Positions 1-64,000 of a DNA stretch of 64,000 nucleotides are shown in pieces. The stretch is taken from contig NZ_CP011409.1 in the NCBI RefSeq assembly GCF_001267925.1, positions 4,464,001-4,528,000 of the forward strand, read 5' to 3'. This DNA is from Herbaspirillum hiltneri N3 (GTDB taxonomy: Bacteria > Pseudomonadota > Gammaproteobacteria > Burkholderiales > Burkholderiaceae_D). Numbering within the stretch: the stretch's first letter is position 1; every line of letters begins with the position of its first letter. The translations under genes and the position numbers were made by a program. The notes beneath the pieces are model-generated. The model did no database searches and was not told the origin of the DNA. It saw only the letters and a list, made by a program, of their open reading frames with translations.

Positions 1-62
1 CAACTGGACTCCGCCTAGCCTGTTTTGTGGAAATTGTGGGGGCCGGAGAAAGAGACCTCAAC

Positions 63-314
63 CTAATGCAATGGCGGCGCTATGCCGTCAACCTGCTCGA
101 GCAGATACCGAAGGACTGTTTCTTTGGCTTGACTCTCCGTTAAGCCATAGTAATTCTGTTCCAAGCGATGAGCACCGACGTAAAGGTCCACTTGGAAGGT
201 GCCCTTAAGCCGGCGGATAGACTCATAAGCAGTGTCGCGCTGAATGGTTACATGGACTTCTTCCCCAGGATGCACTTTTGACGAAATAGAGAATTTCTCG
301 ATTAGAACCTGCAT
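63..314 (-). CDS. hypothetical protein, 83 aa
   Basis: This small soluble protein matches no family I recognise. A run of G residues just before the ATG could serve as a ribosome binding site, and codon use looks protein-like. The sequence is hydrophilic with no membrane segment or signal peptide, and its second half is predicted helical. It sits alone at the left edge, downstream (on its own strand) of a decayed antitoxin-like pair, so it may be a leftover of the same mobile region. Function unknown. Confidence 0.5.
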   Translation of the reverse strand: MQVLIEKFSISSKVHPGEEVHVTIQRDTAYESIRRLKGTFQVDLYVGAHRLEQNYYGLTESQAKETVLRYLLEQVDGIAPPLH

Positions 315-438
315 TCCCCCCCCCAGAACATGCCGATAATCAGAGAAAAGTGATTGGATTGCTTTTCCTATACCTACACGGAAGCCGTCTGTCTGTTCAC
401 AGTGACAATCATCCGAGCCTGAAATGCTTATCCAATGA

Positions 439-712
439 AGCCTCAGGCCGAGACGGACCGCAGCTACTTAAACAGCGTGACCCGCCCCTTGTGATGTCAA
501 TTGACCAATCTGGTCATATGCCCACCAAGCAGGGCCGACAAGATATGCAGACACAGCTCTGGGGCCCTTCCTTTTGGCACATACGACGACTTCTACACCG
601 AACACGTTCAATAGCTTAAGACCGACCCCGGATTGCGCTCCAGAACAGAGCACGCCTAATTGAGTGATGCCGAGGCGCCGAACAGCCTCGCTCCGGGTCA
701 TACTCGATTCCT
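439..712 (-). pseudogene. decayed copy of the HipB-like/AbrB-like pair
   Basis: The minus strand here is a degenerate version of the intact pair at 1112-1601. The HTH part keeps MTRSEAVRRLGI, then (after a frameshift) LERNPG, then LLNVFGVEVV and GPAW. The AbrB part follows at once with an ATG-ACC-AGA start that mirrors MTKLVTLTSKGRVTL, but it runs into TGA and TAG stops. Several indels and stops show that it cannot encode either protein. It is an old tandem duplication or a second insertion of the same module. Confidence 0.7.
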
Positions 713-882
713 CGCCGTACCCTCTAACCTTTGGGTAACTAGACGGCATCCTCTGCCCCAAGACTCCCTGCGACTCAAGCCGCAATCGCTTAGTTTTTAT
801 GCAAACTCTGGCTTACTATTGAAAAACCATCTTCCGCTAGCATGTCTGAGAATGTCTAAATCAACACATCCAGGAACCGACG

Positions 883-1071
883 GTGAGTAAAGAAGTTAAA
901 AGCCCTTGTGTCTCACTTTGTTATTTGAAGCACGATGTCTGCACTGGTTGTGGCCGCTCCAAATCTGAAATCAAGGATTGGAAGGGCATGAAACACAAGG
1001 AACAGAAGGCGACCGTGGGGCGCGCGGCGGTAAGGCTGAAGGAAATCCGCAAGAAAGAAGGGAAGCGATAG
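883..1071 (+). CDS. DUF1289 family protein (copy 1)
   Basis: A 62-residue protein of the DUF1289 family, whose hallmark is an N-terminal PC..LC....DVC.GCGRS cysteine cluster (here CVSLC...DVCTGCGRS) followed by a Lys/Glu-rich helix. The cysteines suggest metal or Fe-S binding, but the role of the family is not established. Translation would begin at GTG (883). A paralogue with the same cysteine pattern lies at 9692-9865, and the two bracket the Pycsar/helicase segment. They differ at many silent sites, so the duplication is not recent. Confidence 0.75.
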   Translation: MSKEVKSPCVSLCYLKHDVCTGCGRSKSEIKDWKGMKHKEQKATVGRAAVRLKEIRKKEGKR

Positions 1072-1111
1072 GCTAGTTGCCGGCGTCAATACCTCTCCAC
1101 GCAAAAATCAG

Positions 1112-1330
1112 TCAACGTTTCATATCCGCGATAGTGACAGATGGTTGATTCTGTCCGGTCAGGATGCCCGCGAGGTCAGACAACTTCTGATGCTTGACGC
1201 GCATTATCACGGTCCCATCAGCCAGCTGTGAGAACGTCAGCTTGGCACCAGGCTCAAGGCCGAGACTGGCACGCAGCTCTTTAGGTAGCGTGACCCGCCC
1301 CTTGGATGTCAATGTGACTAATTTGGTCAT
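1112..1330 (-). CDS. AbrB/MazE-like antitoxin-type DNA-binding protein
   Basis: A 72-residue SpoVT/AbrB-type swapped-hairpin protein. The N-terminus carries the family signature TSKGRVTLPKELR and then the second hairpin LGLEPGAKLTFSQL. Proteins of this kind usually act as antitoxins that autoregulate their operon. The ATG at 1330 is preferred over an upstream GTG at 1351 because the family motif begins directly after it. The upstream HipB-like gene ends 4 nt earlier, so the two are cotranscribed. No toxin (PIN, MazF or HipA) lies next to it. Confidence 0.7.
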   Translation of the reverse strand: MTKLVTLTSKGRVTLPKELRASLGLEPGAKLTFSQLADGTVIMRVKHQKLSDLAGILTGQNQPSVTIADMKR

Positions 1331-1334
1331 AGCG

Positions 1335-1601
1335 CTACCAGGCGGGACCACCGCGAAACGTCGACACGCCTTTTGGCCCCTCCGTTTTGGCGCGCATGAC
1401 GACTTCTACGCCAAGCACATTCAACAACTTCAGTACCCTCTCCGTGCTGACCGCCCCAGGATTGCGTTCCAGAGCGGAGAACGCCTGTTTCTTGATGCCG
1501 AGGCGCCGAGCGGCTTCTCTCTTCGTCATCCGTGCTTCTTTGCGATAGGCCTGCAGCAGCACGCTAAGAGTGTCAGGGCCTTGCACAGTAAATTCGTTCA
1601 T
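1335..1601 (-). CDS. HipB-like XRE/HTH regulator, 88 aa
   Basis: An XRE-family helix-turn-helix protein. The HTH spans about residues 22-55 (TKREAARRLGIKKQAFSALE) and is followed by the NPGAVSTERVLKLLNVLGVEV segment typical of HipB antitoxins. HipB normally binds DNA and neutralises the HipA kinase, but no hipA is present. The partner here is the AbrB-like gene 4 nt downstream. A decayed second copy of the pair lies at 439-712. The likely role is autoregulation of an orphan antitoxin module. Confidence 0.7.
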   Translation of the reverse strand: MNEFTVQGPDTLSVLLQAYRKEARMTKREAARRLGIKKQAFSALERNPGAVSTERVLKLLNVLGVEVVMRAKTEGPKGVSTFRGGPAW

Positions 1602-1655
1602 ACAGTGTTTAAGATGTATTCGGCAATTACTACGAATATTGAGTATTTCATTTTT

Positions 1656-1985
1656 TTACAGCGGTGACGGGGAACCGCTTACGGTGGCTTCATGAAGCTT
1701 ATCGAGCGCCAGTTGGACTCCGGTCTTGACTGTCAACGGTGGAGCCGGTCCGTTGGGCCCATCTATAAACTGCTGCAGCACCTTTTTGTCAAAAATAGCA
1801 ATTTCGTAGCCAAGCCGGTCCAGCAAAGACATCAACTCCATCACACTGAAGTCTCCCTGCTCGTCCAGAATTTTGACAATGGTGCCGGCGGAAAATCCCA
1901 GGCTAGCATCCAGGTCGTCGTAGTTGAACGCGTATTGACTCAACTCGTTTCTGAGAAAATCGGAGATGTCAGATAGGTTTTTCAT
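1656..1985 (-). CDS. HTH-like small protein, 109 aa
   Basis: The N-terminal ~65 residues resemble an XRE-type HTH (DLDASLGFSAGTIVKILDEQ followed by FSVMELMSLLDRLGYEI), as in HigA-type antitoxins. The C-terminal 40 residues are Pro-rich and unassigned. AGGGCG lies 8 nt before the ATG. It is the third gene of a small operon, directly downstream of a 50-residue fragment that looks like the N-terminal half of an XRE antitoxin. The two could be halves of a rearranged gene or independent proteins. Confidence 0.55.
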   Translation of the reverse strand: MKNLSDISDFLRNELSQYAFNYDDLDASLGFSAGTIVKILDEQGDFSVMELMSLLDRLGYEIAIFDKKVLQQFIDGPNGPAPPLTVKTGVQLALDKLHEATVSGSPSPL

Positions 1986-1998
1986 CAGTCGAGCGCCC

Positions 1999-2151
1999 TT
2001 ACATCAAGGAGTTTTTAACGACCAACTTCTCTCGAATAATTTTTTGCGAACCGAGCTGCAGGGTCGCCGCGTCCTCTGGCTCAAACCCCAAATCCGCAAA
2101 CACGTTCCCTCCTTCAGGTGTCAAGTGCGTAAATTTGGTATCGATGGTCAT
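1999..2151 (-). CDS. truncated XRE antitoxin N-terminus, 50 aa
   Basis: This 50-residue reading frame contains PEGGNVFADLGFEPEDAA, the N-terminal signature of a common XRE-family addiction-module antitoxin (normally about 100 residues). It then ends after KNSLM, exactly where the HTH half would begin. A strong ribosome binding site (AGGAG) lies 9-13 nt before the ATG. The HTH half is missing, so this is either a truncated relic or a stand-alone dimerisation peptide. It lies between the genes at 2166-2369 and 1656-1985 with gaps of only 13-14 nt. Confidence 0.5.
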   Translation of the reverse strand: MTIDTKFTHLTPEGGNVFADLGFEPEDAATLQLGSQKIIREKLVVKNSLM

Positions 2152-2165
2152 TTTCCGTTCCTCTC

Positions 2166-2369
2166 CTATTCATTCAACAAGGTCTGAATCTTGTCGAGTC
2201 TCTGCTCGGCCGATAAGGCACGTTGTCGGTATTGCGCAGCCTCCTTTAGCAACAACGAAATTTGATACCAATATTGCGCACCCAAGTCGCCGTCCACCAG
2301 CTGCAGCTGGTGAAGCTTCTTAAGCGCCACATCTAAATCTATTGAAGGAGCGATATCCACATTGCTCAT
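2166..2369 (-). CDS. hypothetical helical protein, 67 aa
   Basis: First gene of a three-gene minus-strand mini-operon (2369 to 1656). The product is short and hydrophilic, with a predicted helical, possibly coiled-coil C-terminus (QYRQRALSAEQRLDKIQTLL). No family is recognised. Its position just upstream of antitoxin-like genes suggests a member of the same toxin-antitoxin-like locus, but there is no motif evidence for a toxin. Confidence 0.45.
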   Translation of the reverse strand: MSNVDIAPSIDLDVALKKLHQLQLVDGDLGAQYWYQISLLLKEAAQYRQRALSAEQRLDKIQTLLNE

Positions 2370-2598
2370 GGCATTTCCGCGGTGGCATCAATGCAATCAG
2401 TCTAGGTGGGGGAAAGCTAGGAGGCAAGACAGTTGGCTCGCGCGTGCGATATACCGAGCGTTGCGATATGTAATGCTTGATATATCAAGCTTCGCAATAA
2501 AAATGATGATGCCAGCGTGGCAAACGAGCAAACCCGCTGCCAATAAAGAGGGCGAATCGAAAAGCAAGAAATCCTGCCGTAAAAACAGGTTCACTTCT

Positions 2599-3972
2599 TT
2601 AGCGGATATGGATGCCAATGATGTCGGCAAACATGAGCTCGTTCCGAGTGTCGAAGATTCTGACCTCCATAGTGTGAATACCTCGATATTTGGCCTCTCG
2701 GTCCCAGTTATATACCTTGGCCTCTCGCCCACGATTCGCTGCGTTAGGCCGGACGTCGAAGGTGCCATGTTCATCATGTCCCATTCCATCATCCACAGCT
2801 TCCTGACCATGATTCTTTCTAGTCCATTCACCTCGTAGAGGCAAACGAAGGCCGTCGAGTGCGTGAGCTTCTATGTGGACTTGAAAGAAAATCCTAGTGC
2901 CTTTGTTGACGCATCTGGAAAGAGATTTGTATTCATTTGAAAGGTGTGTGTCTTGTGAGTAGGCTTTAAAGCTAATCCCAGCGTGGGCCTTCGTACCGTT
3001 CACCAAGCCCTCGCGCATGTCCAAGGGAATTGGCAGCAACTTCGCGAAATCCTTGAACTTGAGTTCGTGAATCTCGTAATTGTGGCTATTACCATCTGGC
3101 AATGTGTAGTTCGGACGCAGATACTGCACTTCAACAGGTTTTCCATTCTGCATTTCGGTCTTTCTTCCGATGTACATTTCCGGAAAATCCAGGTGCCGCA
3201 CTAGGTTGTTGCCGAGCATCGCACGGTCTTTCGACGCCATTGACTGAAGCTTGGCTGCCGCATCAACAAAAAATGAGGTGGCAGTCACTTCCGACACATC
3301 GGTGTATCCATAGGACGACCAGAGAACGTCGTCGTCTCCGCCATAGTCAATACCAACACGGAAGCCGATGTCTCCCGGCTCAATACCTTGCTTTAGCAGT
3401 CCCGGCCCGATGGACTCGTCCATCAGCAGGCGTAGCATCGCTGAGCAGTTGATGGCAGCCATGCATGCGCTTTCTCTGTCCTGGCTAATCCCCCCAAAGT
3501 AGGCCATTAGCGCGTCACCCATGAACCGATGGACATGGCCGTCCAATGCTCGCACTGTCTCCGAAGCGGCCCGCAGAATCGAATTCTTAATCTTTCTAAC
3601 AACCATTAGGTCATAACGGAGTGAGAGACGTGTGGAATTCTTGATGTCGATGAAGACTGTTGTGATGTGGTGCTTTCGAACAGCATCCGTTCCGTCCAAA
3701 TACTCAAAATCGGGATGCGCGCCGATGTTTCCAGTATTGATACCGGTTTTCCCAAACCATTCACGGATAGGACGCTGAATCGTATATTCGTCTGCGTCTG
3801 CTTGCGCAAGTCCGAAACCGCTACCGTCAGCACCATCAAAAACGTGAACTGAATCTGCGCGCCTAACTGCCTCGGCGAGAACCTTGTTGGATTTTTCGAG
3901 AGTGGCGAAGCCATCTGACTTCAACATTGACTCGAAACTGGAACGGAACAGTTCTTGATTTTTTTTGTTCAT
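2599..3972 (-). CDS. pycC: PycC-like class III nucleotide cyclase (Pycsar)
   Basis: A 457-residue cyclase of the kind that makes cCMP or cUMP in Pycsar anti-phage systems. The catalytic domain (about residues 100-260) has both metal-binding aspartates, in VFIDIKNST (D109) and in RFMGDALMAYFGG (D153). The C-terminal ~120 residues carry an LRGEW motif and a long beta-rich region ending YRGIHTMEVRIFDTRNEL, which resembles the AGS-C sensor domain seen in defence cyclases and CD-NTases. It follows the membrane effector by 12 nt on the same strand, the two-gene layout known for Pycsar. Which nucleotide it makes cannot be read from the sequence. A generic adenylate cyclase is less likely given the neighbour. 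Confidence 0.85.
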   Translation of the reverse strand: MNKKNQELFRSSFESMLKSDGFATLEKSNKVLAEAVRRADSVHVFDGADGSGFGLAQADADEYTIQRPIREWFGKTGINTGNIGAHPDFEYLDGTDAVRKHHITTVFIDIKNSTRLSLRYDLMVVRKIKNSILRAASETVRALDGHVHRFMGDALMAYFGGISQDRESACMAAINCSAMLRLLMDESIGPGLLKQGIEPGDIGFRVGIDYGGDDDVLWSSYGYTDVSEVTATSFFVDAAAKLQSMASKDRAMLGNNLVRHLDFPEMYIGRKTEMQNGKPVEVQYLRPNYTLPDGNSHNYEIHELKFKDFAKLLPIPLDMREGLVNGTKAHAGISFKAYSQDTHLSNEYKSLSRCVNKGTRIFFQVHIEAHALDGLRLPLRGEWTRKNHGQEAVDDGMGHDEHGTFDVRPNAANRGREAKVYNWDREAKYRGIHTMEVRIFDTRNELMFADIIGIHIR

Positions 3973-3984
3973 GGCCCGGGCTCT

Positions 3985-4542
3985 TTAGGTCGTCAAACAC
4001 AGACAGAAGATTGCCAGTAAGCTTAAGGGAAGCTGCACCTTAGCAAGAACCCGGATGGAGCCATTAAGAGTCCCCATCTTCGCTGACACGACGCCGGCCA
4101 TTACATGTACCTGACGTGCCAAATCTTCGACTATCTCTGAATCGGTTATTTCGTTGATGCGTTTGACATATCCGTCGCGACCGCCAGCGAGGTTCGCCAC
4201 ATCCCCGAAGAAAACGATAGACGGCTGTTCATGTTGGGCCCGCCCAAGTGGTGTCTTGGGGCTTAGCGCTTCGTATGCCTGGTAGGCGGCATAGAGAGTG
4301 GCGGCCACTGATACGCCGGCAAAGAGAAGGGACAGCCACCAAGACCAATCCGCGGTACGTTTGGCCGAGAGGTCGATAACCTTGAAAGCCACGCCTCCCA
4401 CGTAGGCCATGCAGTAAGAAAGTATGACCGCTATTTTGGCGTTCGTGGCACCGACATAGACGTCGTATCGCTTGAGAATTTCCAAGAGAAGCTTTTGCTG
4501 ATTTTCAGCGCGCTTCAAATCCATTGGCGCCCCATCTGCCAT
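3985..4542 (-). CDS. pycTM: PycTM-like Pycsar membrane effector
   Basis: A 185-residue membrane protein. It has an N-terminal amphipathic helix, transmembrane segments near residues 36-56 and 67-90, a central cytosolic part with SIVFFGDVANL and a terminal hydrophobic segment (LPLSLLAIFCLC). This matches the Pycsar-effector (PycTM) layout, in which binding of a cyclic pyrimidine nucleotide leads to membrane damage. The ATG at 4542 has an AGGGGGG ribosome binding site. It is the first gene of the operon, and the cyclase follows after 12 nt. The assignment rests on topology, the FFGD motif and the neighbouring cyclase. Confidence 0.8.
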   Translation of the reverse strand: MADGAPMDLKRAENQQKLLLEILKRYDVYVGATNAKIAVILSYCMAYVGGVAFKVIDLSAKRTADWSWWLSLLFAGVSVAATLYAAYQAYEALSPKTPLGRAQHEQPSIVFFGDVANLAGGRDGYVKRINEITDSEIVEDLARQVHVMAGVVSAKMGTLNGSIRVLAKVQLPLSLLAIFCLCLTT

Positions 4543-4777
4543 GCAGCCCCCCTACATTTTTTGTGAGATTGGATTTTTATTATGGCACGAGAATTGCCAA
4601 TGAATACACAGCAGCCCCCTTATAAAGATAAGGGAGACTGATTAAAGGTCGAGGCGCACTAGCGCAACTTGTAGCAGGACCCATAAGCTGAGATTTAGGG
4701 ACGCATCCGTTGAGATATTTATCGATAGATGAATTTTGATAGCTCTGCAATATTGTTCTGAACATGGCTTAGTAAAT

Positions 4778-4807
4778 AAAAAGGCCACCGTAATAGGTGG
4801 CCTTTTT
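4778..4807. terminator. bidirectional rho-independent terminator
   Basis: A perfect 12-bp stem (AAAAAGGCCACC / GGTGGCCTTTTT) with a 6-nt loop, A-rich on the left and T-rich on the right, so it can work in both directions. It lies upstream of the Pycsar operon and downstream of the helicase gene region. On the plus strand no gene ends here, so the purpose in that direction is unclear. The rest of 4543-4777 shows no convincing gene. Confidence 0.75.
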
Positions 4808-4925
4808 GTATTAGATTGTCGCCAGTGGCCGCTTTCGACCCCAAGCGGACTCTCATGAAAAAGCTTCTCTTTGATTTACGAGTTTTTTCGTACTTACTGA
4901 GCCCTGTCTGTTGGCGTCGATGTCG

Positions 4926-5038
4926 AATTGACCCAGGATGCTGATTTTGACTGACCCTGCAGAAATTTGCGCAACCTCTGACTGGGCCAGCGTTTGCTAT
5001 CGGGGTAGGTCAACGCTTTCCGGCATCCTGGGTCAATT
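4926..5038. repeat. 16-bp perfect inverted repeat pair, 113-bp element
   Basis: AATTGACCCAGGATGC at 4926-4941 is repeated in exact inverse at 5023-5038, with 81 bp between. The size and arrangement resemble a MITE or the joined ends of a deleted insertion sequence. A hairpin or protein-binding role is also possible. No reading frame of interest lies inside. It sits between the helicase gene's 3' side and the terminator at 4778, in sequence otherwise without genes (4808-5175). Confidence 0.6.
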
Positions 5039-5175
5039 TGGCATCGGCAGCAACACGTGAGAAACAGATGAAAAATTCAAATGCCAAATGTTCGATTTCG
5101 GCGGTCAATTGGTCGCGATGCATCTTGCTTTCTCGTTAGGAGGACGGCAGAGAACGATTTCTGCCGTCCGAACAA

Positions 5176-8100
5176 TCAATCAAATATTTCCTCGATGAGC
5201 TCGTCGATTGCTTTTCCGTCGATACCCCCGCGTGCGTCATCCATCGTCACCACTAAGGAGGCTCTTTCACCGCCACCCTCGGAAAGCAACTTGACACCAT
5301 TTTGTCGATACCATTCCAACTTCTTTTCCCATCGCTCCGCGTAACCTGTATCGGCAAGCATGCCGCAATGTTCCCAGAGAATGGTCCTGCCAAGTGATTG
5401 GTCCTCGATTGTAAAATCAGGAAGGCGGTACCCCTTTCCGTCAATTCCATAGAAACGGACTTCGTAGGCGGCATCAATGTCGTGTGCGGCGAGCGCATCG
5501 TCGATGATGACCTCTGACTTCGACCGTAGTAACGTCCCCCGCCTCGACCTGTGAATCAACTTCTCGTCAAGCCACTTGCCAGCCACCTGCACTGGCGCGG
5601 GAAGAAGTTCCGGCGCCTCTTTCTCAAACAAGTTCGTGAAACGGGCTGGAATGACAGCGTTGTCGTCAGTTGCCAATTGCTGTAAGTCAGCCAATTCGCC
5701 TTGGTGCAGAATGACCACCCGTCGCTTCTGGCGCGTCAAGGCCGTGTACAGCATCTCGCGGCTTATGAGCCGGCTCTTCTTAGGAAGCACAAGAATAGTG
5801 GTCTCGAACTCGCTCCCCTGTGCTTTGTGAACAGTGACAGCAAAAGCCAACTCGAGCGACGGGCCTCTATCCGCGTCGAAATCTGACTTCCCGTAGTTAT
5901 AAACAAATCCTTGCTGTGAAGAAAATTCAACTTTCGTCCTCCATGGCTCGTGGTTAGAACCACTTGCAGCTATCTCGCCCTCAACGACGCCGATTTCGCC
6001 ATTGGCGATGTACTGAAGCGCCCCTTCGGTGGGATTCACATGCTTGCGCTTGTGATTTCGAACGTTGATAACTTTATCACCGTAGACAATTTCCTCCATC
6101 CCTCTGGGCGGAGTAGTCCTGGCGCCGCTACGGCGGCCGTTGTTAGCCCAAGAAATTGCATCCTTGCGAAAGGTACGGTGCAGCAGGCGATTGATGTCTT
6201 TGGCTCCAAAGACGTCATTGCGCAATGGCGTCAACACCTGCCAGTCATCGACTCGCGAGGCAGCACCAGTTTCGAACCGTACATAGTCGTTCTTCGCGAC
6301 ACCCCCATAGCTAAGGGCAAACCCTTGCTGGTCGTCTACCCCCTTCAGGTCCAGTTCCTTGCACAAGCATTCCAACATCGTCTTGCGTAGTTCTTCAACC
6401 GAGTCCCAGCGATGCGTCGTCACGCGGCCGGTCGTATCTCCCGGGCCACCAAGTATGGACCAGACCTCATCCTCGCCTGGTGCCAATGGGCGCCCACTGA
6501 ACCAGTTCGCCAATTGCAGGTCGAGCGGAAAACTGTCCGTTTCGCCAGAGGCCTTATGGCGACGCTGGATGGTCAACTCCGCGTACCCTTTCCCCACCCG
6601 TGGAAATTGACCATCGGTCTCTGGAGTGAGGTGAGTCACCGCGTCGAAGAACGGCTTGCCGGCACCAATTGGAGGCAACTGTCTTGGGTCACCCACCAGG
6701 ATAATTCTTTCAACGGTCCCTTTGATAGCGTCGAAAAGTGCGGACAACATGTCTTCAGTGAGCATTGAAGCTTCATCAACGATTACGGTCTTGCAGCCAT
6801 CATAGGGAGCCCCAACGACGGTCTTGTAGACGCCTGTTCTGCTATCGAACCGCGCTCCGCATCCCAACAGGAATTGAGCGAGGGTCGACGCATCCTGTCC
6901 AGATTTTTGACTCAGCTGAACGCGGGCTTTGCCTGTCGGCGCCAATAGAAGCACCCCTTTTTTGGCAATGTCCTCATGCTCACATAGCGCTTTGAGCACC
7001 GTGGTCTTGCCGGCGCCGGCTGGACCAATCAGAATGGAGAAGCGAGATGCCGCCAGCTCGGCCAGCGCTGCAGCTTTTTCATCTCGTGCACGCTCTTCGT
7101 CCTTGTCAGCTTCATCGAGTGGCGGCAGAAGGTTATCCAGCCGAGCTCTCCAGTCATTCTGGATTTCAAAGCGCCTGCCGATAAGCGCTCGATTGTGAAT
7201 CTCCTTCGAAAGCATTTTCTTGGACGCGACGTAGCGCTGAAGCTGTAGCGCGGGCTTCCCACCCTTGAGGGCGACGCGAAATACTTCGTAAGGGAAGAAC
7301 TCAGCAACTGCCTCAATCACATCCTCTGAAGCAGGACAAGGCGGCTCAAGTTTCGCACTTCGAATACCCAGGATTACCATCTCTTCAGGGAGCATCGTAT
7401 GCCCCCCGGCTTCTGCCGCATGCTCGAGCTGTCCAATGACCAGCGCTCGGATTCGACGTTTGTCCAACGCGCCGGACATACGAGAAGGTTCTGGTAGCGG
7501 ATGCTTCAAGGCCACCGCTTCTGCAGGATACGCCCCGCGGTCAATGGTCTCTAGCGTCACACGCTCGAGCGTGTGCTCATCCGATGCCGGGGATGAAAAC
7601 CTGTCGCCTTCGTAGATGACGTACGGGTTATCGAGCAACTGCTCATCGACATAGTCGAGGCCGGACGCACTTCGGACCGCGGAAACGAAGAACCGGTCCG
7701 CTTGTTCGTTGGTCACTGCAAACCGCGCCAAGAGCTTGAGAAGCTCAAGCCGCTTTGGCTTCAAGTTCTTCCACACTGCTGTTAAGTCACTTGTCACTAT
7801 CGTTCGAAGTGTCGGAGGCAGGGAAATCGGATTTCGCATGACCTTGTCTACAAGGGGCCAAGGGTCTTCATTGTCGCCCAACTGTTCAGCCAAGTGCAGC
7901 GCCAGGAAGTTTCCGTGTTGGGCACCTAGGGCAGTCAACGCGGCACCAAGCCCGGGGTAAGCGCCCCGCAAATTCCACAGTTCTGATATTCGGGAATCAA
8001 TCCATCGAAGCGCCTTCGGGATGGCATCGCCATCCACAAGAACGGCCCGCGCTGCTTCAAGAGCATGTTTGCACTCGAGAAGTGCGGAGATTGCCCCGTC

Positions 8101-8946
8101 GTGGCTGACATGCTCCGCAGCGTATGAAAATTCTGCAGTTAGTCCTTCGGGCGAAAATGCAAGGCACCGGTCCCAGTCAATAACAGCACCGAGCTCCTGC
8201 GCTGCTACCAGCTCCGCATATGGCAGCAGGAAGCCATCTCCATCACTTGGCCGAATCGAATGTTCAATGGTCACGTCCCAAACATACGAGGTATCGGCAT
8301 CAGCCGCACGGCCCTCACGCTCGTATTGCAGAGGTTTGCCGACCCGCTTGACGCGGCCGATACCAACGATAACCCGGCGCGCATTGTCCGAAAAAGGCGT
8401 TTGTTTAGCGTAAAAGAAGCACAACGAATCGTCAGGTTTGATTGCCGAGAAAAACCCATCAAGCATCGCACGTTGATTGCGGCCATTCTGAATCCACCCG
8501 CTGTTGACCAGCCAATCAGGCTCGGTCGGTTCGCGTGCGGGGTCAAAATCAAGATGCCACGAAGCGGATAATGTATCTGCGTGCTCCCGGCGCATCCATT
8601 TAAACGGGATACATGTAGCTGAGAACGCAGGCTGTTGTTGCGTCATTGCCTTAAGGTCACGATGTTCCGGTGTCGCGCTTCTCTTGTAGGGATGGATGAA
8701 ATCTCTACGCAGCGCGAATGGCGCCATGAACGATACACGCTCACGTACGCATGGTGGCAGTTCTGACTCGGACAATTCATCGAAACGGTGTCCGGCCACA
8801 CATTCTTCAGCATCGTCCATCTTCTTTGCAGCAATTTCAGGAAGAGCGACGCACGCTACGTTTTCGCGCGGCTTCTTGCACACTGTCCCACGCCACTGGT
8901 CATCATGCCAGGGAACCCGAACGGACAAATGGTTTATAAAGGCCAT
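5176..8946 (-). CDS. RecD2-like SF1 helicase with C-terminal PD-(D/E)XK nuclease
   Basis: A 1256-residue protein. Residues 1-630 are an unassigned N-terminal region; around 170-205 it has a beta-rich stretch (DDSLCFFYAKQTPF, RRVIVGIGRVKRVG). The SF1 helicase core follows: Walker A GPAGAGKTT (641-649), Walker B VIVDEASML, GDPRQLPPIGAGKPF (752-766), and near the end VHKAQGSEF and LYTALTRQ, as in RecD2/UvrD-C2 proteins. The last ~125 residues look like a PD-(D/E)XK nuclease (LRSKSEVIID, RLPDFTI, WEHCGML, then a W-K-Y pattern). Helicase-nuclease fusions are common in anti-phage systems, and it stands beside a Pycsar operon. It appears to be a single-gene unit. Defence is inference, not shown. Confidence 0.8.
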   Translation of the reverse strand: MAFINHLSVRVPWHDDQWRGTVCKKPRENVACVALPEIAAKKMDDAEECVAGHRFDELSESELPPCVRERVSFMAPFALRRDFIHPYKRSATPEHRDLKAMTQQQPAFSATCIPFKWMRREHADTLSASWHLDFDPAREPTEPDWLVNSGWIQNGRNQRAMLDGFFSAIKPDDSLCFFYAKQTPFSDNARRVIVGIGRVKRVGKPLQYEREGRAADADTSYVWDVTIEHSIRPSDGDGFLLPYAELVAAQELGAVIDWDRCLAFSPEGLTAEFSYAAEHVSHDGAISALLECKHALEAARAVLVDGDAIPKALRWIDSRISELWNLRGAYPGLGAALTALGAQHGNFLALHLAEQLGDNEDPWPLVDKVMRNPISLPPTLRTIVTSDLTAVWKNLKPKRLELLKLLARFAVTNEQADRFFVSAVRSASGLDYVDEQLLDNPYVIYEGDRFSSPASDEHTLERVTLETIDRGAYPAEAVALKHPLPEPSRMSGALDKRRIRALVIGQLEHAAEAGGHTMLPEEMVILGIRSAKLEPPCPASEDVIEAVAEFFPYEVFRVALKGGKPALQLQRYVASKKMLSKEIHNRALIGRRFEIQNDWRARLDNLLPPLDEADKDEERARDEKAAALAELAASRFSILIGPAGAGKTTVLKALCEHEDIAKKGVLLLAPTGKARVQLSQKSGQDASTLAQFLLGCGARFDSRTGVYKTVVGAPYDGCKTVIVDEASMLTEDMLSALFDAIKGTVERIILVGDPRQLPPIGAGKPFFDAVTHLTPETDGQFPRVGKGYAELTIQRRHKASGETDSFPLDLQLANWFSGRPLAPGEDEVWSILGGPGDTTGRVTTHRWDSVEELRKTMLECLCKELDLKGVDDQQGFALSYGGVAKNDYVRFETGAASRVDDWQVLTPLRNDVFGAKDINRLLHRTFRKDAISWANNGRRSGARTTPPRGMEEIVYGDKVINVRNHKRKHVNPTEGALQYIANGEIGVVEGEIAASGSNHEPWRTKVEFSSQQGFVYNYGKSDFDADRGPSLELAFAVTVHKAQGSEFETTILVLPKKSRLISREMLYTALTRQKRRVVILHQGELADLQQLATDDNAVIPARFTNLFEKEAPELLPAPVQVAGKWLDEKLIHRSRRGTLLRSKSEVIIDDALAAHDIDAAYEVRFYGIDGKGYRLPDFTIEDQSLGRTILWEHCGMLADTGYAERWEKKLEWYRQNGVKLLSEGGGERASLVVTMDDARGGIDGKAIDELIEEIFD

Positions 8947-9691
8947 GCTTTTTCCCTTTTTCTAGTTTTTCTATCACTCGTGACGACGATGCCGGAGCGT
9001 TGCACTTTACTTTTCGCGCGTAGCTACTTTGCACGACAACGTGCGCTTAGGCAATGCGTAAAACCGATAAGTTTGTTGGGTATGCACGATGTATAGTCGG
9101 CGTGCGGCGTGTAGAGATGGAGACGCTCACTGCGGCTGCAGCGAGCATGGTCTGAGAATTCCTTGGCACGCACCTGCAGCTTATCCTGGGCCGAAGACAC
9201 AAGAACTAATCATCGTCTTCGGCATCGCTAGAAATCGCACCTGTGTTCAATTCTGCGTCCGATGGTTCAGACTCAGTCGCTTGAATGCGTTCTTTTGCGA
9301 TAGCGTCAGAGGCATCCAAAGTCTGATGTGCGCTACGCTACCGTGCCGAGGAGAATCTCAAGTTATGGTTCCCTTTATCTCAGTCGATGATTCTCACTTC
9401 CCGCAAAGCCTTACTGGGCGTAGCGGAAAATCTCACCTAATGGGTCTTGCTACACAACTCACCACGGCCGCGCTGCAAGTTTATTGTCATAATGACACTC
9501 ACTCGGATACAACATCTGGCTGCTCCGGCAGGAGCCAATGACTGCCGTGATGAATAACTCGCCCCTTCACAAGGCTGGTACCCTCACCTGTATGGACTCA
9601 ATTATCTCTTTCATACTTGGGATGTTCAGCACGACGTCCTGCTCTCCAACTAGATATAGACTCGGCCGATAGTCCGATTACCGTTCACAAC
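8947..9691. other. 745-bp region without a convincing gene
   Basis: This stretch lies between the helicase start and the second DUF1289 gene, which diverge, so it must hold both promoters. Open frames here have unlikely composition. The only protein-like patch is a 43-residue minus-strand frame ending at 9206 with an acidic tail (ISSDAEDDD). It has no start codon and follows a stop, so it may be the 3' remnant of a lost gene. No RNA gene is recognised. Confidence 0.4.
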
Positions 9692-9865
9692 ATGTCGAAA
9701 GAAATCAAGAGCCCCTGCATTTCATTGTGTCACCTGAAGCATGACGTATGCACCGGCTGCGGCCGCTCCACCTCAGAAATCAAAAAGTGGAAGAAGATGA
9801 AGTACAAGGAGCAGAAAGCGACCGTGGAACGCGCGAAAATACGGATGAAGGAAATCCGAAAATAG
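9692..9865 (+). CDS. DUF1289 family protein (copy 2)
   Basis: A 57-residue paralogue of the protein at 883-1071, with the same cysteine pattern (CISLC...DVCTGCGRS) and the basic helical tail ending ERAKIRMKEIRK. The ATG at 9692 aligns with the start of copy 1; an in-frame extension upstream lacks similarity. The gene ends 67 nt before the next plus-strand gene. The molecular function of the family is unknown, and Fe-S or zinc binding by the four clustered cysteines is a reasonable guess. Confidence 0.75.
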   Translation: MSKEIKSPCISLCHLKHDVCTGCGRSTSEIKKWKKMKYKEQKATVERAKIRMKEIRK

Positions 9866-9932
9866 ACAAAGAAAATTGAGCTCAAATAGCTTATTTAATT
9901 GCAGTAGAAAAATAACCGATTAGAAACCACAT

Positions 9933-10598
9933 ATGCCAAACGACAACAGAGATAACTACACTGACCTGTTTTTTGCAGCAGTAACGATTGCATGCCCTTC
10001 ATTAACCGCCGCGAACTCCGTCGCAGCTCCTGTACTGAAAATTTTGCTGAATCTAAATGAAAAGAGGCAGAAGGAATCGAAGAAAATTCTGTGGGAAGAG
10101 CTGCGGCACGTTGCAAATCACGAGCGACTTGCTGCTGACCCAGACGGATTCGTCGCAAAATCTGCTCGGTATTACCAAGCTGCGATGATTGGCGCCGCAC
10201 ACAAGAATTTGCGTATCTTGGCTCGCCTAGTTGTCGGACACAAATCGCATCCGGGATTCAGTGCCGATGACTTTCTCTCATTTGCTGGTGTTATTGAGTC
10301 ATTAAGGGGAGAGGAACTGGATGTCTTGGCGGCCTTTATAAAAGAACGTCAACGCAGAGAGCTCCTCAAAGCCATTGATTTGAACTCAAACTACTGGCCT
10401 CAAATCCAATCCTCTCTAATCCATTTTAGCCCTGACGAATTGACCGCCATTGCCAGCGGACTCACCAGAACCGGATTCATTGTGGCAATGCCTGGATTAG
10501 ATGGTTCAAGCTGGAACGTAACACCAATCTTGCTCCGATTGGAACAAACGGTTCAATTCAACGATGCCATAAAAATTTCTCGTGAAGAGAATGGTTGA
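9933..10598 (+). CDS. hypothetical protein, 221 aa, island-encoded
   Basis: A soluble, mostly helical protein with no recognised motif. The N-terminal third includes a hydrophobic patch (FFAAVTIACPSLTAANSVAAP) followed by a basic helix (NLNEKRQKESKKIL). The central part is acidic and helical, and the C-terminus (IASGLTRTGFIVAMPGLDG) could form a winged-helix-like unit, but this is speculative. It lies between the DUF1289 gene and the left end of the repeat-bounded element. Its low-GC codon use matches the island. Confidence 0.5.
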   Translation: MPNDNRDNYTDLFFAAVTIACPSLTAANSVAAPVLKILLNLNEKRQKESKKILWEELRHVANHERLAADPDGFVAKSARYYQAAMIGAAHKNLRILARLVVGHKSHPGFSADDFLSFAGVIESLRGEELDVLAAFIKERQRRELLKAIDLNSNYWPQIQSSLIHFSPDELTAIASGLTRTGFIVAMPGLDGSSWNVTPILLRLEQTVQFNDAIKISREENG

Positions 10599-10839
10599 GC
10601 GGCAACGGAGACTCGCAACAGGGCATATCAAAAACCCCCATTGAGGGCCGCAAAGCTAGGCTGGTCGGACGAACCGATGGAACAATTTATTCCGCCGCAA
10701 TTTCTATAGAAGCTACAGGTATATTGGCCCCGAAGATACCTCGGTTTCGGAGTTGATTTCTAACGAAATCAATGTGTTAAAAATTGGAAGCCTCGTGAAA
10801 CCGACGGTATCAATTGTCTACCGCAGTGTGTCAATAGGG

Positions 10840-10899
10840 AATAAAGTTGGACCGTATGGAATATAGTTGGATCGTACGAATTACAGTTGGATCGCAAAT
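10840..10899 (+). repeat. left-end array: three 20-bp repeats
   Basis: Three consecutive 20-bp units begin at 10840, 10860 and 10880 (AATAAAGTTGGACCG..., AATATAGTTGGATCG..., ATTACAGTTGGATCG...). The exact 20-bp period with a conserved AGTTGGNYCG core fits repeated transposase-binding sites about two helical turns apart. The inverse set is at 15443-15569. The remaining sequence between 10599 and 11052 shows no gene. Confidence 0.7.
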
Positions 10900-11093
10900 C
10901 CCCGTACGGCCCCTATGGTTCAATTTTGACTATTGGCCACAGTCAGGTAACTTCTTCAAGCAATGGTCTTAGTCGGACTATTGCTTGAATTTTTTTTCAA
11001 ACACTTCATCCATCCAATACTGATAAACCACCGACTTCCAAGTCAATGGATATGGAGTGAACCCCTCGGGCTGGACCAAGGGTGATCGAGAAA

Positions 11094-11345
11094 CTAAGCC
11101 GCTTGCCGAACTTGTTGCGCTTCGAATTGGTTCGGTGATTGATATCCCAGCGCCGAATGCATGCGCCGTTCGTTGTATATCTCTTCAATAAAGTATGGCA
11201 GCCTCGTGGCCACATCGCCGAATTTCTCATAACCCGCCAGATAGACCTCTTCGACTTTAAGCGTCTTCATGAAGCTTTCGGCTTGTGCATTCTGGTAAGG
11301 ATTGGCCGGCGCGCTCATCGAACCAAGTAAGCCAAACTCTTCCAA
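11094..11345 (-). pseudogene. IS3 orfB transposase, C-terminal fragment
   Basis: The 83 codons match the end of an IS3-type DDE transposase: LEEFGLLGSMSAPANPYQNA, then AESFMKTLK (with the catalytic Glu) and YNERRMHSALGYQSPNQFE. The catalytic aspartates and the whole N-terminal half are missing. The break falls immediately downstream of orfA, consistent with an internal deletion. Another fragment of a similar orfB, covering the part missing here, lies on the opposite strand at 15102-15410. Confidence 0.8.
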
Positions 11346-11360
11346 TGCGTCCCGATACGA

Positions 11361-11723
11361 TCATTTGGCAGCCTCGTCGGATGGAGCAGGCCTGGGGCCG
11401 CTGATGATCGATGAGTTCTCGTTGTTGCTGACGAGTTGCAGTCGTGGTGTTTTTGTAAGGAGATCGAGTTCCATCGTGAGCTGGCCGACCTTCCGCTCTA
11501 AAGCAGCAATGTGCGCTTCATACTCTGCAACCGTTGATGCAGCAGCATCTTCCCGATCCAGCTCACCGCGATCAAACTGTCCTAGCCACATCTGCATGAG
11601 ATTGGCCGACAAGTTATGAGTCTTGAGCACCTCTCGCCGCCCGAGTTTGCCGCTGCGAACTTCACTGCAGATCTGAATCTTGAACTGCAGACTGTGCCGC
11701 CGATATGGACATCGTGCTGCCAT
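11361..11723 (-). CDS. IS3-family OrfA (HTH transposase subunit)
   Basis: A 120-residue OrfA-type protein. It has an N-terminal HTH (about residues 8-50: RRHSLQFKIQICSEVRSGK, then LSANLMQMWLGQF) and a leucine-zipper-like coiled coil (HIAALERKVGQLTMELDLL), ending with the SSIISGPRPAPSDE tail typical of this group. The start at 11723 has an AGAGGAG ribosome binding site 7 nt upstream; an upstream in-frame start at 11762 lacks one. In an intact element it would be joined to OrfB by frameshifting. Here OrfB is deleted. Confidence 0.75.
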   Translation of the reverse strand: MAARCPYRRHSLQFKIQICSEVRSGKLGRREVLKTHNLSANLMQMWLGQFDRGELDREDAAASTVAEYEAHIAALERKVGQLTMELDLLTKTPRLQLVSNNENSSIISGPRPAPSDEAAK

Positions 11724-11804
11724 GGTGTCGCTCCTCTGGAGAAGGCTCGACAAGCGTATCACTTCATCGACTGGCCTTGGTCCAGCCCGAGGGGGTTCAC
11801 TCCA

Positions 11805-12277
11805 CTAAGTGGGTCAGTTTTCGATGCAAAACTACAGTTGACCTGCCAGGTGCTGCCGAAGACCAGCCTGCGATGCACGCTCTGCGCTTTGAACCTTTCA
11901 CATCATCGACGTCGGATATGAGCTGCGGACGTTCCGCCCTCCTGCTCTCCATTTTACTTGTGTCCGGGAAAAGCAGATAACCCGGCTGGGGAAAAATATT
12001 TTCAAAAAGTGAGACAGGCGGTCAAGCCCTCTTCTTCCGGTCGATGATAATAGTTTACGGCAATGGCGACGAGCCATTGCGCGCGTTCGAAATACCTCCT
12101 GCGAAGGAGGCGTGTAGCACAAACGTGCGACATACGGCGGCGACCGCCGCACCTAGAATGACGCACTGAACAACGATGATGCTTTTTCCGGTGCGAGCGC
12201 ATCGGGGGGAATTTCCGCCTGCGAAACTGCGGGATGAAACAACAATAAAAAATGCAAGACCGTTGAAACACTGTCGA
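11805..12277. other. 473-bp region without a recognised gene
   Basis: This lies between the IS3 right end and the first paralogue gene. It contains one short hairpin (CCTCCTGCGAAGGAGG near 12107) and A/T-rich patches that may include the promoter of the three-gene cargo. The open frames on both strands have non-coding composition. Confidence 0.4.
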
Positions 12278-13189
12278 ATGAAAATTAATATTTTTCAGTT
12301 GCACTATGACCAGGCCAGCAAGAACATGCTCGACCCGGGTTTTATCCCGTTGGAGATTGCCGGCAATCCACGTCCTGACTGGCGTGAATATTGGGCGATC
12401 CGGCAATACTTCCTCGATACCACGCTGGAAGAGCATGACTACTACGGCTTCCTGTCTCCGCTCTTCAAGAGCAAGACATGTCTTGACTCGGGACGCGTCT
12501 TCTCCTTCATGAAAGAAAATCCGGGAGGCGACGTGTATACGTTTTCGCCGACGATCCAGGATGCCGCTTGCTATCTGAATGTCTTCGAGCACGGCAACAG
12601 ATGCCATCCGGGCATGATCCCGGTGATGAAGGAATTCCTCGACGTGCTCGGTATCAACGTCGATTTCACGACCTTCATCAACGACTTCCGCAGTGCCGTT
12701 TTTTGCAATTACGTCATCGCCAAACCGGTCTTCTGGAAAAAGTGGTTTGTCATCACCGAACGACTCTTCGACATCGCTGAGAAAAAGGGCGGCCCGCTGG
12801 CGCAGAAGCTCAATGGCATCACGGAGTATCACAAGGCGCCATTGGCGATGAAGGTATTCATTGTCGAACGCATCGCGTCGCTGCTCCTGGGGCTGCTTCC
12901 AGATTTGCAGGTATACGATTTCGACATCAAATCAATGCCCTGGCAAGAAAATACCAACTACTTCGCCTATCGCAAAGAAATGGCGCTTCTCAATGCGCTC
13001 AAAGTCGCTTATCTGGATTCGTGGGATGCGGAATACCTGGAAATTTATTTTTCCCTGCGCAACAAGGTTCTGATGCATTGCGACACGACCTTCGATCACG
13101 AACCCTATGTCAATTTTTTCGAGATAGGGGCCGGCATGGATCCTGCGCGCTTGGGGAAAAACAATCCCGCCCTTCGCCAATCCCCATGA
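12278..13189 (+). CDS. conserved protein of unknown family, paralogue A (303 aa)
   Basis: First of two adjacent paralogues. Shared landmarks are the start (INIFQ.HYDQASK), LDPGF.PLEI.GNPR.DWREYW, YYGFLSPLF, DVYTFSP, CYLNVFEHG..CHPGM, FCNY.IAKPVFW and LLRCD/MHCD near the end. ATG 12278 is chosen because it aligns with the start of paralogue B; an in-frame extension to 12176 has no counterpart. It has no signal peptide or membrane segment. The DYYGFLSPLF-type motif reminds me of proteins found in surface-glycan loci, possibly glycosyltransferase-like, but I cannot assign a fold. It carries a ~26-residue C-terminal extension absent from B. Confidence 0.75.
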   Translation: MKINIFQLHYDQASKNMLDPGFIPLEIAGNPRPDWREYWAIRQYFLDTTLEEHDYYGFLSPLFKSKTCLDSGRVFSFMKENPGGDVYTFSPTIQDAACYLNVFEHGNRCHPGMIPVMKEFLDVLGINVDFTTFINDFRSAVFCNYVIAKPVFWKKWFVITERLFDIAEKKGGPLAQKLNGITEYHKAPLAMKVFIVERIASLLLGLLPDLQVYDFDIKSMPWQENTNYFAYRKEMALLNALKVAYLDSWDAEYLEIYFSLRNKVLMHCDTTFDHEPYVNFFEIGAGMDPARLGKNNPALRQSP

Positions 13190-13229
13190 TCACAGGAACC
13201 CCTTTTCTACGGTTAAATCCGCTCGTCTG

Positions 13230-14063
13230 ATGACTATCAACATCTTCCAATTTCATTATGACCAGGCCAGCAAAGCGATGTTGGATCCAGGGTTCATGCC
13301 TTTGGAAATCGTAGGAAACCCGCGTTCTGACTGGCGTGAATACTGGGGAATACGTCATTACTTTCTTGAGAACGTGCTCGAGGAAACCAGTTACTACGGC
13401 TTCCTGTCGCCGCTATTCAGAACCAAAACGCATTTGACGGCAAAGATGCTTGCGTCGTTCATGAAGGACAATCCAGACGCCGATGTCTATACGTTTTCGC
13501 CGTCCTTGGCGGACTCCGCATGCTATCTGAACGTTTTCGAGCACGGCGAAAAATGCCACCCGGGGATGCTCTCGGTCACGGAGGATTTCTTCCGTCATAT
13601 CGATGTGCACATTGATTTCAAGTCGTTGATCAACGATTTTCGCACCAGCGTCTTCTGCAATTACATCATCGCGAAGCCCGTTTTCTGGCGCAGGTGGTTT
13701 GCCCTTACCGAACGTATTTTTGACATCGCAGAGTACAAAAAAAACGATTTGAGCGCACGGCTCAACACAGCCGCAAGCTATGGAAAAAGCCAGGTGCAGA
13801 CCAAGGTATTCGTCATCGAACGCATCGCCTCCGCCCTCCTGGCCCTGACGCCCCAACTGAAGATTGCCAACTATCAAATGCCGTTCGTTCCACTGCTGTA
13901 CTTTCCGTGCCGCGATGAACTTAGAATGCTCAATGCACTGAAACTGGCCTACATGAAATCGCAGAGACAACACTACCTGGACGACTACCTTGCCTTGCGC
14001 CAAAGCGTGCTGATCCGCTGCGATCCGGAGTTCACAGACGAACAGCACATCGTCCAACTTTAA
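13230..14063 (+). CDS. conserved protein of unknown family, paralogue B (277 aa)
   Basis: A tandem paralogue of the preceding gene, starting 40 nt after it. It shares the same ordered motifs (YDQASK, LDPGFMPLEIVGNPR, SYYGFLSPLF, DVYTFSPS, CYLNVFEHG.KCHPGM, FCNYIIAKPVFWRRWF, VLIRCD). Divergence over the whole length and conservation of the motifs suggest that both copies are functional and old. Together with the dioxygenase gene 61 nt downstream it forms a three-gene plus-strand unit that is the only intact cargo of the repeat-bounded element. Function unknown. Confidence 0.75.
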   Translation: MTINIFQFHYDQASKAMLDPGFMPLEIVGNPRSDWREYWGIRHYFLENVLEETSYYGFLSPLFRTKTHLTAKMLASFMKDNPDADVYTFSPSLADSACYLNVFEHGEKCHPGMLSVTEDFFRHIDVHIDFKSLINDFRTSVFCNYIIAKPVFWRRWFALTERIFDIAEYKKNDLSARLNTAASYGKSQVQTKVFVIERIASALLALTPQLKIANYQMPFVPLLYFPCRDELRMLNALKLAYMKSQRQHYLDDYLALRQSVLIRCDPEFTDEQHIVQL

Positions 14064-14124
14064 GAAGTATCTCCTCACTGCGAGGGGTAGGTAAAAAAAG
14101 ACGAAATGAGAAGGGAACAGAGGA

Positions 14125-14913
14125 ATGATGGAAAAATTTGTCAATCTTCACAATCTGGAAAAGGCGATGGCTGGCTTCAAGAACGCCGTGCCCTTCGATC
14201 ACGTTGTCGTCGATGATTTTCTTGCGGAAGAATGCTTGGAAAAAATAAAAGATGAGTTCATTGGTTACGACGCGCCGCAATGGTTCAGCTACAAAAACCA
14301 GATTGAGGACAAGAAAGCACTGAACGACTGGAATATTTTCCCAAAAGATACTTACCAGCTGTTCCAGCATCTGAATTCGGAACGGTTTGTCGCTGCGTTA
14401 TCGCGTCTGACTGGAGTGACGTTGCATTCAGATCTGGGCCTGCATGGCGGCGGCTGGCATATCCATGGCGTCGGAGGAAACCTGAATCCGCATCTGGATT
14501 ATTCCATTCATCCCAAACTGGGTCTGCAAAGAAAACTGAACCTGATCATCTACGTGTCTGAACAACTCGAGGAAAAGCATGGCGGACATCTGGGGTTCTG
14601 GTCGAACGATGAAGTCGCCCGGCAGCCCGACAAGCTGATCAAGGAAATAGCGCCGAAATTCAATCGGGCCGTACTGTTCGATACGACGCAAAATTCCTGG
14701 CATGGCATGAATCGCCCCCTAGTCCAGCCGGAAGGCATCTACAGAAAAAGCCTGGCGATCTACTACCTCTGCAAGCCGGCAGAAAGCGCCGACCGGCGGG
14801 AACGCGCATTGTTCGCGCCGAGAGAAGAACAGAGAAACAATAAAGACATTGAAGATCTGATCAGAATGCGCGCAGACCTCAATCTATCCAGATTCGCCTA
14901 CCGCAAGAACTGA
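14125..14913 (+). CDS. 2-oxoglutarate/Fe(II)-dependent dioxygenase
   Basis: A 262-residue 2OG-Fe(II) oxygenase of the prolyl-4-hydroxylase-like type. The double-stranded beta-helix core shows NPHLDYSIHPKLGLQRKLNLI (HxD of the iron triad), GGHLGFW, then NSWHGMNRP with the distal His and RKSLAIYY with the Arg that binds 2-oxoglutarate. Enzymes of this type hydroxylate proteins, sugars or small molecules. AGAGGA sits right before the ATG; a second ATG follows at 14128. Its position behind the two paralogues suggests it modifies their product or substrate. Confidence 0.85.
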   Translation: MMEKFVNLHNLEKAMAGFKNAVPFDHVVVDDFLAEECLEKIKDEFIGYDAPQWFSYKNQIEDKKALNDWNIFPKDTYQLFQHLNSERFVAALSRLTGVTLHSDLGLHGGGWHIHGVGGNLNPHLDYSIHPKLGLQRKLNLIIYVSEQLEEKHGGHLGFWSNDEVARQPDKLIKEIAPKFNRAVLFDTTQNSWHGMNRPLVQPEGIYRKSLAIYYLCKPAESADRRERALFAPREEQRNNKDIEDLIRMRADLNLSRFAYRKN

Positions 14914-14928
14914 CCCTCCTCCGACTAC

Positions 14929-15046
14929 CTACCTGCTCCAGAACGGACCGTCCCAGGCCTGCAAGGTTTCAAGAAAAACGCGCAACTTGGCCGGCAGAAA
15001 TTTGCGCGCCGGGTACAGCGCATGCACCGGAATCAGCGGCGAACAC
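14929..15046 (-). pseudogene. LysR-family regulator, C-terminal fragment
   Basis: Reading the minus strand gives PLIPVHALYPARKFLPAKLR, then a VFLETLQAW segment and a stop at 14929. This is the typical last ~35 residues of a LysR-type regulator of the AaeR/DsdC-like kind. The rest of the gene is absent; upstream lies unrelated sequence and then an IS3 fragment. It shows that this locus once carried a backbone LysR gene that was destroyed by insertion or deletion. Confidence 0.7.
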
Positions 15047-15101
15047 CACTTAGAGAGTATTGCGGAATTAGATTTTGGGTCTGTTAACTTTTCTGACTTG
15101 G

Positions 15102-15410
15102 TGCTATCGGCGTATCACCCTGGAGCTCAAGGCACGAGGCCATGTCATCAACCACAAGCGTGTTGCCAGAGTCATGCGGGAGAACGAGCTGCATGCGCAT
15201 CACCGGCGCAGGTTCAAGCCCATTGCAGACGCTGAGAGCAATCTCGCAGTGTTCCCTAACCGTTATCGCAACATCATCCCAAAGGAGCCGGATCGTGTCT
15301 GGGTTGCTGATATCACCTACATCCGCATCGCTTCTGGCTTTATCTATCTGGCAGTCGTTCTGGACGCCTGCAGTCGCAAGATGATCGGCTACGCCATCTC
15401 CAAACCGTAA
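15102..15410 (+). pseudogene. IS3 orfB transposase, internal fragment
   Basis: The frame reads CYRRITLELKARGHVINHKR, then the HTH-to-RNase-H junction with DRVWVADITYIRIASGFIYL (first catalytic Asp) and VVLDACSRKMIGYAIS (second catalytic Asp), and stops soon after. The start (before 15102) and everything after the second Asp are missing. It lies opposite in orientation to the deleted IS3 copy at 11053-11804 and covers a part missing there, so both may come from one rearranged element. Confidence 0.8.
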
Positions 15411-15442
15411 CTAGGCTGCCATGGCTTCGCTTTTCAACTATA

Positions 15443-15569
15443 CGACCAACTTTTTTAATTATGCTCTGCCCCTAACTACCTATAGGGCTATGGCTCGGCC
15501 AACTTTAACTGCAAATTCTATTTCTTTTAAATCAAACACTTAGCACGTACTTTGTCGACCAACTTTATT
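15443..15569 (-). repeat. right-end array: three inverted CGNCCAACTTT repeats
   Basis: Three copies of CG(A/G)CCAACTTTWWT lie at 15443-15456, 15496-15509 and 15556-15569, inverse to the three copies at 10840-10899. The spacing here is wider (53 and 60 bp), as is usual for one end of Tn7-like elements. The sequence between 15411 and 15629 has no gene. Confidence 0.7.
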
Positions 15570-15629
15570 CATTGTGGTCATTTGACCGCATGTTAACGCG
15601 GCATTCACACACCTTTTTCACATCGCTAT

Positions 15630-18600
15630 TTAGCGCAACGGCACATTAACCCCGAGCAGGATCGACGAATACCGCCCCTGCCCGACATTGAGATTGCTGC
15701 TGTAGTCGACGATCAGCGACGCGCCGCTGGCCATCAGCAATCGCATGCCTAAGCCGGCTGTCCAGTTGCCGGTGAAACTGTCGTCCGAGCGGATCACGTA
15801 GGCCGGGCCTGACGAGGCCAGGTCTGCATACGAAATTCCTGCTTCGCCGGCGCCGGAGAACTGGCGGCGGTATTCAAGCCTGGCGCGCGGCGTCCACATA
15901 CCGAAACGGCTCAAGTACCGGCCTTCGGTACGCAGGCCGAAAGTACCGCTGCTGGTGCGCACGCGTTGTTTGAAATAGGTCAGTGCATTGTTGCCGGCGG
16001 CGGCTTCGGTATATTGCGCCAGCGTGGTGGACGTCAGATCGACCTTGCCGTACGGTGACCACATCCAGCTGTCGCCGCGGAACTCATAGCCGCTCGACAG
16101 CGCCACGAACAGTTGCTTGCCGCCGCGTTGACCGGTGGCGAAGCTGCCGTCATCGGTCACATAGCGGGTCGAGTCGAAGTTGAGTGCGCCGTAACCGAAC
16201 ATGCCGTCGATGAAAATGTTCGGCGTTGGTCGCAAGCTGCCATAGACGGTGGCGACTACGCTCTGGCCGATGCTTTTGCTGCCGTTTTCACCGATATCGC
16301 TGCGGTCGCGGCTGTAACCGGTACCAGCACCGATGGTGATCTGATCGCTGAGGCGATAGTCGGCGCCCATGCTGACACCGTTGGTGGTGAAGCGGAAACC
16401 TTCCTGCTGGCCGTTGGCGTTGCGCTGACCGAAGTCGACCGTGCCGGCGATCCATAGCGACAGTTCTTGTCTGGTCTGCTCAGGCTTGGCCGGCAGTTCC
16501 GGCAATGCAGCCAGGCCATTGCCATCTGCCGCAGCCGCAGCTGATTTGGCCGCAGGCTTGCCGGCCTGGCTCAGCAACGGCCAGCCGACTTTGCGCATGC
16601 CGGCCTGCAGTGGCGAACCGACCACGCGATCGATTTCATCCTCATTCCATTGCGCCAGCAGCGGCTTGACCGGCGCGGCCGGCTGGGCAAACCCGAGGCC
16701 AAAACTGGACTGCGCCCAGCCGGTGCCGTGCAGGCTTTCCAGGCGGCGACTGAAGTTGCCCAGCTGCGCCGTCGCGAAGCGACTCGCGCTCTGGCTGTGC
16801 GCGGCGACCAGACCTTTGACCTGAACATCGTTGGCAGCATTGGTGCGCGCGGCGACGGTGATGTTCACGGTCGCGGCAGCCGACGTACCGGACGCATTGG
16901 TCAGCGTATAGCTCACCGTGGCGATGCCGGTAAACGCCGCTGCGGGTGTGAAGCTCAAGCGGAGGGGTGCACCCCCGGCACTGGCGATGGCAGCGGTGCC
17001 GGCTGCCGCAGGATTGATTGCACCGAGCGTCGCCGCAGTGAAGGGACCACCGGTGGCACCCGTGGTCAGATCGACCGACACCGTGGCGCCGGCCGCGCCG
17101 GAGATGCTCTGGTTGACGGCTACCGGCACCGCGCCGACGCTGATCGTGGCCGTCACCGGGGCCGAGGCGCCGAAGACGTTCGACAGCGTGTAAGTGAATT
17201 GCACGTTGCCGCTGAAGCCGGCGGCAGCGGTATAGACGATGTCGGTGCCACCGACCACGGCGTTGCCGGAAGTTGGTGCGCCGACAATCGTCACCGCCGT
17301 AATCGGACCGTTGGCGGCAGCAGCGCCGGCATGCAGCGTCACCGACTGGCCGGGCCGCACGCTGGCGCTTTGCGGCGGCGAGGCAGGCGCCGCCAGCGCA
17401 GCTACCGTGACGGTGACCGTGGCCGCCGGCGAAGTGCCGCCTGGTCCGGTCGCCAGATAGGTGAAGCTGTCGCTGCCGAAATAATTGGTGGCGGGCGTAT
17501 AGACAATGCTCAAGCCGTTGACGACGGCGGTACCGTGTGCGGGGTTGCCTGCCACGACAACGCTGGTGATGGAGCCAGTGTCATTGAGGGTGACCGGAAT
17601 CGTCACCGCCTGATTGGCATTCGTGGTGGCGTTGTCGGCTGCGGCCACGGGAACGGCCTCGCCGACCGTCAGCGTGAACACCTGCGATTTGGTCACCGGC
17701 GTCGGCGTGGTGCTGTCGTTGGCGGATGCCGTGACCGAGAAGCTGCCGCTCTGCGTCGGCGCACCGGTGATGGACGCGCCGGTGGCGCTTGTGGTGTAGG
17801 CAAGACCGGTCGGCAGGCCCGTCACGCTGACCGCGCTGTACGGCGCACTGCCGCCGCTCCAGATCAGCGTCTGACTATAGGCGGTACCTACCGTGGCGTT
17901 CCATGTCGCGGATGGCGTGATGCTGACAGTCGGTACACCGACCGTGACAGAGATGGTCGCCGGTGACGATGTGCCGACCGCGTTGGTCGCCGTGTAAGAG
18001 AACGAATCCGCTCCGGCATAGCCGATGGTCGGTGTATAGCTGAACGATGAGGTGCTGAGCACCGCGACCGAGCCATGCGTCGCACCGGTGGTGACAGTCA
18101 GCGAAGTGGCGGCCCCGCCGCTCAGCGATGCGGCAATCGTGTAGCTGCCGGCGCCGCTGTTATAAGCGACCGTGACGCTGGACGCAGTGGCAATCGGCGC
18201 GCCCGCACCGACGTTGCCGGCGAAGCCTTGTGTTCCGCTGAAGCCATTGACGTCAGTTGCTCTGAGCGTAAAGGAATACGCGCCGGCCGCAGAAGGCGTG
18301 CCGGTGATGGCGCCGGTGGCTGCTGTCAGATTCAGGCCGGTCGGCAACGCACCGCCGATGACGGTATAGGTGTACGCGGGGCTGCCACCGCTGGCGCTCG
18401 CCTGCAGAGTGGCAGGTACGCCGCGCTGGAGCGTGGCCGCGCCGATCGACACACTGATCGTCGGCCCCGTCACGGTCAGCGTGTAAGTGCGCGAACCGGT
18501 GGCAGCGGTACCGGTGGAGCTGTCAGCAGCGGTGACCGTAAAGGAAAAGGTTCCGGCCTCGGTCGGCGTTCCCGACAGCGTTGCCGTACCGGCATTGAAG

Positions 18601-19274
18601 CTCAGGCCGGCGGGCAAGGTGCCGGTCTGGCTGTAGATATAAGGACCGCTGCCGCCGCCGGCGCTGAACGACTGGTTGAATGCCGATACCGTCGTCGCAC
18701 TGAGTGCGGCGCCGCTTGGCGACACAGTAATCGTCGGCGCCGTCATCGTCACGCTCACGGTTGCCGGTGCCGAGGTTCCGCCTGCATTGGTGGCGGTGTA
18801 GGCGAACGAATCCGGGCCGTTGTAGCCGATGGCCGGGGTGTACCTGATGGTGGTGCCGCTGATGAGGGTCGCGCCGTGCGACGGTGGGCTGGAGACCGCC
18901 ACGGATGCCGTCGCGCCGCCGCTGAGCGACAGCGTCACCGGGTTGAGCGTGCTGTTGTATGTCACCGCCAGACTGGCCGGGCCTGCCACCGGCGGCGAAG
19001 TCGCTGCACCCACGGTGATATTGAAGGTAATGGTGTTGTCGTTTTCGTCCTTGGCGGTGAACGTATCCGAAAGTTGGCCGTTGCCGTTGTTGGAGTAGGT
19101 AATGTAGGTATTGGTGTCGCCCGTCGCAGGAGTTGCTGCGACGATGCTGCCATTTGCGGGATTCGTCAGAATGCCGTTCCATCGGCTGGACGAACAAGTG
19201 TCAAAGTGAAGCTGAATTTGCTGGCCGGAGGCGACTGCGCCTGTGATTGTCCCCGCAAGGAGAAACGGCAGCAT
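15630..19274 (-). CDS. Ig-like repeat autotransporter adhesin
   Basis: A 1214-residue type Va autotransporter. Residues ~70-850 form alternating Ig-like units of two kinds: putative-Ig units with the LPAGLSFN/LPTGLNLT...GTPT pattern, and cadherin-like units with SGT.I.YTP..GY.G.DSF.YTATNA.GTS.PA. The last ~285 residues form the translocating beta-barrel (SLWIAGTVDFGQRNANG, then WTPRARLEYRRQF and YSSNLNVGQGRY). It would be exported to the cell surface. This frame opens with MLPFLLAGTITG, but the true signal peptide is in another frame just upstream (see 19201-19461), so expression needs a frameshift or the sequence holds an indel. The extreme C-terminus ends in VPLR rather than the usual aromatic residue. 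Confidence 0.85.
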   Translation of the reverse strand: MLPFLLAGTITGAVASGQQIQLHFDTCSSSRWNGILTNPANGSIVAATPATGDTNTYITYSNNGNGQLSDTFTAKDENDNTITFNITVGAATSPPVAGPASLAVTYNSTLNPVTLSLSGGATASVAVSSPPSHGATLISGTTIRYTPAIGYNGPDSFAYTATNAGGTSAPATVSVTMTAPTITVSPSGAALSATTVSAFNQSFSAGGGSGPYIYSQTGTLPAGLSFNAGTATLSGTPTEAGTFSFTVTAADSSTGTAATGSRTYTLTVTGPTISVSIGAATLQRGVPATLQASASGGSPAYTYTVIGGALPTGLNLTAATGAITGTPSAAGAYSFTLRATDVNGFSGTQGFAGNVGAGAPIATASSVTVAYNSGAGSYTIAASLSGGAATSLTVTTGATHGSVAVLSTSSFSYTPTIGYAGADSFSYTATNAVGTSSPATISVTVGVPTVSITPSATWNATVGTAYSQTLIWSGGSAPYSAVSVTGLPTGLAYTTSATGASITGAPTQSGSFSVTASANDSTTPTPVTKSQVFTLTVGEAVPVAAADNATTNANQAVTIPVTLNDTGSITSVVVAGNPAHGTAVVNGLSIVYTPATNYFGSDSFTYLATGPGGTSPAATVTVTVAALAAPASPPQSASVRPGQSVTLHAGAAAANGPITAVTIVGAPTSGNAVVGGTDIVYTAAAGFSGNVQFTYTLSNVFGASAPVTATISVGAVPVAVNQSISGAAGATVSVDLTTGATGGPFTAATLGAINPAAAGTAAIASAGGAPLRLSFTPAAAFTGIATVSYTLTNASGTSAAATVNITVAARTNAANDVQVKGLVAAHSQSASRFATAQLGNFSRRLESLHGTGWAQSSFGLGFAQPAAPVKPLLAQWNEDEIDRVVGSPLQAGMRKVGWPLLSQAGKPAAKSAAAAADGNGLAALPELPAKPEQTRQELSLWIAGTVDFGQRNANGQQEGFRFTTNGVSMGADYRLSDQITIGAGTGYSRDRSDIGENGSKSIGQSVVATVYGSLRPTPNIFIDGMFGYGALNFDSTRYVTDDGSFATGQRGGKQLFVALSSGYEFRGDSWMWSPYGKVDLTSTTLAQYTEAAAGNNALTYFKQRVRTSSGTFGLRTEGRYLSRFGMWTPRARLEYRRQFSGAGEAGISYADLASSGPAYVIRSDDSFTGNWTAGLGMRLLMASGASLIVDYSSNLNVGQGRYSSILLGVNVPLR

Positions 19275-19461
19275 AGGCCGGATTGACCCAGCTTCCCAGC
19301 AGCAGCAGCAACGTCAGCGCCACTGTCAGCAGCGGCGCCGTCGCCAGTGCAATCGCGCTTGCCCATATCCCGCTTGTGGCAATACATGCACGTCGCCACG
19401 GCGACATTGGTGACGATGAAAGAATGCGGCTTGCGACGCCGATGGAACTAGGTTGAAGCAT
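19201..19461 (-). pseudogene. signal-peptide fragment of the Ig autotransporter, out of frame
   Basis: An ATG at 19461 with AGGGGG 4 nt upstream starts a frame encoding a long charged region and then SIWASAIALATAPLL-like and LLLLLGSWVNPAYAA hydrophobic segments, an export signal with an AYA-A cleavage site. It then leaves the autotransporter frame around 19250-19290 and ends at 19201. A one-base change in that stretch would fuse it to the 1214-residue frame. Either the gene is inactivated or phase-variable, or the base call is wrong. Confidence 0.6.
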
Positions 19462-20024
19462 GCATCCCCCTGGATGGCCGTGCGAATGTTCTGAAGCCGG
19501 TGTTCGCAATCTGATGTCGCTGTGGCCGGGATTTTTTAGATGAAAACGGCATCCGTGAATACGCCGCAGAGACAAAGGCGCACTCTTGTTTTTTTAATCT
19601 GCTTCTGTGCTGCGCAGGCGTTTCCGACGACGCGGAGAAAGTGACGAACGCGTGACGTCACTCTCCGTAAACCCTTTCCGGTTTTGCGTGGCGGCCTTGT
19701 CTTTGTTGATGGACAGCCCGGTTTCCGCACGCGAGTGTAGTTCACTTTTTTTCGGGACTTGACCGGGTGTCTCACTTTTTAGATTTTGTTTGCTATCAGG
19801 GATAGCGCGCGTTGTCGGGCCTGAGGGGAAAATGAGGTGCGTCGGCGTACTGCGATTCCTGCTCGCCGGTCTTCCCCCGGATGCATCACGCCCTTGCAGA
19901 CCCAGGCCTGGCTGAGAAATGTCAGAATTGGCTATCGAAGACGTCCGACTTATCGCAAAATCACAACTCAGGCACCGTCACCCGAAATCAGCCGCCTCAC
20001 CACCTCAGCCACCTCAGCCAAGCC
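19462..20024. other. 563-bp divergent intergenic region
   Basis: This lies between the autotransporter start and the divergent LysR gene and should hold both promoters. Open frames on either strand have basic, low-complexity translations and are not convincing. No RNA or repeat is recognised. Confidence 0.4.
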
Positions 20025-20903
20025 ATGAAACACGCCGATCATCAAGTCCGCCTCTTCCTCGAGATCTGCCGCTGCCCCACCCTCTCGGAAGCCGCCAATC
20101 TGCTCGGCATGAGCCAGTCCAGCCTGAGCCGCACGCTGGCCGGCCTGGAGGTCGAGGTCGGCAATCAGCTGTTCGACCGCAACGGTCGCGGCATCAAGCT
20201 GACCGAGGCCGGCATCCGCTTGCGCGACGCCGCGCGCCCCGCCTACGATGCCATCGACGATGTCGTCAGGCAGTTGCGCAACGAGCAAGGCCGGACCACG
20301 GGCAGCATCAAGGTCGCCACCATCCACACGCTGAGCTACTACTTCATGGGCAACGTGGTCGCCAGCTTCATGAGCCAGCGGCCGGCGGTGAATATTTCGG
20401 TGGTCGGCAGGAGCTCGCCGGAGGTGGTCGATCTGGTCGAGGCGGGCAAGGCCGAGATCGGCTTTGTCTACGACACGGCGGTCGCCACCGATGCGGTGGA
20501 CATCACGCCGCTGTTTGAAGAGACGATGGTGCTGGTGGTGCAGGCCAGCTCGCCACTGGTGAACAAGGCGTCGGTCGATCTGGCGGCGCAAGAGATTCCG
20601 CTGGTGGCTTTCCCGCCGCATTACGCGTTGCGGCGCATGCTCGACCGCCACGGCTTTACGCCGAAGATCTCGGCGGAAGTCGAAACCGTCGACGCCATGC
20701 TCAAGCTGGTCTCGCTGACCTCGGCATGCTGCGTTCTGCCCGACCGCATCTCCGCGGAATTGCTGCACGACTACGGCCTGGTGCGCGTGCCGCTGGCCGG
20801 TCCCGCGCTGAAGCGGCGCATCGTCGCCATCACCAGGAAGGGGCGCGCGAAGACGGCGCTGGTCGACTTCATCCTCGATATTGCGCTGGAGCACAGCAAA
20901 TAA
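20025..20903 (+). CDS. LysR-family transcriptional regulator
   Basis: A 292-residue LysR regulator. The winged HTH spans residues ~8-65 (LSEAANLLGMSQSSLSRTLAGL, then LFDRNGRGIKLTEAG), and the two-lobed effector domain covers ~95-290 (GSIKVATIHTLSYYFMGNVV, EAGKAEIGFVYD). The start at 20025 gives the normal family length; a longer frame from 19881 would add 48 non-conserved residues. It lies immediately upstream of, and in line with, the class II aldolase/MHS transporter genes and probably controls them through the palindrome at 20908. Confidence 0.85.
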   Translation: MKHADHQVRLFLEICRCPTLSEAANLLGMSQSSLSRTLAGLEVEVGNQLFDRNGRGIKLTEAGIRLRDAARPAYDAIDDVVRQLRNEQGRTTGSIKVATIHTLSYYFMGNVVASFMSQRPAVNISVVGRSSPEVVDLVEAGKAEIGFVYDTAVATDAVDITPLFEETMVLVVQASSPLVNKASVDLAAQEIPLVAFPPHYALRRMLDRHGFTPKISAEVETVDAMLKLVSLTSACCVLPDRISAELLHDYGLVRVPLAGPALKRRIVAITRKGRAKTALVDFILDIALEHSK

Positions 20904-20907
20904 AAAA

Positions 20908-20926
20908 ATGCATAGCAGCTATGCAT
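20908..20926. promoter_or_regulatory. 19-bp palindrome, candidate LysR box
   Basis: ATGCATAGC-A-GCTATGCAT is a perfect inverted repeat with a 1-bp centre containing a T-N11-A LysR-type core. It lies 4 nt after the LysR stop codon and 70 bp before the class II aldolase ATG. The A-run on its left would also allow it to act as a minus-strand terminator, but no minus-strand gene ends here. Confidence 0.5.
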
Positions 20927-20996
20927 CCGGCGTCATGGATTAAATAAAGTCCGTCACCAATACTTCCTCCCATTCCAAACCAGATGAGGAGAAGTG

Positions 20997-21755
20997 ATGG
21001 AACTGCGAAGCAAGGAGTATTTCGACCAGCGAGCCACGCAGGAAATGCAGCAGCATCTCGGCAAGAGCAATCGCTCGCTGCGCGAGACGCTCGCTTATGC
21101 GGCCCGCATCCTGGCGATGACGGGACAGGAAGCCGGTCTGGCGGGCCAGATCAGCGCCCGCTCCGAACGCGCCGGCGCTTACTGGACACTGCGTTTCGGC
21201 CTCGGTTTCGACGAAGCCACGCCGGAAGATTTCATCGAGGTCGACGGCGACCTCAACACCCTGTCCGGCACGGGCATGGCCAATCCCGCGACGCGCTTCC
21301 ATCTCTGGGTGTACAAGGCGCGGCCGCACTGCAACAGCATCATCCACACTCACTCTCCCTACGTCTCGGCGCTGGCGGCGGCCAGGCAGCCGCTGGTGGT
21401 ATCGCAGATGGACATGACGCCGTTCCACAACGACTGCGCCTTCCTGCCGGACTGGCCGGGCGTGCCGATCGCCGATCAGGAAGGCGTGATCATCTCCGAA
21501 GCGATGGGCCGCAACCGCTCGATCATCCTGGCCAGTCACGGCCAGCTGACCACCGGCGACTGCGTGGAGGAAGCCACCTATCTGGCGGTCTATCTGGAAC
21601 GCGCGGCACGGATGCAGGTCCGCGCGCGCGTGTTCGGCCCGACCACGCCGCTGCCGGATCATCTCGCCGCCGAGGCGCACGACTACCTGCTGAAGCCGTC
21701 GATTGTCAAAGGCACCTTCGATTACTGGTGCCGCCAGGACGACGCTTCCCGCTGA
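20997..21755 (+). CDS. class II aldolase/adducin family protein
   Basis: A 252-residue member of the class II aldolase/adducin family, which act on phosphorylated or free hydroxy-acids and sugars with a Zn2+ ion. Visible motifs are QISARSERAG, the zinc site HTHSPYVSALAAA (HxH) and the later ASHGQLTTGDCVEEATY with a third His and a catalytic-type Glu. ATG 20997 is preferred over GTG 20994 because GAGGAG lies at the right distance. It is followed after 33 nt by an MHS transporter and then a cupin gene, so it probably breaks down an imported hydroxylated organic acid. Substrate unknown. Confidence 0.85.
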   Translation: MELRSKEYFDQRATQEMQQHLGKSNRSLRETLAYAARILAMTGQEAGLAGQISARSERAGAYWTLRFGLGFDEATPEDFIEVDGDLNTLSGTGMANPATRFHLWVYKARPHCNSIIHTHSPYVSALAAARQPLVVSQMDMTPFHNDCAFLPDWPGVPIADQEGVIISEAMGRNRSIILASHGQLTTGDCVEEATYLAVYLERAARMQVRARVFGPTTPLPDHLAAEAHDYLLKPSIVKGTFDYWCRQDDASR

Positions 21756-21788
21756 CCGGGATACACAAGAAAAAAGAGGAGAGACGAA

Positions 21789-23096
21789 ATGCAAGGAAAT
21801 GCAGAACTGGACGCGCGCAGCGTCCCGCACGAGGAAAAGAAAAGCCGCCAGCACGTGATCGCCGGCATCGCCAGCATGCTGGGCACCACCATCGAATGGT
21901 ATGACTTCTTCATCTACGGCACCGCCGCCGCATTGATTTTCAACAAGCTGTTCTTCCCGGCCTTCGACCCGCTGACGGGCACGCTGGCGTCCTTCGCCAC
22001 GTACACCGTCGGTTTCCTGGCGCGGCCGCTGGGCGGCATCGTGTTCGGCCACTTCGGCGACAAGATCGGACGCAAGTCGATGCTGCTGATCACGTTGCTG
22101 ATGATGGGGATCCCGACCATCATCATCGGCCTGATTCCGACCTACGAGCAGATCGGCTACTGGGCGGCGGTGATCCTGGTGATCATGCGCATCATCCAGG
22201 GCCTGGCGGTCGGCGGCGAATGGGGCGGCGCGGTGCTGATGGCGGTCGAGCATGCACCGAAAGGCAAGAAGGGATTCTTCGGCAGCCTGCCGCAAACCGG
22301 CGTGGCGCCGGGCCTGATCCTGTCATCGCTGGCGATGGCCGCCGTGGCGCGCCTGCCCGAGGCGGACATGCTGGGCTGGGCGTGGCGCATTCCGTTCGTC
22401 GCCAGCGTGGCCTTGCTGATCGTCGGCTGGTTCATCCGCATCAAGGTGGCCGAATCGCCCGACTTCGAGAACATGAAGAAGCACGGCCAGGAAGTGAAGC
22501 TGCCGGTCGTCTACGTCCTGAAGCATCACTGGAAAAGCCTGCTCACGGTCTGCGGCGCGCGCCTGGCGGAAGTCACCTGGTTCTACACCGTCGCCACCTT
22601 TGCGCTGTCCTACGGCACCCTGCAGCTGGGACTGACCAAGGGCCTGATGCTCAACGCCATCATCGTCGGCGCACTGGTTGCACTGTTCTTCATGCCGATG
22701 ACCGGAATACTGGGCGACCGGTTCGGGCACCGCAAGATATTTGCGCTCGGCGCCATCGGCATCTGCCTGTTCGGCTTCGTGTTCTTCAGGCTGCTGGCAT
22801 CCGGCACCGAGGCCTACATCTATCTGGCGATGGTGATTGCGATCGGCGTGATCTACTCGCTGCTCTACGGTCCGGAGGGCAATCTGTTCTCGGTGCAGTT
22901 CCCGCCGCACGTGCGCTACAGCGGCATCTCGCTGGCGGTGCAGGTCTCCGGCGCCATCGGCGGCGGGCTGGCGCCGCTGGTCGCGACCTGGCTGCTCAAG
23001 ATCAACCACGGCAATCCGCTGCTGCTGGCGACCTGGCTGACCTGCCTCGGCGTCATTGCCGTTGCCAGCGTGTCACTGATGAAGGCGAACGACTGA
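21789..23096 (+). CDS. MHS-family MFS transporter
   Basis: A 435-residue, 12-helix major facilitator of the metabolite:H+ symporter group (ShiA/ProP/KgtP-like). The signatures are GTTIEWYDFFIYGTAAAL in helix 1, the FGHFGDKIGRKSML loop 2-3 motif, and RIIQGLAVGGEWGGAVL in helix 4. These carriers import carboxylates such as shikimate, alpha-ketoglutarate, citrate or betaines with protons. It is preceded by GAGGAGAGACGAA and sits 33 nt after the aldolase gene, so the aldolase presumably acts on the imported compound. Confidence 0.85.
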   Translation: MQGNAELDARSVPHEEKKSRQHVIAGIASMLGTTIEWYDFFIYGTAAALIFNKLFFPAFDPLTGTLASFATYTVGFLARPLGGIVFGHFGDKIGRKSMLLITLLMMGIPTIIIGLIPTYEQIGYWAAVILVIMRIIQGLAVGGEWGGAVLMAVEHAPKGKKGFFGSLPQTGVAPGLILSSLAMAAVARLPEADMLGWAWRIPFVASVALLIVGWFIRIKVAESPDFENMKKHGQEVKLPVVYVLKHHWKSLLTVCGARLAEVTWFYTVATFALSYGTLQLGLTKGLMLNAIIVGALVALFFMPMTGILGDRFGHRKIFALGAIGICLFGFVFFRLLASGTEAYIYLAMVIAIGVIYSLLYGPEGNLFSVQFPPHVRYSGISLAVQVSGAIGGGLAPLVATWLLKINHGNPLLLATWLTCLGVIAVASVSLMKAND

Positions 23097-23169
23097 CTGT
23101 TCCATCCGGCCTCCCATTGCAGTACGCTGCGATGAGGAGGCAAACCCGCAAAAACCGAGGAGACGTGCA

Positions 23170-23631
23170 ATGAACCAGAAAGCCGACAAGTCCTTTGACG
23201 AACGCCTGAGCGGACGGCTGTCGCCCACCGTGGGCGGTTCGACCTATGTCCGTCCGCAGGAAATGGACTGGAAGCCGTCGCAATTCGAGGGCGTTGAAAT
23301 CAAGGTGCTCTACGAAGACAAGGAAGCCGGTGAAATGACCTGCCTGCTGCGCTGGCAGCCGGGCACCACCTTGCCGATGCACAGGCATGCCGACCTGGAG
23401 CAAAGCTATGTGCTGGCGGGATCGTTTTCCGACCACGACGGCATCGCCCACGCCGGCGAATACGTCTGGCGCAAAAAGGATTCGCTGCACGAGACCCACA
23501 GCGCCGAGGGCTGCATCATCCTGGCGATCTATCGCAAACCCAACATCTTCAGGAATAGCGCAGGTTTCGACCCGGCTACCCGCAAGCAGATAAAGACGCA
23601 ACGCGCCCCCGTGACGAAACAGGAAAAATAG
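23170..23631 (+). CDS. cupin-domain protein, ChrR-like
   Basis: A 153-residue single-cupin protein. The metal site is readable: GTTLPMHRHADLEQSYVLAG with two His and a Glu, and later HETHSAEGC with another His. Anti-sigma-like ChrR cupins and small dioxygenase-type cupins share this layout. An AAAACCGAGGAGACG ribosome binding site precedes the ATG. It is third in the aldolase-transporter-cupin series (73 nt gap), so an enzymatic role in the same pathway is more likely than sigma-factor control. Confidence 0.75.
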   Translation: MNQKADKSFDERLSGRLSPTVGGSTYVRPQEMDWKPSQFEGVEIKVLYEDKEAGEMTCLLRWQPGTTLPMHRHADLEQSYVLAGSFSDHDGIAHAGEYVWRKKDSLHETHSAEGCIILAIYRKPNIFRNSAGFDPATRKQIKTQRAPVTKQEK

Positions 23632-23714
23632 GCGCAGACATTGTCTGCACCTGCCCCGGAGCAAGTCGGGACGTGGCGAAAGCCATCGCGACGGGCATAG
23701 TAAAATCGCGGACG

Positions 23715-24650
23715 ATGAACAAGATACCGACCGACAGGCAAGGGTCGCCGGCCCCCTCCCGATCAGCCCGACTGCTGCCGCCACGGCCGGACACACCTCT
23801 GTCGCCGGAAGCTGCGCTCGCCAGAAAACAGGCCCGCGAACAGAAAGACGCCCAGGTGCGCGGGGTCGCCTCGATCGCGGACATGCGCGAGGCCATCCGG
23901 CACGCGAGCCGCGGCCTGCCTCCCCTCTCCGAAGTACCGCGCGTCGGCGTCCTCGACGCCGTTGCATTCAATGCGCAGGCAGCGAAAGGCCTGCCGTTCA
24001 TCATTACCGATCTGGTCGAAAAATGGCCGCTGTGCGCACTGACGCCGCAAGACCTGCGCGAAGATTTCGGCGAGCTGCAGGTGCGCGCGCGGGTCGGCGA
24101 TTACGTCAACACCGCGTTCGCCACCGACCGCGCGATGCAGGACATGCCGCTGCGGGAATATCTCGATCTGGTGGCCGACGCCGATGCGGATCCCGGCTTG
24201 CCGCCGTACGTGGGCAATCTGGAAATGCGGGCGCTGAACAGGCTGTGTCACTGGCCGGCCTATTTCAGGAAGATGGGGCCGCCGCGTTTCTGGCTCGGTC
24301 CTGCACGCACGGTGACCCCGTTGCATTGCGACTACGACGACAACATCTTTGCGCAGATCCGCGGCGCCAAGCGCATCTTTCTGGCGCCACCGCATCACGA
24401 TGAATTCCTCTATCCGCGCGAGGCCAACGCTATCCTGTTCGGCTCGCCCTTCGATCCCGAAGCGCCGGATTTCGACAGGTTCCCACTGGCGCGCCAGGCG
24501 GCGCTGACCGAATGCATCGTGCAAGCGGGCGAATTGCTGTATGTGCCGGCGGGCTGGTACCACCAGGTGCGCGCGCTGACGTTTTCGCTGTCGGCCAATC
24601 GCTGGGCCAGGGCGCAGCCGCTGGTGTTGAGCGGCGCCGCCCCGGCGTGA
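23715..24650 (+). CDS. JmjC/cupin-8 type Fe(II) dioxygenase
   Basis: About 311 residues; the C-terminal ~200 are a cupin-8/JmjC fold with PRFWLGPARTVTPLHCDYDD (HxD of the iron site), GAKRIFLAPP and ELLYVPAGWYHQVRAL with the distal His. Such enzymes hydroxylate proteins or tRNA-modifying substrates using 2-oxoglutarate. The N-terminal ~90 residues are Ala/Arg/Pro-rich. Start 23715 is chosen because no ribosome binding site or conservation supports the GTG at 23673. It lies tail-to-tail with the Slam-like gene, 7 nt apart. Confidence 0.75.
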   Translation: MNKIPTDRQGSPAPSRSARLLPPRPDTPLSPEAALARKQAREQKDAQVRGVASIADMREAIRHASRGLPPLSEVPRVGVLDAVAFNAQAAKGLPFIITDLVEKWPLCALTPQDLREDFGELQVRARVGDYVNTAFATDRAMQDMPLREYLDLVADADADPGLPPYVGNLEMRALNRLCHWPAYFRKMGPPRFWLGPARTVTPLHCDYDDNIFAQIRGAKRIFLAPPHHDEFLYPREANAILFGSPFDPEAPDFDRFPLARQAALTECIVQAGELLYVPAGWYHQVRALTFSLSANRWARAQPLVLSGAAPA

Positions 24651-24657
24651 ACGCCCT

Positions 24658-26076
24658 TCAGAACTGCATCTGCACGCCCAGATTGGCCATGTTGCGGCGG
24701 AAGTAGCCGTAGCCGATGTTGGAAGGATTGTCGATGTGCGTGTACTGCGCACGGATCACCATGTTGCGTCCGGCGTAGCGGCTGACGTCCCACAGCGCCG
24801 AAAGCGAACCGATCACCTGGCGATCAATGCGCGGCTGGTCGAACAAGGCCATCGCCTGGTCGTAGCGCACATCGGTGTAGCTCAGATTGGCGCCGAGCAG
24901 CACATCGGGATGAACGCGATATTGCAGGTAGACGCTGGGACCGGACAGGCGGCGTGAATACACCGCGGCGCGGGCCTGCTCGCGCTGCCACAGATATTCG
25001 CCGCCGACTTGCAGATTGGGCGTCAGTTGCGCGATCGCGCCCATGCCGCCCTGCCAGGTATCGGCATCGCGGCTGCTGTCGGTGTGGACGACGCGTTTGG
25101 CATAGCCGCCGATGGCGGTCAGCGAGACCGTGTCGTTGAGTGCGTGCGCAACACGGCTCACCAGGCCCGGCGACGTTTCCTGCAAGCGCCCGTCGAGACG
25201 CGAGTAGCGCACGTTGGGCTGCAGACTGGCGGACCAGGCCTTGTCGCTATAGACCAGCGCGCTCGCCAGCGTGGTGCTGTCGTTGTTGTAGTCCTGCCGA
25301 TCGAAGTAACCGGTGCCGAACCATGCCGCCTGGAACAGCAGCGAGAAACGCTCATCCAACCGTACCGCGTAGCTGCCGTTGAGTCCCAGGGCGGCGCCTG
25401 CCGATTTGCGCGGCATGGCCTCTTCCACCAGGTCGAAAGTGACCGGAATCCCGCCAATGACGGCCGGCACGCTGCGCGAGACCGGACCGGCATTGGTGTT
25501 GTCGTCCCAGGTCATGCCCATGTACAACTGCAACGCCCATGGCTTGTCCCTGGAACCCAGGCTGGCCGAGACCGGATCGTTGGGGCGCAATTGCGCCGAC
25601 AGCTGATCCAGCATCGCGCGCGCCTGGCCTTCGCTGGCGCCGGCGGCCTCGGTCAGCAAGGTCGCAGCATCCGCCTGGCGTCCCATGGCCAGATACAGCC
25701 CGGCCAGCTCGATCCTGGGCGCCGCAGCGCCGGGAGCCAGCGCAACGGCGCGGCGATAGTATTGCTCGGCCTGCGCGCGCGCATGCGTGGCGCTGGAACA
25801 GCGTCCCAGCAGCAGCATGCGTTCGGCTTCGGTATCGTCCTGCGGCAGCGTGTCGCGCAGCAGCGCGCAGGCCAGGTCGGGACGTTTTTCGGCGAGGGCG
25901 CGACGCGCGAACGCCAGCTCCAGCGCATTCTGTTCGCGCAGCGCCGCTTGCCGCCCGCCGGCATCGGCATCGCTCTGGGCACGGGCGGGATGGATGACCG
26001 CTGCAAAGCACAGAGTCAGACACAACGCGCGCGGCACGGCGCGATGTAGGGACGACCGGGAAAGAGATGCGCTCAT
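24658..26076 (-). CDS. Slam-like outer-membrane protein (type XI secretion)
   Basis: A 472-residue outer-membrane protein. It has a signal peptide (cleavage after HPARAQ), an N-terminal TPR domain (about 40-170: ALELAFARRALAEKRPDLAC; AEQYYRRAVALAPGAAAPRIELAGLYLAMG) and a C-terminal ~290-residue beta-barrel ending in MQF. The barrel starts with LYMGMTWDDNTN and contains NPSNIGYGYFRRN. TPR plus ~14-stranded barrel is the surface lipoprotein assembly modulator (Slam, DUF560) design that exports proteins with TbpB-like barrels. The gene directly upstream encodes just such a cargo, with the start codon 2 nt after its end. Confidence comes from architecture plus neighbour. Confidence 0.8.
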   Translation of the reverse strand: MSASLSRSSLHRAVPRALCLTLCFAAVIHPARAQSDADAGGRQAALREQNALELAFARRALAEKRPDLACALLRDTLPQDDTEAERMLLLGRCSSATHARAQAEQYYRRAVALAPGAAAPRIELAGLYLAMGRQADAATLLTEAAGASEGQARAMLDQLSAQLRPNDPVSASLGSRDKPWALQLYMGMTWDDNTNAGPVSRSVPAVIGGIPVTFDLVEEAMPRKSAGAALGLNGSYAVRLDERFSLLFQAAWFGTGYFDRQDYNNDSTTLASALVYSDKAWSASLQPNVRYSRLDGRLQETSPGLVSRVAHALNDTVSLTAIGGYAKRVVHTDSSRDADTWQGGMGAIAQLTPNLQVGGEYLWQREQARAAVYSRRLSGPSVYLQYRVHPDVLLGANLSYTDVRYDQAMALFDQPRIDRQVIGSLSALWDVSRYAGRNMVIRAQYTHIDNPSNIGYGYFRRNMANLGVQMQF

Positions 26077-26077
26077 G

Positions 26078-27484
26078 TCAGCGCTGCGCCTTGTACGAAC
26101 CTGTTCCGGTCAATGAGCCGCCGCCGTTCTGCATGGACCAGCTGCCGGCCAGTCGTTCGCCCGTCGGGCCGTAAAAGCGGCCGTTCATCACGAATCCGGT
26201 CACCGCTTGCCCCCCATACGTGCCCGACATCGAGCCGCCGAGGTAGCCGCCCAGCAGCGATAGCGTAAAGGTCGTGCTGCCCTGGCCGTTGGCGAAAGTA
26301 ATGCTCCCCGGGACAACCGGAGCGCCGCTCTTGATCGTCGCGAAATCGACCGTGGCCTGGAAGGTGCCGCTCACGCTCGCGCCCGAGTTGAGCGTACCGC
26401 CGACCGGACCGGTATAGGTGGCTTGCATGGACGTCGGAAAGCTCGCCAGCGGCGTGACCATGTTGGCCGTGACATAAGCGAACGACTGTTGTTGGGCTGC
26501 GTTCGCGGCGGCCTGCTCCTGCCGCTGTTGCAGCAATGCGGTATTGGTGTCGCTGCTGCTCGCTACGGCGCCGGCGAGCATGGCCGCCTGCAATGCCGCC
26601 GCTACTCCCGCCGGTGCGGTGGCAATGCCTCCCGCGCTGATCCCCACGGCAGCAGCGGCGCTGCCTTGGCCCAAAGCCAGATGCGCCGCGACCTCGCCGG
26701 GCGTCGCCGGTGCGGCGTGGGATGTTTCGCCATCGCCGAGCAAGGCAAGCAGCTGCTGCCGGCGTGGCGCCGGGGGTGCGATTTCAGGCGTGAGCGACGA
26801 TTGCGATGCGGTCCGCAGCTCTTGTCTTATTTCTTGTTTCGCTTCTTGCTGCAGGTCTTGTTTTGTCTGTTGAGCCTGTTGCGTTTGCGGCGTTTGCGGC
26901 GTTTGCGGCGTTTGGGATGTTTGGGATGTCTGTTGCGCCTGCTTTGTCTGCTCTTGTTTCGTCTGCTCCTGCGCCTTCACCTGTTGTTGCGGTTGTTTCA
27001 GTGTTTCCTTGAGCTCCTGCTCCTGTTGCACCGTCTGCTGCGATTCCTTCGTTGTCTTTTGCTGCCCGGGCTGCCCCTGCTGCTCCTGCTGCTCTCGTTT
27101 CGCCAGTTGCTGCCCGGCCTGCTCCTGCGCCGTTTGCTGTTCCTGCTTCGTTCGTTCTTGCTGTTTTATCTTTTGCTGCAGCCGTTCCAGGGTTTCCTTG
27201 AACTGCAGAGCTTCCTTCTCCCGTTGCTGTTGCCCTTGCTTCGTTTGCTGACCGGGATCGGCATTCTGGAGTTCTGCGCGCTGCTGCTGGATCAGCGAAA
27301 AAATCGACGTCAGCTCCATCCCTTCCATGTTCACCGGCGATGCTCCTGCCGGAACCTGCGCCGGCGCTGCGGTCGCCAGCGCCATCAACGGCAAACCCAG
27401 CGACAGGCGGATCATTGCAGGAATACGCAGTGCGGATCCGCTGTGACGAAGCCCCCGGACGTGCGGCTGACGAGTGGTTGGCAT
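26078..27484 (-). CDS. Gln-rich Slam cargo with TbpB-like C-terminal barrel
   Basis: A 468-residue exported protein. The AGGGGAG ribosome binding site fixes the start at 27484. A signal peptide ends near ATAAPAQ, with no lipobox Cys, so it is soluble rather than a lipoprotein. Residues ~55-235 are an extreme Gln/Lys/Glu-rich coiled-coil or disordered stretch (QTPQTPQTPQ, KQEQTKQAQQTSQT), ~240-335 are Ala-rich, and ~340-468 are a beta-barrel whose end (GRFYGPTGERLAGSWSMQN..G.GSYKAQR) matches the TbpB-type barrel found in Slam/T11SS cargos such as HphA. The Slam gene follows 2 nt later. No haem- or metal-binding motif is seen, so its ligand is unknown. Confidence 0.75.
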   Translation of the reverse strand: MPTTRQPHVRGLRHSGSALRIPAMIRLSLGLPLMALATAAPAQVPAGASPVNMEGMELTSIFSLIQQQRAELQNADPGQQTKQGQQQREKEALQFKETLERLQQKIKQQERTKQEQQTAQEQAGQQLAKREQQEQQGQPGQQKTTKESQQTVQQEQELKETLKQPQQQVKAQEQTKQEQTKQAQQTSQTSQTPQTPQTPQTQQAQQTKQDLQQEAKQEIRQELRTASQSSLTPEIAPPAPRRQQLLALLGDGETSHAAPATPGEVAAHLALGQGSAAAAVGISAGGIATAPAGVAAALQAAMLAGAVASSSDTNTALLQQRQEQAAANAAQQQSFAYVTANMVTPLASFPTSMQATYTGPVGGTLNSGASVSGTFQATVDFATIKSGAPVVPGSITFANGQGSTTFTLSLLGGYLGGSMSGTYGGQAVTGFVMNGRFYGPTGERLAGSWSMQNGGGSLTGTGSYKAQR

Positions 27485-27561
27485 GCTCTCCCCTTGAATT
27501 GCCGATAGCGGCGATTGTTTTCTGTGGGCATCATGCTAAAACCGGGCGGGACGGGGGTAAA

Positions 27562-27577
27562 TACTGCATTTGTAGTA
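27562..27577. promoter_or_regulatory. 7-2-7 inverted heptamer, candidate response-regulator site
   Basis: TACTGCA-TT-TGTAGTA (within a 22-bp near-palindrome 27559-27580) has the 7-2-7 arrangement of NarL-family binding sites. It lies 78 bp upstream of the cargo start at 27484 and 63 bp downstream of the response regulator's stop codon. The adjacent NarL-type regulator is the obvious candidate to bind it. Confidence 0.55.
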
Positions 27578-27639
27578 TTTGCCGCGGCTGCGGTGATTAA
27601 GAACCTGTTCACGATCCCGTCGCCGGTCGCGAACGGGCT

Positions 27640-28266
27640 CTAAGGCGAAGGGGCGAACAGGTTGCTGCGCAGGGCGTAGGCGGTGACTTCGGCGACGTTG
27701 TGCAGCGACAGTTTGACCATCAGGTTCTGGCGATGCTTGCGCACCGTCAGCACCGACAGATGGAGCCGGGCGGCGATGTCGTTGCTGGAAGCGCCTTGGG
27801 CGATGAGCGCGAGGACTTGCTGTTCGCGCGCGGTGAGGGCTGCCGGCACCGGCGGTGACGGCAAGTCCGTCATGCTGCCGAGCCCCTTGCTGAGATAGAC
27901 GATGCCCGACAGCACCAGGGAAATCGCGTGCAGCAGTTCATCGGCATTTTCATGCTTGAGCACATAGCCGTCGGCGCCGGCCTCGAAAGCCGCTCGCACC
28001 GATGCAGCGCCGGGGCTGCCGGTGAGGATCAGCACGCGCACGTTCGGCAAGGAGGCCTTGATGCGCCGGGTCAGCTCGATGCCGTGCAGGCCGGGCAGGT
28101 CGAGATCGAGCAGCAGCAGGTCCGGCTGGTGTTCGCGCAGCAGCCGCTCGACCTCGCCGCCGTCGCCGGTGTCGGCCACCACGCACAGATTCGGCCGCGT
28201 CGAAACAAGCAATTTGAGACCGTCGCGAATGATCGCGTGATCTTCCGCCAGCACTATGTTTTTCAT
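27640..28266 (-). CDS. NarL/FixJ-family response regulator
   Basis: A 208-residue two-domain response regulator. The receiver domain (1-120) has the acidic pocket at AEDH, the phospho-accepting Asp in LLLLDLDLPGLHG, and the Lys in GYVLKHEN. The LuxR-type HTH is at ~143-200 (LTAREQQVLALIAQGASSNDIA, then VLTVRKHRQNLMVKL). It is divergent from the hybrid histidine kinase at 28387, which should phosphorylate it. On its own strand the Slam cargo and Slam genes follow, so it may control their expression. Confidence 0.9.
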   Translation of the reverse strand: MKNIVLAEDHAIIRDGLKLLVSTRPNLCVVADTGDGGEVERLLREHQPDLLLLDLDLPGLHGIELTRRIKASLPNVRVLILTGSPGAASVRAAFEAGADGYVLKHENADELLHAISLVLSGIVYLSKGLGSMTDLPSPPVPAALTAREQQVLALIAQGASSNDIAARLHLSVLTVRKHRQNLMVKLSLHNVAEVTAYALRSNLFAPSP

Positions 28267-28386
28267 TCCCGCCTTCTCCCCAGCAAGGCAAGCCCGCGCT
28301 CGCGCCTGTTGATCAAATGAGTTCTACAGTAAACTGCCTTGCAACCCGGCAAGCCTGCCGCCCGTAGCCAACGGTATCCCACCACA

Positions 28387-30204
28387 ATGACACGCCTGCT
28401 CCCCACCCAGGACCGCTCAGTGTATCTGGAACTGGTCAATACGCTGTATCGCCAGTCGCCGCCGATCTTCCTCGGCAATGCTGCGGTGGCGGGCCTGACG
28501 ATGTTCCTGCTGTGGAACGAAGTGGCTCATGCCGCGTTGCTCGGCTGGGCGGCGGCGATCTATCTGGTCACCGCGCTGCGCATCGTGCTGGTGTGGCGCG
28601 ATCGCCGCAGCCTGGGCACCGCTGCAGAGGCCACGACATCGCGCCGTTGCTGGCGCTACGTCGCGTGGGCGGGCGTATCCGGCTGCCTGTGGGGCGCAAT
28701 GGGGCTGCTGTTTTTCTCTCCCGAGAATACCATCGTGACCGTCTACATCTGCATCGTGCTGGCCGGCATGACCGGCGGCTCGGTGGCGTCGCTGTCGTCG
28801 TTCTGGCCGGCCTATTACGTCTATGCCCTGCCGACGGTGCTGCCGTTCGCCATGCGCTCGTTTGCGCACGGCACCCATCTGTTTTCGGTGCTTGGCGTGC
28901 TGTCGCTGTTCCTGCTGGGCGTCAACCTGGCGTATAGCCGGGTGATCCAGCGCACCGTGCGCGACGCCATTGCGCTGCGCTTCGAGAACAATGCCCTGAT
29001 CCGCCAGCTTACCGAAGAGAAGGAACGCGCCGAACAAGCCAATCGCAGCAAGTCGCAGTTCCTCGCCGCGGCCAGCCACGACTTGCGCCAGCCGGTGCAT
29101 GCGCTCGGCCTGTATATCGCCACCCTGCGCACGGTGGCCCAGGCGCCGCATATCGAGCCCGGCACGGTCGACATGCTGGCCGGCCGGTTGCAGTCGGCGC
29201 TCACCGGCATGTCGCAGTTGCTGAACGTGCTGCTGGATATTTCGCGCCTCGATGCCGGCGTGGTGCGGATCGAAAAACACCGCTTCAGCGTGCAGGAAAC
29301 CTTCACTCTGCTGGCCAACCAGTTCGCCCAGGCCGCAGCCGCCAAGGGCTTGCAGCTCAAGGTCAGGCCCACCACGGCCTGGCTCGACACCGATCCGGTG
29401 TTGTTGCACAACATCCTGGCCAACCTGCTCTCGAACGCCGTGCGCTATACGGAAAACGGCAAGATCCTGCTCGCCTGCCGGCGCCGCGGCGGCATCGACG
29501 GCGAGGCGCTGGAGATCTGCGTCATCGATACCGGCGTGGGTATCGCGGTCGATCAGTTCGCGCATATTTTCCGCGAGTTCTACCAGGTCCACAACATCGC
29601 CCGCGACCGCGAGCAAGGCCTCGGACTGGGACTGGCGATCGTGCAGCGCACCGCCCAGCTGATCGATGCGCGCATCGGCCTGCGCTCCGTCCCGGGCAGA
29701 GGCTCGTGCTTCTCGCTGCGCCTGCACGGGCCTCTTGACGCCGCGCCGCCGGACGTTCAGCCCGCTTTTGCCACCCCGGCTCCCGTCGCCAGCGCTTCCG
29801 CCACACCGAACGCCACCGTGCTGGTGGTCGACGATGACAAGCAGGTGCTCGACAGCATGCAGATCCTGTTGCACAGCTGGGGTTACACCGTGCTCTTCGC
29901 GCGTTCGCTGGAACAGGCGCTGGCGGCACTGCACGACGACGCGCACCGGCCGGACCTGGTGATCAGCGACTTCCGCCTGGCCGATAACGTCACCGGCATC
30001 GATGTGATCCGCGCCGTCTTTCAGGCCACCGGCGACGAGGTCCCGGCCATCATCGTCACCGGCGACACCTCGCCGCAAGGCATCGCACTGGCCAGCGCCA
30101 GCGGCTATCAGGTGCTGCACAAGCCGCTGGACCCGCAGCAACTGCGCGCAGCCATCTCGCAGCTGCTGCTGGAGCCGCGGCATCGGAGCAGTGAGCGGGA
30201 CTGA
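28387..30204 (+). CDS. hybrid sensor histidine kinase/response regulator
   Basis: A 605-residue membrane kinase. The N-terminal ~190 residues hold about six hydrophobic helices and no periplasmic domain. A short coiled coil is followed by the phospho-acceptor helix FLAAASHDLRQPVHALGLYI, the HATPase domain (NILANLLSNAVRYT, VIDTGVGIA, GLGLGLAIVQRTA), and a C-terminal receiver (VLVVDDDKQVLDSM, phospho-Asp in LVISDFRLAD). ATG 28387 is preferred over TTG 28339. It stands divergent from a NarL-type regulator 120 bp away, so the two form a signalling pair. Signal unknown. Confidence 0.9.
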   Translation: MTRLLPTQDRSVYLELVNTLYRQSPPIFLGNAAVAGLTMFLLWNEVAHAALLGWAAAIYLVTALRIVLVWRDRRSLGTAAEATTSRRCWRYVAWAGVSGCLWGAMGLLFFSPENTIVTVYICIVLAGMTGGSVASLSSFWPAYYVYALPTVLPFAMRSFAHGTHLFSVLGVLSLFLLGVNLAYSRVIQRTVRDAIALRFENNALIRQLTEEKERAEQANRSKSQFLAAASHDLRQPVHALGLYIATLRTVAQAPHIEPGTVDMLAGRLQSALTGMSQLLNVLLDISRLDAGVVRIEKHRFSVQETFTLLANQFAQAAAAKGLQLKVRPTTAWLDTDPVLLHNILANLLSNAVRYTENGKILLACRRRGGIDGEALEICVIDTGVGIAVDQFAHIFREFYQVHNIARDREQGLGLGLAIVQRTAQLIDARIGLRSVPGRGSCFSLRLHGPLDAAPPDVQPAFATPAPVASASATPNATVLVVDDDKQVLDSMQILLHSWGYTVLFARSLEQALAALHDDAHRPDLVISDFRLADNVTGIDVIRAVFQATGDEVPAIIVTGDTSPQGIALASASGYQVLHKPLDPQQLRAAISQLLLEPRHRSSERD

Positions 30205-30316
30205 AGGTGGGACTAAAGGCGGCACTGAAGGCGGAGGAATGCCGCGATTGCCACATCGAAGGTGTGAGATGCGCTCCGCGCAACCGGGCGATCCCGGAGA
30301 TGGAAACCGTACCTGA

Positions 30317-31588
30317 TCAGCGCGGTTGCAACGTCATCGGCTGCATCCACAGTTTGTTGAGTCCGTTGTACTTGAGCCATTCCTCGCCGCCGCGCTGGAG
30401 GATGCTGTCGCTTGCCGCCGGATCGGACAGGTCGATGATTTCCGAATCGATGATGTCGCCGTTGTTGTCGTAGCGGAACGCCTTCACCACCGGCTTGGTC
30501 AGCCCGCCCGCGCTCTGGCGGATCACTAGCCCGAGGCGGCCGGATTCCATTTTCAGCAGCGACCCAATTGGATAGATGCCGAGCGTCTTGACGAAGGCCG
30601 ACAGCAGGGTCTTGTCGAAATGGCCGCTCCAGGACGCCATGGCGGTGAGCGACTCGGCCGGATCCCAGCCTTTTTTGTAGGGACGGTCGGAAGTCACCGC
30701 GTCGTAGACGTCGCAGATCGACGCCATGCGCGACAGCAATGAAATGCCGGCGCCGCTGAGGTTGTCGGGATAGCCCGTGCCGTCGATTTTTTCGTGATGA
30801 TGCAGGCACACCTCGATGGCGTATTGCGGGATGTTGGGATTCTTGATCAGGTGGTTGTAGCCGAGCACCGGATGGCGGCGCACGATGTCCAATTCGGCCG
30901 GCGTCAGGCCGCCCGCCTTGTGCAGGATCGGCACCGGGATGAAGGCCTTGCCGACGTCGTGCAGCAGACCCGCGAGACCGGCTTCCTTGCAGGCGGGTTC
31001 ATCCATGCCGATGGTGCGGCCCAGGGCCACCATCAGCGTGCAGACGGCGACCGAATGCATGTAGGTGTAGTCGTCGGCAAGCTTGAGCCGGACGATGCTG
31101 GTCATGGCGGCGCTGTTGCGCATGATCGACGCCGTCACCTGATCGACCAGGTCGACGCAGCGGTCCATGTCGATGACGCGGCCCATGCGGATGTCGGCGA
31201 ACATCGCCTTGGTGGTGTCCTTGGCGTTTTCGCACAACCGTTGCGCCTGCTCCAGCTCTTCGAAGAAAGGATCGGCGCCGATGGCGACCGGCAATTCATC
31301 GCGCAAACCCGGTGCGGCTTCGGCGCTTACGGGTTCAGCGCCGGACTCCGGACCGGCCTCTGGTTCTGCTTCCTGCTGTTCCGGCTCTTCCACCGCGACG
31401 TCCTTGCCCTGCTCGACGTCGATCCAGCAATACATAATCCCGCTGCCGCGCGCCTGCTTCAGATGGGCGACGTCTTTCAGCAGGAAGCGATTTTTCCAGA
31501 ACGGGTGGTCCAGCCATGCAGCTTCGAAGCCGCAGAAGTACATTCCCAGTTCGAGTTCGTCGACTTTGATCTTTTTCAAAAGGCTCAT
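30317..31588 (-). CDS. HD-GYP c-di-GMP phosphodiesterase with DUF3391
   Basis: A 423-residue protein. The N-terminal ~65 residues are the DUF3391 domain (KIKVDELELGMYFCGFEAAW), followed by an acidic Glu/Pro-rich linker (~66-100). The HD-GYP core has HSVAVCTLMVALG, LLHDVGK, HP.LGYNHL, HHHEKIDGTGYP and DVYDAVTSDRPYK, so the catalytic HD, the extra metal ligands and the GYP signature are intact. It should break down cyclic di-GMP. Monocistronic, with ~110 bp to the convergent kinase gene. Confidence 0.9.
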   Translation of the reverse strand: MSLLKKIKVDELELGMYFCGFEAAWLDHPFWKNRFLLKDVAHLKQARGSGIMYCWIDVEQGKDVAVEEPEQQEAEPEAGPESGAEPVSAEAAPGLRDELPVAIGADPFFEELEQAQRLCENAKDTTKAMFADIRMGRVIDMDRCVDLVDQVTASIMRNSAAMTSIVRLKLADDYTYMHSVAVCTLMVALGRTIGMDEPACKEAGLAGLLHDVGKAFIPVPILHKAGGLTPAELDIVRRHPVLGYNHLIKNPNIPQYAIEVCLHHHEKIDGTGYPDNLSGAGISLLSRMASICDVYDAVTSDRPYKKGWDPAESLTAMASWSGHFDKTLLSAFVKTLGIYPIGSLLKMESGRLGLVIRQSAGGLTKPVVKAFRYDNNGDIIDSEIIDLSDPAASDSILQRGGEEWLKYNGLNKLWMQPMTLQPR

Positions 31589-31732
31589 GTTTCTGCAATC
31601 TGCTCAGGCTAGGACGAATGGCGCGCTGTTTTAGCGTTGATTATCTCTCCGGCCCAAATAGTATTGCAAACGTGCAAAGCGCGACTCTTTTTTTTACCTA
31701 TTGTTAAAAATGAAATAGTTTTCCGAGCTGTA

Positions 31733-32341
31733 TCAAGTGAAGTGCTTGCGCAGCGCCTGATCCGCGTCGGCACGGGCCTGAGCCAGCGCATGCGGGCCGA
31801 ATGCCGTCCCCTGCACCGAGAAAAAATGCAGGTCGTGCAAGCCGATCGATGCCAGAATGGTTTTCAGATAGGTCGTCAGGAAATCCGGCTGACGCGCTCG
31901 CTCGCCGGAGTACACGCCGCCGGACGACACCGCGATGTATACCGGCCGGTCGCGCAGCGTGCCGATCTTTCCCTGCGGGGTTACATCGAAGGTGCGCCGA
32001 ATACGCACCACATGGTCGATCCACGCCTTCAATGCTGACGGCACCGTCAGGTTATGCATGGGTGTGCTGATGAGAACTGCATCGGCCTGCTCCAGCTCGC
32101 AGATCAGTTGTTCCGAACGGGAGATGGAACCCTCCACAGAAAATCCCGCCGGCTCCCGGGCCGCGCCTAGCACGTCGGCATAGTTGGCGTCGACATGCGC
32201 CACGTCGCCCTCGGCGGCGTTGCGCCGGACTACCGCCAGTGCAGGCGTACGGCTCTGCAGGAAGCTGATGATTTTCTGGGAGAGCCGGTAGCTCTCGGAT
32301 TCTTGCCCCCGCGGGCTGCAGCTGAGATGCAAAATGTTCAT
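31733..32341 (-). CDS. azoR: FMN-dependent NADH-azoreductase
   Basis: A 202-residue flavodoxin-fold quinone/azo reductase. The FMN phosphate loop SCSPRGQESESYRLS, the PMHNLTVPSALKAWIDHVVR segment and the SSGGVYSG loop match AzoR proteins, which reduce quinones and azo compounds with NADH to protect against oxidative stress. It is divergent from a MocR-type regulator 160 bp away, a common arrangement, and its promoter region includes a small palindrome (ATCCATGATGGA). Confidence 0.85.
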   Translation of the reverse strand: MNILHLSCSPRGQESESYRLSQKIISFLQSRTPALAVVRRNAAEGDVAHVDANYADVLGAAREPAGFSVEGSISRSEQLICELEQADAVLISTPMHNLTVPSALKAWIDHVVRIRRTFDVTPQGKIGTLRDRPVYIAVSSGGVYSGERARQPDFLTTYLKTILASIGLHDLHFFSVQGTAFGPHALAQARADADQALRKHFT

Positions 32342-32500
32342 TGTTGATTCATTCGAAGTTCAGGTTTCAGGATTGAGACATTGGCGTTCATTTTAAGAAG
32401 CCCCATGCTTCATCCCCAAGATCCATGAATTGGCATTTTGATTGATCCATGATGGAATAAATTCGCCTTGCCTGTACATCGGCACCAGTAGCATCATGGC

Positions 32501-33964
32501 ATGGTCAATTTCAAATTCCGAGACAACTTTTACCAGACCATGCTTCCCCCCAAGACCAGCCCCGCCAGTCCCCTTGCGCCTCTGGATCCGCAGGCAACGG
32601 CGCCGTACTATCGCCAAATCTACGACCGTTTCCGCAGCGCCATCGCCGCCGGCGTGCTCAAGCCTGGCGACCGTATTCCGTCGGCCCGCGCGCTGACCCA
32701 GGAACTGGGACTGGCGCGCGGCACCATCGAGGCAGCGTATTCACTGCTGGCGGCGGAGGGCTATATCCAGGCGCGCGGCCAGGCCGGCACCATCGTCACG
32801 CCCGACCTCAGGCCACGTCTGGCCGGGGCCGGATTGCCGCCACCTGACCAGGCGCCGGCCAGCAGTTTCCGGCCCGATTCCATCCTGCCGTTCCAAATGG
32901 GCCTGCCCGCGCTCGATACCTTCCCGCGCAAGATCTGGGCGCGCCTGGGAGCGCGTTGTGTGCGCGCCATGCAAGCAGCCGACATGGCGCACCCCTCGGT
33001 CTACGGTTTGCCGGCGCTGCGCACCGAGATCGCTTCTTACCTGCAACTGTCGCGCGGCATCCGATGTTCTCCGGCTCAGGTGTTCGTCACTGCCGGCTAC
33101 CGCCATACCATGGAATTGATCTGCCACTCCTTGCTGAAAAGCGGCGACCGCATCTGGGTCGAGGATCCCGGCTATCCTCCCACGCGCGAGTTGCTGGCAC
33201 ACATGGGTATGAACGCAGTGCCGGTGCCTGTCGACGAAGACGGCATGCAGGTCGCATATGGCATCGCCACAACGCCGCGCGCACGCGCGGCCGTAGTCAC
33301 GCCGGCGCATCAGAGTCCGCTGTGCGTGTCGCTATCTCTGCCGCGTCGGCTGGCCTTGCTGGAATGGGCGGCGCGCAGCGGCGCCTGGATCGTCGAGGAC
33401 GATTACGACGGCGAATACCGCTACGTCAGCCGCCCGCTGCCGGCGCTCAAGAGCCTCGACCGCGACGGTCGCGTGCTGTATGCAGGCACCTTCAGCAAGG
33501 TGCTGTTCCCAAGTATCAGGCTGGCCTACCTAGTGGTGCCGGAGTCGCAGGTGGAATGCTTTGCGGCGGTCAGCCAGGTGTTTGCCGCAGGCATTCCGGC
33601 GCTCACGCAGGAGATCGTCACCGCCTTCATTGCGGAGGGGCATTTCGCACGCCACATCCAGCGCATGCGCAAGCTCTATGTCGAACGCCGCGACGCCGTC
33701 CGCAACGGACTGGAGCGCGTGCTCGGCAAGTACATCCGCATCGAATCGCCGCCCGGCGGCATGCACCTGATCCTGCGCCTGCGCGGCCGCATGTCGGACC
33801 GCAAGCTGGTGGCGCGCATGCGCGAGGATGGCCTGTACGCCGAAGCGCTGACCGACTGGACCACCGACGGCGCGCGCGTGCCGGCGCTGCTGGTCAACTT
33901 CACCAACGTGGCCTCCGAAGCTGCCGCCGAAGCGCTTGGACGGCGCATCCTGGCGCTTCTGTAA
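32501..33964 (+). CDS. MocR-family PLP-dependent transcriptional regulator
   Basis: A 487-residue MocR/GabR-type regulator. It has an N-terminal GntR winged helix (about 35-100: YRQIYDRFRSAIAAGVLKPG, then SARALTQELGLARGTIEAAY) fused to an aminotransferase fold I domain (WVEDPGYPPTRELLA, IVEDDYDGEYRY, YAGTFSKVLFPSIRLAYLV with the PLP-binding Lys). An alternative start at 32540 is possible because neither ATG has a clear ribosome binding site. It lies divergent from azoR and upstream of the AhpD-like and SMR genes and probably controls one or both sides, using the inverted repeat at 33996-34024. Confidence 0.85.
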   Translation: MVNFKFRDNFYQTMLPPKTSPASPLAPLDPQATAPYYRQIYDRFRSAIAAGVLKPGDRIPSARALTQELGLARGTIEAAYSLLAAEGYIQARGQAGTIVTPDLRPRLAGAGLPPPDQAPASSFRPDSILPFQMGLPALDTFPRKIWARLGARCVRAMQAADMAHPSVYGLPALRTEIASYLQLSRGIRCSPAQVFVTAGYRHTMELICHSLLKSGDRIWVEDPGYPPTRELLAHMGMNAVPVPVDEDGMQVAYGIATTPRARAAVVTPAHQSPLCVSLSLPRRLALLEWAARSGAWIVEDDYDGEYRYVSRPLPALKSLDRDGRVLYAGTFSKVLFPSIRLAYLVVPESQVECFAAVSQVFAAGIPALTQEIVTAFIAEGHFARHIQRMRKLYVERRDAVRNGLERVLGKYIRIESPPGGMHLILRLRGRMSDRKLVARMREDGLYAEALTDWTTDGARVPALLVNFTNVASEAAAEALGRRILALL

Positions 33965-33995
33965 GTGATGGACGCCATGTCGCATCCGCCGTCAT

Positions 33996-34024
33996 GGTCC
34001 ATAATCCAAGTCTATTTATGGACC
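33996..34024. promoter_or_regulatory. inverted repeat GGTCCATAA-N11-TTATGGACC, candidate MocR operator
   Basis: Two perfect 9-bp half-sites in inverse orientation are centred 20 bp apart, about two helical turns, as expected for a dimeric regulator. They lie 64 bp before the AhpD-like gene and directly after the MocR gene. A related ATCCATGA sequence occurs in the azoR/mocR intergenic region. Confidence 0.5.
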
Positions 34025-34087
34025 TTCCAGACTAGGCCAAGCCGGCGCACCATGGAGTCTCTTCAATGACAAACACAAGGACTCATC

Positions 34088-34546
34088 ATGAACAAGCGCA
34101 TCGACTACGCCAACGCGTCACCTGAAACTTACAAGGCCTTCGGCGGCGTCTACTCCTCCCTACTCAAAGGCAGCCTGCCAAAGGCGCTGATCGACCTGGT
34201 CTACCTGCGCGTGTCGCAGATCAACGGCTGCGCCTTTTGCATCGACATGCATACCCGCGACCTGCTCAAGTCCGGCCTGGCCATCGACAAGCTGGTGCTG
34301 GTGCCGGTCTGGCATGAAGGCGGCGCCCTGTTCAGCAATCGCGAACGCGCCGCACTAGCCTGGGCCGAAAGCGTGACCCGCGTTGCCGAGACCGGCGTGC
34401 CCGACGCCGACTACGCCGCGGCCGCAGCCGAGTTCAACGCCAAGGAACTGGCCGATCTCACCTACGCGATTGGCCTGATGAACGCCTTCAATCGTTTCGG
34501 TGTTGCTTTCCGTCCCGCCCCTGCTGCTGCTGCAGCTTCCGCTTAA
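34088..34546 (+). CDS. AhpD-like carboxymuconolactone decarboxylase-family protein
   Basis: A 152-residue member of the CMD/AhpD fold. The CxxC redox motif is in NGCAFCIDMHTRDLLKSG with the conserved His, as in AhpD-type peroxidase partners; a decarboxylase role is unlikely given the CxxC. It probably reduces peroxides or reactive carbonyls. It lies 123 bp after the MocR gene, with a strong inverted repeat between, and is followed by an SMR exporter after 58 bp. The C-terminus is an Ala/Pro tail. Confidence 0.85.
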   Translation: MNKRIDYANASPETYKAFGGVYSSLLKGSLPKALIDLVYLRVSQINGCAFCIDMHTRDLLKSGLAIDKLVLVPVWHEGGALFSNRERAALAWAESVTRVAETGVPDADYAAAAAEFNAKELADLTYAIGLMNAFNRFGVAFRPAPAAAAASA

Positions 34547-34604
34547 GGCATTTTCTCATCGCGCCCGGCCGCACGGCCCGGCGCATTAACCACGGATATC
34601 TCCC

Positions 34605-34925
34605 ATGGCATGGCTACTCTTGAGCATTGCAGGCGTACTTGAAATCGGCTTCGCCTTTGGCATGAAGGCCTCGGCCGGCTTCACGCGCCTGATTCCTTCG
34701 CTGCTGACGGTCGCAACCGGCCTGTCCAGCGTGATCCTGCTGTCGCTGTCCTTGCGCACGCTGCCGGTAGGCACCGGATATGCGGTATGGACCGGCATCG
34801 GTGCGGCCGGCACGGCGCTGTTGGGCATGGTCCTGCTGGGCGACTCGATAGCGCCGCTACGCCTGCTGTGCATTGCGCTGATCCTGGCAGGTGTGATCGG
34901 GCTCAAGCTGGTGGCTACAAGCTGA
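34605..34925 (+). CDS. sugE: SMR-family efflux protein, Gdx/SugE type
   Basis: A 106-residue, four-helix small multidrug resistance protein. The essential Glu is in helix 1 (IAGVLEIGFAFGMKASAGFTR), and the Gdx-type signatures ASAGFTRL.PS and GTGYAVWTGIGAAGTALLG favour the guanidinium exporter branch over EmrE. It works as an antiparallel dimer driven by protons. No guanidine riboswitch is seen upstream: the only structure is a GC hairpin at about 34560-34583 without tandem ACGR loops. Confidence 0.85.
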   Translation: MAWLLLSIAGVLEIGFAFGMKASAGFTRLIPSLLTVATGLSSVILLSLSLRTLPVGTGYAVWTGIGAAGTALLGMVLLGDSIAPLRLLCIALILAGVIGLKLVATS

Positions 34926-35089
34926 CCTTCTCCCGGGCGCCGCCGTTGCCGGGAGTCCTACACAGCGTCGAGGTTGAAAGACTGTGCCGCTCCCGGCATA
35001 CTGCACCATACCCTCTGCTGGCCCATGCTGGTGAGCATGCAGCGCTGTTGCGTCCGGTCATGCGCGGAGGCCCTCGATAAGGAACACCG

Positions 35090-37012
35090 ATGCACAGCAG
35101 TCAACCCGCCCACCTGGCGCTCACCGATGCACAGCGCTTCCAGCTGATCATTTCCGCCATCCGCGACTATGCCATCTACATGCTCGACCCGCAGGGCAAG
35201 GTCACCAGTTGGAACAAGGGCGCGCAGCAGTTCACCGGCTATTCCAGCGAAGACATCCTTGGTTCGCATTTCTCCGTGTTCTACCCCCTGCCGGAGCGCG
35301 AAGCCGGCCTGCCCCAGCGCGCGCTCGACGTAGCGCTGCGCGACGGCAAGTTCGAGGACGAAGGCTGGCGCCTGCGCAAGGACGGCACCACGTACTGGGC
35401 CAGTTCCATCATCGATCCGATCATCGCCGACGACGGCGAACTGCTCGGCTTCGCCAAGATCACGCGCGACATCACCGAGCATAAGCTCGCGGCGCAGACG
35501 CTGCAGGCCAGCGAGCAGCAATTCAGGATGCTGGTGCAAGGCGTGACCGACTATGCAATCTACATGCTGTCGCCGGAAGGCAAGGTCACCAACTGGAACG
35601 CCGGCGCGCAGCGCATCAAGGGTTATACGGCGGAAGAAGTGATCGGCACGCATTTCTCCAACTTCTACACCGAGACGGACCGCAACGACGGCCTTCCCGA
35701 GCGCGCCCTGATGACAGCCGCCGAACAGGGTCGCTATGAACAGGAAGGACTGCGCGTACGCAAGGACGGCTCCACCTTCTGGGCGCACGTGATCGTCGAC
35801 GCGATCCGCAGCGAGCTGGGCGATCTGATCGGCTTCGCCAAGGTCACGCGCGACGTCACGGAACGGCGCGAGACCGCGCTGGCCCTGGCGCGCGCCAACG
35901 CGGCGCTATTCCAGTCGCAGAAGATGGAAGCACTGGGTCAGCTCACGGGCGGCGTGGCGCACGACTTCAACAATCTTCTGGCGGTGGCCTCGAGCGGTCT
36001 GCAATTGCTGACCGTGCAGTTTCCCGAACTGGAAAATTCGCGCTCGATGGAAAGCATCCGCCGGGCATTGTCGCGCGGCGCGATCCTGACCCAGCAGCTA
36101 TTGTCGTTCGCGCGGCAACAACCGCTGCAACCGGAAACGCATGAGGTCAATACACTGATTGCCGATTTCGAATCGGTGCTGCGGCGCGCGGGCAACTCGT
36201 CGATCCAGTTCGACATCCGCAAGCACCCCACGCCGGTCATGGTGAGACTGGACGCCACACGCTTCGAGACTTCCCTGCTGAACCTGGTGGTCAACGCGAC
36301 GCAGGCGATGCCGGGCGGCGGCAAGGTCACCATCGCCACCGACAAGCTGACGCTGCGGGACAAGGCGGTGGGCACGCTGCCGAGCGGCGTCTACGCCAAG
36401 ATCAGCGTGACCGACAACGGCAGCGGCATGACCCCGGAAGTACAGGCGCGCGTGTTCGAGCCGTTCTTTACCACTAAGGAAGCCGGCCAGGGCACCGGCC
36501 TGGGATTGAGCCAGGTGTACGGCTTCATCACGCAATCGGGCGGCGAGGTCACGCTCTCGAGCGAAGTCGGCGTCGGCACCTGTTTTACGATTTACATCCC
36601 CGTCGACACCGATGCCGACGCCGAAAATGCGCAGAACGCCGACAAGCAACGCACGGAAACCGTACTGATCGTCGACGACCAGCTCGACCTGCTCGACATC
36701 ACCGCCGAATTGTTCCGCACCATGGGCTATGAAGCCTACACCGCCACCAACGGCGCCGAAGCATTGGAAGTGCTGGAGCGCGCGCCGCAGATCGACATCC
36801 TGTTTACTGATGTGATCATGCCCAACAGCATCAGCGGCATCGAGCTGGCGCAGATTACGCGGCAGCGCCATCCCACGACCAAGATCATCCTTGCGTCAGG
36901 CCATCCGTTCCCGGCGCTGACGTCCAACCAGCAGCTGAGCAAGGAATTCGCGTTCCTCAACAAGCCCTATCAATTGGCCGACCTGGCCAGGATCCTGCGC
37001 AGCAAGAATTGA
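35090..37012 (+). CDS. soluble PAS-PAS hybrid histidine kinase
   Basis: A 640-residue cytosolic kinase with no membrane segments. Two similar PAS domains (~15-140 and ~145-265; each with IRDYAIYMLDPQGKV / VTDYAIYMLSPEGKV and FAK.TRD.TE) point to an internal duplication, and both may bind a flavin or haem. HisKA has GQLTGGVAHDFNNLLAV. HATPase has LLNLVVNATQAM, VTDNGSGM and GTGLGLSQVYGF. A C-terminal receiver carries VDDQLDLLD and the phospho-Asp in FTDVIMPNS. No cognate regulator is adjacent. Confidence 0.9.
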   Translation: MHSSQPAHLALTDAQRFQLIISAIRDYAIYMLDPQGKVTSWNKGAQQFTGYSSEDILGSHFSVFYPLPEREAGLPQRALDVALRDGKFEDEGWRLRKDGTTYWASSIIDPIIADDGELLGFAKITRDITEHKLAAQTLQASEQQFRMLVQGVTDYAIYMLSPEGKVTNWNAGAQRIKGYTAEEVIGTHFSNFYTETDRNDGLPERALMTAAEQGRYEQEGLRVRKDGSTFWAHVIVDAIRSELGDLIGFAKVTRDVTERRETALALARANAALFQSQKMEALGQLTGGVAHDFNNLLAVASSGLQLLTVQFPELENSRSMESIRRALSRGAILTQQLLSFARQQPLQPETHEVNTLIADFESVLRRAGNSSIQFDIRKHPTPVMVRLDATRFETSLLNLVVNATQAMPGGGKVTIATDKLTLRDKAVGTLPSGVYAKISVTDNGSGMTPEVQARVFEPFFTTKEAGQGTGLGLSQVYGFITQSGGEVTLSSEVGVGTCFTIYIPVDTDADAENAQNADKQRTETVLIVDDQLDLLDITAELFRTMGYEAYTATNGAEALEVLERAPQIDILFTDVIMPNSISGIELAQITRQRHPTTKIILASGHPFPALTSNQQLSKEFAFLNKPYQLADLARILRSKN

Positions 37013-37263
37013 TGTGACGTCCCTGGTTGGCGTGCAGTGCATGCGCGCGCCAACTTTGGGAGCGGTGCAACATGCGCACGCATTCCGTGCGCCATCCGCA
37101 GCCCGGCAATGCATCGGCCCGGCTACACTGCCCCTCCTTTCCCCCGTCCCCTTCCCTACCGGCGTACGCCGCAATAAGCCGTCGGCTGCCGTTCGCATAC
37201 CTTGCGCGGCTTCCGACCGGCGCCCGGCCCATACCATTGGCACGCCTTCTGCTTAGGAAATAG

Positions 37264-37282
37264 ATTATGCATTATGCATAAT
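37264..37282. promoter_or_regulatory. 19-bp palindrome upstream of the ABC operon, candidate GntR operator
   Basis: ATTATGCAT-T-ATGCATAAT is a perfect inverted repeat with a 1-bp centre, 55 bp before the ATPase start. The rest of 37013-37336 shows nothing else. FCD-type GntR regulators often bind short AT-rich palindromes of this size, and one is encoded at the end of the same gene cluster (41441). Confidence 0.55.
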
Positions 37283-37336
37283 TATCAATAGGCAACATTC
37301 TCAACCGATCCGTGGACGGCGGCGTCCTCATCTTTT

Positions 37337-38137
37337 ATGGAGCACATGTTGGAGAACCTGCTTGAAGTCAACAACCTCAGCCATGCCTTCATCAAAGCCA
37401 ACGGCGAAGAAATCAGGATCTTCCGGAACCTGAATTTCCACGTCGGGCAGGCCGAAATCGTGGCCATTGTCGGCCGCAGCGGCGCCGGCAAAAGCACTTT
37501 GTTCAACCTGATTTCCGGTCTGCTCACGCCGAGCGCCGGCAAGATTTCCCTAGGTGCGCGCCCCGACGGCCGGCCTGGCAGCATCGCCTACATGCTGCAG
37601 AAAGATCTGCTGCTGCCCTGGCGCACCATCCTCGAGAACGCCGTGCTGGGCATCGAACTGCAACGCCCCGTCACCGACGCCGACCGCACGCGCGCACTGG
37701 CGATGCTGGCCCGTTACGGCCTCGAATCCGTCGCCAACGCCTATCCGCATTCGCTCTCGGGCGGCATGAAGCAGCGCGTGGCGCTGACACGCACGCTGCT
37801 GTCGGATCCTACCGTGGTGCTGCTGGACGAACCTTTCTCCGCGCTCGACTACGAAACCCGCCTGATGCTGGAGAACGACGTCATCAGCCTGACGCGCACC
37901 GATCGCACCAGCATCATTCTGGTCACCCACGACATCGACGAAGCCATCGCCATGAGCAACCGCATCGTGGTGCTCGGCGGGCGGCCCGCCAAGATCACGC
38001 GCGAAGAACACATCGTGCTGTCGGTGGAAGGCGACCGTGACGCCGTCACAGCACGCGGAGCGCGGGAATTCCCGGTGTATCACAAGGAAATCTGGAACGC
38101 CCTGCGCGCCAGCGACGTCGCGCATGCCGGCGTCTGA
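37337..38137 (+). CDS. ABC transporter ATPase (NrtD/SsuB-like)
   Basis: A 266-residue ATP-binding subunit with Walker A GRSGAGKST, Q-loop, signature LSGGMKQRVALTR, Walker B VVLLDEPFSALD and H-loop VTHDIDEAI. The DIDEAI segment and overall type belong to the nitrate/sulfonate/taurine group of importers. A second ATG at 37346 is possible. The permease and binding protein follow directly, then an amidase, all on the same strand, so it powers uptake of a small organic nitrogen or sulfur compound. Confidence 0.9.
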   Translation: MEHMLENLLEVNNLSHAFIKANGEEIRIFRNLNFHVGQAEIVAIVGRSGAGKSTLFNLISGLLTPSAGKISLGARPDGRPGSIAYMLQKDLLLPWRTILENAVLGIELQRPVTDADRTRALAMLARYGLESVANAYPHSLSGGMKQRVALTRTLLSDPTVVLLDEPFSALDYETRLMLENDVISLTRTDRTSIILVTHDIDEAIAMSNRIVVLGGRPAKITREEHIVLSVEGDRDAVTARGAREFPVYHKEIWNALRASDVAHAGV

Positions 38138-38150
38138 TCGAAAGGAACCC

Positions 38151-38912
38151 ATGAAAAAGAACAACGGCGCAACCATGATCGTCGCCACCATCCTGGTGAC
38201 CCTGATCATCCTGTGGCAAATGGCCGCGCAAACCAACGTCATCAACGGTCAACTGCTCGGCTCGCCGCTCGGCATCTATCGTTCCGCCCTGATCGGGTTC
38301 ACCAGGGGGCAACTGCTCTACGACACCTGGGTGACGCTGGCTGAGACGCTGCTCGGCCTGGTGCTCGGAAGCGGTCTGGGCATCGGGCTGGGACTGATGC
38401 TGTGGTTTTATCCGCGCACCTCGGACATCGTCGAGCAATTTTCCATCTTGCTCAACAGCATTCCCAAGATCGCACTCGGTCCGCTGATCATCATCTGGTT
38501 CGGTTCCGGCATGACCTCGAAGATCTGGCTGGCGGGCATCTCGACGTTTGCAGTGGCGATGATTTCGGCTTGCGCTGCGGCGCAGGAAGTCGACAAGGAT
38601 TTGCTCAACCTCTTCAAATCATTCAAGGCCCCGCGGGCCATGGTTTTCAAAAAGCTGATCGTACCGGCATCGGTCCCGTGGATCTTCTCGATCTTCCGCA
38701 TCAACATCGGCTTCGCGCTGATCGGCGCGGTAGTCGGCGAATTCATCGCATCCGAAAGCGGCCTGGGCCACGCGGTGTTCGTCGCCGGCTCGCTGTTCGA
38801 TCTCAACAGTGTCTGGCTCGGAGTCATCATCCTGACTCTGATGGCGGCAGTTCTTACCTGGGTTGTCCAATTAATCGAAGAAAGGGTCGTTTCATGGAAA
38901 GTCGCACAATGA
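38151..38912 (+). CDS. ABC transporter permease (SsuC/TauC-like)
   Basis: A 253-residue inner-membrane permease with six hydrophobic segments and the EAA-type loop (FKSFKAPRAMVFKKLIVPASVPW) that contacts the ATPase. ATG 38151 has AAAGGA 5 nt upstream, 13 nt after the ATPase stop; the frame open from 38037 overlaps the ATPase gene and is not used. The end overlaps the binding-protein gene by 19 nt, a sign of coupled translation. Confidence 0.9.
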   Translation: MKKNNGATMIVATILVTLIILWQMAAQTNVINGQLLGSPLGIYRSALIGFTRGQLLYDTWVTLAETLLGLVLGSGLGIGLGLMLWFYPRTSDIVEQFSILLNSIPKIALGPLIIIWFGSGMTSKIWLAGISTFAVAMISACAAAQEVDKDLLNLFKSFKAPRAMVFKKLIVPASVPWIFSIFRINIGFALIGAVVGEFIASESGLGHAVFVAGSLFDLNSVWLGVIILTLMAAVLTWVVQLIEERVVSWKVAQ

Positions 38913-39880
38913 AGTACTTCCGCACGCTGCTCGGTTCCACGCTGATCGCCGCCTCCTGCGCTGCAGCACCCACCGCCTTTGGCGCGGAGAAGGCCGTGAT
39001 CTATCAGGCCTTTCAGTCGATTCAGTACCTGCCGCTGTATGTGGCGATGAATGAAGGTCTGTTCACCAAATACGGCCTCGAGGTGCAGAAGGTGACCGCC
39101 GGCGGCGGCGCCCAGGGTGTGGCAGCGGTCATCGGCGGCCATGCCGATTTCTCGCTGCAGGATCCGATGACGGCGGTACTGGCCAATCTCAAGGGCGCCT
39201 CACTGGTCAACGTGGCAATGGTGGTTGCAGGCGTGCCGGTATGGATGGTGGCGCCGCCGAACTCGCCGATCAAGTCAGTCGCGGACCTCAAGGACCAGAC
39301 CATCTCGGCCGCACTGCCGCCGTCGACCAGCACTTACCTGCTGCAAAACCTGCTGAAGGAAAAGGGCCTGTCCGGCGTCAAGCTCAACACGGTGTCGATC
39401 GGCACGGAAATCTCCCCCGTCACCGCCGGCCGCGCCGCTGCAGCGACGCTGTATCAGCCGCAAGTGGAGCAGGCCCTGGCCAACGGCTACAAGATCGTGC
39501 ATGACTTCGCCAAGCAATATGACGGCGTGTATGCGTTCTCGACCATCGACACGCTCAAGTCGACGATACAGAAACGGCCGCAAATGGTGCAAGGCTTCGT
39601 CAGCGCCATCGCCGACGCCGAGAAGCTGATGCAGACCTCGCCGCAAGTCGCTTACCGCGTCGCGGTGGCGGAATTCCCGACGCTGGAAAAGAGCGTGGTG
39701 GAAGCAGCAGTGAAACGCATGCTGGACCAGAAGATCTATCCGGCCACACCGTCGATTTCCAAGGCAGCCTTCCAGGCCGGGCTCGACTTGCAGGTTTCGA
39801 TCGGCAACATCAAGAAGGGTGAAGTAACCTACGACAGCGCGGTCGACAACAGCTTCGCCGAAAAGGCCGGTGCAAAGTAA
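38894..39880 (+). CDS. ABC transporter periplasmic binding protein (NrtA/SsuA/ThiY-like)
   Basis: A 328-residue binding protein. A signal peptide (LIAASCAAAPTAFGA) precedes a two-lobe fold with YLPLYVAMNEGLFTKYGLEV near the start and VIGGHADFSLQDPMTAVLAN, typical of the NMT1/THI5-like/SsuA class that binds sulfonates, pyrimidines or nitrate-type anions. The start is 38894, inside the permease gene, with AAAGGG upstream; 38909 is an alternative. The neighbouring amidase hints at an amide-containing ligand. Confidence 0.85.
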   Translation: MESRTMKYFRTLLGSTLIAASCAAAPTAFGAEKAVIYQAFQSIQYLPLYVAMNEGLFTKYGLEVQKVTAGGGAQGVAAVIGGHADFSLQDPMTAVLANLKGASLVNVAMVVAGVPVWMVAPPNSPIKSVADLKDQTISAALPPSTSTYLLQNLLKEKGLSGVKLNTVSIGTEISPVTAGRAAAATLYQPQVEQALANGYKIVHDFAKQYDGVYAFSTIDTLKSTIQKRPQMVQGFVSAIADAEKLMQTSPQVAYRVAVAEFPTLEKSVVEAAVKRMLDQKIYPATPSISKAAFQAGLDLQVSIGNIKKGEVTYDSAVDNSFAEKAGAK

Positions 39881-40036
39881 GCAGTCGGCAGCGGGATTTT
39901 TTTACCGTCCGCAAGACCAGATCAACATGCGTTGCCGGTCTTGCCCCGATCGAAATTGTGCAAGCAACTGACCACGGCCGCCCTGCCGCCATCCTGGAGT
40001 ACAGTGGCGACGACCGTTCATTTTTGAAGAGCAATC

Positions 40037-41317
40037 ATGACCAAAGACAATATCCACGGCAGCAGCCTGCAACGGGCCATCGCCGCCGCAGACGCGATCG
40101 ACGGCAAACTGCGGGCATTCAATCATCGCCCGCCGGACTATCCGGCCGTCCGCAATGACAGCAATGACAGCAACCCCGGCAGCGCGCTGGCCGGCGTACC
40201 GGTGGCGATCAAAGACCTGATCGACACGGCTGACATGCCGACCACTTACGGATCGAAGATCTTCCTCGGCAACCGGCCTGACAAAGATGCCTGGATCGTC
40301 AACCGCCTGCGCGAAGCCGGTGCAGTGATCTTCGGCAAGACCGTCACCACCGAATTCGCCTGGCGCGACCCCGGCGCCACCGTCAATCCATGGAACGCCG
40401 CGCACAGCCCGGGCGGCTCATCGAGCGGCTCGGCCGCCGCGGTCGGCGCCGGCATCGTCGACATCGCGCTCGGCACGCAAACCGTCGGCTCCATCATTCG
40501 TCCCGCTTCCTACTGCGGCGCGGTCGGCTACAAACCGACCTACGGCCTGATCCCCACCACCGGCGTGCATGCGCTGGCGCCGACGCTGGATCATCTTGGC
40601 TTCATCACCTCCGACTTCCGCTGGGCCGCGATCTGCCACGAGATCGTGGTGCGCGGACGCGCGTTCGGCGCGGCAGTATCCACGGACTTTGCCGCCGGCG
40701 TCAAACCGCGCAGGATAGGCGTCTACCGCTCCTCGAACTGGGCTCAGGTAGAAGCCGAAGTGCAACAGAACTTCGACGCCGTAGTGCGCCGCCTTGAAGC
40801 ACACGGCGTGGAATGCGTGGAAGTCGGCCTTGGGACCGATATCCGTGACATGCTGGCGCTGACCAATGGTGTGCTGGCTTACGAGGCGCGCAAGGCCATC
40901 CATGACGACATCAAGGATGCCGGCGAACTGGCCGGACCTTACACGCGCGAACTGGTCGCGCGCGGCGCCGGCATCAGCGACGCCGACTATGCTGCGCTGA
41001 TCGCACGTGTACAGCAGTTGCGCGCAGGCCGCGACGGCTTGCTGGACGGACTGGACGCCATCATGGCGATTACCTCGCCGACCACCGCGCTCAAGGGACT
41101 CGAGAAAACCGGCGACGCATCGTTTTGCGCACCGGCAACCCTGCTCGGCTTGCCGGCGGTGACGACGCCTTCCGGCGTATCGATGGATTTCCTGCCGTTC
41201 GGCGTCCAATTGATAGGCCGCGCCGACGACGACCTGGCGCTGCTGCGAACCGGTCAATGGCTAAGCACCATTCTGCCGTCATTGAAAGGACCCGCCGTGG
41301 CGGTTCCTCTCGCCTGA
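40037..41317 (+). CDS. amidase (amidase signature family)
   Basis: A 426-residue amidase-signature enzyme. The Ser-cisSer-Lys triad is readable: Lys in PVAIKDLIDTA, the Gly/Ser-rich segment HSPGGSSSGSAAAVGAG with the cis-Ser, and the nucleophile region GTQTVGSIIRPASYCG. It hydrolyses an amide (or allophanate-like) bond, releasing ammonia. It follows the ABC binding protein by 156 bp and probably acts on the imported compound. The chain is a little short for the family (usually 450-500), lacking a large C-terminal extension. A short leader (DSNDSNPGS) replaces part of the N-terminus. Confidence 0.85.
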   Translation: MTKDNIHGSSLQRAIAAADAIDGKLRAFNHRPPDYPAVRNDSNDSNPGSALAGVPVAIKDLIDTADMPTTYGSKIFLGNRPDKDAWIVNRLREAGAVIFGKTVTTEFAWRDPGATVNPWNAAHSPGGSSSGSAAAVGAGIVDIALGTQTVGSIIRPASYCGAVGYKPTYGLIPTTGVHALAPTLDHLGFITSDFRWAAICHEIVVRGRAFGAAVSTDFAAGVKPRRIGVYRSSNWAQVEAEVQQNFDAVVRRLEAHGVECVEVGLGTDIRDMLALTNGVLAYEARKAIHDDIKDAGELAGPYTRELVARGAGISDADYAALIARVQQLRAGRDGLLDGLDAIMAITSPTTALKGLEKTGDASFCAPATLLGLPAVTTPSGVSMDFLPFGVQLIGRADDDLALLRTGQWLSTILPSLKGPAVAVPLA

Positions 41318-41331
41318 CGCCGGAACAGCCA

Positions 41332-41363
41332 CGGGGCGGGGCCGGGACAGCCGGCCCGCCCCG
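41332..41363 (+). terminator. GC-rich hairpin after the amidase gene
   Basis: CGGGGCGGG-GCCGG ... GCCGGC-CCGCCCCG forms a strong stem with a short loop, 15 bp after the amidase stop. There is no clear T-run, so it may act as a rho-dependent or mRNA-stabilising end rather than a classic terminator. Confidence 0.4.
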
Positions 41364-41440
41364 ATTCGCATCTTGCACGGCATCCCGGACGAGACTCGCG
41401 CGCATGCCTGTTCATGAAATGAGTTCTATATAATTCACGG

Positions 41441-42115
41441 ATGCCGAAAGCCTTTAAAACAATCGAACAATACGTGCTCAGCCTGCTGAGGACCGACATA
41501 TTGTCCGGAAAATATCAGCCCGGAGACAAACTGCGGCAAGACGAGGTGGCCAGACGTTTCGAGGTCAGCACGACACCCGTGAGGGAAGCTTTCCGTGGCC
41601 TGCGCTCGGAAGGCCTGGTCTTGATCGACGCCAACAAGGGCGTCGTCGTGAAGGGACTCACCGTCAAGGACGTCGCCGAGATCTATGAATTACGCATCGC
41701 GCTCGAGCCGCTGTTGGCGAAGAAGGCGGTCGACTCCATCTCGCCCGAATCACTGCGTGCCGCGCACGAGATCCACGCCGACATGTGCACCTCCACCGAT
41801 CCGCACCGGTGGTCGGCGCTGAATCGCGAATTCCATCTGAAACTGATGATGAGCGAAGAAGACACCAGGCTTTACGACATCGTCAAAAATCTGCTGGTGG
41901 TAGCGGAGCCGTACGTGTCGCTTTCGATTTTCATCCATCCGCAAATCCTGCAGGCCGACAACGACGAGCATGCCATGATCCTCGAAGGCTACGAAAAGAA
42001 AAACGGCAAGCGCGTCGAGAAGATTGTCAGGCAGCATCTGGAACAGACGCTGGCGGCAATCCAGGATTCCGTCAACGAGCAGGAACTGCGCCGTCTCACC
42101 ACATCCGCTGCATGA
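41441..42115 (+). CDS. GntR-family regulator, FCD type
   Basis: A 224-residue GntR/FadR-subfamily repressor. It has an N-terminal winged HTH (VLSLLRTDILSGKYQPGDKLRQ, then RRFEVSTTPVREAFRGLRSEGL) and a C-terminal all-helical FCD ligand domain (YELRIALEPLLAKKAVD, NREFHLKLM). FCD regulators bind a metal and a carboxylate ligand. It closes the ABC transporter-amidase cluster and is the likely binder of the palindrome at 37264-37282. Its own promoter shows no such palindrome. Confidence 0.85.
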   Translation: MPKAFKTIEQYVLSLLRTDILSGKYQPGDKLRQDEVARRFEVSTTPVREAFRGLRSEGLVLIDANKGVVVKGLTVKDVAEIYELRIALEPLLAKKAVDSISPESLRAAHEIHADMCTSTDPHRWSALNREFHLKLMMSEEDTRLYDIVKNLLVVAEPYVSLSIFIHPQILQADNDEHAMILEGYEKKNGKRVEKIVRQHLEQTLAAIQDSVNEQELRRLTTSAA

Positions 42116-42134
42116 CTGCGCGAAACCAGGCGGC

Positions 42135-42491
42135 TCATTCAATAAAAGCCGCGAACAAAACGCCGGCAATCAGCAGGGTGCAAGCGGCAAGCGCCACAAT
42201 GGTGAGGATCTTGACGGCCTTGTGCAAGGCGTAGCGGCGGCGTTTCAGGCGGTCGGCGCCGGAATCGGTTTCTCCCGGTTCGGCGCACCACCATGCTTCG
42301 TCGGGCGTGATGGTGTCGTCGCAGGCGCTCCTGCACAGCAACGGGAAATCCTCGCAATCGCGCCATTGCCGGTCGACCCGGCTTTCCACCAGATACAGGC
42401 GCAGCACGAAGATGGCGGCCGCCACGATCAGCACGAATACCGTGAGGCAGGCTCCCAGCCATGGGAAATAATCTGTGACTTCATGAATCAA
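42135..42491 (-). CDS. small membrane protein with two TM segments, 118 aa
   Basis: The product has a transmembrane segment near residues 9-31 (FPWLGACLTVFVLIVAAAIFV) and another near 92-115 (ILTIVALAACTLLIAGVLFA). The central loop contains four cysteines and several acidic residues (RDCEDFPLLCRSACDD, WWCAEPGE), which might bind metal. No family is recognised. It lies convergent to the GntR gene, alone. Confidence 0.6.
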   Translation of the reverse strand: MIHEVTDYFPWLGACLTVFVLIVAAAIFVLRLYLVESRVDRQWRDCEDFPLLCRSACDDTITPDEAWWCAEPGETDSGADRLKRRRYALHKAVKILTIVALAACTLLIAGVLFAAFIE

Positions 42492-42816
42492 GTGCGTTTC
42501 TCCAAGCAGACGGCGGCGCGGGAGTGTTCATGCAGGCGTGCGGAAATCATGTTCAGGGCGCCGAAGATCTCATCCTAGCGATTGAGACATGCCCTCTCTA
42601 TAGGTGAATTCCCGGTTTCCGGCGGGAAAGCAACGCATCGGCAACAGCGTTTCGTGTGAGCAATCCACTGACAGCGGCGGTCATGTCGGCCCACAACCGG
42701 ATGCGCCTTGCGCCGATAGGAACGGCGCCGGCTTGCAGGCAAGATGATTCCTCGCCAACGGATCTTCGGTCAATTCCGCCGGCGTCTTCCACCGACCGGA
42801 TCACGAGGAGAATGAC

Positions 42817-43191
42817 ATGTCCAATCAACAAAACGACGGCAAGCAACAACAACCCGGCCAAGCGCAGCAGGATCAGCAAAACCAGCAACGCGGCCAGCAA
42901 TCCGGCCAGGGCCAGAATGCAGGCCAGCAACAAGCCGGCAACGACAAGGGTTCGCGCAATCAGCAAGACCAGAACAACGCCAGCTCGGGTCGTCAGCAAG
43001 GCGGCGCCGACGCCGATAACTCCAGCATCACGCAGGGCGGCGGACGTTCGCACCAGCAAGCCAACCAGTCGCAGAACAAGCAACAGGATCAGCAAGGCTC
43101 GCGTCAAGGGCAGCAATCCGGGGCCAACGATCAGAACAAGCAACAAGGCAATCAGAGCAATCAAGGCGGCTCCGGCTCCAGGCAAAGCTGA
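42817..43191 (+). CDS. Gln/Gly/Asn-rich disordered protein, 124 aa
   Basis: A hydrophilic protein made almost entirely of Gln, Asn, Gly, Ser, Lys and Asp (QQNDGKQQQPGQAQQDQQNQ-type runs) with no hydrophobic core, signal or cysteine. A clear GAGGAG ribosome binding site lies 6 nt before the ATG, and an intrinsic terminator follows at 43226, so it looks like a real monocistronic gene. Composition resembles desiccation/stress-type hydrophilins, but that is a guess. The long hydrophobic frame on the other strand is just the complement of Gln codons. Confidence 0.65.
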   Translation: MSNQQNDGKQQQPGQAQQDQQNQQRGQQSGQGQNAGQQQAGNDKGSRNQQDQNNASSGRQQGGADADNSSITQGGGRSHQQANQSQNKQQDQQGSRQGQQSGANDQNKQQGNQSNQGGSGSRQS

Positions 43192-43225
43192 TGTACTGAG
43201 GCAGGAATAGTCTTTGGGGTTTTCG

Positions 43226-43247
43226 GCCGCCTGCGGGCGGCTTTTTT
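43226..43247 (+). terminator. rho-independent terminator of the Gln-rich gene
   Basis: GCCGCC-TGCG-GGCGGC followed by six T residues: a classic 6-bp GC stem with a tetraloop, 35 bp after the stop codon at 43191. Confidence 0.8.
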
Positions 43248-43273
43248 ATGGCCGGCGGCAAGTACGAAGAGAT

Positions 43274-43384
43274 CTACACGCCGAACCAGAACAGGCGCAG
43301 CAGGCACACGGCGCCGATGCCGATCATGGCGACCAGGCCGGCGGCGATGACGACGGGCGTTTTCGGGTGATGTCGGCTATCCAT
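43274..43384 (-). CDS. 36-aa single-TM membrane peptide
   Basis: AGGAGA lies 5 nt before the ATG at 43384. The product begins MDSRHHPKTP and has one transmembrane helix (VVIAAGLVAMIGIGAVCLLRLF). A longer in-frame opening to 43510 lacks a ribosome binding site. Similar mini-proteins are often missed in annotation. Function unknown; it sits between the Gln-rich gene's terminator and the di-iron candidate. Confidence 0.55.
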   Translation of the reverse strand: MDSRHHPKTPVVIAAGLVAMIGIGAVCLLRLFWFGV

Positions 43385-43633
43385 GGCGGTCTCCTGGGTA
43401 CGGTCTCCTGGGTTGCTGCACTGCTGAACGGTGCATGTTTTCAGAATAGACCGTGCAGCAGCCGGCGTCAGTCGGCGCATTGCTGTTGTTGCAGTAAGAC
43501 CCGCATGCAATGCGCCGGCCCGGATGACGTCGCTATCAGGTCTCGTCCGACTTCAAACTGCGTGATCGGCCTATTACCTCGGAACGCGTGCTGCCTGAAG
43601 ATAAAGGCTGTCCCCTTTTCGTGTTGAGGCATC

Positions 43634-45001
43634 ATGGTTTCCATCGCAACATCTTTTATCGCCCCGCCCAACGAGGCGACACCCGTCTCCAGCGCGGCCC
43701 TCTACCGCGCCTTGTCGGTGCCGAAGCCTTCCCGCATGGCGCGCGAAGACGGCGCCCGCTATCTGCAGGCGCAGCTGATGCGCGCGCAGGATTTGCCGTG
43801 CGACATGCCGGCCTGCCCCGATGACCTGCAGGCGTGGGTGACCACACGCGTTGCGGACGTCGGCGAGCGCTACGCCGCCTACCTCGCGGAGCGCAAGGAT
43901 GGCGCGCCGCGCCGTTACTTCGCGACGCGTTCGCATGCGCTCAATTTCATCCGAGCGGTGGCGCCGACCAAGCTGGTCGACGGCTCGTGGCTGTATGGCA
44001 CGCTGGCGTACTGGGAACGTCCGGCGTTCCGCCCGCTGATCCTGACCTATCTGGAAGAACTCGGCGACGGCGACCCCGCCATGAATCACGTCACGCTCTA
44101 CCAGAAGCTGCTGGCCGCGCACGACTGCGACGACTGGCAGGATCTTTCCGACGAGCATTTCGTGCAAGGCGCGATTCAGCTGGCGCTCGGTTATCAGACC
44201 GAGCGCTTCCTGCCGGAAGTGATCGGCTATAACCTGGGCTATGAGCAACTGCCGCTGCATTTGCTGATCAGCGCTTATGAACTCAATGAGCTCGGTATCG
44301 ATCCGTACTACTTCACGCTGCACGTGACCATCGACAACGCCGCCACCGGCCACGCCCGCAAGGCGGCGCACGCGGTGGCCGACATCGCTGCGCAGCAGGA
44401 CGATCCGGCCGGCTTCTATCGCCGCGTGCGCGACGGCTATCGTCTCAACGATCTCGGCATGGACACCGCCTCGGTGATCGCCGGCTTCGATCCCGAACGT
44501 GCGCTGATCGCGGTCTTGCAAGAGAAGGCCGCGGTCGGCCGCAATATGCATTCGGATTACTGCCGCTTCGCCGGCAAGACCGTCAACGAATGGCTGGACA
44601 ACCCGGAAGACGCAGGCCGTTTCCTACACGAGCTGGAGCGTGCGGGATGGATCAAGCGCGGCAGCGATCCGCAGGAGAGCCGCTTCTGGCGACTGATCAG
44701 CGGCGCCGGTGCGGAGATGTTCGGCGTCTTCAGCCCGCGCGAACAGCAGCTCTTGTACGACTGGATCACACGCGCCGACGGCCATGGGCGCGGCATGACG
44801 TTCCGCGCCGCTGCCCGGGTGCGGGCGGCACGCGAACCCGTCACCCGCGGCCGCGCCGGCATGCATCTGGTGGGCGCCGACACCGCCACTGCAGCAAGCA
44901 CCAATCCCGCAACGCTGATCGATGCCCTGTCGCCCGGCTCGCATCATTCGGTGCAAGGACTGCAAGCGACGCGCAAGTTCAGCGCCGTGCTGCGCGGCTG
45001 A
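43634..45001 (+). CDS. haem-oxygenase-like iron-containing redox enzyme family
   Basis: A 455-residue protein of the haem-oxygenase-like di-iron (Haem_oxygenas_2/HDO) type. Candidate metal ligands occur in LTYLEELGDGDPAMNHVTLY (Glu...His) and LHVTIDNAATGHARKAAHAV (Asp...His). Enzymes of this fold are mostly N-oxygenases, fatty-acid or amino-acid oxidases. The C-terminal ~120 residues (GWIKRGSDPQESRFW onward) look like an added helical domain and a basic tail. GAGG precedes the ATG. It is monocistronic and convergent with pdeM (6 nt apart). Substrate not predictable. Confidence 0.75.
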   Translation: MVSIATSFIAPPNEATPVSSAALYRALSVPKPSRMAREDGARYLQAQLMRAQDLPCDMPACPDDLQAWVTTRVADVGERYAAYLAERKDGAPRRYFATRSHALNFIRAVAPTKLVDGSWLYGTLAYWERPAFRPLILTYLEELGDGDPAMNHVTLYQKLLAAHDCDDWQDLSDEHFVQGAIQLALGYQTERFLPEVIGYNLGYEQLPLHLLISAYELNELGIDPYYFTLHVTIDNAATGHARKAAHAVADIAAQQDDPAGFYRRVRDGYRLNDLGMDTASVIAGFDPERALIAVLQEKAAVGRNMHSDYCRFAGKTVNEWLDNPEDAGRFLHELERAGWIKRGSDPQESRFWRLISGAGAEMFGVFSPREQQLLYDWITRADGHGRGMTFRAAARVRAAREPVTRGRAGMHLVGADTATAASTNPATLIDALSPGSHHSVQGLQATRKFSAVLRG

Positions 45002-45007
45002 TCGTCC

Positions 45008-45691
45008 TCAGGGTGAGCGCGGATAGGCAAACACGCGGTCGTCGGTGCAGACGAATAATTGTTCGCCCTGCTCCCCGCGGACGTCATACCCGCCGGTGAA
45101 CGCACCGAAGGCCGGCAGCGTTGCCTGCTTCGCGCCAAAGACGAAACACGGCAGCCGCAGCGAATCACGCCCCACCGCCAGCCGCACGACGGGATGGATA
45201 TGTCCCGCCAGCACGTAGGCATCCACCGCTTCCTGCGGGTGATGGCACAAGGCCAGCGGCCCGACCCGCCACGGCTCATCGACGACGTCCACGTCCAGCT
45301 GCGGCGGCGGGTCGCCGGCATGGCGATCATGATTGCCGCGCACCAGTGTCAGCTGCAAATCAGGATGACGCTCGCGCCAGCGCTGCAAGGCCAGCATGGT
45401 GGCCGGTGCGCGTGCGGTCCTGGCGTGCAGGAAATCGCCGAGGAATACGATGTGCGCGACCTCATGTGCCGCGACCAGGGCATCCAGCGCGTCCAGGTTG
45501 GCGCGCGTGGTGCCGTGCGGCACCGGGATGCCGCCGGCGCGGAACGCCGCCGCCTTGCCAAAATGGATGTCGGCCACGATCAGCATCTTGCGCGCGCGCC
45601 ACAGCAAGGCGCGTTGCGATAGCAAGCTCAGTTGCTCGCCGAACACAGTGACGTCCAGCGCACCGCCTTCGGCTGAATGAGCAGCCGTCAT
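45008..45691 (-). CDS. pdeM: ligase-associated metallophosphoesterase PdeM
   Basis: A 227-residue calcineurin-like phosphoesterase. The metal motifs are all visible: [27 protein letters not shown] and [11 protein letters not shown]. This family (Mpe/PdeM) is an endonuclease/phosphodiesterase encoded with an ATP-dependent ligase, an Lhr-type helicase and a metallo-beta-lactamase exonuclease, and it acts in DNA repair. Its ATG overlaps the helicase stop codon (ATGA), so it is the last gene of that four-gene operon. Confidence 0.9.
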
Positions 45692-48252
45692 CGCGCCGCC
45701 GCCTTTTCCAGTTCCTGCAGCATACGCGCCACGCGATCGCTGAGTTTTTCAGTCGACAGCTTTTCACGGAAGCGCTCCACCATCAGCGGAAAGCCGAACG
45801 GCGTCGCGCGCGCGATGTTGCATACCTGCAGGCTGCGGCCGCGCAGTTCCTCCAGCGTCTCGCGCAGGCGCTGCAATTCCAGTTCCTGCTCCAGCACTTC
45901 GGTCTGCGCCTGCGTCAGCAGCAGGTTGCCGGCGTCGTGTTTGCGGAACACCTCAAAGAACAGGCTGGCCGACGCCTGCAGCTGGCGCGTGCTCTTCGGC
46001 TGTCCGGGAAACCCTTGGAACACCAGCCCGGAAATACGCGCGATTTCACGGAAGCGGCGTTGGGTCAGTTCGGTGGCGTTGAGACTGGCGATGACGTCTT
46101 CCAGCAAATGCGCCGAAGAGAACAAGGCGCCGTCCATGTCCGCCGCCGGAAAGAGATCGGTGACGTCGATCGGCGTCGCGCTCAGCAATTCGAAACCGTA
46201 GTCGTTGACCGCGATAGAAAACGTTGCAGCCCGCCGCTGCGCCAGCCGATAGGAAATCAATGCCGCCAACCCGACATGCACCAGTCTCCCGGCGAACGGA
46301 TAGAAAAACAGATGATGGCCTTCCCGGCTGTGCAGATGTTCGACCACCAGTTTGCGCGCAGTGGGCAGCGCCGACCATTGCTGCTGCAAGGCCAGCAAAG
46401 GCTGCATCGCCTGCATTTCGGGACCGCGGTACGCGTCGTGCGCGGCTTCTTCCAGGCAATCGAGCACGGCATGGGCCAGCGTCGACGACAGCGGCAGGCG
46501 CCCGCCCTGCCAACGCGGGACGGCGCCGGAACCGCTGGTGGCGCGACGCACATAGGCGGTCATTTCATGCACCCGCACGAACTCCAGCATGCGACCGCCG
46601 AACAGGAAACGGTCACCCGCACGCAGACGCGCGATGAAGCCTTCTTCGATGGTGCCGATACGCGCGCCCCGCAAGTATTGCACTTGCATGCTGGCGTCGG
46701 ACACGATGGTGCCGATGCTCATGCGATGGCGGCGTGCAATAGCCGCATCCGGCACGCGATAGACGCCGTCGGCATCGGGCGCCACCCGCTGATATTCCGG
46801 ATAGGCGGTCAGGCTCTGGCCGCCGCGCGCGACGAAATCCAGCGCCCATTGCCACTGGTCGGGACGCAGCGCGCGGTAGGAATAGGCGGTCCGCACTTCG
46901 TCGAACAATTCCTGCGAACGAAAGCCGCCGCCCAGCGCAATCGTCACCAGATGCTGGACCAGCACATCGAGCGGCGTATCCGGCACCGGACGTTGCTCGA
47001 CCTGGCCGGCGGCGACGGCGTGACGCGCGCCGGCGGCTTCCAGCAATTCCAGCGTGTTGGTCGGCACCAGCGTTACGCGCGACACGCGTCCGGGCGAGTG
47101 ACCACTGCGGCCGGCGCGTTGCAGCAGGCGCGCGACGCCGCGTGCACTGCCAATCTGCAGCACGCGCTCGACCGGCGCGAAGTCGACGCCGAGGTCGAGG
47201 CTGGAAGTGCAGACCACCGCTTTGAGCTGGCCGTTCTTGATCGCCAGCTCGACCCAGTCGCGCACCTCGCGGTCCAGCGAGCCGTGATGCAGCGCGATCA
47301 GCCCGGCCCAGTCGGGCCGCGCCGCCAGCAGATTCTGGTACCACAACTCGGCCTGCGAGCGCGTGTTGGTGAAGACCAGCGTGCTGGCGTGGCCGTCGAT
47401 CTCCGCCGCGACCGCCGGCAGCATCTGCAGGCCGAGATGGCCGGCCCAGGCGAAACGCGAGGGATGCGCCGGAATCAGCGTATCGACCACGATCTTCTTG
47501 CGCGTCTTGCCTTGCACCAGCACGCCGCGCCCTTCTCCGAGCAGGGCGTCCTTCGACTGCTGCAGGTTGCCCAGTGTGGCTGACAAGCCCCACACCATCA
47601 GCTGCGGCCGCCAGCGGCGCAGACGCGCCAGCGCCAGTTGCGTCTGCACGCCGCGCTTGCTGCCCATGAGCTCATGCCATTCGTCGACGATGACGGCGTC
47701 AAGCTTGCCGAACCGCGCGGCGGCGTCATCCTGGCTCAGCAGCAGCGACAGGCTTTCGGGGGTGGTGATCAATGCGCTCGGCAAGCTGCGCAGCTGGCGC
47801 GCGCGTTCGCTGCCGGAGGTATCGCCGGTACGGCTGCCGATGGTCCAGGCGGGCAACAAGGCGTTCAGCGGCGCTTCCAATGCGCGCGCGGTGTCGGACG
47901 CAAGCGCGCGCATCGGCGTGATCCACAGGATGCGCAGGCCGGTCTGATTGATTGCCCTGGTACGCCTGGCGCCGGCGGCAGGCATATCCGTCAAGGGCAA
48001 GGGACCGGCTTTGGCCAACGCCGGTACGGCATGCTGCAGGGCGGCGAACCAGACCGCATAGGTTTTGCCGGAGCCCGTGCTGGCATGCAGCAGGCCCGAC
48101 TCGCCGCGCAGGGCGGCTTGCCAGGTGTCGCGCTGGAAGGCGAAGATTTTCCAGCCTTGCGCGGCGAACCAGCGCTCCACCGGCGTGCTGCGCGATCTTG
48201 CCGCAACGGGTGGAACCTCGTCGCCGGTGTCGTCAGGCCGTGCGCGCAGCAT
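45688..48252 (-). CDS. ligase-associated Lhr-like DEXH helicase
   Basis: An 854-residue SF2 helicase. Motifs: FAFQRDTW (Q-type), [12 protein letters not shown] (Walker A), VDEWHELMG (DEXH-type), SATLGNL (motif III), [13 protein letters not shown], and [39 protein letters not shown] (motifs V-VI, shown here in pieces). The C-terminal part contains the Lhr-core winged-helix and beta-barrel domains. The start at 48252 overlaps the end of the ligase gene by 20 nt; the open frame continuing upstream to 48501 is inside the ligase gene. It is the 3'-5' ssDNA-dependent translocase of the repair operon. Confidence 0.9.
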
Positions 48253-49912
48253 GATGTCCTTCCGCTTCGCTGAGCAAGGCTTGCAAGGTCGACAGGCTGT
48301 CCGCCTCCGCGATCGGTTTGTCGTCGCGGATACGCAGGATGCGCGGGAAGCGCACCGCGATGCCGGCCTTGTGGCGCGGCGAGGCGGCGATGCCTTCAAA
48401 GCCGATTTCGAACACCATGCTCGGCTTGACGCTGCGCACCGGTCCGAACTTTTCCACGGTGCTGCTGCGGATGATGCGGTCGACGCGTGCGATCTCGGCA
48501 TCGGTCAATCCGGAATAGGCCTTCGCGAAGGGCACCAGCCGGCGCTCTCCGGCCGCATCTTCGGCATCCCACACGGCAAAGGTGTAGTCGGTGTACAGCG
48601 AAGCGCGCCGGCCGTGGCCGCTTTGCGCATAGATCAGGACGGCGTCGACCGAGTAGGGATCGATCTTCCACTTCCACCAGGTGCCGACGTTCTTGGTGCG
48701 GCCGATGCCGTAGTGCGACGATTTCGCCTTCAGCATCATGCCCTCGACGCCGCGTGCGCGAGCGCTTTCGCGCAGGGTCGCCAGCGCGCTCCAGTCGGCG
48801 GCTTCGGCGGGGCCGATCACGGGGGCGAGGGTCAGGCCGGGGACGTCTGCAGCGAGTTTTTCCAGCAGTGCACGTCGCTCCTGCTGCGGCCTGCCGCGCA
48901 GGTCCTGCCCGTCCAGTTCGAGCAGATCGTAGGCGATTAGCGCCGCCGGCAGATCGGCCAACAATCTGGCCGACAGCGTCTTGCGGCCGATGCGCTTTTG
49001 CAGGTCGGCGAAGGGCGCAATGACACCTTCATTGCCATCGCTGCCGCCTCCGCGCCGGATCACGATCTCCCCGTCGATGACCACGCCCTCGGGCAGCGGC
49101 AACTGCGCCAGTTCCGGAAAGCGGTCGGTGATCAGTTCCTCGCCGCGCGACCACAGCCAGCTGCGTCCTTCACGATGCACCAGCTGTGCGCGGATGCCGT
49201 CATATTTCCATTCGATCTGCCATTCGCCGGGATCGCCCAGCGTGGCGGGATCGGCCAGCAAGGGATGCGCCAGGAAGAAGGGATAAGGCTGGCCGCCGCG
49301 ACGCTGGCGATCGGCTTCGGACGGCGGTGCAATCAACTCGGCGAAGCCGGCTGCGGTGGGCCGCGTGCCGCGGTCGGTCCAGCCGACCAGGCGCTGCGCG
49401 ACGGTCTTGGCGTCGACGCCGGCAACCACGGCCAGCGCGCGCGTGACCAGCAGTTTCGAGACGCCGACCCGGAAGCCGCCGCCGATCAGCTTGCTGAGCA
49501 GGAAACGGCCCTGCCAGTCGAGCACGTCCCAATACGAGAACAGCGCCGCGCGGACGGTTTCGGCATCGGCGCCGCGCAAGGGTGCCACGCGCTGCTCCAT
49601 CCACAGGCTCAGTCCGAGATCGTCGTCGCGCGTGGCGGGCGGCAGGACGTGGGCGATGGTTTCGGCCAGGTCGCCGACGGCCTGGTAACACTCATCGAAC
49701 AGCCATTCGTCGAGCTGCGCATATTGCATCGCGCAGTGGCGCAGCAACTTTGTCGGCACCGCCTGGCGCGGCTTGCCGCCGGCCAGGAAATACACCGCCC
49801 ATGCCGCATCGGCGGCGTCGGCATGGCGAAAGTAAGCCTGCAGCGCCTCGAGCTTGCGGCTGGTCGCGGTGGTGGCATCGAGTTCCGCATACAGGTGGGC
49901 GAAGTCACGCAT
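48233..49912 (-). CDS. ATP-dependent DNA ligase (repair operon)
   Basis: A 559-residue ATP-dependent ligase. The adenylation Lys is in [14 protein letters not shown], with a downstream [25 protein letters not shown] and [21 protein letters not shown] before the OB-fold. An N-terminal DNA-binding domain precedes them ([20 protein letters not shown] onward), giving the length expected of the LigB/C-type bacterial ligases. ATG 49912 is used because the gene overlaps the exonuclease end by 8 nt and family homology starts there. It seals nicks, working with the exonuclease, helicase and phosphoesterase. Confidence 0.9.
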
Positions 49913-50945
49913 GGCCGCCTGCCCCTTTCTCTTCCTCATGCTCTTTATCGGTCTCCACCTCTTCTTCGCCGCCGTATTCGGTATCGAAGGAGCCGGCATC
50001 GAGGCCGTTCTGTCGCAGCCAGCGCACCATGATCGGAATTTGTCCATGCGTGACGATGATGCGCGATGCGCTGGTGGCAGCGATGGCGCTGAGCAGGCCG
50101 GGCCAGTCGGCGTGATCGGACAGGATGAACCCGCGATCGACGCCGCGTCGCCGGCGCGATCCGCGCAGGCGCATCCAGCCGCTGGCGAAGGCGTCGCTGT
50201 AGTCGCCGAAACGGCGCATCCACGGTGACCCGGCAGCCGATGGCGGCGCCAGCACCAGCGCTTGCCGCAACACCGATTTGTCCTCGACGTCGCTGACCGC
50301 CAGGGTTGGCGGCAAAGCTACGCCGGCTTCGCGGTAGAGCGCGTTGAGCGGCGTCACGGCGCCGTGGCAAACGATGCTGCCGATAGTCGGATCAAGTCCG
50401 TGCAAGATGCGCTGGGCCTTGCCGAAGGCGTAGCAGAACAGCACGCTGGTGCGACCCTCCCCGGCATTGCGACGCCACCAGGCGTTGATGTCGCCGAATA
50501 TCTCGGCCTGCGGCTGCCAGCGGTAAATCGGCATGCCGAAGGTCGATTCGGTAATGAAGGTATCGCAGCGCACGCTCTCGAACGGCGCGCAGGTGCCGTC
50601 CTGTTCCAGCTTGTAATCGCCGGAGGCGACCCAGACCTCACCGCGGTATTCCATGCGCAATTGCGCCGAACCGAGCACGTGGCCGGCCGGATGCAGCGAC
50701 AATGCGACGCCGTTATGGGTAACCGATTCGCCGTAGCGCAAAGCATCCAGACGGATCTCGCCGAGACGTGCGCGCAGGATGCCGGCGCCGTCGGCGGTCG
50801 CCAGATAGTGGCCGTGCCCGGTACGGGCATGGTCGGCGTGGGCGTGCGTGATCACGGCGCGGTCCACCGGACGCCAGGGGTCGATATAGAAATCACCGGG
50901 AACGCAATACAGGCCTTCCTTGCGCACCACGACCAGGTCGCTCAT
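49905..50945 (-). CDS. ligase-associated metallo-beta-lactamase exonuclease
   Basis: A 346-residue metallo-beta-lactamase/beta-CASP nuclease. The zinc motif AVITHAHADHARTGHGHY (HxHxDH) is intact, with further His at PAGHVLGSAQ and LSDHADWPGL and Asp in SGDYKLEQDG. It belongs to the Exo subunit of the ligase-helicase-phosphoesterase repair operon and likely trims DNA ends. ATG 50945 has AGGAG 5 nt upstream; the frame open from 50981 has none. It is the first gene of the operon. Confidence 0.9.
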   Translation of the reverse strand: MSDLVVVRKEGLYCVPGDFYIDPWRPVDRAVITHAHADHARTGHGHYLATADGAGILRARLGEIRLDALRYGESVTHNGVALSLHPAGHVLGSAQLRMEYRGEVWVASGDYKLEQDGTCAPFESVRCDTFITESTFGMPIYRWQPQAEIFGDINAWWRRNAGEGRTSVLFCYAFGKAQRILHGLDPTIGSIVCHGAVTPLNALYREAGVALPPTLAVSDVEDKSVLRQALVLAPPSAAGSPWMRRFGDYSDAFASGWMRLRGSRRRRGVDRGFILSDHADWPGLLSAIAATSASRIIVTHGQIPIMVRWLRQNGLDAGSFDTEYGGEEEVETDKEHEEEKGAGGHA

Positions 50946-51150
50946 GCCGCTCCTGCAAAAAGGATGATGGAAAGCTTCCACTGTAATCGGGACGCGGCAC
51001 GGGCGCTGTCAGCGGATGCCCGCTTGTCGCGTCGGCCACCTTCCTGCCTGCCGCAAATCCTACGAAAGGTGACGTGATCGTCCTATGGTTGGCGGTAAGC
51101 GCTATGGGTACATTTGCTGTCGTGACAAGAACACTCTAGAGGAGATCGAC

Positions 51151-52227
51151 ATGATCAATAGCAACCTGCATGCACATGCAGTCAATGGGGACGACAGCGC
51201 CGCGTCCGGCGTCTCGTGGGGAGCCATCCTCGCGGGCGCGTTTGCCGCGGCGGCGTTGTCCTTCATCCTGGTGATCCTCGGCTTCGGCCTGGGATTTTCA
51301 TCGGTTTCGCCCTGGTCCGGCAGCGGTCTCAGCGCGCAGACCATAGGCTGGACCACCATCGCGTGGATCACTTTCACCCAGATCGCCGCATCGGCCATCG
51401 GTGGCTACATGGCCGGGCGCCTGCGCGTGAAGTGGGCCAGCGTGCATACCGATGAAGTGTATTTCCGCGACACCGCGCACGGCTTCCTGGCGTGGGCGGT
51501 GGCATCGCTGGCGACGGCGGCGCTGCTCAGCACGGCCATCGGCAGCGTGATATCGAGCGGCGCCAAGGTGGCCGGCTCGGCCGGAGCGGCAGTAGTTGCC
51601 ACGGGCGCCACGGCGGCTGCCGGCGGCGCTGCTGCGGCCCCGGACGGCAATGCCGTTGCAGGCGCCGATAACGTCTCCGGCTACTTCATCGACTCGCTGT
51701 TCCGTGCTCCGGCAACCGGCACGCAGACCGGCGCACCGGCTTCCGCCGATGCTGCTCCTGCACCTGCTCCTGCCGCACCCCTGGCCGTCGCCGCCGATAG
51801 CCCGCCGCTGGCGCCTGCACAGCGCAACGAGGTGATGCGCATCTTCGCCAATGCCCTGCGCACCGGCGCCTTGCCTGCCGGCGACAAGACCTACGTGGCG
51901 CAAGTGATCGCAAAACGTAGCGGCATCAGCCAGGCCGAGGCGGAAAAACGCGTCGACGACAGCTACGCCGCCTACAAGAAGGCCGTCGATGACGCCGCCA
52001 CCAAGGCCAAGGAAGCTGCCGACACGGCGCGCAAGGCAGCGGCTTACGGTTCGCTGTGGATGTTCGTGGCGTTGCTGTGCGGTGCATTCATCGCCAGCCT
52101 GGCGGCAACCTTCGGCGGCCGTCTGCGCGACCGCAAGGATCGCGTGGTGTACACGGCGGTGGAACCCACCGTCGACGGCAATCGCGACATCGCCCGCACC
52201 ACTCACGAATCCGTTACTTTGAGCTAG
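51151..52227 (+). CDS. membrane protein with Ala-rich insert, 358 aa
   Basis: GAGGAG precedes the ATG. Hydrophobic segments lie at about 22-50, 68-88, 107-125 and 318-342. Between them is a long Ala/Pro/Gly-rich stretch (residues ~150-225), probably outside the membrane, followed by a helical, acidic/basic segment (RNEVMRIFANALRTG, AEAEKRVDDSYAAYKKAVDDA) that could be a coiled coil. I do not recognise the family, but similar proteins are widespread in beta- and alphaproteobacteria. A 24-codon mini-gene follows 9 nt after. Confidence 0.7.
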   Translation: MINSNLHAHAVNGDDSAASGVSWGAILAGAFAAAALSFILVILGFGLGFSSVSPWSGSGLSAQTIGWTTIAWITFTQIAASAIGGYMAGRLRVKWASVHTDEVYFRDTAHGFLAWAVASLATAALLSTAIGSVISSGAKVAGSAGAAVVATGATAAAGGAAAAPDGNAVAGADNVSGYFIDSLFRAPATGTQTGAPASADAAPAPAPAAPLAVAADSPPLAPAQRNEVMRIFANALRTGALPAGDKTYVAQVIAKRSGISQAEAEKRVDDSYAAYKKAVDDAATKAKEAADTARKAAAYGSLWMFVALLCGAFIASLAATFGGRLRDRKDRVVYTAVEPTVDGNRDIARTTHESVTLS

Positions 52228-52236
52228 GAGATCAGC

Positions 52237-52311
52237 ATGGGAGCCATACTGCTTTGGTTGTTGGGGGTCCCGATTCCCATCATCATCCTCATCGTGCTGC
52301 TGATGCATTGA
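52237..52311 (+). CDS. 24-aa hydrophobic mini-protein
   Basis: TAGGAGATCAGC just upstream of the ATG supplies a good ribosome binding site. The whole product is a single hydrophobic helix beginning MGAILLWLLG and ending LLMH. It lies 9 nt after the larger membrane protein gene and 28 bp before an intrinsic terminator, so it is probably cotranscribed and translated. Tiny proteins of this type often regulate membrane complexes. Confidence 0.6.
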   Translation: MGAILLWLLGVPIPIIILIVLLMH

Positions 52312-52339
52312 TTCAGCTGCCGCCGAGGCTTGAAAACCA

Positions 52340-52369
52340 GCCGCGCCCCTCACAGGGCGCGGCTTTTTT
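52340..52369 (+). terminator. rho-independent terminator
   Basis: GCCGCGCCC-CTCACA-GGGCGCGGC followed by TTTTTT: a 9-bp perfect GC stem and a T-run. It ends the membrane protein / mini-protein transcript, and in the other direction stands right after the adenosine deaminase gene. Confidence 0.85.
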
Positions 52370-52378
52370 GTGGGGCAA

Positions 52379-53452
52379 TTACATCGCGAGCCGGCCGCGC
52401 AGGGATTCGAACGCAGCGCTCCATTCCTGCCGCCATTGGCGACGCTGGTCGTCGTCGATCCAGGCGGCGTCCAGGCCGTTGAGCATGAAGCCGTGCATGT
52501 CGTCGATGCCGAAACCGAATTCCATCATCATCAGCCAGGCGCGCGTCGGGGTCACCAGATGCAGCGTCGGGTCGTCGGTATTCGGATGCACGCGCAGGCC
52601 GGCGCGCACCATCGCGCGGATCGGGTGGTCCAGCGCCCAGCGCGCCGGTTCCAGCGTACGCAGATAGTAGGAATTGGTCGGCACCACCGTGAAGATCATG
52701 CCGCGCTCTTTGCATTTCTGCAGGAAGGCCGGATTGTCGACCACCGTATAGCCGTGATCGATGCGATCGACCTTGAGCAGATCGATCGCGCTTTCCACGT
52801 TCATCCACGGCATGCCGAACTCGCCGGCATGCGCGGTAGTGCGGAAGCCGGCGGCGCGCGCGTCGCGATAGGCTTTCCAGAACAGTTCCGGCGGCCGGTC
52901 GTTCTCGCGATAATCCATGCCGATGCCGATCACTTCCGGCTGGCGATGCGCGCACATCCATTCGACCATCGCCACCGCTTCGTCGGGGCTGGCTTCCCGG
53001 TCGATGCTGGGAATCAGCCGGCCGATCACGCCGAAGTCGCGCTGCGCGTCGCGAATCGCCAGCACGATGGCGGCCTGCGCCGAGGCGTAGCTGATGCCGG
53101 AAACGCGCACGGTGCCGGTCGGGTTCCAGAAGAACTCGGTGTAGCGCACACCGTGGCGATGCACATCTTCCAGATATTCGTAGGTGATGCGATGCAGGTC
53201 GGACGGTCCCTGGATCAGGTGGGCGTCGAGTGCGCGCAACACGCGCAGCACGCCGACCGGCTTTTCGCCGCGCGTATAGAAGGTCTCGATCTCGTCGTGC
53301 GAGATGCGGTTGCCGGCCTTGACGGACAGGTCGATGAACGTCTGGCGACGCACCGTGCCAAACAGATGGCAATGCAGCTCCATCTTGGGCAGGGCGCGCA
53401 CGAACTGCTCCAGGTTCAGGGGACCGGCCGTGTCGATTTCCGCGTCAAGCAT
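52379..53452 (-). CDS. add: adenosine deaminase
   Basis: A 357-residue purine deaminase. The metal and catalytic motifs are all present: KMELHCHLFGT (HxH), TTAHAGE (catalytic Glu and His), RIDHGYTV and HPNTDDPTL (catalytic Asp). It converts adenosine, or a related aminopurine, to inosine plus ammonia. ATG 53452 is preferred because GGAG lies 7 nt upstream; longer frames start at 53458 or 53491. It is the last gene of an operon with a Pot-type ABC importer and a nucleoside hydrolase, which supports a nucleoside substrate. A broader specificity (for example modified nucleosides) cannot be excluded. Confidence 0.85.
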   Translation of the reverse strand: MLDAEIDTAGPLNLEQFVRALPKMELHCHLFGTVRRQTFIDLSVKAGNRISHDEIETFYTRGEKPVGVLRVLRALDAHLIQGPSDLHRITYEYLEDVHRHGVRYTEFFWNPTGTVRVSGISYASAQAAIVLAIRDAQRDFGVIGRLIPSIDREASPDEAVAMVEWMCAHRQPEVIGIGMDYRENDRPPELFWKAYRDARAAGFRTTAHAGEFGMPWMNVESAIDLLKVDRIDHGYTVVDNPAFLQKCKERGMIFTVVPTNSYYLRTLEPARWALDHPIRAMVRAGLRVHPNTDDPTLHLVTPTRAWLMMMEFGFGIDDMHGFMLNGLDAAWIDDDQRRQWRQEWSAAFESLRGRLAM

Positions 53453-53606
53453 GGCCATGCTCCGTAGCGGCGGCAACGACGGCGGAAGCATCCATTGTTC
53501 TCATAAAGCGCACATCCATATCCATATGCAAAAGCGGTTGTCGCCATCTCCGTGGCGGCACTGCGGAAAAAGTGATCGGCAAGGCGATCAACAAAGCGAC
53601 CGACGA

Positions 53607-54572
53607 CTACAGGGCGCCAAGCAACTCCTGCATCATGCAGGCCATGGCGCGCTCGCCGTCGACCGTCATGGCGACCTCGACATTGGCTGCGGCGCGGCGC
53701 GGAACACGGAATTCGCACACCGTCATGCCGCGCGTCAGCTTGCCCTGCAGTTCGATGTCCACGCGGGCAGGCTTGAAGCTGAACAGCTCCGGACGGCGCA
53801 GATAGATCGCGACTGCCGGGTCGTACATCGGCATCGGCACCGAGCCGTCGGGACTGCGGATGCGCAGGTAAGCTTCGAAATAGCCTGCCAGCCATTTGGC
53901 CCGCAGGGTGCCGAGTGCGCGTACTTGCTGCACTTCGGTCGCGGTCACCAGCAACTGGCGGCACAGGTTGAGCCCGAACATGCGCAACGGCACGCCGGCG
54001 TTGAAGACGATATCGGCGGCTTCGGGATCGGCGTAGATGTTGAACTCCGCCGCAGCGGTGTGATTACCCTGGTCGGCCGAACCGCCCATGAGGATGATCT
54101 CCCTGATCTGCGGAGCGATGTCGGGGGCGCGCTGCAAAGCGGTGGCGATATTGGTCAGCGGCGCAATGCACATCAGCGTGAGCTGGCCGGGATGCCGGCG
54201 CACCGCTTCGATCAGTGCATCCACGGCGTGCGGCAGCGGGCTGCGCTTTTGCTGCTGTTCCAGTTCGCGTTCGACCTGGCCGATATCCACTGTCGGCAAA
54301 GGTTCTCCAGTGGTGGCCATGCCGTCGTCGCCGAGGATGCACTGGGCGGTCTCGACGGCGCCGCTGAGCGGCGCTTCGCAGCCGGCATAGACCGGCACTT
54401 CCAGGTGATAGTGCTTGCGGATGCGCAGGGCGTTGTCGTAGGTCACCGACAGCGGTGCATTGCCGGCCACCACCGAGACGCCCAGCCATTCGACGTCGAG
54501 GTTGGCCGACAGCAGCAGCATGGCGAGCCAGTCGTCAAATCCGGGATCGGTATCGAGCCATATTTTTTGCAT
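53607..54572 (-). CDS. nucleoside hydrolase (IUNH family)
   Basis: A 321-residue inosine-uridine-type N-ribohydrolase. The Ca2+-binding N-terminus reads IWLDTDPGFDDWLAMLLLSA (the usual DTDPGxDDAxA cluster, with Trp in place of Ala), followed by TLMCIAPLTNIATAL and LMGGSADQGNHTAAAEFNIYADPEAA, which contains the conserved NxxxDPEA motif. It cleaves the N-glycosidic bond of nucleosides to base and ribose. It lies 37 nt after the ABC ATPase gene and upstream of adenosine deaminase, so imported nucleosides are probably deaminated or cleaved here. Confidence 0.9.
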   Translation of the reverse strand: MQKIWLDTDPGFDDWLAMLLLSANLDVEWLGVSVVAGNAPLSVTYDNALRIRKHYHLEVPVYAGCEAPLSGAVETAQCILGDDGMATTGEPLPTVDIGQVERELEQQQKRSPLPHAVDALIEAVRRHPGQLTLMCIAPLTNIATALQRAPDIAPQIREIILMGGSADQGNHTAAAEFNIYADPEAADIVFNAGVPLRMFGLNLCRQLLVTATEVQQVRALGTLRAKWLAGYFEAYLRIRSPDGSVPMPMYDPAVAIYLRRPELFSFKPARVDIELQGKLTRGMTVCEFRVPRRAAANVEVAMTVDGERAMACMMQELLGAL

Positions 54573-54609
54573 GATGTTTTTTCCTGCCTGTTATTTTTAT
54601 GAAATGCCC

Positions 54610-55626
54610 TCAGGCCTGCAACAACAGAGCCTGGCCGGCAGGCAACGCGAAGTCGACGCTGTCGCCTTCGCGCCAGCGCGCCGTGGCCGCGGCGGCCATG
54701 CCCTTGACCGGACCGACGGGTGTCTGCAGCAGATATTCCACCGCATCTCCGAGGAAGCCGCGCGACAGCACCGTGCCATTGTATGGACCGGTCCCGACCG
54801 TCACGCGCTCCGGCCGCCAGCCGGCGCACACGGTGCCGGCCGGCGGCGCCACGGCGAACGGCAGCTTGCCGCCTTCCCCGTGGAGGAAGCCTTCGCGATA
54901 GTCGAACAGGTTTTCAAAACCCATGAAGTTGGCGACGAAACGCGTGCGCGGCGCGTTGAAGAGATTTTCAGGAATGTCCAGTTGCTCGATCTTGCCGCCG
55001 TTCATGACGACGATGCGATCCGACAAGGCCAGCGCTTCTTCCTGGTCGTGCGTCACGTACAGCATAGTGATGCCCAGTTCGCGCTGGATGCGGCACAACT
55101 CGGCGCGCATCTGCACGCGCAGTTTGGCGTCGAGGTTGGAGAGAGGTTCATCCAGCAGCAGCAACTTCGGCTCGATCACGATGGCCCGCGCCAGCGCCAC
55201 GCGCTGTTGCTGTCCGCCCGACATCTGCGCCGGCAGCCGTGTTTCGAAGCCGCTCAGGCCGACTGCGGCGATGACGCGTTCGACCTTGCTGCGCAGCGTG
55301 ACCGCGTCGACCTTGCGCAGACGCAGGCCGAAGGCGACGTTATCGAATACGTTCAGATGCGGGAACAGCGCGTACGACTGGAACACCATGCCGATGTTGC
55401 GCTTGTTGGGCGGCAGGCGGCCGATGTCGCGGCCGTCCAGCATGATGCTGCCGGCACGCAGGTCGATCAGGCCGGCGATGGCGCGCATGGTGGTGGTCTT
55501 GCCGCAGCCACTGGGACCGAGCAGCGAGATCAGTTCACCCTGCTCCACCGCCAGGTCCAGGTGTTCGACGGCGGTCTTGTTCTTGCCGTAGCCGAGCGCC
55601 AGTTGATGTAGTTCAAGATAGCTCAT
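54610..55626 (-). CDS. ABC transporter ATPase, Pot/Fbp-type
   Basis: A 338-residue importer ATPase with Walker A LGPSGCGKTTTMRAI, Q-loop FQSYALFPHL, signature MSGGQQQRVALARAI, Walker B LLLLDEPLSNLDAKLR, and a C-terminal TOBE domain (~250-338) typical of PotA/UgpC-type subunits. It follows the second permease gene by 6 nt. Pot-type transporters usually import polyamines, but the flanking nucleoside hydrolase and adenosine deaminase suggest a nucleoside or purine substrate. Confidence 0.9.
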   Translation of the reverse strand: MSYLELHQLALGYGKNKTAVEHLDLAVEQGELISLLGPSGCGKTTTMRAIAGLIDLRAGSIMLDGRDIGRLPPNKRNIGMVFQSYALFPHLNVFDNVAFGLRLRKVDAVTLRSKVERVIAAVGLSGFETRLPAQMSGGQQQRVALARAIVIEPKLLLLDEPLSNLDAKLRVQMRAELCRIQRELGITMLYVTHDQEEALALSDRIVVMNGGKIEQLDIPENLFNAPRTRFVANFMGFENLFDYREGFLHGEGGKLPFAVAPPAGTVCAGWRPERVTVGTGPYNGTVLSRGFLGDAVEYLLQTPVGPVKGMAAAATARWREGDSVDFALPAGQALLLQA

Positions 55627-55632
55627 CGTGTC

Positions 55633-56412
55633 TCACATGTATTTTGAAATGCCCAGCACCTTTTCCGTCACCAGCACGAAGGCCATGGTGAACAGAACCA
55701 GCAGCGTCGACAACGCCGCGATGGAAGGATCGAAACTGTTTTCCATATGGCCCAGCATTTCGATCGGCAAGGTGCTGATGCCCGGACCGGTCAGGAACAG
55801 CGAGACCGGCACCTGGTTGAACGAGGTCACGAACGCCAGGAAGAATGCGGCGATCACGGCGCTGCGGATGTTCGGCAGCACGATCAGGAAGAAGGTCTGC
55901 AGGCGCGATGCGCCCAAGGTGACGGCGGCTTCCTCGATGTCAACGCGCAGGTTGACCAGGCTGGCATAGACCACGCGCACGGCATACGGCGTAAGCAGAC
56001 CGATGTGGCCGACCAGCAGGCCGAGGAACACCGGCGCATCGGCCACCAGCACGAAGTGGCGCAACAGGCCCAGTCCCACCAGCATGGCGGGAATGATCAG
56101 CGGCGAGGTCAGGACCTGCTTGATCGCCCCCATGCCGGGCGGCGGCATGCGCGACATGGCGTAGGCCACCGGCACGCCGAGCAGCAGCGCGATGACGGTG
56201 GCGAGCAGGCCGATTTCCAGGCTTGTGCAGAAGGCGCGCTGGAACTCGTCTGCGACCAGCACTTCGCCGATCCAGCGCAGCGAATACGAAGCCGGTGGGA
56301 ACGCCAGCGTGTCGCCGGCGCTGAAGCCGGCCAGGAACACGATGACGAACGGCCCCAGCAAGAACAGGAACACCAGCCACAGCATGGCGCGCGAAAACAA
56401 ACCTTCTTTCAT
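55633..56412 (-). CDS. ABC transporter permease, PotC-like
   Basis: A 259-residue inner-membrane permease with six transmembrane segments. The EAA loop is at LRVDIEEAAVTLGASRLQTF. Its ATG overlaps the end of the first permease gene by 4 nt, so translation is coupled. It belongs to the PotC/YdcV-like group and forms the channel together with the other permease. Confidence 0.85.
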   Translation of the reverse strand: MKEGLFSRAMLWLVFLFLLGPFVIVFLAGFSAGDTLAFPPASYSLRWIGEVLVADEFQRAFCTSLEIGLLATVIALLLGVPVAYAMSRMPPPGMGAIKQVLTSPLIIPAMLVGLGLLRHFVLVADAPVFLGLLVGHIGLLTPYAVRVVYASLVNLRVDIEEAAVTLGASRLQTFFLIVLPNIRSAVIAAFFLAFVTSFNQVPVSLFLTGPGISTLPIEMLGHMENSFDPSIAALSTLLVLFTMAFVLVTEKVLGISKYM

Positions 56413-57251
56413 ACTGTGCTCCGGCTGGAAGAGATGCGTTTCAATCCGGCGTTGACGGCCAGCGTCATGAGCACCAGGATCACCGCGATGACATTGGCGG
56501 TGCCGAAGTCGCTTTCCACGCTGACCTTCTGGTACAGCAGCGTTTCCAGCATCAGCACCTTGGGTCCGCCCAGCAAGGCCGGCGTGACGTAGGCGGTGAC
56601 GCAGCCGGTGAACACCAGCGTGCCGCCGACGATCAGTCCTTCCTGCGTCAGCGGCAGGGTCACGCGCGTGAAGACCTGCCAGGCGTTGGCGCCGAGCGTG
56701 GAGGCTGCCAGCGTGATGTCGCGCGAGAGGTTTTCCATCGAACTCACCAGCGACATGAGCATCAGCGGCAGCAGCAATTGCAGCAGGCCGACGAACACCG
56801 CCATCTCGCTGAACAGCAGGCGTTGCGGCTCATCGGCCAGGCCCAGCGAGAGCAGGACGGAGTTGATGGCGCCGTTGCGGCCGAACAGCACGATCCAGGC
56901 GTAGGTGCGCGCAATCGGCGACACCATCAGCGGCAGGATCATCATGCCCAGCACCATGCCGCGATAGCGAGGCGCGACACGCACGATGGCCTGGGCGGCC
57001 GGATAGGACAGCAGCGCCGACACCAGCGTCACCAGCGCGGCGATGCGCAGCGTACGCAGGAACACCTGGCGATTGAGCGGCTCGGCGAAGAAATCGGCAA
57101 AGCGTCCCAGACCCCAATGCGCCGCCGGCGCGTCGACGCGGAAGGCTTCCAGCAGCAGGGCCAGCACCGGCAGCAGGAAACACACCACCGTGAAGATCAA
57201 CGCCGGCATGACGAGCATGACGCCGTTCCATTTTTTATGATGCACCGACAT
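56409..57251 (-). CDS. ABC transporter permease, PotB-like
   Basis: A 280-residue permease with six hydrophobic segments, beginning MSVHHKKWNGVMLVMPALIF. The EAA loop is at SRDITLAASTLGANAWQVF. The start at 57251 has GGGAG upstream; the open frame running to 57368 adds a low-complexity RSNRNNRNSSR stretch encoded by a 9-bp tandem repeat and is not credible. It is paired with the permease at 55633. Confidence 0.85.
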   Translation of the reverse strand: MSVHHKKWNGVMLVMPALIFTVVCFLLPVLALLLEAFRVDAPAAHWGLGRFADFFAEPLNRQVFLRTLRIAALVTLVSALLSYPAAQAIVRVAPRYRGMVLGMMILPLMVSPIARTYAWIVLFGRNGAINSVLLSLGLADEPQRLLFSEMAVFVGLLQLLLPLMLMSLVSSMENLSRDITLAASTLGANAWQVFTRVTLPLTQEGLIVGGTLVFTGCVTAYVTPALLGGPKVLMLETLLYQKVSVESDFGTANVIAVILVLMTLAVNAGLKRISSSRSTV

Positions 57252-57280
57252 CGGCCTGGACTCCCTCTTCCCTCTGCTGC

Positions 57281-57307
57281 TGTTTCTGTTGTTTCTGTTG
57301 CTTCTGT
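57281..57307. repeat. three tandem 9-bp repeats (TGTTTCTGT)
   Basis: TGTTTCTGT, TGTTTCTGT and TGCTTCTGT lie in a row in the 148-bp gap between the binding protein and the first permease gene. Similar short arrays vary in copy number by slippage. No coding role is likely. Confidence 0.6.
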
Positions 57308-57332
57308 TGTATCCGTCGTTGCAAATGCACAA

Positions 57333-57357
57333 GCCCGGCGCTGCGCGAGCACCGGGC
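57333..57357 (-). terminator. hairpin between binding protein and permease genes
   Basis: GCCCGG...CCGGGC with an inner GCT/AGC stem, 43 bp after the binding protein's stop codon, and no T-run. Hairpins at this place in ABC operons usually lower distal expression so that binding protein exceeds permease. Confidence 0.5.
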
Positions 57358-57399
57358 GGCTCCTGCATCGGCAGGATGTTTGGCCCCGCCCGCGGCCTG

Positions 57400-58443
57400 C
57401 TACTTGCTGATGCCCTTGTTCCACTGCTCCATCCACGACGAGCGATGCTTGAGCAGGGTTTCCGGTTTGACGAATTTCAGCGAAGCGATGTGATCGGCGC
57501 CGTAAGTGTTGAACTCGGCCTTGTCCTTCGGCAGGACGACTTGCGTGTTGACCGGCGAATCCACCAGGTCCATCGCCAGCGCGGTCTGTACTTCCTTCGA
57601 GAGCCAGAAGTCGATGAGCTGATAAGCCAGGTCTGCATTCCTGGACTTGTTGACGATGCCCATCACGTTCATCCCGGCGGCCTGGCCTTCGGTGGGGATG
57701 CTCCACTTCAGCGGCAAGCCGGTCTTGGCCAGCTGCGCCCAGGTGAAGCGCGCCACCGGCGCCGCCCAGATTTCGTCCTGGGCGAACAGCGACGACAACT
57801 GCGCGCTGTTCTTGGAGAAGGTCACGACGTTGTTCCTGATGTCGAGAATCTTTTGCATGCCGGTAGCGAAATCGTCACCCTTGCCGTTCCAGGCGATATC
57901 CGCCATCTGCAGCGCCAGGGGCCCCTGGGTCGTGCTGACATCAGGCAGGGAGAGATGGCCTTTCATGTCAGCACGCCAGAGGTCTTTCCACGACGCCAGC
58001 GATTTGATCTTGTCGGTGCGATACACCAGGCCGACCGAATAGATGGTGTAGCCAACGGCGAAGTTGCCGCCGATCGGATTCCTGGCGAAATTGTAGATCT
58101 GCCCGTAGTTCTTCAGCCGGCCATAGTCCAGCGGCTGGATCAGGCCCTTGCGCGCGGCTTCCAGCATGCCGAAGTCCGACAGCAGCACCAGGTCGACCAC
58201 GGGATTGTCGCGACGCGCATCGAGCTTGGCGATGCGGTCGGCGTTGTTGCCGGTTTCAACCACGATTTCACAGCCGCATTTTTCCTTGAACGGCGTATAG
58301 ACGTATTTGGCAAACAGCGGCTGGGCAATCGGATAGGCCGACAGGACCAGGGTACGCTTCTCGGCATGGGCAGACGCGGCGGTCAGGCTGAGCAAACCCG
58401 TAACGAGGCTCAGACCCAGACCCGCCAGTGATGCTTTTTTCAA
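57400..58443 (-). CDS. ABC transporter periplasmic binding protein, PotD-like
   Basis: A 347-residue binding protein with a signal peptide (SLVTGLLSLTAASAHA) and a type-II two-lobe fold (LVLSAYPIAQPLFAKYVYTP, VDLVLLSDFGMLEAARKGL, IWAAPVARFTWAQ). It is the first transporter gene after the porin, and the permeases and ATPase follow, interrupted by a hairpin. The fold is shared by polyamine, iron and sugar-phosphate binders. Because the operon also encodes a nucleoside hydrolase and adenosine deaminase, a purine nucleoside is a plausible ligand. Confidence 0.85.
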   Translation of the reverse strand: MKKASLAGLGLSLVTGLLSLTAASAHAEKRTLVLSAYPIAQPLFAKYVYTPFKEKCGCEIVVETGNNADRIAKLDARRDNPVVDLVLLSDFGMLEAARKGLIQPLDYGRLKNYGQIYNFARNPIGGNFAVGYTIYSVGLVYRTDKIKSLASWKDLWRADMKGHLSLPDVSTTQGPLALQMADIAWNGKGDDFATGMQKILDIRNNVVTFSKNSAQLSSLFAQDEIWAAPVARFTWAQLAKTGLPLKWSIPTEGQAAGMNVMGIVNKSRNADLAYQLIDFWLSKEVQTALAMDLVDSPVNTQVVLPKDKAEFNTYGADHIASLKFVKPETLLKHRSSWMEQWNKGISK

Positions 58444-58504
58444 AATGAGATTCCTTTCAACATGGATGCGATGCCCATTTTAGGCCGAAGCGCTTCCCGC
58501 GATC

Positions 58505-59620
58505 TTAAAACACGTGGCGCATGCCGATCATCAGGACACCCTGGTGCTTGTCGCTGGACGAGGGGAAGCCGAAGATCGTTGCGTTCTTGGCGTCGCCCGC
58601 AGCGATCTGGTAGCTGTAGGTGATCGCGACGTCGGTGCGCTTGGACAGGAAGTAGTCGGCCTGGAAGTTGAACTGATGCCACTTCGGATTGGTGTTGATG
58701 GTGTCGTACTTGCCGACGGTGTAGAAATAGGATGCTCCCAGGTTCAAAGCCTGCGTGAAGTGATTCACCAGATTCAGGTCCAGGTTTTGCAGCGTCAGCT
58801 TGGTGTTGTCCAGGTAGTCGTACTTGACGTTGCTGTACATCACGCCAAAATCGGTGTTGCCAACCGTGTAGAAACCGCCGGTGCCCGCGATGCGCTGCTT
58901 GCGCACGCCGATGGTGCTGTTGACCGCGCTCTTGTTGAAGATGAGCAGCGAGCTGGCGTAGTCGTTGCTCATCGCACCGTCCGGGCTCTTGCTGCTGTTC
59001 GGCGTGTCCATCTGGGTGTAGGCGACGGCCCACTTGAAGCGCTCGCTCTTGTAACCCGAGCCGATGCTCATGACGCGGTTGATGCTGGCGTCGCCCGCCG
59101 CTTCGCCGAAACCGTAGAGTGCGGTGACGTTGAAGTTGCTGAATGTCGGGCTGATGTACTTGACCGAATTCTGCGCGCGCAGGTTGTTGTAGCCGTTGTC
59201 ATTGTCGCCGATGTGCACGCCGTTGCTGGCGATCACGACCGGGCCGAGGTAGTCCTTGACGGCTTCATACTGGCGTCCCAGCGTCAGCGTGCCGAAGTCG
59301 GTATTGCTCAGGCCGACATACGACAGGCGGCCGAACAGGCGGCCGTTTTGCGCCGCTGCGCCGGTCATCACGTTGAAGCCGTTCTCCAAATTGAAGATGG
59401 CCTTGGAGCCGCCGCCCAGATCTTCCTGGCCGCGGAAACCGATGCGCGGATTCTGGTTGGTGCCGCTCAGCGCTTCCAGATTATGCGGACCGCCCTGGTT
59501 GGTGAGATAGCCGACGCCGCCCGAAATCAGTCCGTAAATTTCCAGTTTGCTTTGTGCATGCACCTGAGCCCCGGCCAGCATTGCTGGCACTGCGACTGCG
59601 CCGATCATCCATTGTTTCAT
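58505..59620 (-). CDS. Gram-negative trimeric porin (Burkholderia type)
   Basis: A 371-residue outer-membrane porin. A signal peptide ends at GAQVHAQ, followed by the porin start SKLEIYGLISGGVGYLTNQGG-like region, then RIGFRGQEDLGGGSKAIFNLE, FGTLTLGRQYEAV and a C-terminus ending in GMRHVF with the terminal Phe needed for barrel assembly. The start at 59620 has GGGGG 6 nt upstream, better than 59626. It is the first gene of the transporter/nucleoside operon (62 nt before the binding protein) and likely lets the solute cross the outer membrane. Confidence 0.9.
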   Translation of the reverse strand: MKQWMIGAVAVPAMLAGAQVHAQSKLEIYGLISGGVGYLTNQGGPHNLEALSGTNQNPRIGFRGQEDLGGGSKAIFNLENGFNVMTGAAAQNGRLFGRLSYVGLSNTDFGTLTLGRQYEAVKDYLGPVVIASNGVHIGDNDNGYNNLRAQNSVKYISPTFSNFNVTALYGFGEAAGDASINRVMSIGSGYKSERFKWAVAYTQMDTPNSSKSPDGAMSNDYASSLLIFNKSAVNSTIGVRKQRIAGTGGFYTVGNTDFGVMYSNVKYDYLDNTKLTLQNLDLNLVNHFTQALNLGASYFYTVGKYDTINTNPKWHQFNFQADYFLSKRTDVAITYSYQIAAGDAKNATIFGFPSSSDKHQGVLMIGMRHVF

Positions 59621-59737
59621 CACCATCCCCCGGGAAAAAGGCCCTCAGGCCAAAGTAAAGTCGGACATCGATCCCGTGAACACCGGATATCGATTTCGTT
59701 TGAATTCTGTTTGCCGAAGTGGAGAATAGGCGATGTC

Positions 59738-59758
59738 AAACAATAATATAATTTGTTT
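59738..59758. promoter_or_regulatory. AT-rich divergent control region with AAACAA...TTGTTT repeat
   Basis: AAACAA-TAATATAAT-TTGTTT is a perfect 6-bp inverted repeat inside an unusually AT-rich stretch (about 59720-59800) between the divergent porin and LysR genes. A second palindromic block (TTTATAATTTAATAAA) lies just to the right. These are candidate LysR boxes and promoter elements. Confidence 0.5.
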
Positions 59759-59870
59759 ATATTTATAATTTAATAAATTAAACTTATAACCATGCGGAAT
59801 CGGTACCGAATTAATCCGTAAACGATATGCCGACCGCCAACCGACCACGCCGCAACCGCGCCCCATCGCC

Positions 59871-60788
59871 ATGATCAAGCTCACCAACAAGGTCACGCTG
59901 CGCCACCTGCAGGCCTTCGCCACGCTCGCCGGCACCAACAGTTTCAGCAAGGCGGCGGAGCAGCTCTCGGTGACCCAGCCGGCGCTGAGCGCCTCGATCA
60001 AACAGCTGGAAAACCAGCTCGGCACCAAGCTGTTCGACCGCACCACGCATCAGATTGCGCTGACGGCGCAAGGCGCGGTGGTGCTGGAATACGCCAAGCA
60101 CCTGCTCAATACCGCCACCAATACCTTCGACGACATCCGCCACGCCATCGGCACCGGCCGCCACCGCGTGCGCATCGGCGCTATTCCGTCGGCGGTGACG
60201 CTGACCGCCGCGGTCATCGCGCGCTACAACGAAGCGCACGACGAGCACGTCGAGATCCTGTTGTCGGATATGCCCAACGATGCACTGTTGTCATCCTTGC
60301 ATACGGGCAAGCTGGATTTCTGCGTCGGCATCAAGCCGCCCGATTCCATGTCTCTCGATACGGTGACGCTGTTTGAGGATGAACTGGTGCTGATCGTGTC
60401 GAAAAACCACCCACTGTCGGACTCGAAAGAAGTCCATTGGCGCCAGATGGCCGGCGAGGAAATCGTGATGTTCGCGCAGGGCAGCGTGTGGGAATTCGCT
60501 TCTGCCGCGCTGCTGCAGCATGGCCTGGCGGCATCGCGCCGCTATCAGATGGTGCACAGCGAATCGCTGTACGGTGTGGTGCGCTCCGGCATCGCCGTTG
60601 GCATCATGCCGAGTCTGTACACCAGCTACCTGCGCGACGACACCTTGCATGTCGCCCCGCTGCGCTTCCCCACGCTCAAGCGCAAGATCGTGCTGATGCG
60701 GCGCAATGAAGTCAGCCGCAGCGAATGGACCGATCACTGCTTCCGAGAATTGCGCAATGACCTGAAACAGGCCAATCACTGGTTCTGA
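59871..60788 (+). CDS. LysR-family transcriptional regulator
   Basis: A 305-residue LysR regulator: HTH at ~10-65 (LRHLQAFATLAGTNSFSKAA, then LSVTQPALSASIKQLENQLG) and an effector domain with HRVRIGAIPSAVTLTAAVIA and LHTGKLDFCVGIKPP. It is divergent from the porin-ABC-nucleoside operon across the AT-rich region and is its likely regulator, responding perhaps to a purine or nucleoside. A bidirectional terminator follows 44 bp after it. Confidence 0.85.
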   Translation: MIKLTNKVTLRHLQAFATLAGTNSFSKAAEQLSVTQPALSASIKQLENQLGTKLFDRTTHQIALTAQGAVVLEYAKHLLNTATNTFDDIRHAIGTGRHRVRIGAIPSAVTLTAAVIARYNEAHDEHVEILLSDMPNDALLSSLHTGKLDFCVGIKPPDSMSLDTVTLFEDELVLIVSKNHPLSDSKEVHWRQMAGEEIVMFAQGSVWEFASAALLQHGLAASRRYQMVHSESLYGVVRSGIAVGIMPSLYTSYLRDDTLHVAPLRFPTLKRKIVLMRRNEVSRSEWTDHCFRELRNDLKQANHWF

Positions 60789-60832
60789 CATCGTGGGATG
60801 GGCTTGCAACGCCACCCATTCCCCATAAAAAA

Positions 60833-60854
60833 GCCACGTGGATCGTGGCGTTTT
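60833..60854. terminator. bidirectional terminator
   Basis: GCCACG-TGGAT-CGTGGC flanked by A-run (left) and T-run (right). It closes the LysR gene on the plus strand and the SDR gene on the minus strand. Confidence 0.8.
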
Positions 60855-60872
60855 TCCTGATCGGCAGCGTTC

Positions 60873-61688
60873 CTATTCCGATGGCCGCGTGGACGTCAGC
60901 CCGGTCGGCGGACCATCGATCGCGGTCCAGCCGCCATCCACCAGCAGCGAACTTCCAGAAATATAGCTGGCCGCGTCCGACGCCAGGAAGGCGGCAGCCG
61001 AACCGACTTCCGACGGTTGCCCCCAGCGATTGAGCACGGTGTGGCCGGCGTAGGTCTTGAAGATGTCCGCGCGCTCCTTGAGCGGCGCGGTCAACTTGGT
61101 CTCGATGATGCTCGGCGTGATGGCGTTGACGCGCACGCCGTAGGGTCCCATCTCGGCAGCAAAGGCTTTCACCAGTTGTGCGATGCCGGCCTTGGACGCG
61201 GCATACACGCCCAGTCCCGGCTCGATCGTTACGGCGCGCATTGACGAGCATGCAATGATGCTGCCAAAACCCTGCTTCATCATCGGCCGCCCAAAGCTGC
61301 GGAAGAAATTGAAGGCGCCCTTCATGTTCAGATTCATCACGCGGTCGTATTCTTCTTCGGTGTAGTCAATGATCAGCTTGCGAATGTTGAGCGCCGGCGT
61401 GCTGACGGCGATGTCGATCTTGCCGAGCAGTTGTAGTGCATGCTGCGCCAGCACCTCAATGTCCTTGCCGTCGGCGGCGTCGATTTTCATCGCGGTTGCC
61501 GACGCCAACCCGAGGGCCGAGATTTCCTGCGCCGTGGCCTCTGCGCCGGCCAGGTCGGCATCGGCGCAGATCACCTGCGCGCCGAGGCTGCCGATGGCCT
61601 CGGCGGATGCCTTGCCGATACCTGAGGCGGCGCCGATCACCACGGCGGTCTTGCCGCTCAGGTCGAACAGTTTCTTGTAGTCCTGCAT
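60873..61688 (-). CDS. short-chain dehydrogenase/reductase
   Basis: A 271-residue classical SDR. Cofactor motif VVIGAASGIGKASAEAI, D in ICADADL (favours NAD over NADP), and active site ACSSMRAVTIEPGLGVYAAS followed by KAGIAQ (Ser-Tyr-Lys). The usual NAG is replaced by STPALN. ATG 61688 has AAGGAG 6 nt upstream; the open frame to 61769 has none. It lies 90 bp after the lactate permease gene on the same strand and probably oxidises an imported hydroxy acid or sugar alcohol. Confidence 0.85.
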   Translation of the reverse strand: MQDYKKLFDLSGKTAVVIGAASGIGKASAEAIGSLGAQVICADADLAGAEATAQEISALGLASATAMKIDAADGKDIEVLAQHALQLLGKIDIAVSTPALNIRKLIIDYTEEEYDRVMNLNMKGAFNFFRSFGRPMMKQGFGSIIACSSMRAVTIEPGLGVYAASKAGIAQLVKAFAAEMGPYGVRVNAITPSIIETKLTAPLKERADIFKTYAGHTVLNRWGQPSEVGSAAAFLASDAASYISGSSLLVDGGWTAIDGPPTGLTSTRPSE

Positions 61689-61778
61689 TGCTTGCTCCTT
61701 CGATGAAGCCGCAGCGCACTTACGCGCGGCAGCTTCGTTATAAAAATCATCATTGCTGCAGGAAGACATTCCCCGCGC

Positions 61779-63392
61779 TTACAGCATCCACGACAGCACC
61801 GGCGTCGATTGCAGATACACCAGCGTCGCCATCATCAGCAGGAAGAATAGACTCCAGCCGATCACTTTGCGGAAGATCAGGCCTTCCTGCCCGATGATGC
61901 CGACCGCCGCTGCACCCACCGCCAGGCTCTGCGGAGAAATCATCTTGCCGAGCACGCCGCCGGAGGCATTGGCCGCCGCCAGCAGCGCCGGCGACAAGCC
62001 GGTCTCATGCGCCGCCGCCACCTGCAAAGCGCCGAACAGGGCGTTGGCAGAATTGTCCGAGCCGGTCACCGCCACGCCGATCCAACCGATCACCGGCGAC
62101 AGGAAGGCAAACGCCGATCCCGTCCCCGCCAGCCAGCGCCCCAAGGTCGCGGTCTGGCCTGAATAATTCATGATGAAGGCCAGCGCCATCACGCACAGCA
62201 CCGTCGGCACCGCCCAGCGCATCTGCACCAGCGTCTTGCCGTAGGTTTCCACCGCAGCACGCGCCGATACTTTCAGCATCATCGCACTGATCACGCCGGC
62301 CAGCAGCAGCAACGAGCCGGCTGCCGACAAGCTGTTGAGCGTGAACATGGTGCCGATGGACTTGCCTTCCTGCGTACTGATAGCCAGACCCGGCCAGGCG
62401 AACTTGAAGGTGCCTACCCCCAGCCACTTCTGCACCAGGCCGAACTGCACCACGGTAAAGATCGCAATGATCAGCAGGTACGGCGCATAGGCCAGCATCA
62501 GTTGCTTGCGCGAGTGACCGATAGCTATATGCTCGGCCTGCTTGGTGACGTCGTTCTGGAACGCGTCGGCGGGCAACTTCGTCGGCTTCCAGAATTTCAG
62601 CAGCACCATCACGCCGGCAGCCGAAGCCAGCGCGCCCACCACGTCGGCCAGCACCACCGAGAAATGGCTTGCGCTGATCCATTGCGCCGCGCCGAAAGCA
62701 ACTCCCGCCACCACTGCCGCCGGCCAGGTCTGGCGCAGACCGCGCTTGCCGTCCATGATCCACACCAGCGCCAGCGGCACAAAAGCCGCGACCACCGGCG
62801 TCTGGCGTCCGACGTGATGCCCCAGCTCTTCGAACGACAGGCCGGTCACTTGCGCCAGCGTTGTGATCGGTACCGCCAGCGCGCCGAACGCCACGGGCGC
62901 AGTATCGGCCACCAGTGCAATCACGGCGGCCTTCAAAGGATGCAGGCCGATCGCCACGAGCATCGCGCCGGCGATTGCCACCGGCGTGCCGGCGCCGGCC
63001 AGCGCTTCAATCAGCGCACCGAAACTAAATGCAATCAGGATCGCCTGGATGCGCGGATCGTCGCTGATCAGCGCAAAGCTGTCGCGCAACACCGCAAAGT
63101 GGCCCGAGCGCACCGTCAGGTTGTACAACCAGATCGCGTTGACGATGATCCACAACACGGTCAGCACGCTGAACACCGCGCCGTAGACACCGACATTGGC
63201 GACTGTCGCCCATGGCATGCCATAGATGAAGCCCGCCACCACGGCGCAGATCAACAACGAAATCGCAGCCGATACATGCGGCGAAATCTTCAGCCAGCCG
63301 AGCATCACGAACATCGACAGCAACGGCAGCATCGCGCATAGCGCAGACGCGAACAGCGATCCGTTGACGGGATCGTAAATTTGTTGAAACAT
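61779..63392 (-). CDS. lldP: L-lactate permease family transporter
   Basis: A 537-residue LctP/LldP-type permease with about 12-14 hydrophobic helices. Signatures include GFIYGMPWATVANVGVYGA, LIAFSFGALIEALAGAGTPV, VIALVADTAPVAFGALAVP and SVGVAVTGSDNSANALFGAL-like text (read as IGVAVTGSDNSANALFGALQ). These carriers move lactate or glycolate with protons. In the cluster with an SDR and a NIPSNAP protein the real substrate may be a related 2-hydroxy acid. The ATG follows GGAGGAG. Confidence 0.85.
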   Translation of the reverse strand: MFQQIYDPVNGSLFASALCAMLPLLSMFVMLGWLKISPHVSAAISLLICAVVAGFIYGMPWATVANVGVYGAVFSVLTVLWIIVNAIWLYNLTVRSGHFAVLRDSFALISDDPRIQAILIAFSFGALIEALAGAGTPVAIAGAMLVAIGLHPLKAAVIALVADTAPVAFGALAVPITTLAQVTGLSFEELGHHVGRQTPVVAAFVPLALVWIMDGKRGLRQTWPAAVVAGVAFGAAQWISASHFSVVLADVVGALASAAGVMVLLKFWKPTKLPADAFQNDVTKQAEHIAIGHSRKQLMLAYAPYLLIIAIFTVVQFGLVQKWLGVGTFKFAWPGLAISTQEGKSIGTMFTLNSLSAAGSLLLLAGVISAMMLKVSARAAVETYGKTLVQMRWAVPTVLCVMALAFIMNYSGQTATLGRWLAGTGSAFAFLSPVIGWIGVAVTGSDNSANALFGALQVAAAHETGLSPALLAAANASGGVLGKMISPQSLAVGAAAVGIIGQEGLIFRKVIGWSLFFLLMMATLVYLQSTPVLSWML

Positions 63393-63506
63393 GGTTCTCC
63401 TCCAATATGGATGATTATTTTTTTGTAAGCGTCAAAGCGCTGGCGGATTGCTGACTGATGGTTGTACTGGTCCTCGCCTGATCGAAAAATGGATATGCGC
63501 TTGAAT

Positions 63507-63845
63507 TTATTTCTGCGTGAGCGGCCATTGCAGCGGCGCAAATTTGGCCGGCGTCATGAGCTGGTTTTCCTGCGATACCAGATACGCGGCGTTGGCGCTC
63601 TTCTCGAGATAAGCGGCCCAGGCCGGATCAGCTTGCAGACGATCGCGACGTGCATTGCGGTCGGCGGCGTCCTGGTAAACCCAGATGTGCGTGTAGCAAT
63701 TCAGACGCCCTGATTCGGCGACCAGATAGGCCAGCGGTTCGCCAAGATGCTTGCGCTGGATGTCGAAGCCGTGTTCTTCGTACAGCGCTAGATGTTTTTT
63801 CAAGGTACCGGGACGCGCGGTGTAGGTGCGGACGTCAAGCAACAT
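63507..63845 (-). CDS. NIPSNAP-family protein
   Basis: A 112-residue ferredoxin-like-fold (dimeric alpha/beta barrel) protein. The N-terminus MLLDVRTYTARPGTLKKHL, followed by LGEPLAYLVAESGRLN and a HIWVYQDAADRNARRDRL segment, matches NIPSNAP proteins, whose function is unclear. ATG 63845 has AAAGGAAG 3 nt upstream; the frame open to 63872 has none. It is the first gene of the lactate permease/SDR cluster, 114 bp ahead of the permease. Confidence 0.8.
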   Translation of the reverse strand: MLLDVRTYTARPGTLKKHLALYEEHGFDIQRKHLGEPLAYLVAESGRLNCYTHIWVYQDAADRNARRDRLQADPAWAAYLEKSANAAYLVSQENQLMTPAKFAPLQWPLTQK

Positions 63846-64000
63846 AAACTTCCTTTCGAGTGATGCAGACAAGATGTAAAGATTTCAGGGACGAATGCGC
63901 CCCCGCGACCGTTTTTCAGGTCGCGTCGGAAAAAGCTTCGTATGGAGATGGAACCGCCGGGCGGAATCAATGAAGCACATCCGGAAGACGTTTCCGATGC

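Follow-up and report, generated by a model that had tools for sequence, protein, structure and literature searches.

A Slam-type gene pair in Herbaspirillum hiltneri N3 with a Gln-rich cargo and a candidate two-component control circuit

The genome of Herbaspirillum hiltneri N3, a single contig of 4.97 Mb, contains a stretch of 64,000 nucleotides (referred to below, at its full length, as the window) in which a gene for a barrel-bearing protein with a Gln-rich arm is followed by a gene of the Slam, or type XI secretion system (T11SS), kind. What such a cargo does and how its production is controlled is the question raised by this locus, which comprises the following features:

26078..27484, minus strand: cargo gene, 468 aa, product without cysteine and unlipidated
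24658..26076, minus strand: gene of the Slam/T11SS outer-membrane protein (TPR plus SlipAM barrel), 472 aa
27640..28266, minus strand: LuxR/NarL-type response regulator (receiver plus GerE), from domain matches
28339..30204, plus strand: hybrid histidine kinase (HisKA, HATPase_c, receiver), from domain matches
27559..27580, no strand: 22-bp palindrome, candidate operator, one mismatch to AAATACTGCANNTGCAGTATTT

We regard it as rather probable that the two genes form a T11SS unit under its own two-component system, with a product likely made for attachment or self-association. The regulator gene is situated upstream of the cargo gene on the same strand, and the kinase gene is divergent from the regulator gene. 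Neither the palindrome nor the two-component genes figured in the initial annotation. The cargo ATG is preceded by a good ribosome-binding sequence. As stated in the initial annotation, the Slam gene directly follows the cargo gene; the spacing, however, is 1 nt (TGA-C-ATG) and not 2 nt. Throughout the genome, the sole PF04575 match adjoins the sole TbpB_B_D match, which is the cargo itself at a score below the cut-off.

The structure prediction describes the C-terminus of the cargo as follows:

26084..26425, minus strand: eight-stranded C-terminal barrel, residues 354–467 (AlphaFold2 and Foldseek)

Lack of a barrel at residues 340–468 had been set beforehand as an outcome that would refute the initial annotation; AlphaFold2 predicts eight strands between residues 354 and 467, with pLDDT block means of 72–96. 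Foldseek places this barrel with those of TbpB, NHBA and fHbp and gives a match to HphA with an E-value of 1.2e-3. The C-terminal pattern FYGP..ERLAGSW, noticed at the outset, is found at residues 437–449, and Gly439, Pro440, Ala446, Gly447 and Trp449 within it are invariant in 13 aligned proteins. Of the two profile searches proposed in the initial annotation, that with DUF560/SlipAM gave a match to the Slam protein above the cut-off, whereas TbpB_B_D aligns to residues 351–461 of the cargo with 20.5 bits and misses its cut-off of 26. The same profile finds nine of ten relatives at an E-value of 0.1 or better, none of them above the cut-off (best score 25.4 bits), and the relative P0015 is listed with PF01298 in a precomputed domain list. 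Seventeen database homologues cover the C-terminal part of the cargo.

Ahead of the barrel, three further parts can be distinguished:

27356..27484, minus strand: Sec-type signal sequence, about residues 1–43, judged by eye
26819..27289, minus strand: Gln-rich stalk, residues 66–222, defined by composition
26462..26770, minus strand: linker plus Ala/Gly-rich segment, residues 239–341

The Gln-rich stretch is present as annotated, but measures 157 instead of about 180 residues. It consists of 38% Gln, 12% Glu, 10% Lys and 8% LIVMFWY with a net charge of +1; the Arg content is 4%, and no Arg cluster occurs in the cargo sequence. The full-length AlphaFold2 model (mean pLDDT 46) contains stalk helices at residues 82–136 and 146–186, predicted with moderate to low confidence. 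The top rows of a PDB sequence search are coiled-coil chains aligned to the low-complexity stalk. The coiled coil initially offered for this region is, in its canonical form, not supported for the window protein: 82 of 500 shuffled sequences scored equally well. For the relatives P0004, P0005 and P0007 only 15–35 of 500 shuffles scored as high, for several other relatives nearly all. A lone helix or disorder are both possible states of the stalk. The source annotation of P0004 as "chemotaxis protein histidine kinase CheA" evidently stems from its low-complexity stretch.

The Ala-rich segment is confirmed within residues 239–341, where Gly272 and Gly274 are invariant (alignment A1). A transmembrane anchor in this segment was considered and rejected, as the best 19-residue hydropathy is inconsistent, with values between 1.16 and 2.06 in 18 proteins (1.58 in the window protein). 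In agreement with the initial annotation, a handle is missing from the prediction: no handle strands of at least three residues are predicted at residues 231–353, a region of low pLDDT modeled with 17 sequences. An SLH-like segment was noticed by eye ahead of the barrel in the Herminiimonas-type cargos L006, L018, L019 and L020. In scans of five cargos, SLH was listed for L018 alone (19.2 bits against a cut-off of 20.8, E-value 0.0012), so that an SLH domain was not adopted and is not claimed for the window protein.

While relatives are 96–98% identical over residues 300–468, their lengths vary (e.g. 430, 459 and 468 aa). The stalk sequence is poorly conserved, and the stalk DNA contains short 9-bp repeats. 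Gln-rich runs of 28 residues or more are found in 20 of 24 scored cargos; of the remaining four, P0015 and L020 lack any such run, and P0008 and P0012 reach 27 and 23 residues. The score is crude, because P0012 has a near twin, P0010, that scores 62. Since P0015 and L020 have no stalk, membership of the family does not depend on it. Ahead of a conserved barrel, the arm is of low complexity and changes fast.

This architecture is less isolated than the initial annotation, which spoke of a new type of cargo and of handle domains in known cargos, had suggested. A new type is too strong a term, and handles in all known cargos are not supported by two papers: NHBA (GNA2132) of Neisseria combines a disordered N-terminal region with a hairpin and a barrel (PMC7857515), and among published predictions are cargos whose N-termini are disordered or built of helical repeats (PMC12282271). 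NHBA shares the broad plan of disordered arm and barrel with the window cargo (PMC7857515, PMC5500766). However, NHBA is lipidated and has, besides the hairpin, an Arg-rich stretch that binds heparin (PMC7857515), whereas the window cargo has no cysteine and a Gln-rich arm. Moreover, the Slam dependence of NHBA is disputed: PMC7857515 reports it as dependent, PMC5500766 reports no effect of Slam1 on it in E. coli. The cargos of PMC12282271 comprise a first group with disordered N-termini (196 lipoproteins, 8 soluble) and Pls-like proteins with helical repeats (173 lipoproteins, 20 soluble). Common to these and the window cargo are a long helical-repeat or disordered N-terminus, a C-terminal barrel and a Slam-type gene nearby. 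In contrast to the window cargo, they are mostly lipoproteins, the Pls-like ones have EEARKA repeats, which are absent from the cargo sequence, and their disordered or helical regions stand ahead of a handle.

The soluble T11SS cargos haemophilin/HphA also come close, being unlipidated and likewise having a single C-terminal barrel and a Slam neighbour. A released soluble binder like the unlipidated haemophores, with the arm as no more than a spacer or decoy and the ligand site in the barrel loops, would come from the same T11SS unit. The lack of cysteine in the cargo is consistent with such a product, as is the poor conservation of a stalk that P0015 and L020 do without; soluble single-barrel cargos are, moreover, established in subcluster 1B, according to PMC8406197. 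However, strands like those of the haem-binding N-terminal clamp described for HphA (PMC8560813) are not predicted in the window cargo, nor is any other handle strand, the genes examined around the locus include no iron or TonB genes, and the operator described below is common to autotransporter-type proteins in relatives. A soluble binder is thus considered unlikely, at roughly one chance in five, and the preferred reading remains that of a stalked protein for attachment or self-association.

Distribution across genomes connects the gene pair to its regulatory neighbours. The Slam protein occurs in 10 of 294 sampled genomes of the family, confined to two of 44 genera (Herbaspirillum and Herminiimonas). 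The pairing of a Slam-type gene with a barrel cargo claimed for the window holds in all ten, where the two are adjacent, with kinase and regulator alongside. The order is kinase-regulator-cargo-Slam at five loci and cargo-Slam-regulator-kinase at the other five, and in the window and the relatives the HisKA/HATPase_c kinase and the receiver-GerE regulator lie side by side. Within the genus, barrel and PF04575 are found in the same 6 of 34 genomes, and the kinase in those six plus G142. Family-wide the kinase is present in 13 of 294 genomes, which include all ten Slam genomes; in G142, G183 and G062 it is kept without Slam. As the genomes are related, these linkage counts are not independent. 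An order-wide sample gave only the genome under study (1 of 399), P0015 as query gave no match in the genome contigs, and a further protein search returned 14 proteins, none of them new. The barrel search yielded 11 of the 294 family genomes; the eleventh hit (G023, E-value 1.3e-6) is a different kind of protein and was left out of the ten-genome count. This protein (L089 1480–2955, from another genus of the family) reaches 40.1 bits with TbpB_B_D, above the cut-off, and displays a lipobox-like start and TGGTN repeats.

The loci with kinase and without Slam differ in what they hold. In G183 (L042 4806–5418), cargo and Slam are missing between the same flanks, leaving 612 bp with no remnant; this gap contains a 73-aa Ala/Lys-rich ORF with a signal-like start. 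In G142 (L034 4817–11960), a TPS adhesin (1071 aa) and a ShlB-type transporter follow the kinase-regulator pair where cargo and Slam would otherwise stand. This TPS pair was rejected as an operator-linked replacement, because L034 contains no palindrome with up to six mismatches and the site of G142 is located elsewhere. In G062 (L043 977–9236), the neighbours of kinase and regulator are a FecR-domain protein of 935 aa and a barrel-like ORF of 617 aa that matches no Pfam family.

A candidate for the element that joins the regulator to the cargo gene is the palindrome, which was first noticed by eye upstream of cargos and then scanned for. It precedes 11 of 11 cargos, with zero to two mismatches in ten and four in L020, at a distance of 70–79 bp from the start codon. 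A -10-like hexamer, TAnnnT, is located exactly 20 bp downstream of it in all eleven, against a window background of 0.0033 per position. In the window itself, 74 bp separate the palindrome from the cargo ATG downstream of it, and 20 bp separate it from the hexamer TAGCAT. One locus (L005 4224–7159) carries a tandem pair of Gln-rich cargos ahead of a single Slam, and each of the two cargos has a palindrome to itself. Given the 20-bp spacing to the -10-like hexamer, the palindrome sits over the -35 region. A site over the -35 region is in the position typical of an activator.

Ten simulated 64-kb sequences contained no copy of the palindrome with up to four mismatches, and a reversed pattern used as control was found in 0 of 33 genomes. 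With up to three mismatches, the genome under study has one site, the cargo promoter. At the same threshold, 12 of the 13 kinase-bearing genomes contain the palindrome, with 18 sites in total; the thirteenth, G127, is the case with four mismatches. Among 20 genomes of the genus tested that lack the kinase (27 exist in the sample), one has a site. Of the 18 sites, ten are found ahead of T11SS cargos and eight elsewhere:

G142: before an inverse autotransporter, about 12.7 kb from the kinase, the only site found in this genome
G161 and G183: near autotransporters
G150: near an OEP protein gene
G252: near a FeoA gene, and before the Cupin_8 orthologue (the latter without TAnnnT)
G183: at the emptied cargo place, with the -10-like element kept (orphan promoter)
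G062: near a gene read by eye as ECF-type sigma

TAnnnT at 20 bp accompanies three of these eight (the G161 autotransporter, the emptied G183 place and G062), so that some of the others may be non-working.

It might be argued that the kinase-regulator pair is merely an old neighbour that controls something else, with the cargo-Slam pair being regulated separately. Retention of the kinase without Slam in three genomes and the position of the sole G142 site far from the kinase would fit such an arrangement. However, the linkage persists despite the changed gene order, the palindrome tracks the kinase (12 of 13 genomes versus 1 of 20) including genomes without Slam, and the only site of the genome under study is the cargo promoter, which makes separate regulation improbable, at about one chance in ten. 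The sensor-regulator pair probably switches on the cargo-Slam genes via the palindrome. No link between Slam and a histidine kinase was found in the titles and abstract openings of the literature searched, and the main text of PMC12282271 contains no occurrence of two-component, histidine kinase, response regulator or LuxR. Nothing joining Herbaspirillum with DUF560 or "surface lipoprotein assembly" was found in a literature search that covered few subscription papers. The new part would therefore be the regulation: within this literature, mostly without subscription papers, a dedicated two-component system with its operator looks unreported.

Beyond the computed gene pair, barrel fold, linkage and conserved palindrome with its spacing, we infer binding of the regulator to the palindrome, export of the cargo by Slam and an adhesive nature of the product. 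In the proposed sequence of events, the hybrid kinase would sense a cue and hand phosphate to the LuxR-type regulator. Bound to the palindrome, at the -35 region, the regulator would activate a single transcript of cargo, then Slam. The unlipidated cargo would cross the inner membrane via Sec and may be held unfolded in the periplasm by Skp as holdase, until Slam as translocon recognises the C-terminal barrel and moves the protein to the outside; the roles of Skp and Slam are borrowed from TbpB, as described in PMC9090332. Outside the cell, the barrel would fold and the Gln-rich arm project (about 24 nm, if its 157 residues were fully helical), the likely task being attachment or self-association.

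An adhesive role is given a little under even odds, by analogy with the three operator-sharing cases and in view of the lack of a predicted handle. In three relatives the same 22-bp palindrome lies upstream of genes for type V autotransporter or inverse-autotransporter adhesins, whose proteins and secretion route are unrelated to the cargo, so that the analogy is functional only. This sharing gives indirect support to the adhesin-like role suggested in the initial annotation. More tentatively still, the two-component system of Herbaspirillum and Herminiimonas may command a surface-adhesin programme via one palindromic operator, with an adhesin that could be swapped from one secretion type to another: most genomes would use a T11SS protein that is stalked, unlipidated and devoid of a handle, others autotransporters or an inverse autotransporter. 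If so, type XI secretion would be one interchangeable adhesin route in environmental bacteria and not mainly a means of nutrient capture. The cargo-Slam pair adds another kind of bacterium in which the two are one-to-one in most genomes and come with a predicted regulator and operator; a Slam export target and its switch should thus be testable with few deletions. In addition, the operator points to candidate regulon members in relatives, and the handle-less cargo offers a test case for whether a barrel alone suffices for export.

The outer-membrane protein itself matches PF04575 SlipAM with 30.3 bits (cut-off 22) and TPR_19 with 25.7 bits (cut-off 25), whereas TPR_Slam reaches only 10.8 of 35.2; among PDB structures, none matching its barrel was found. 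That it is a polysaccharide porin of the BBP2/EpsL kind, with the barrel protein as a periplasmic or matrix partner not exported by Slam, is very improbable: BBP2_2 passes its cut-off (26.1 versus 23.7 bits) and EpsL gives a weak match (27.1 bits versus a cut-off of 275), but the SlipAM score is likewise above its cut-off and is the higher one, SlipAM is passed by all four of four further Slams from the same family as well, and the partner barrel belongs to a class known from T11SS cargos. Next to it, 7 bp separate the end of a Cupin_8 gene (23673–24650) from the stop codon of Slam; as the Cupin_8 gene is present in 30 of 34 genomes of the genus, its occurrence is not tied to Slam.
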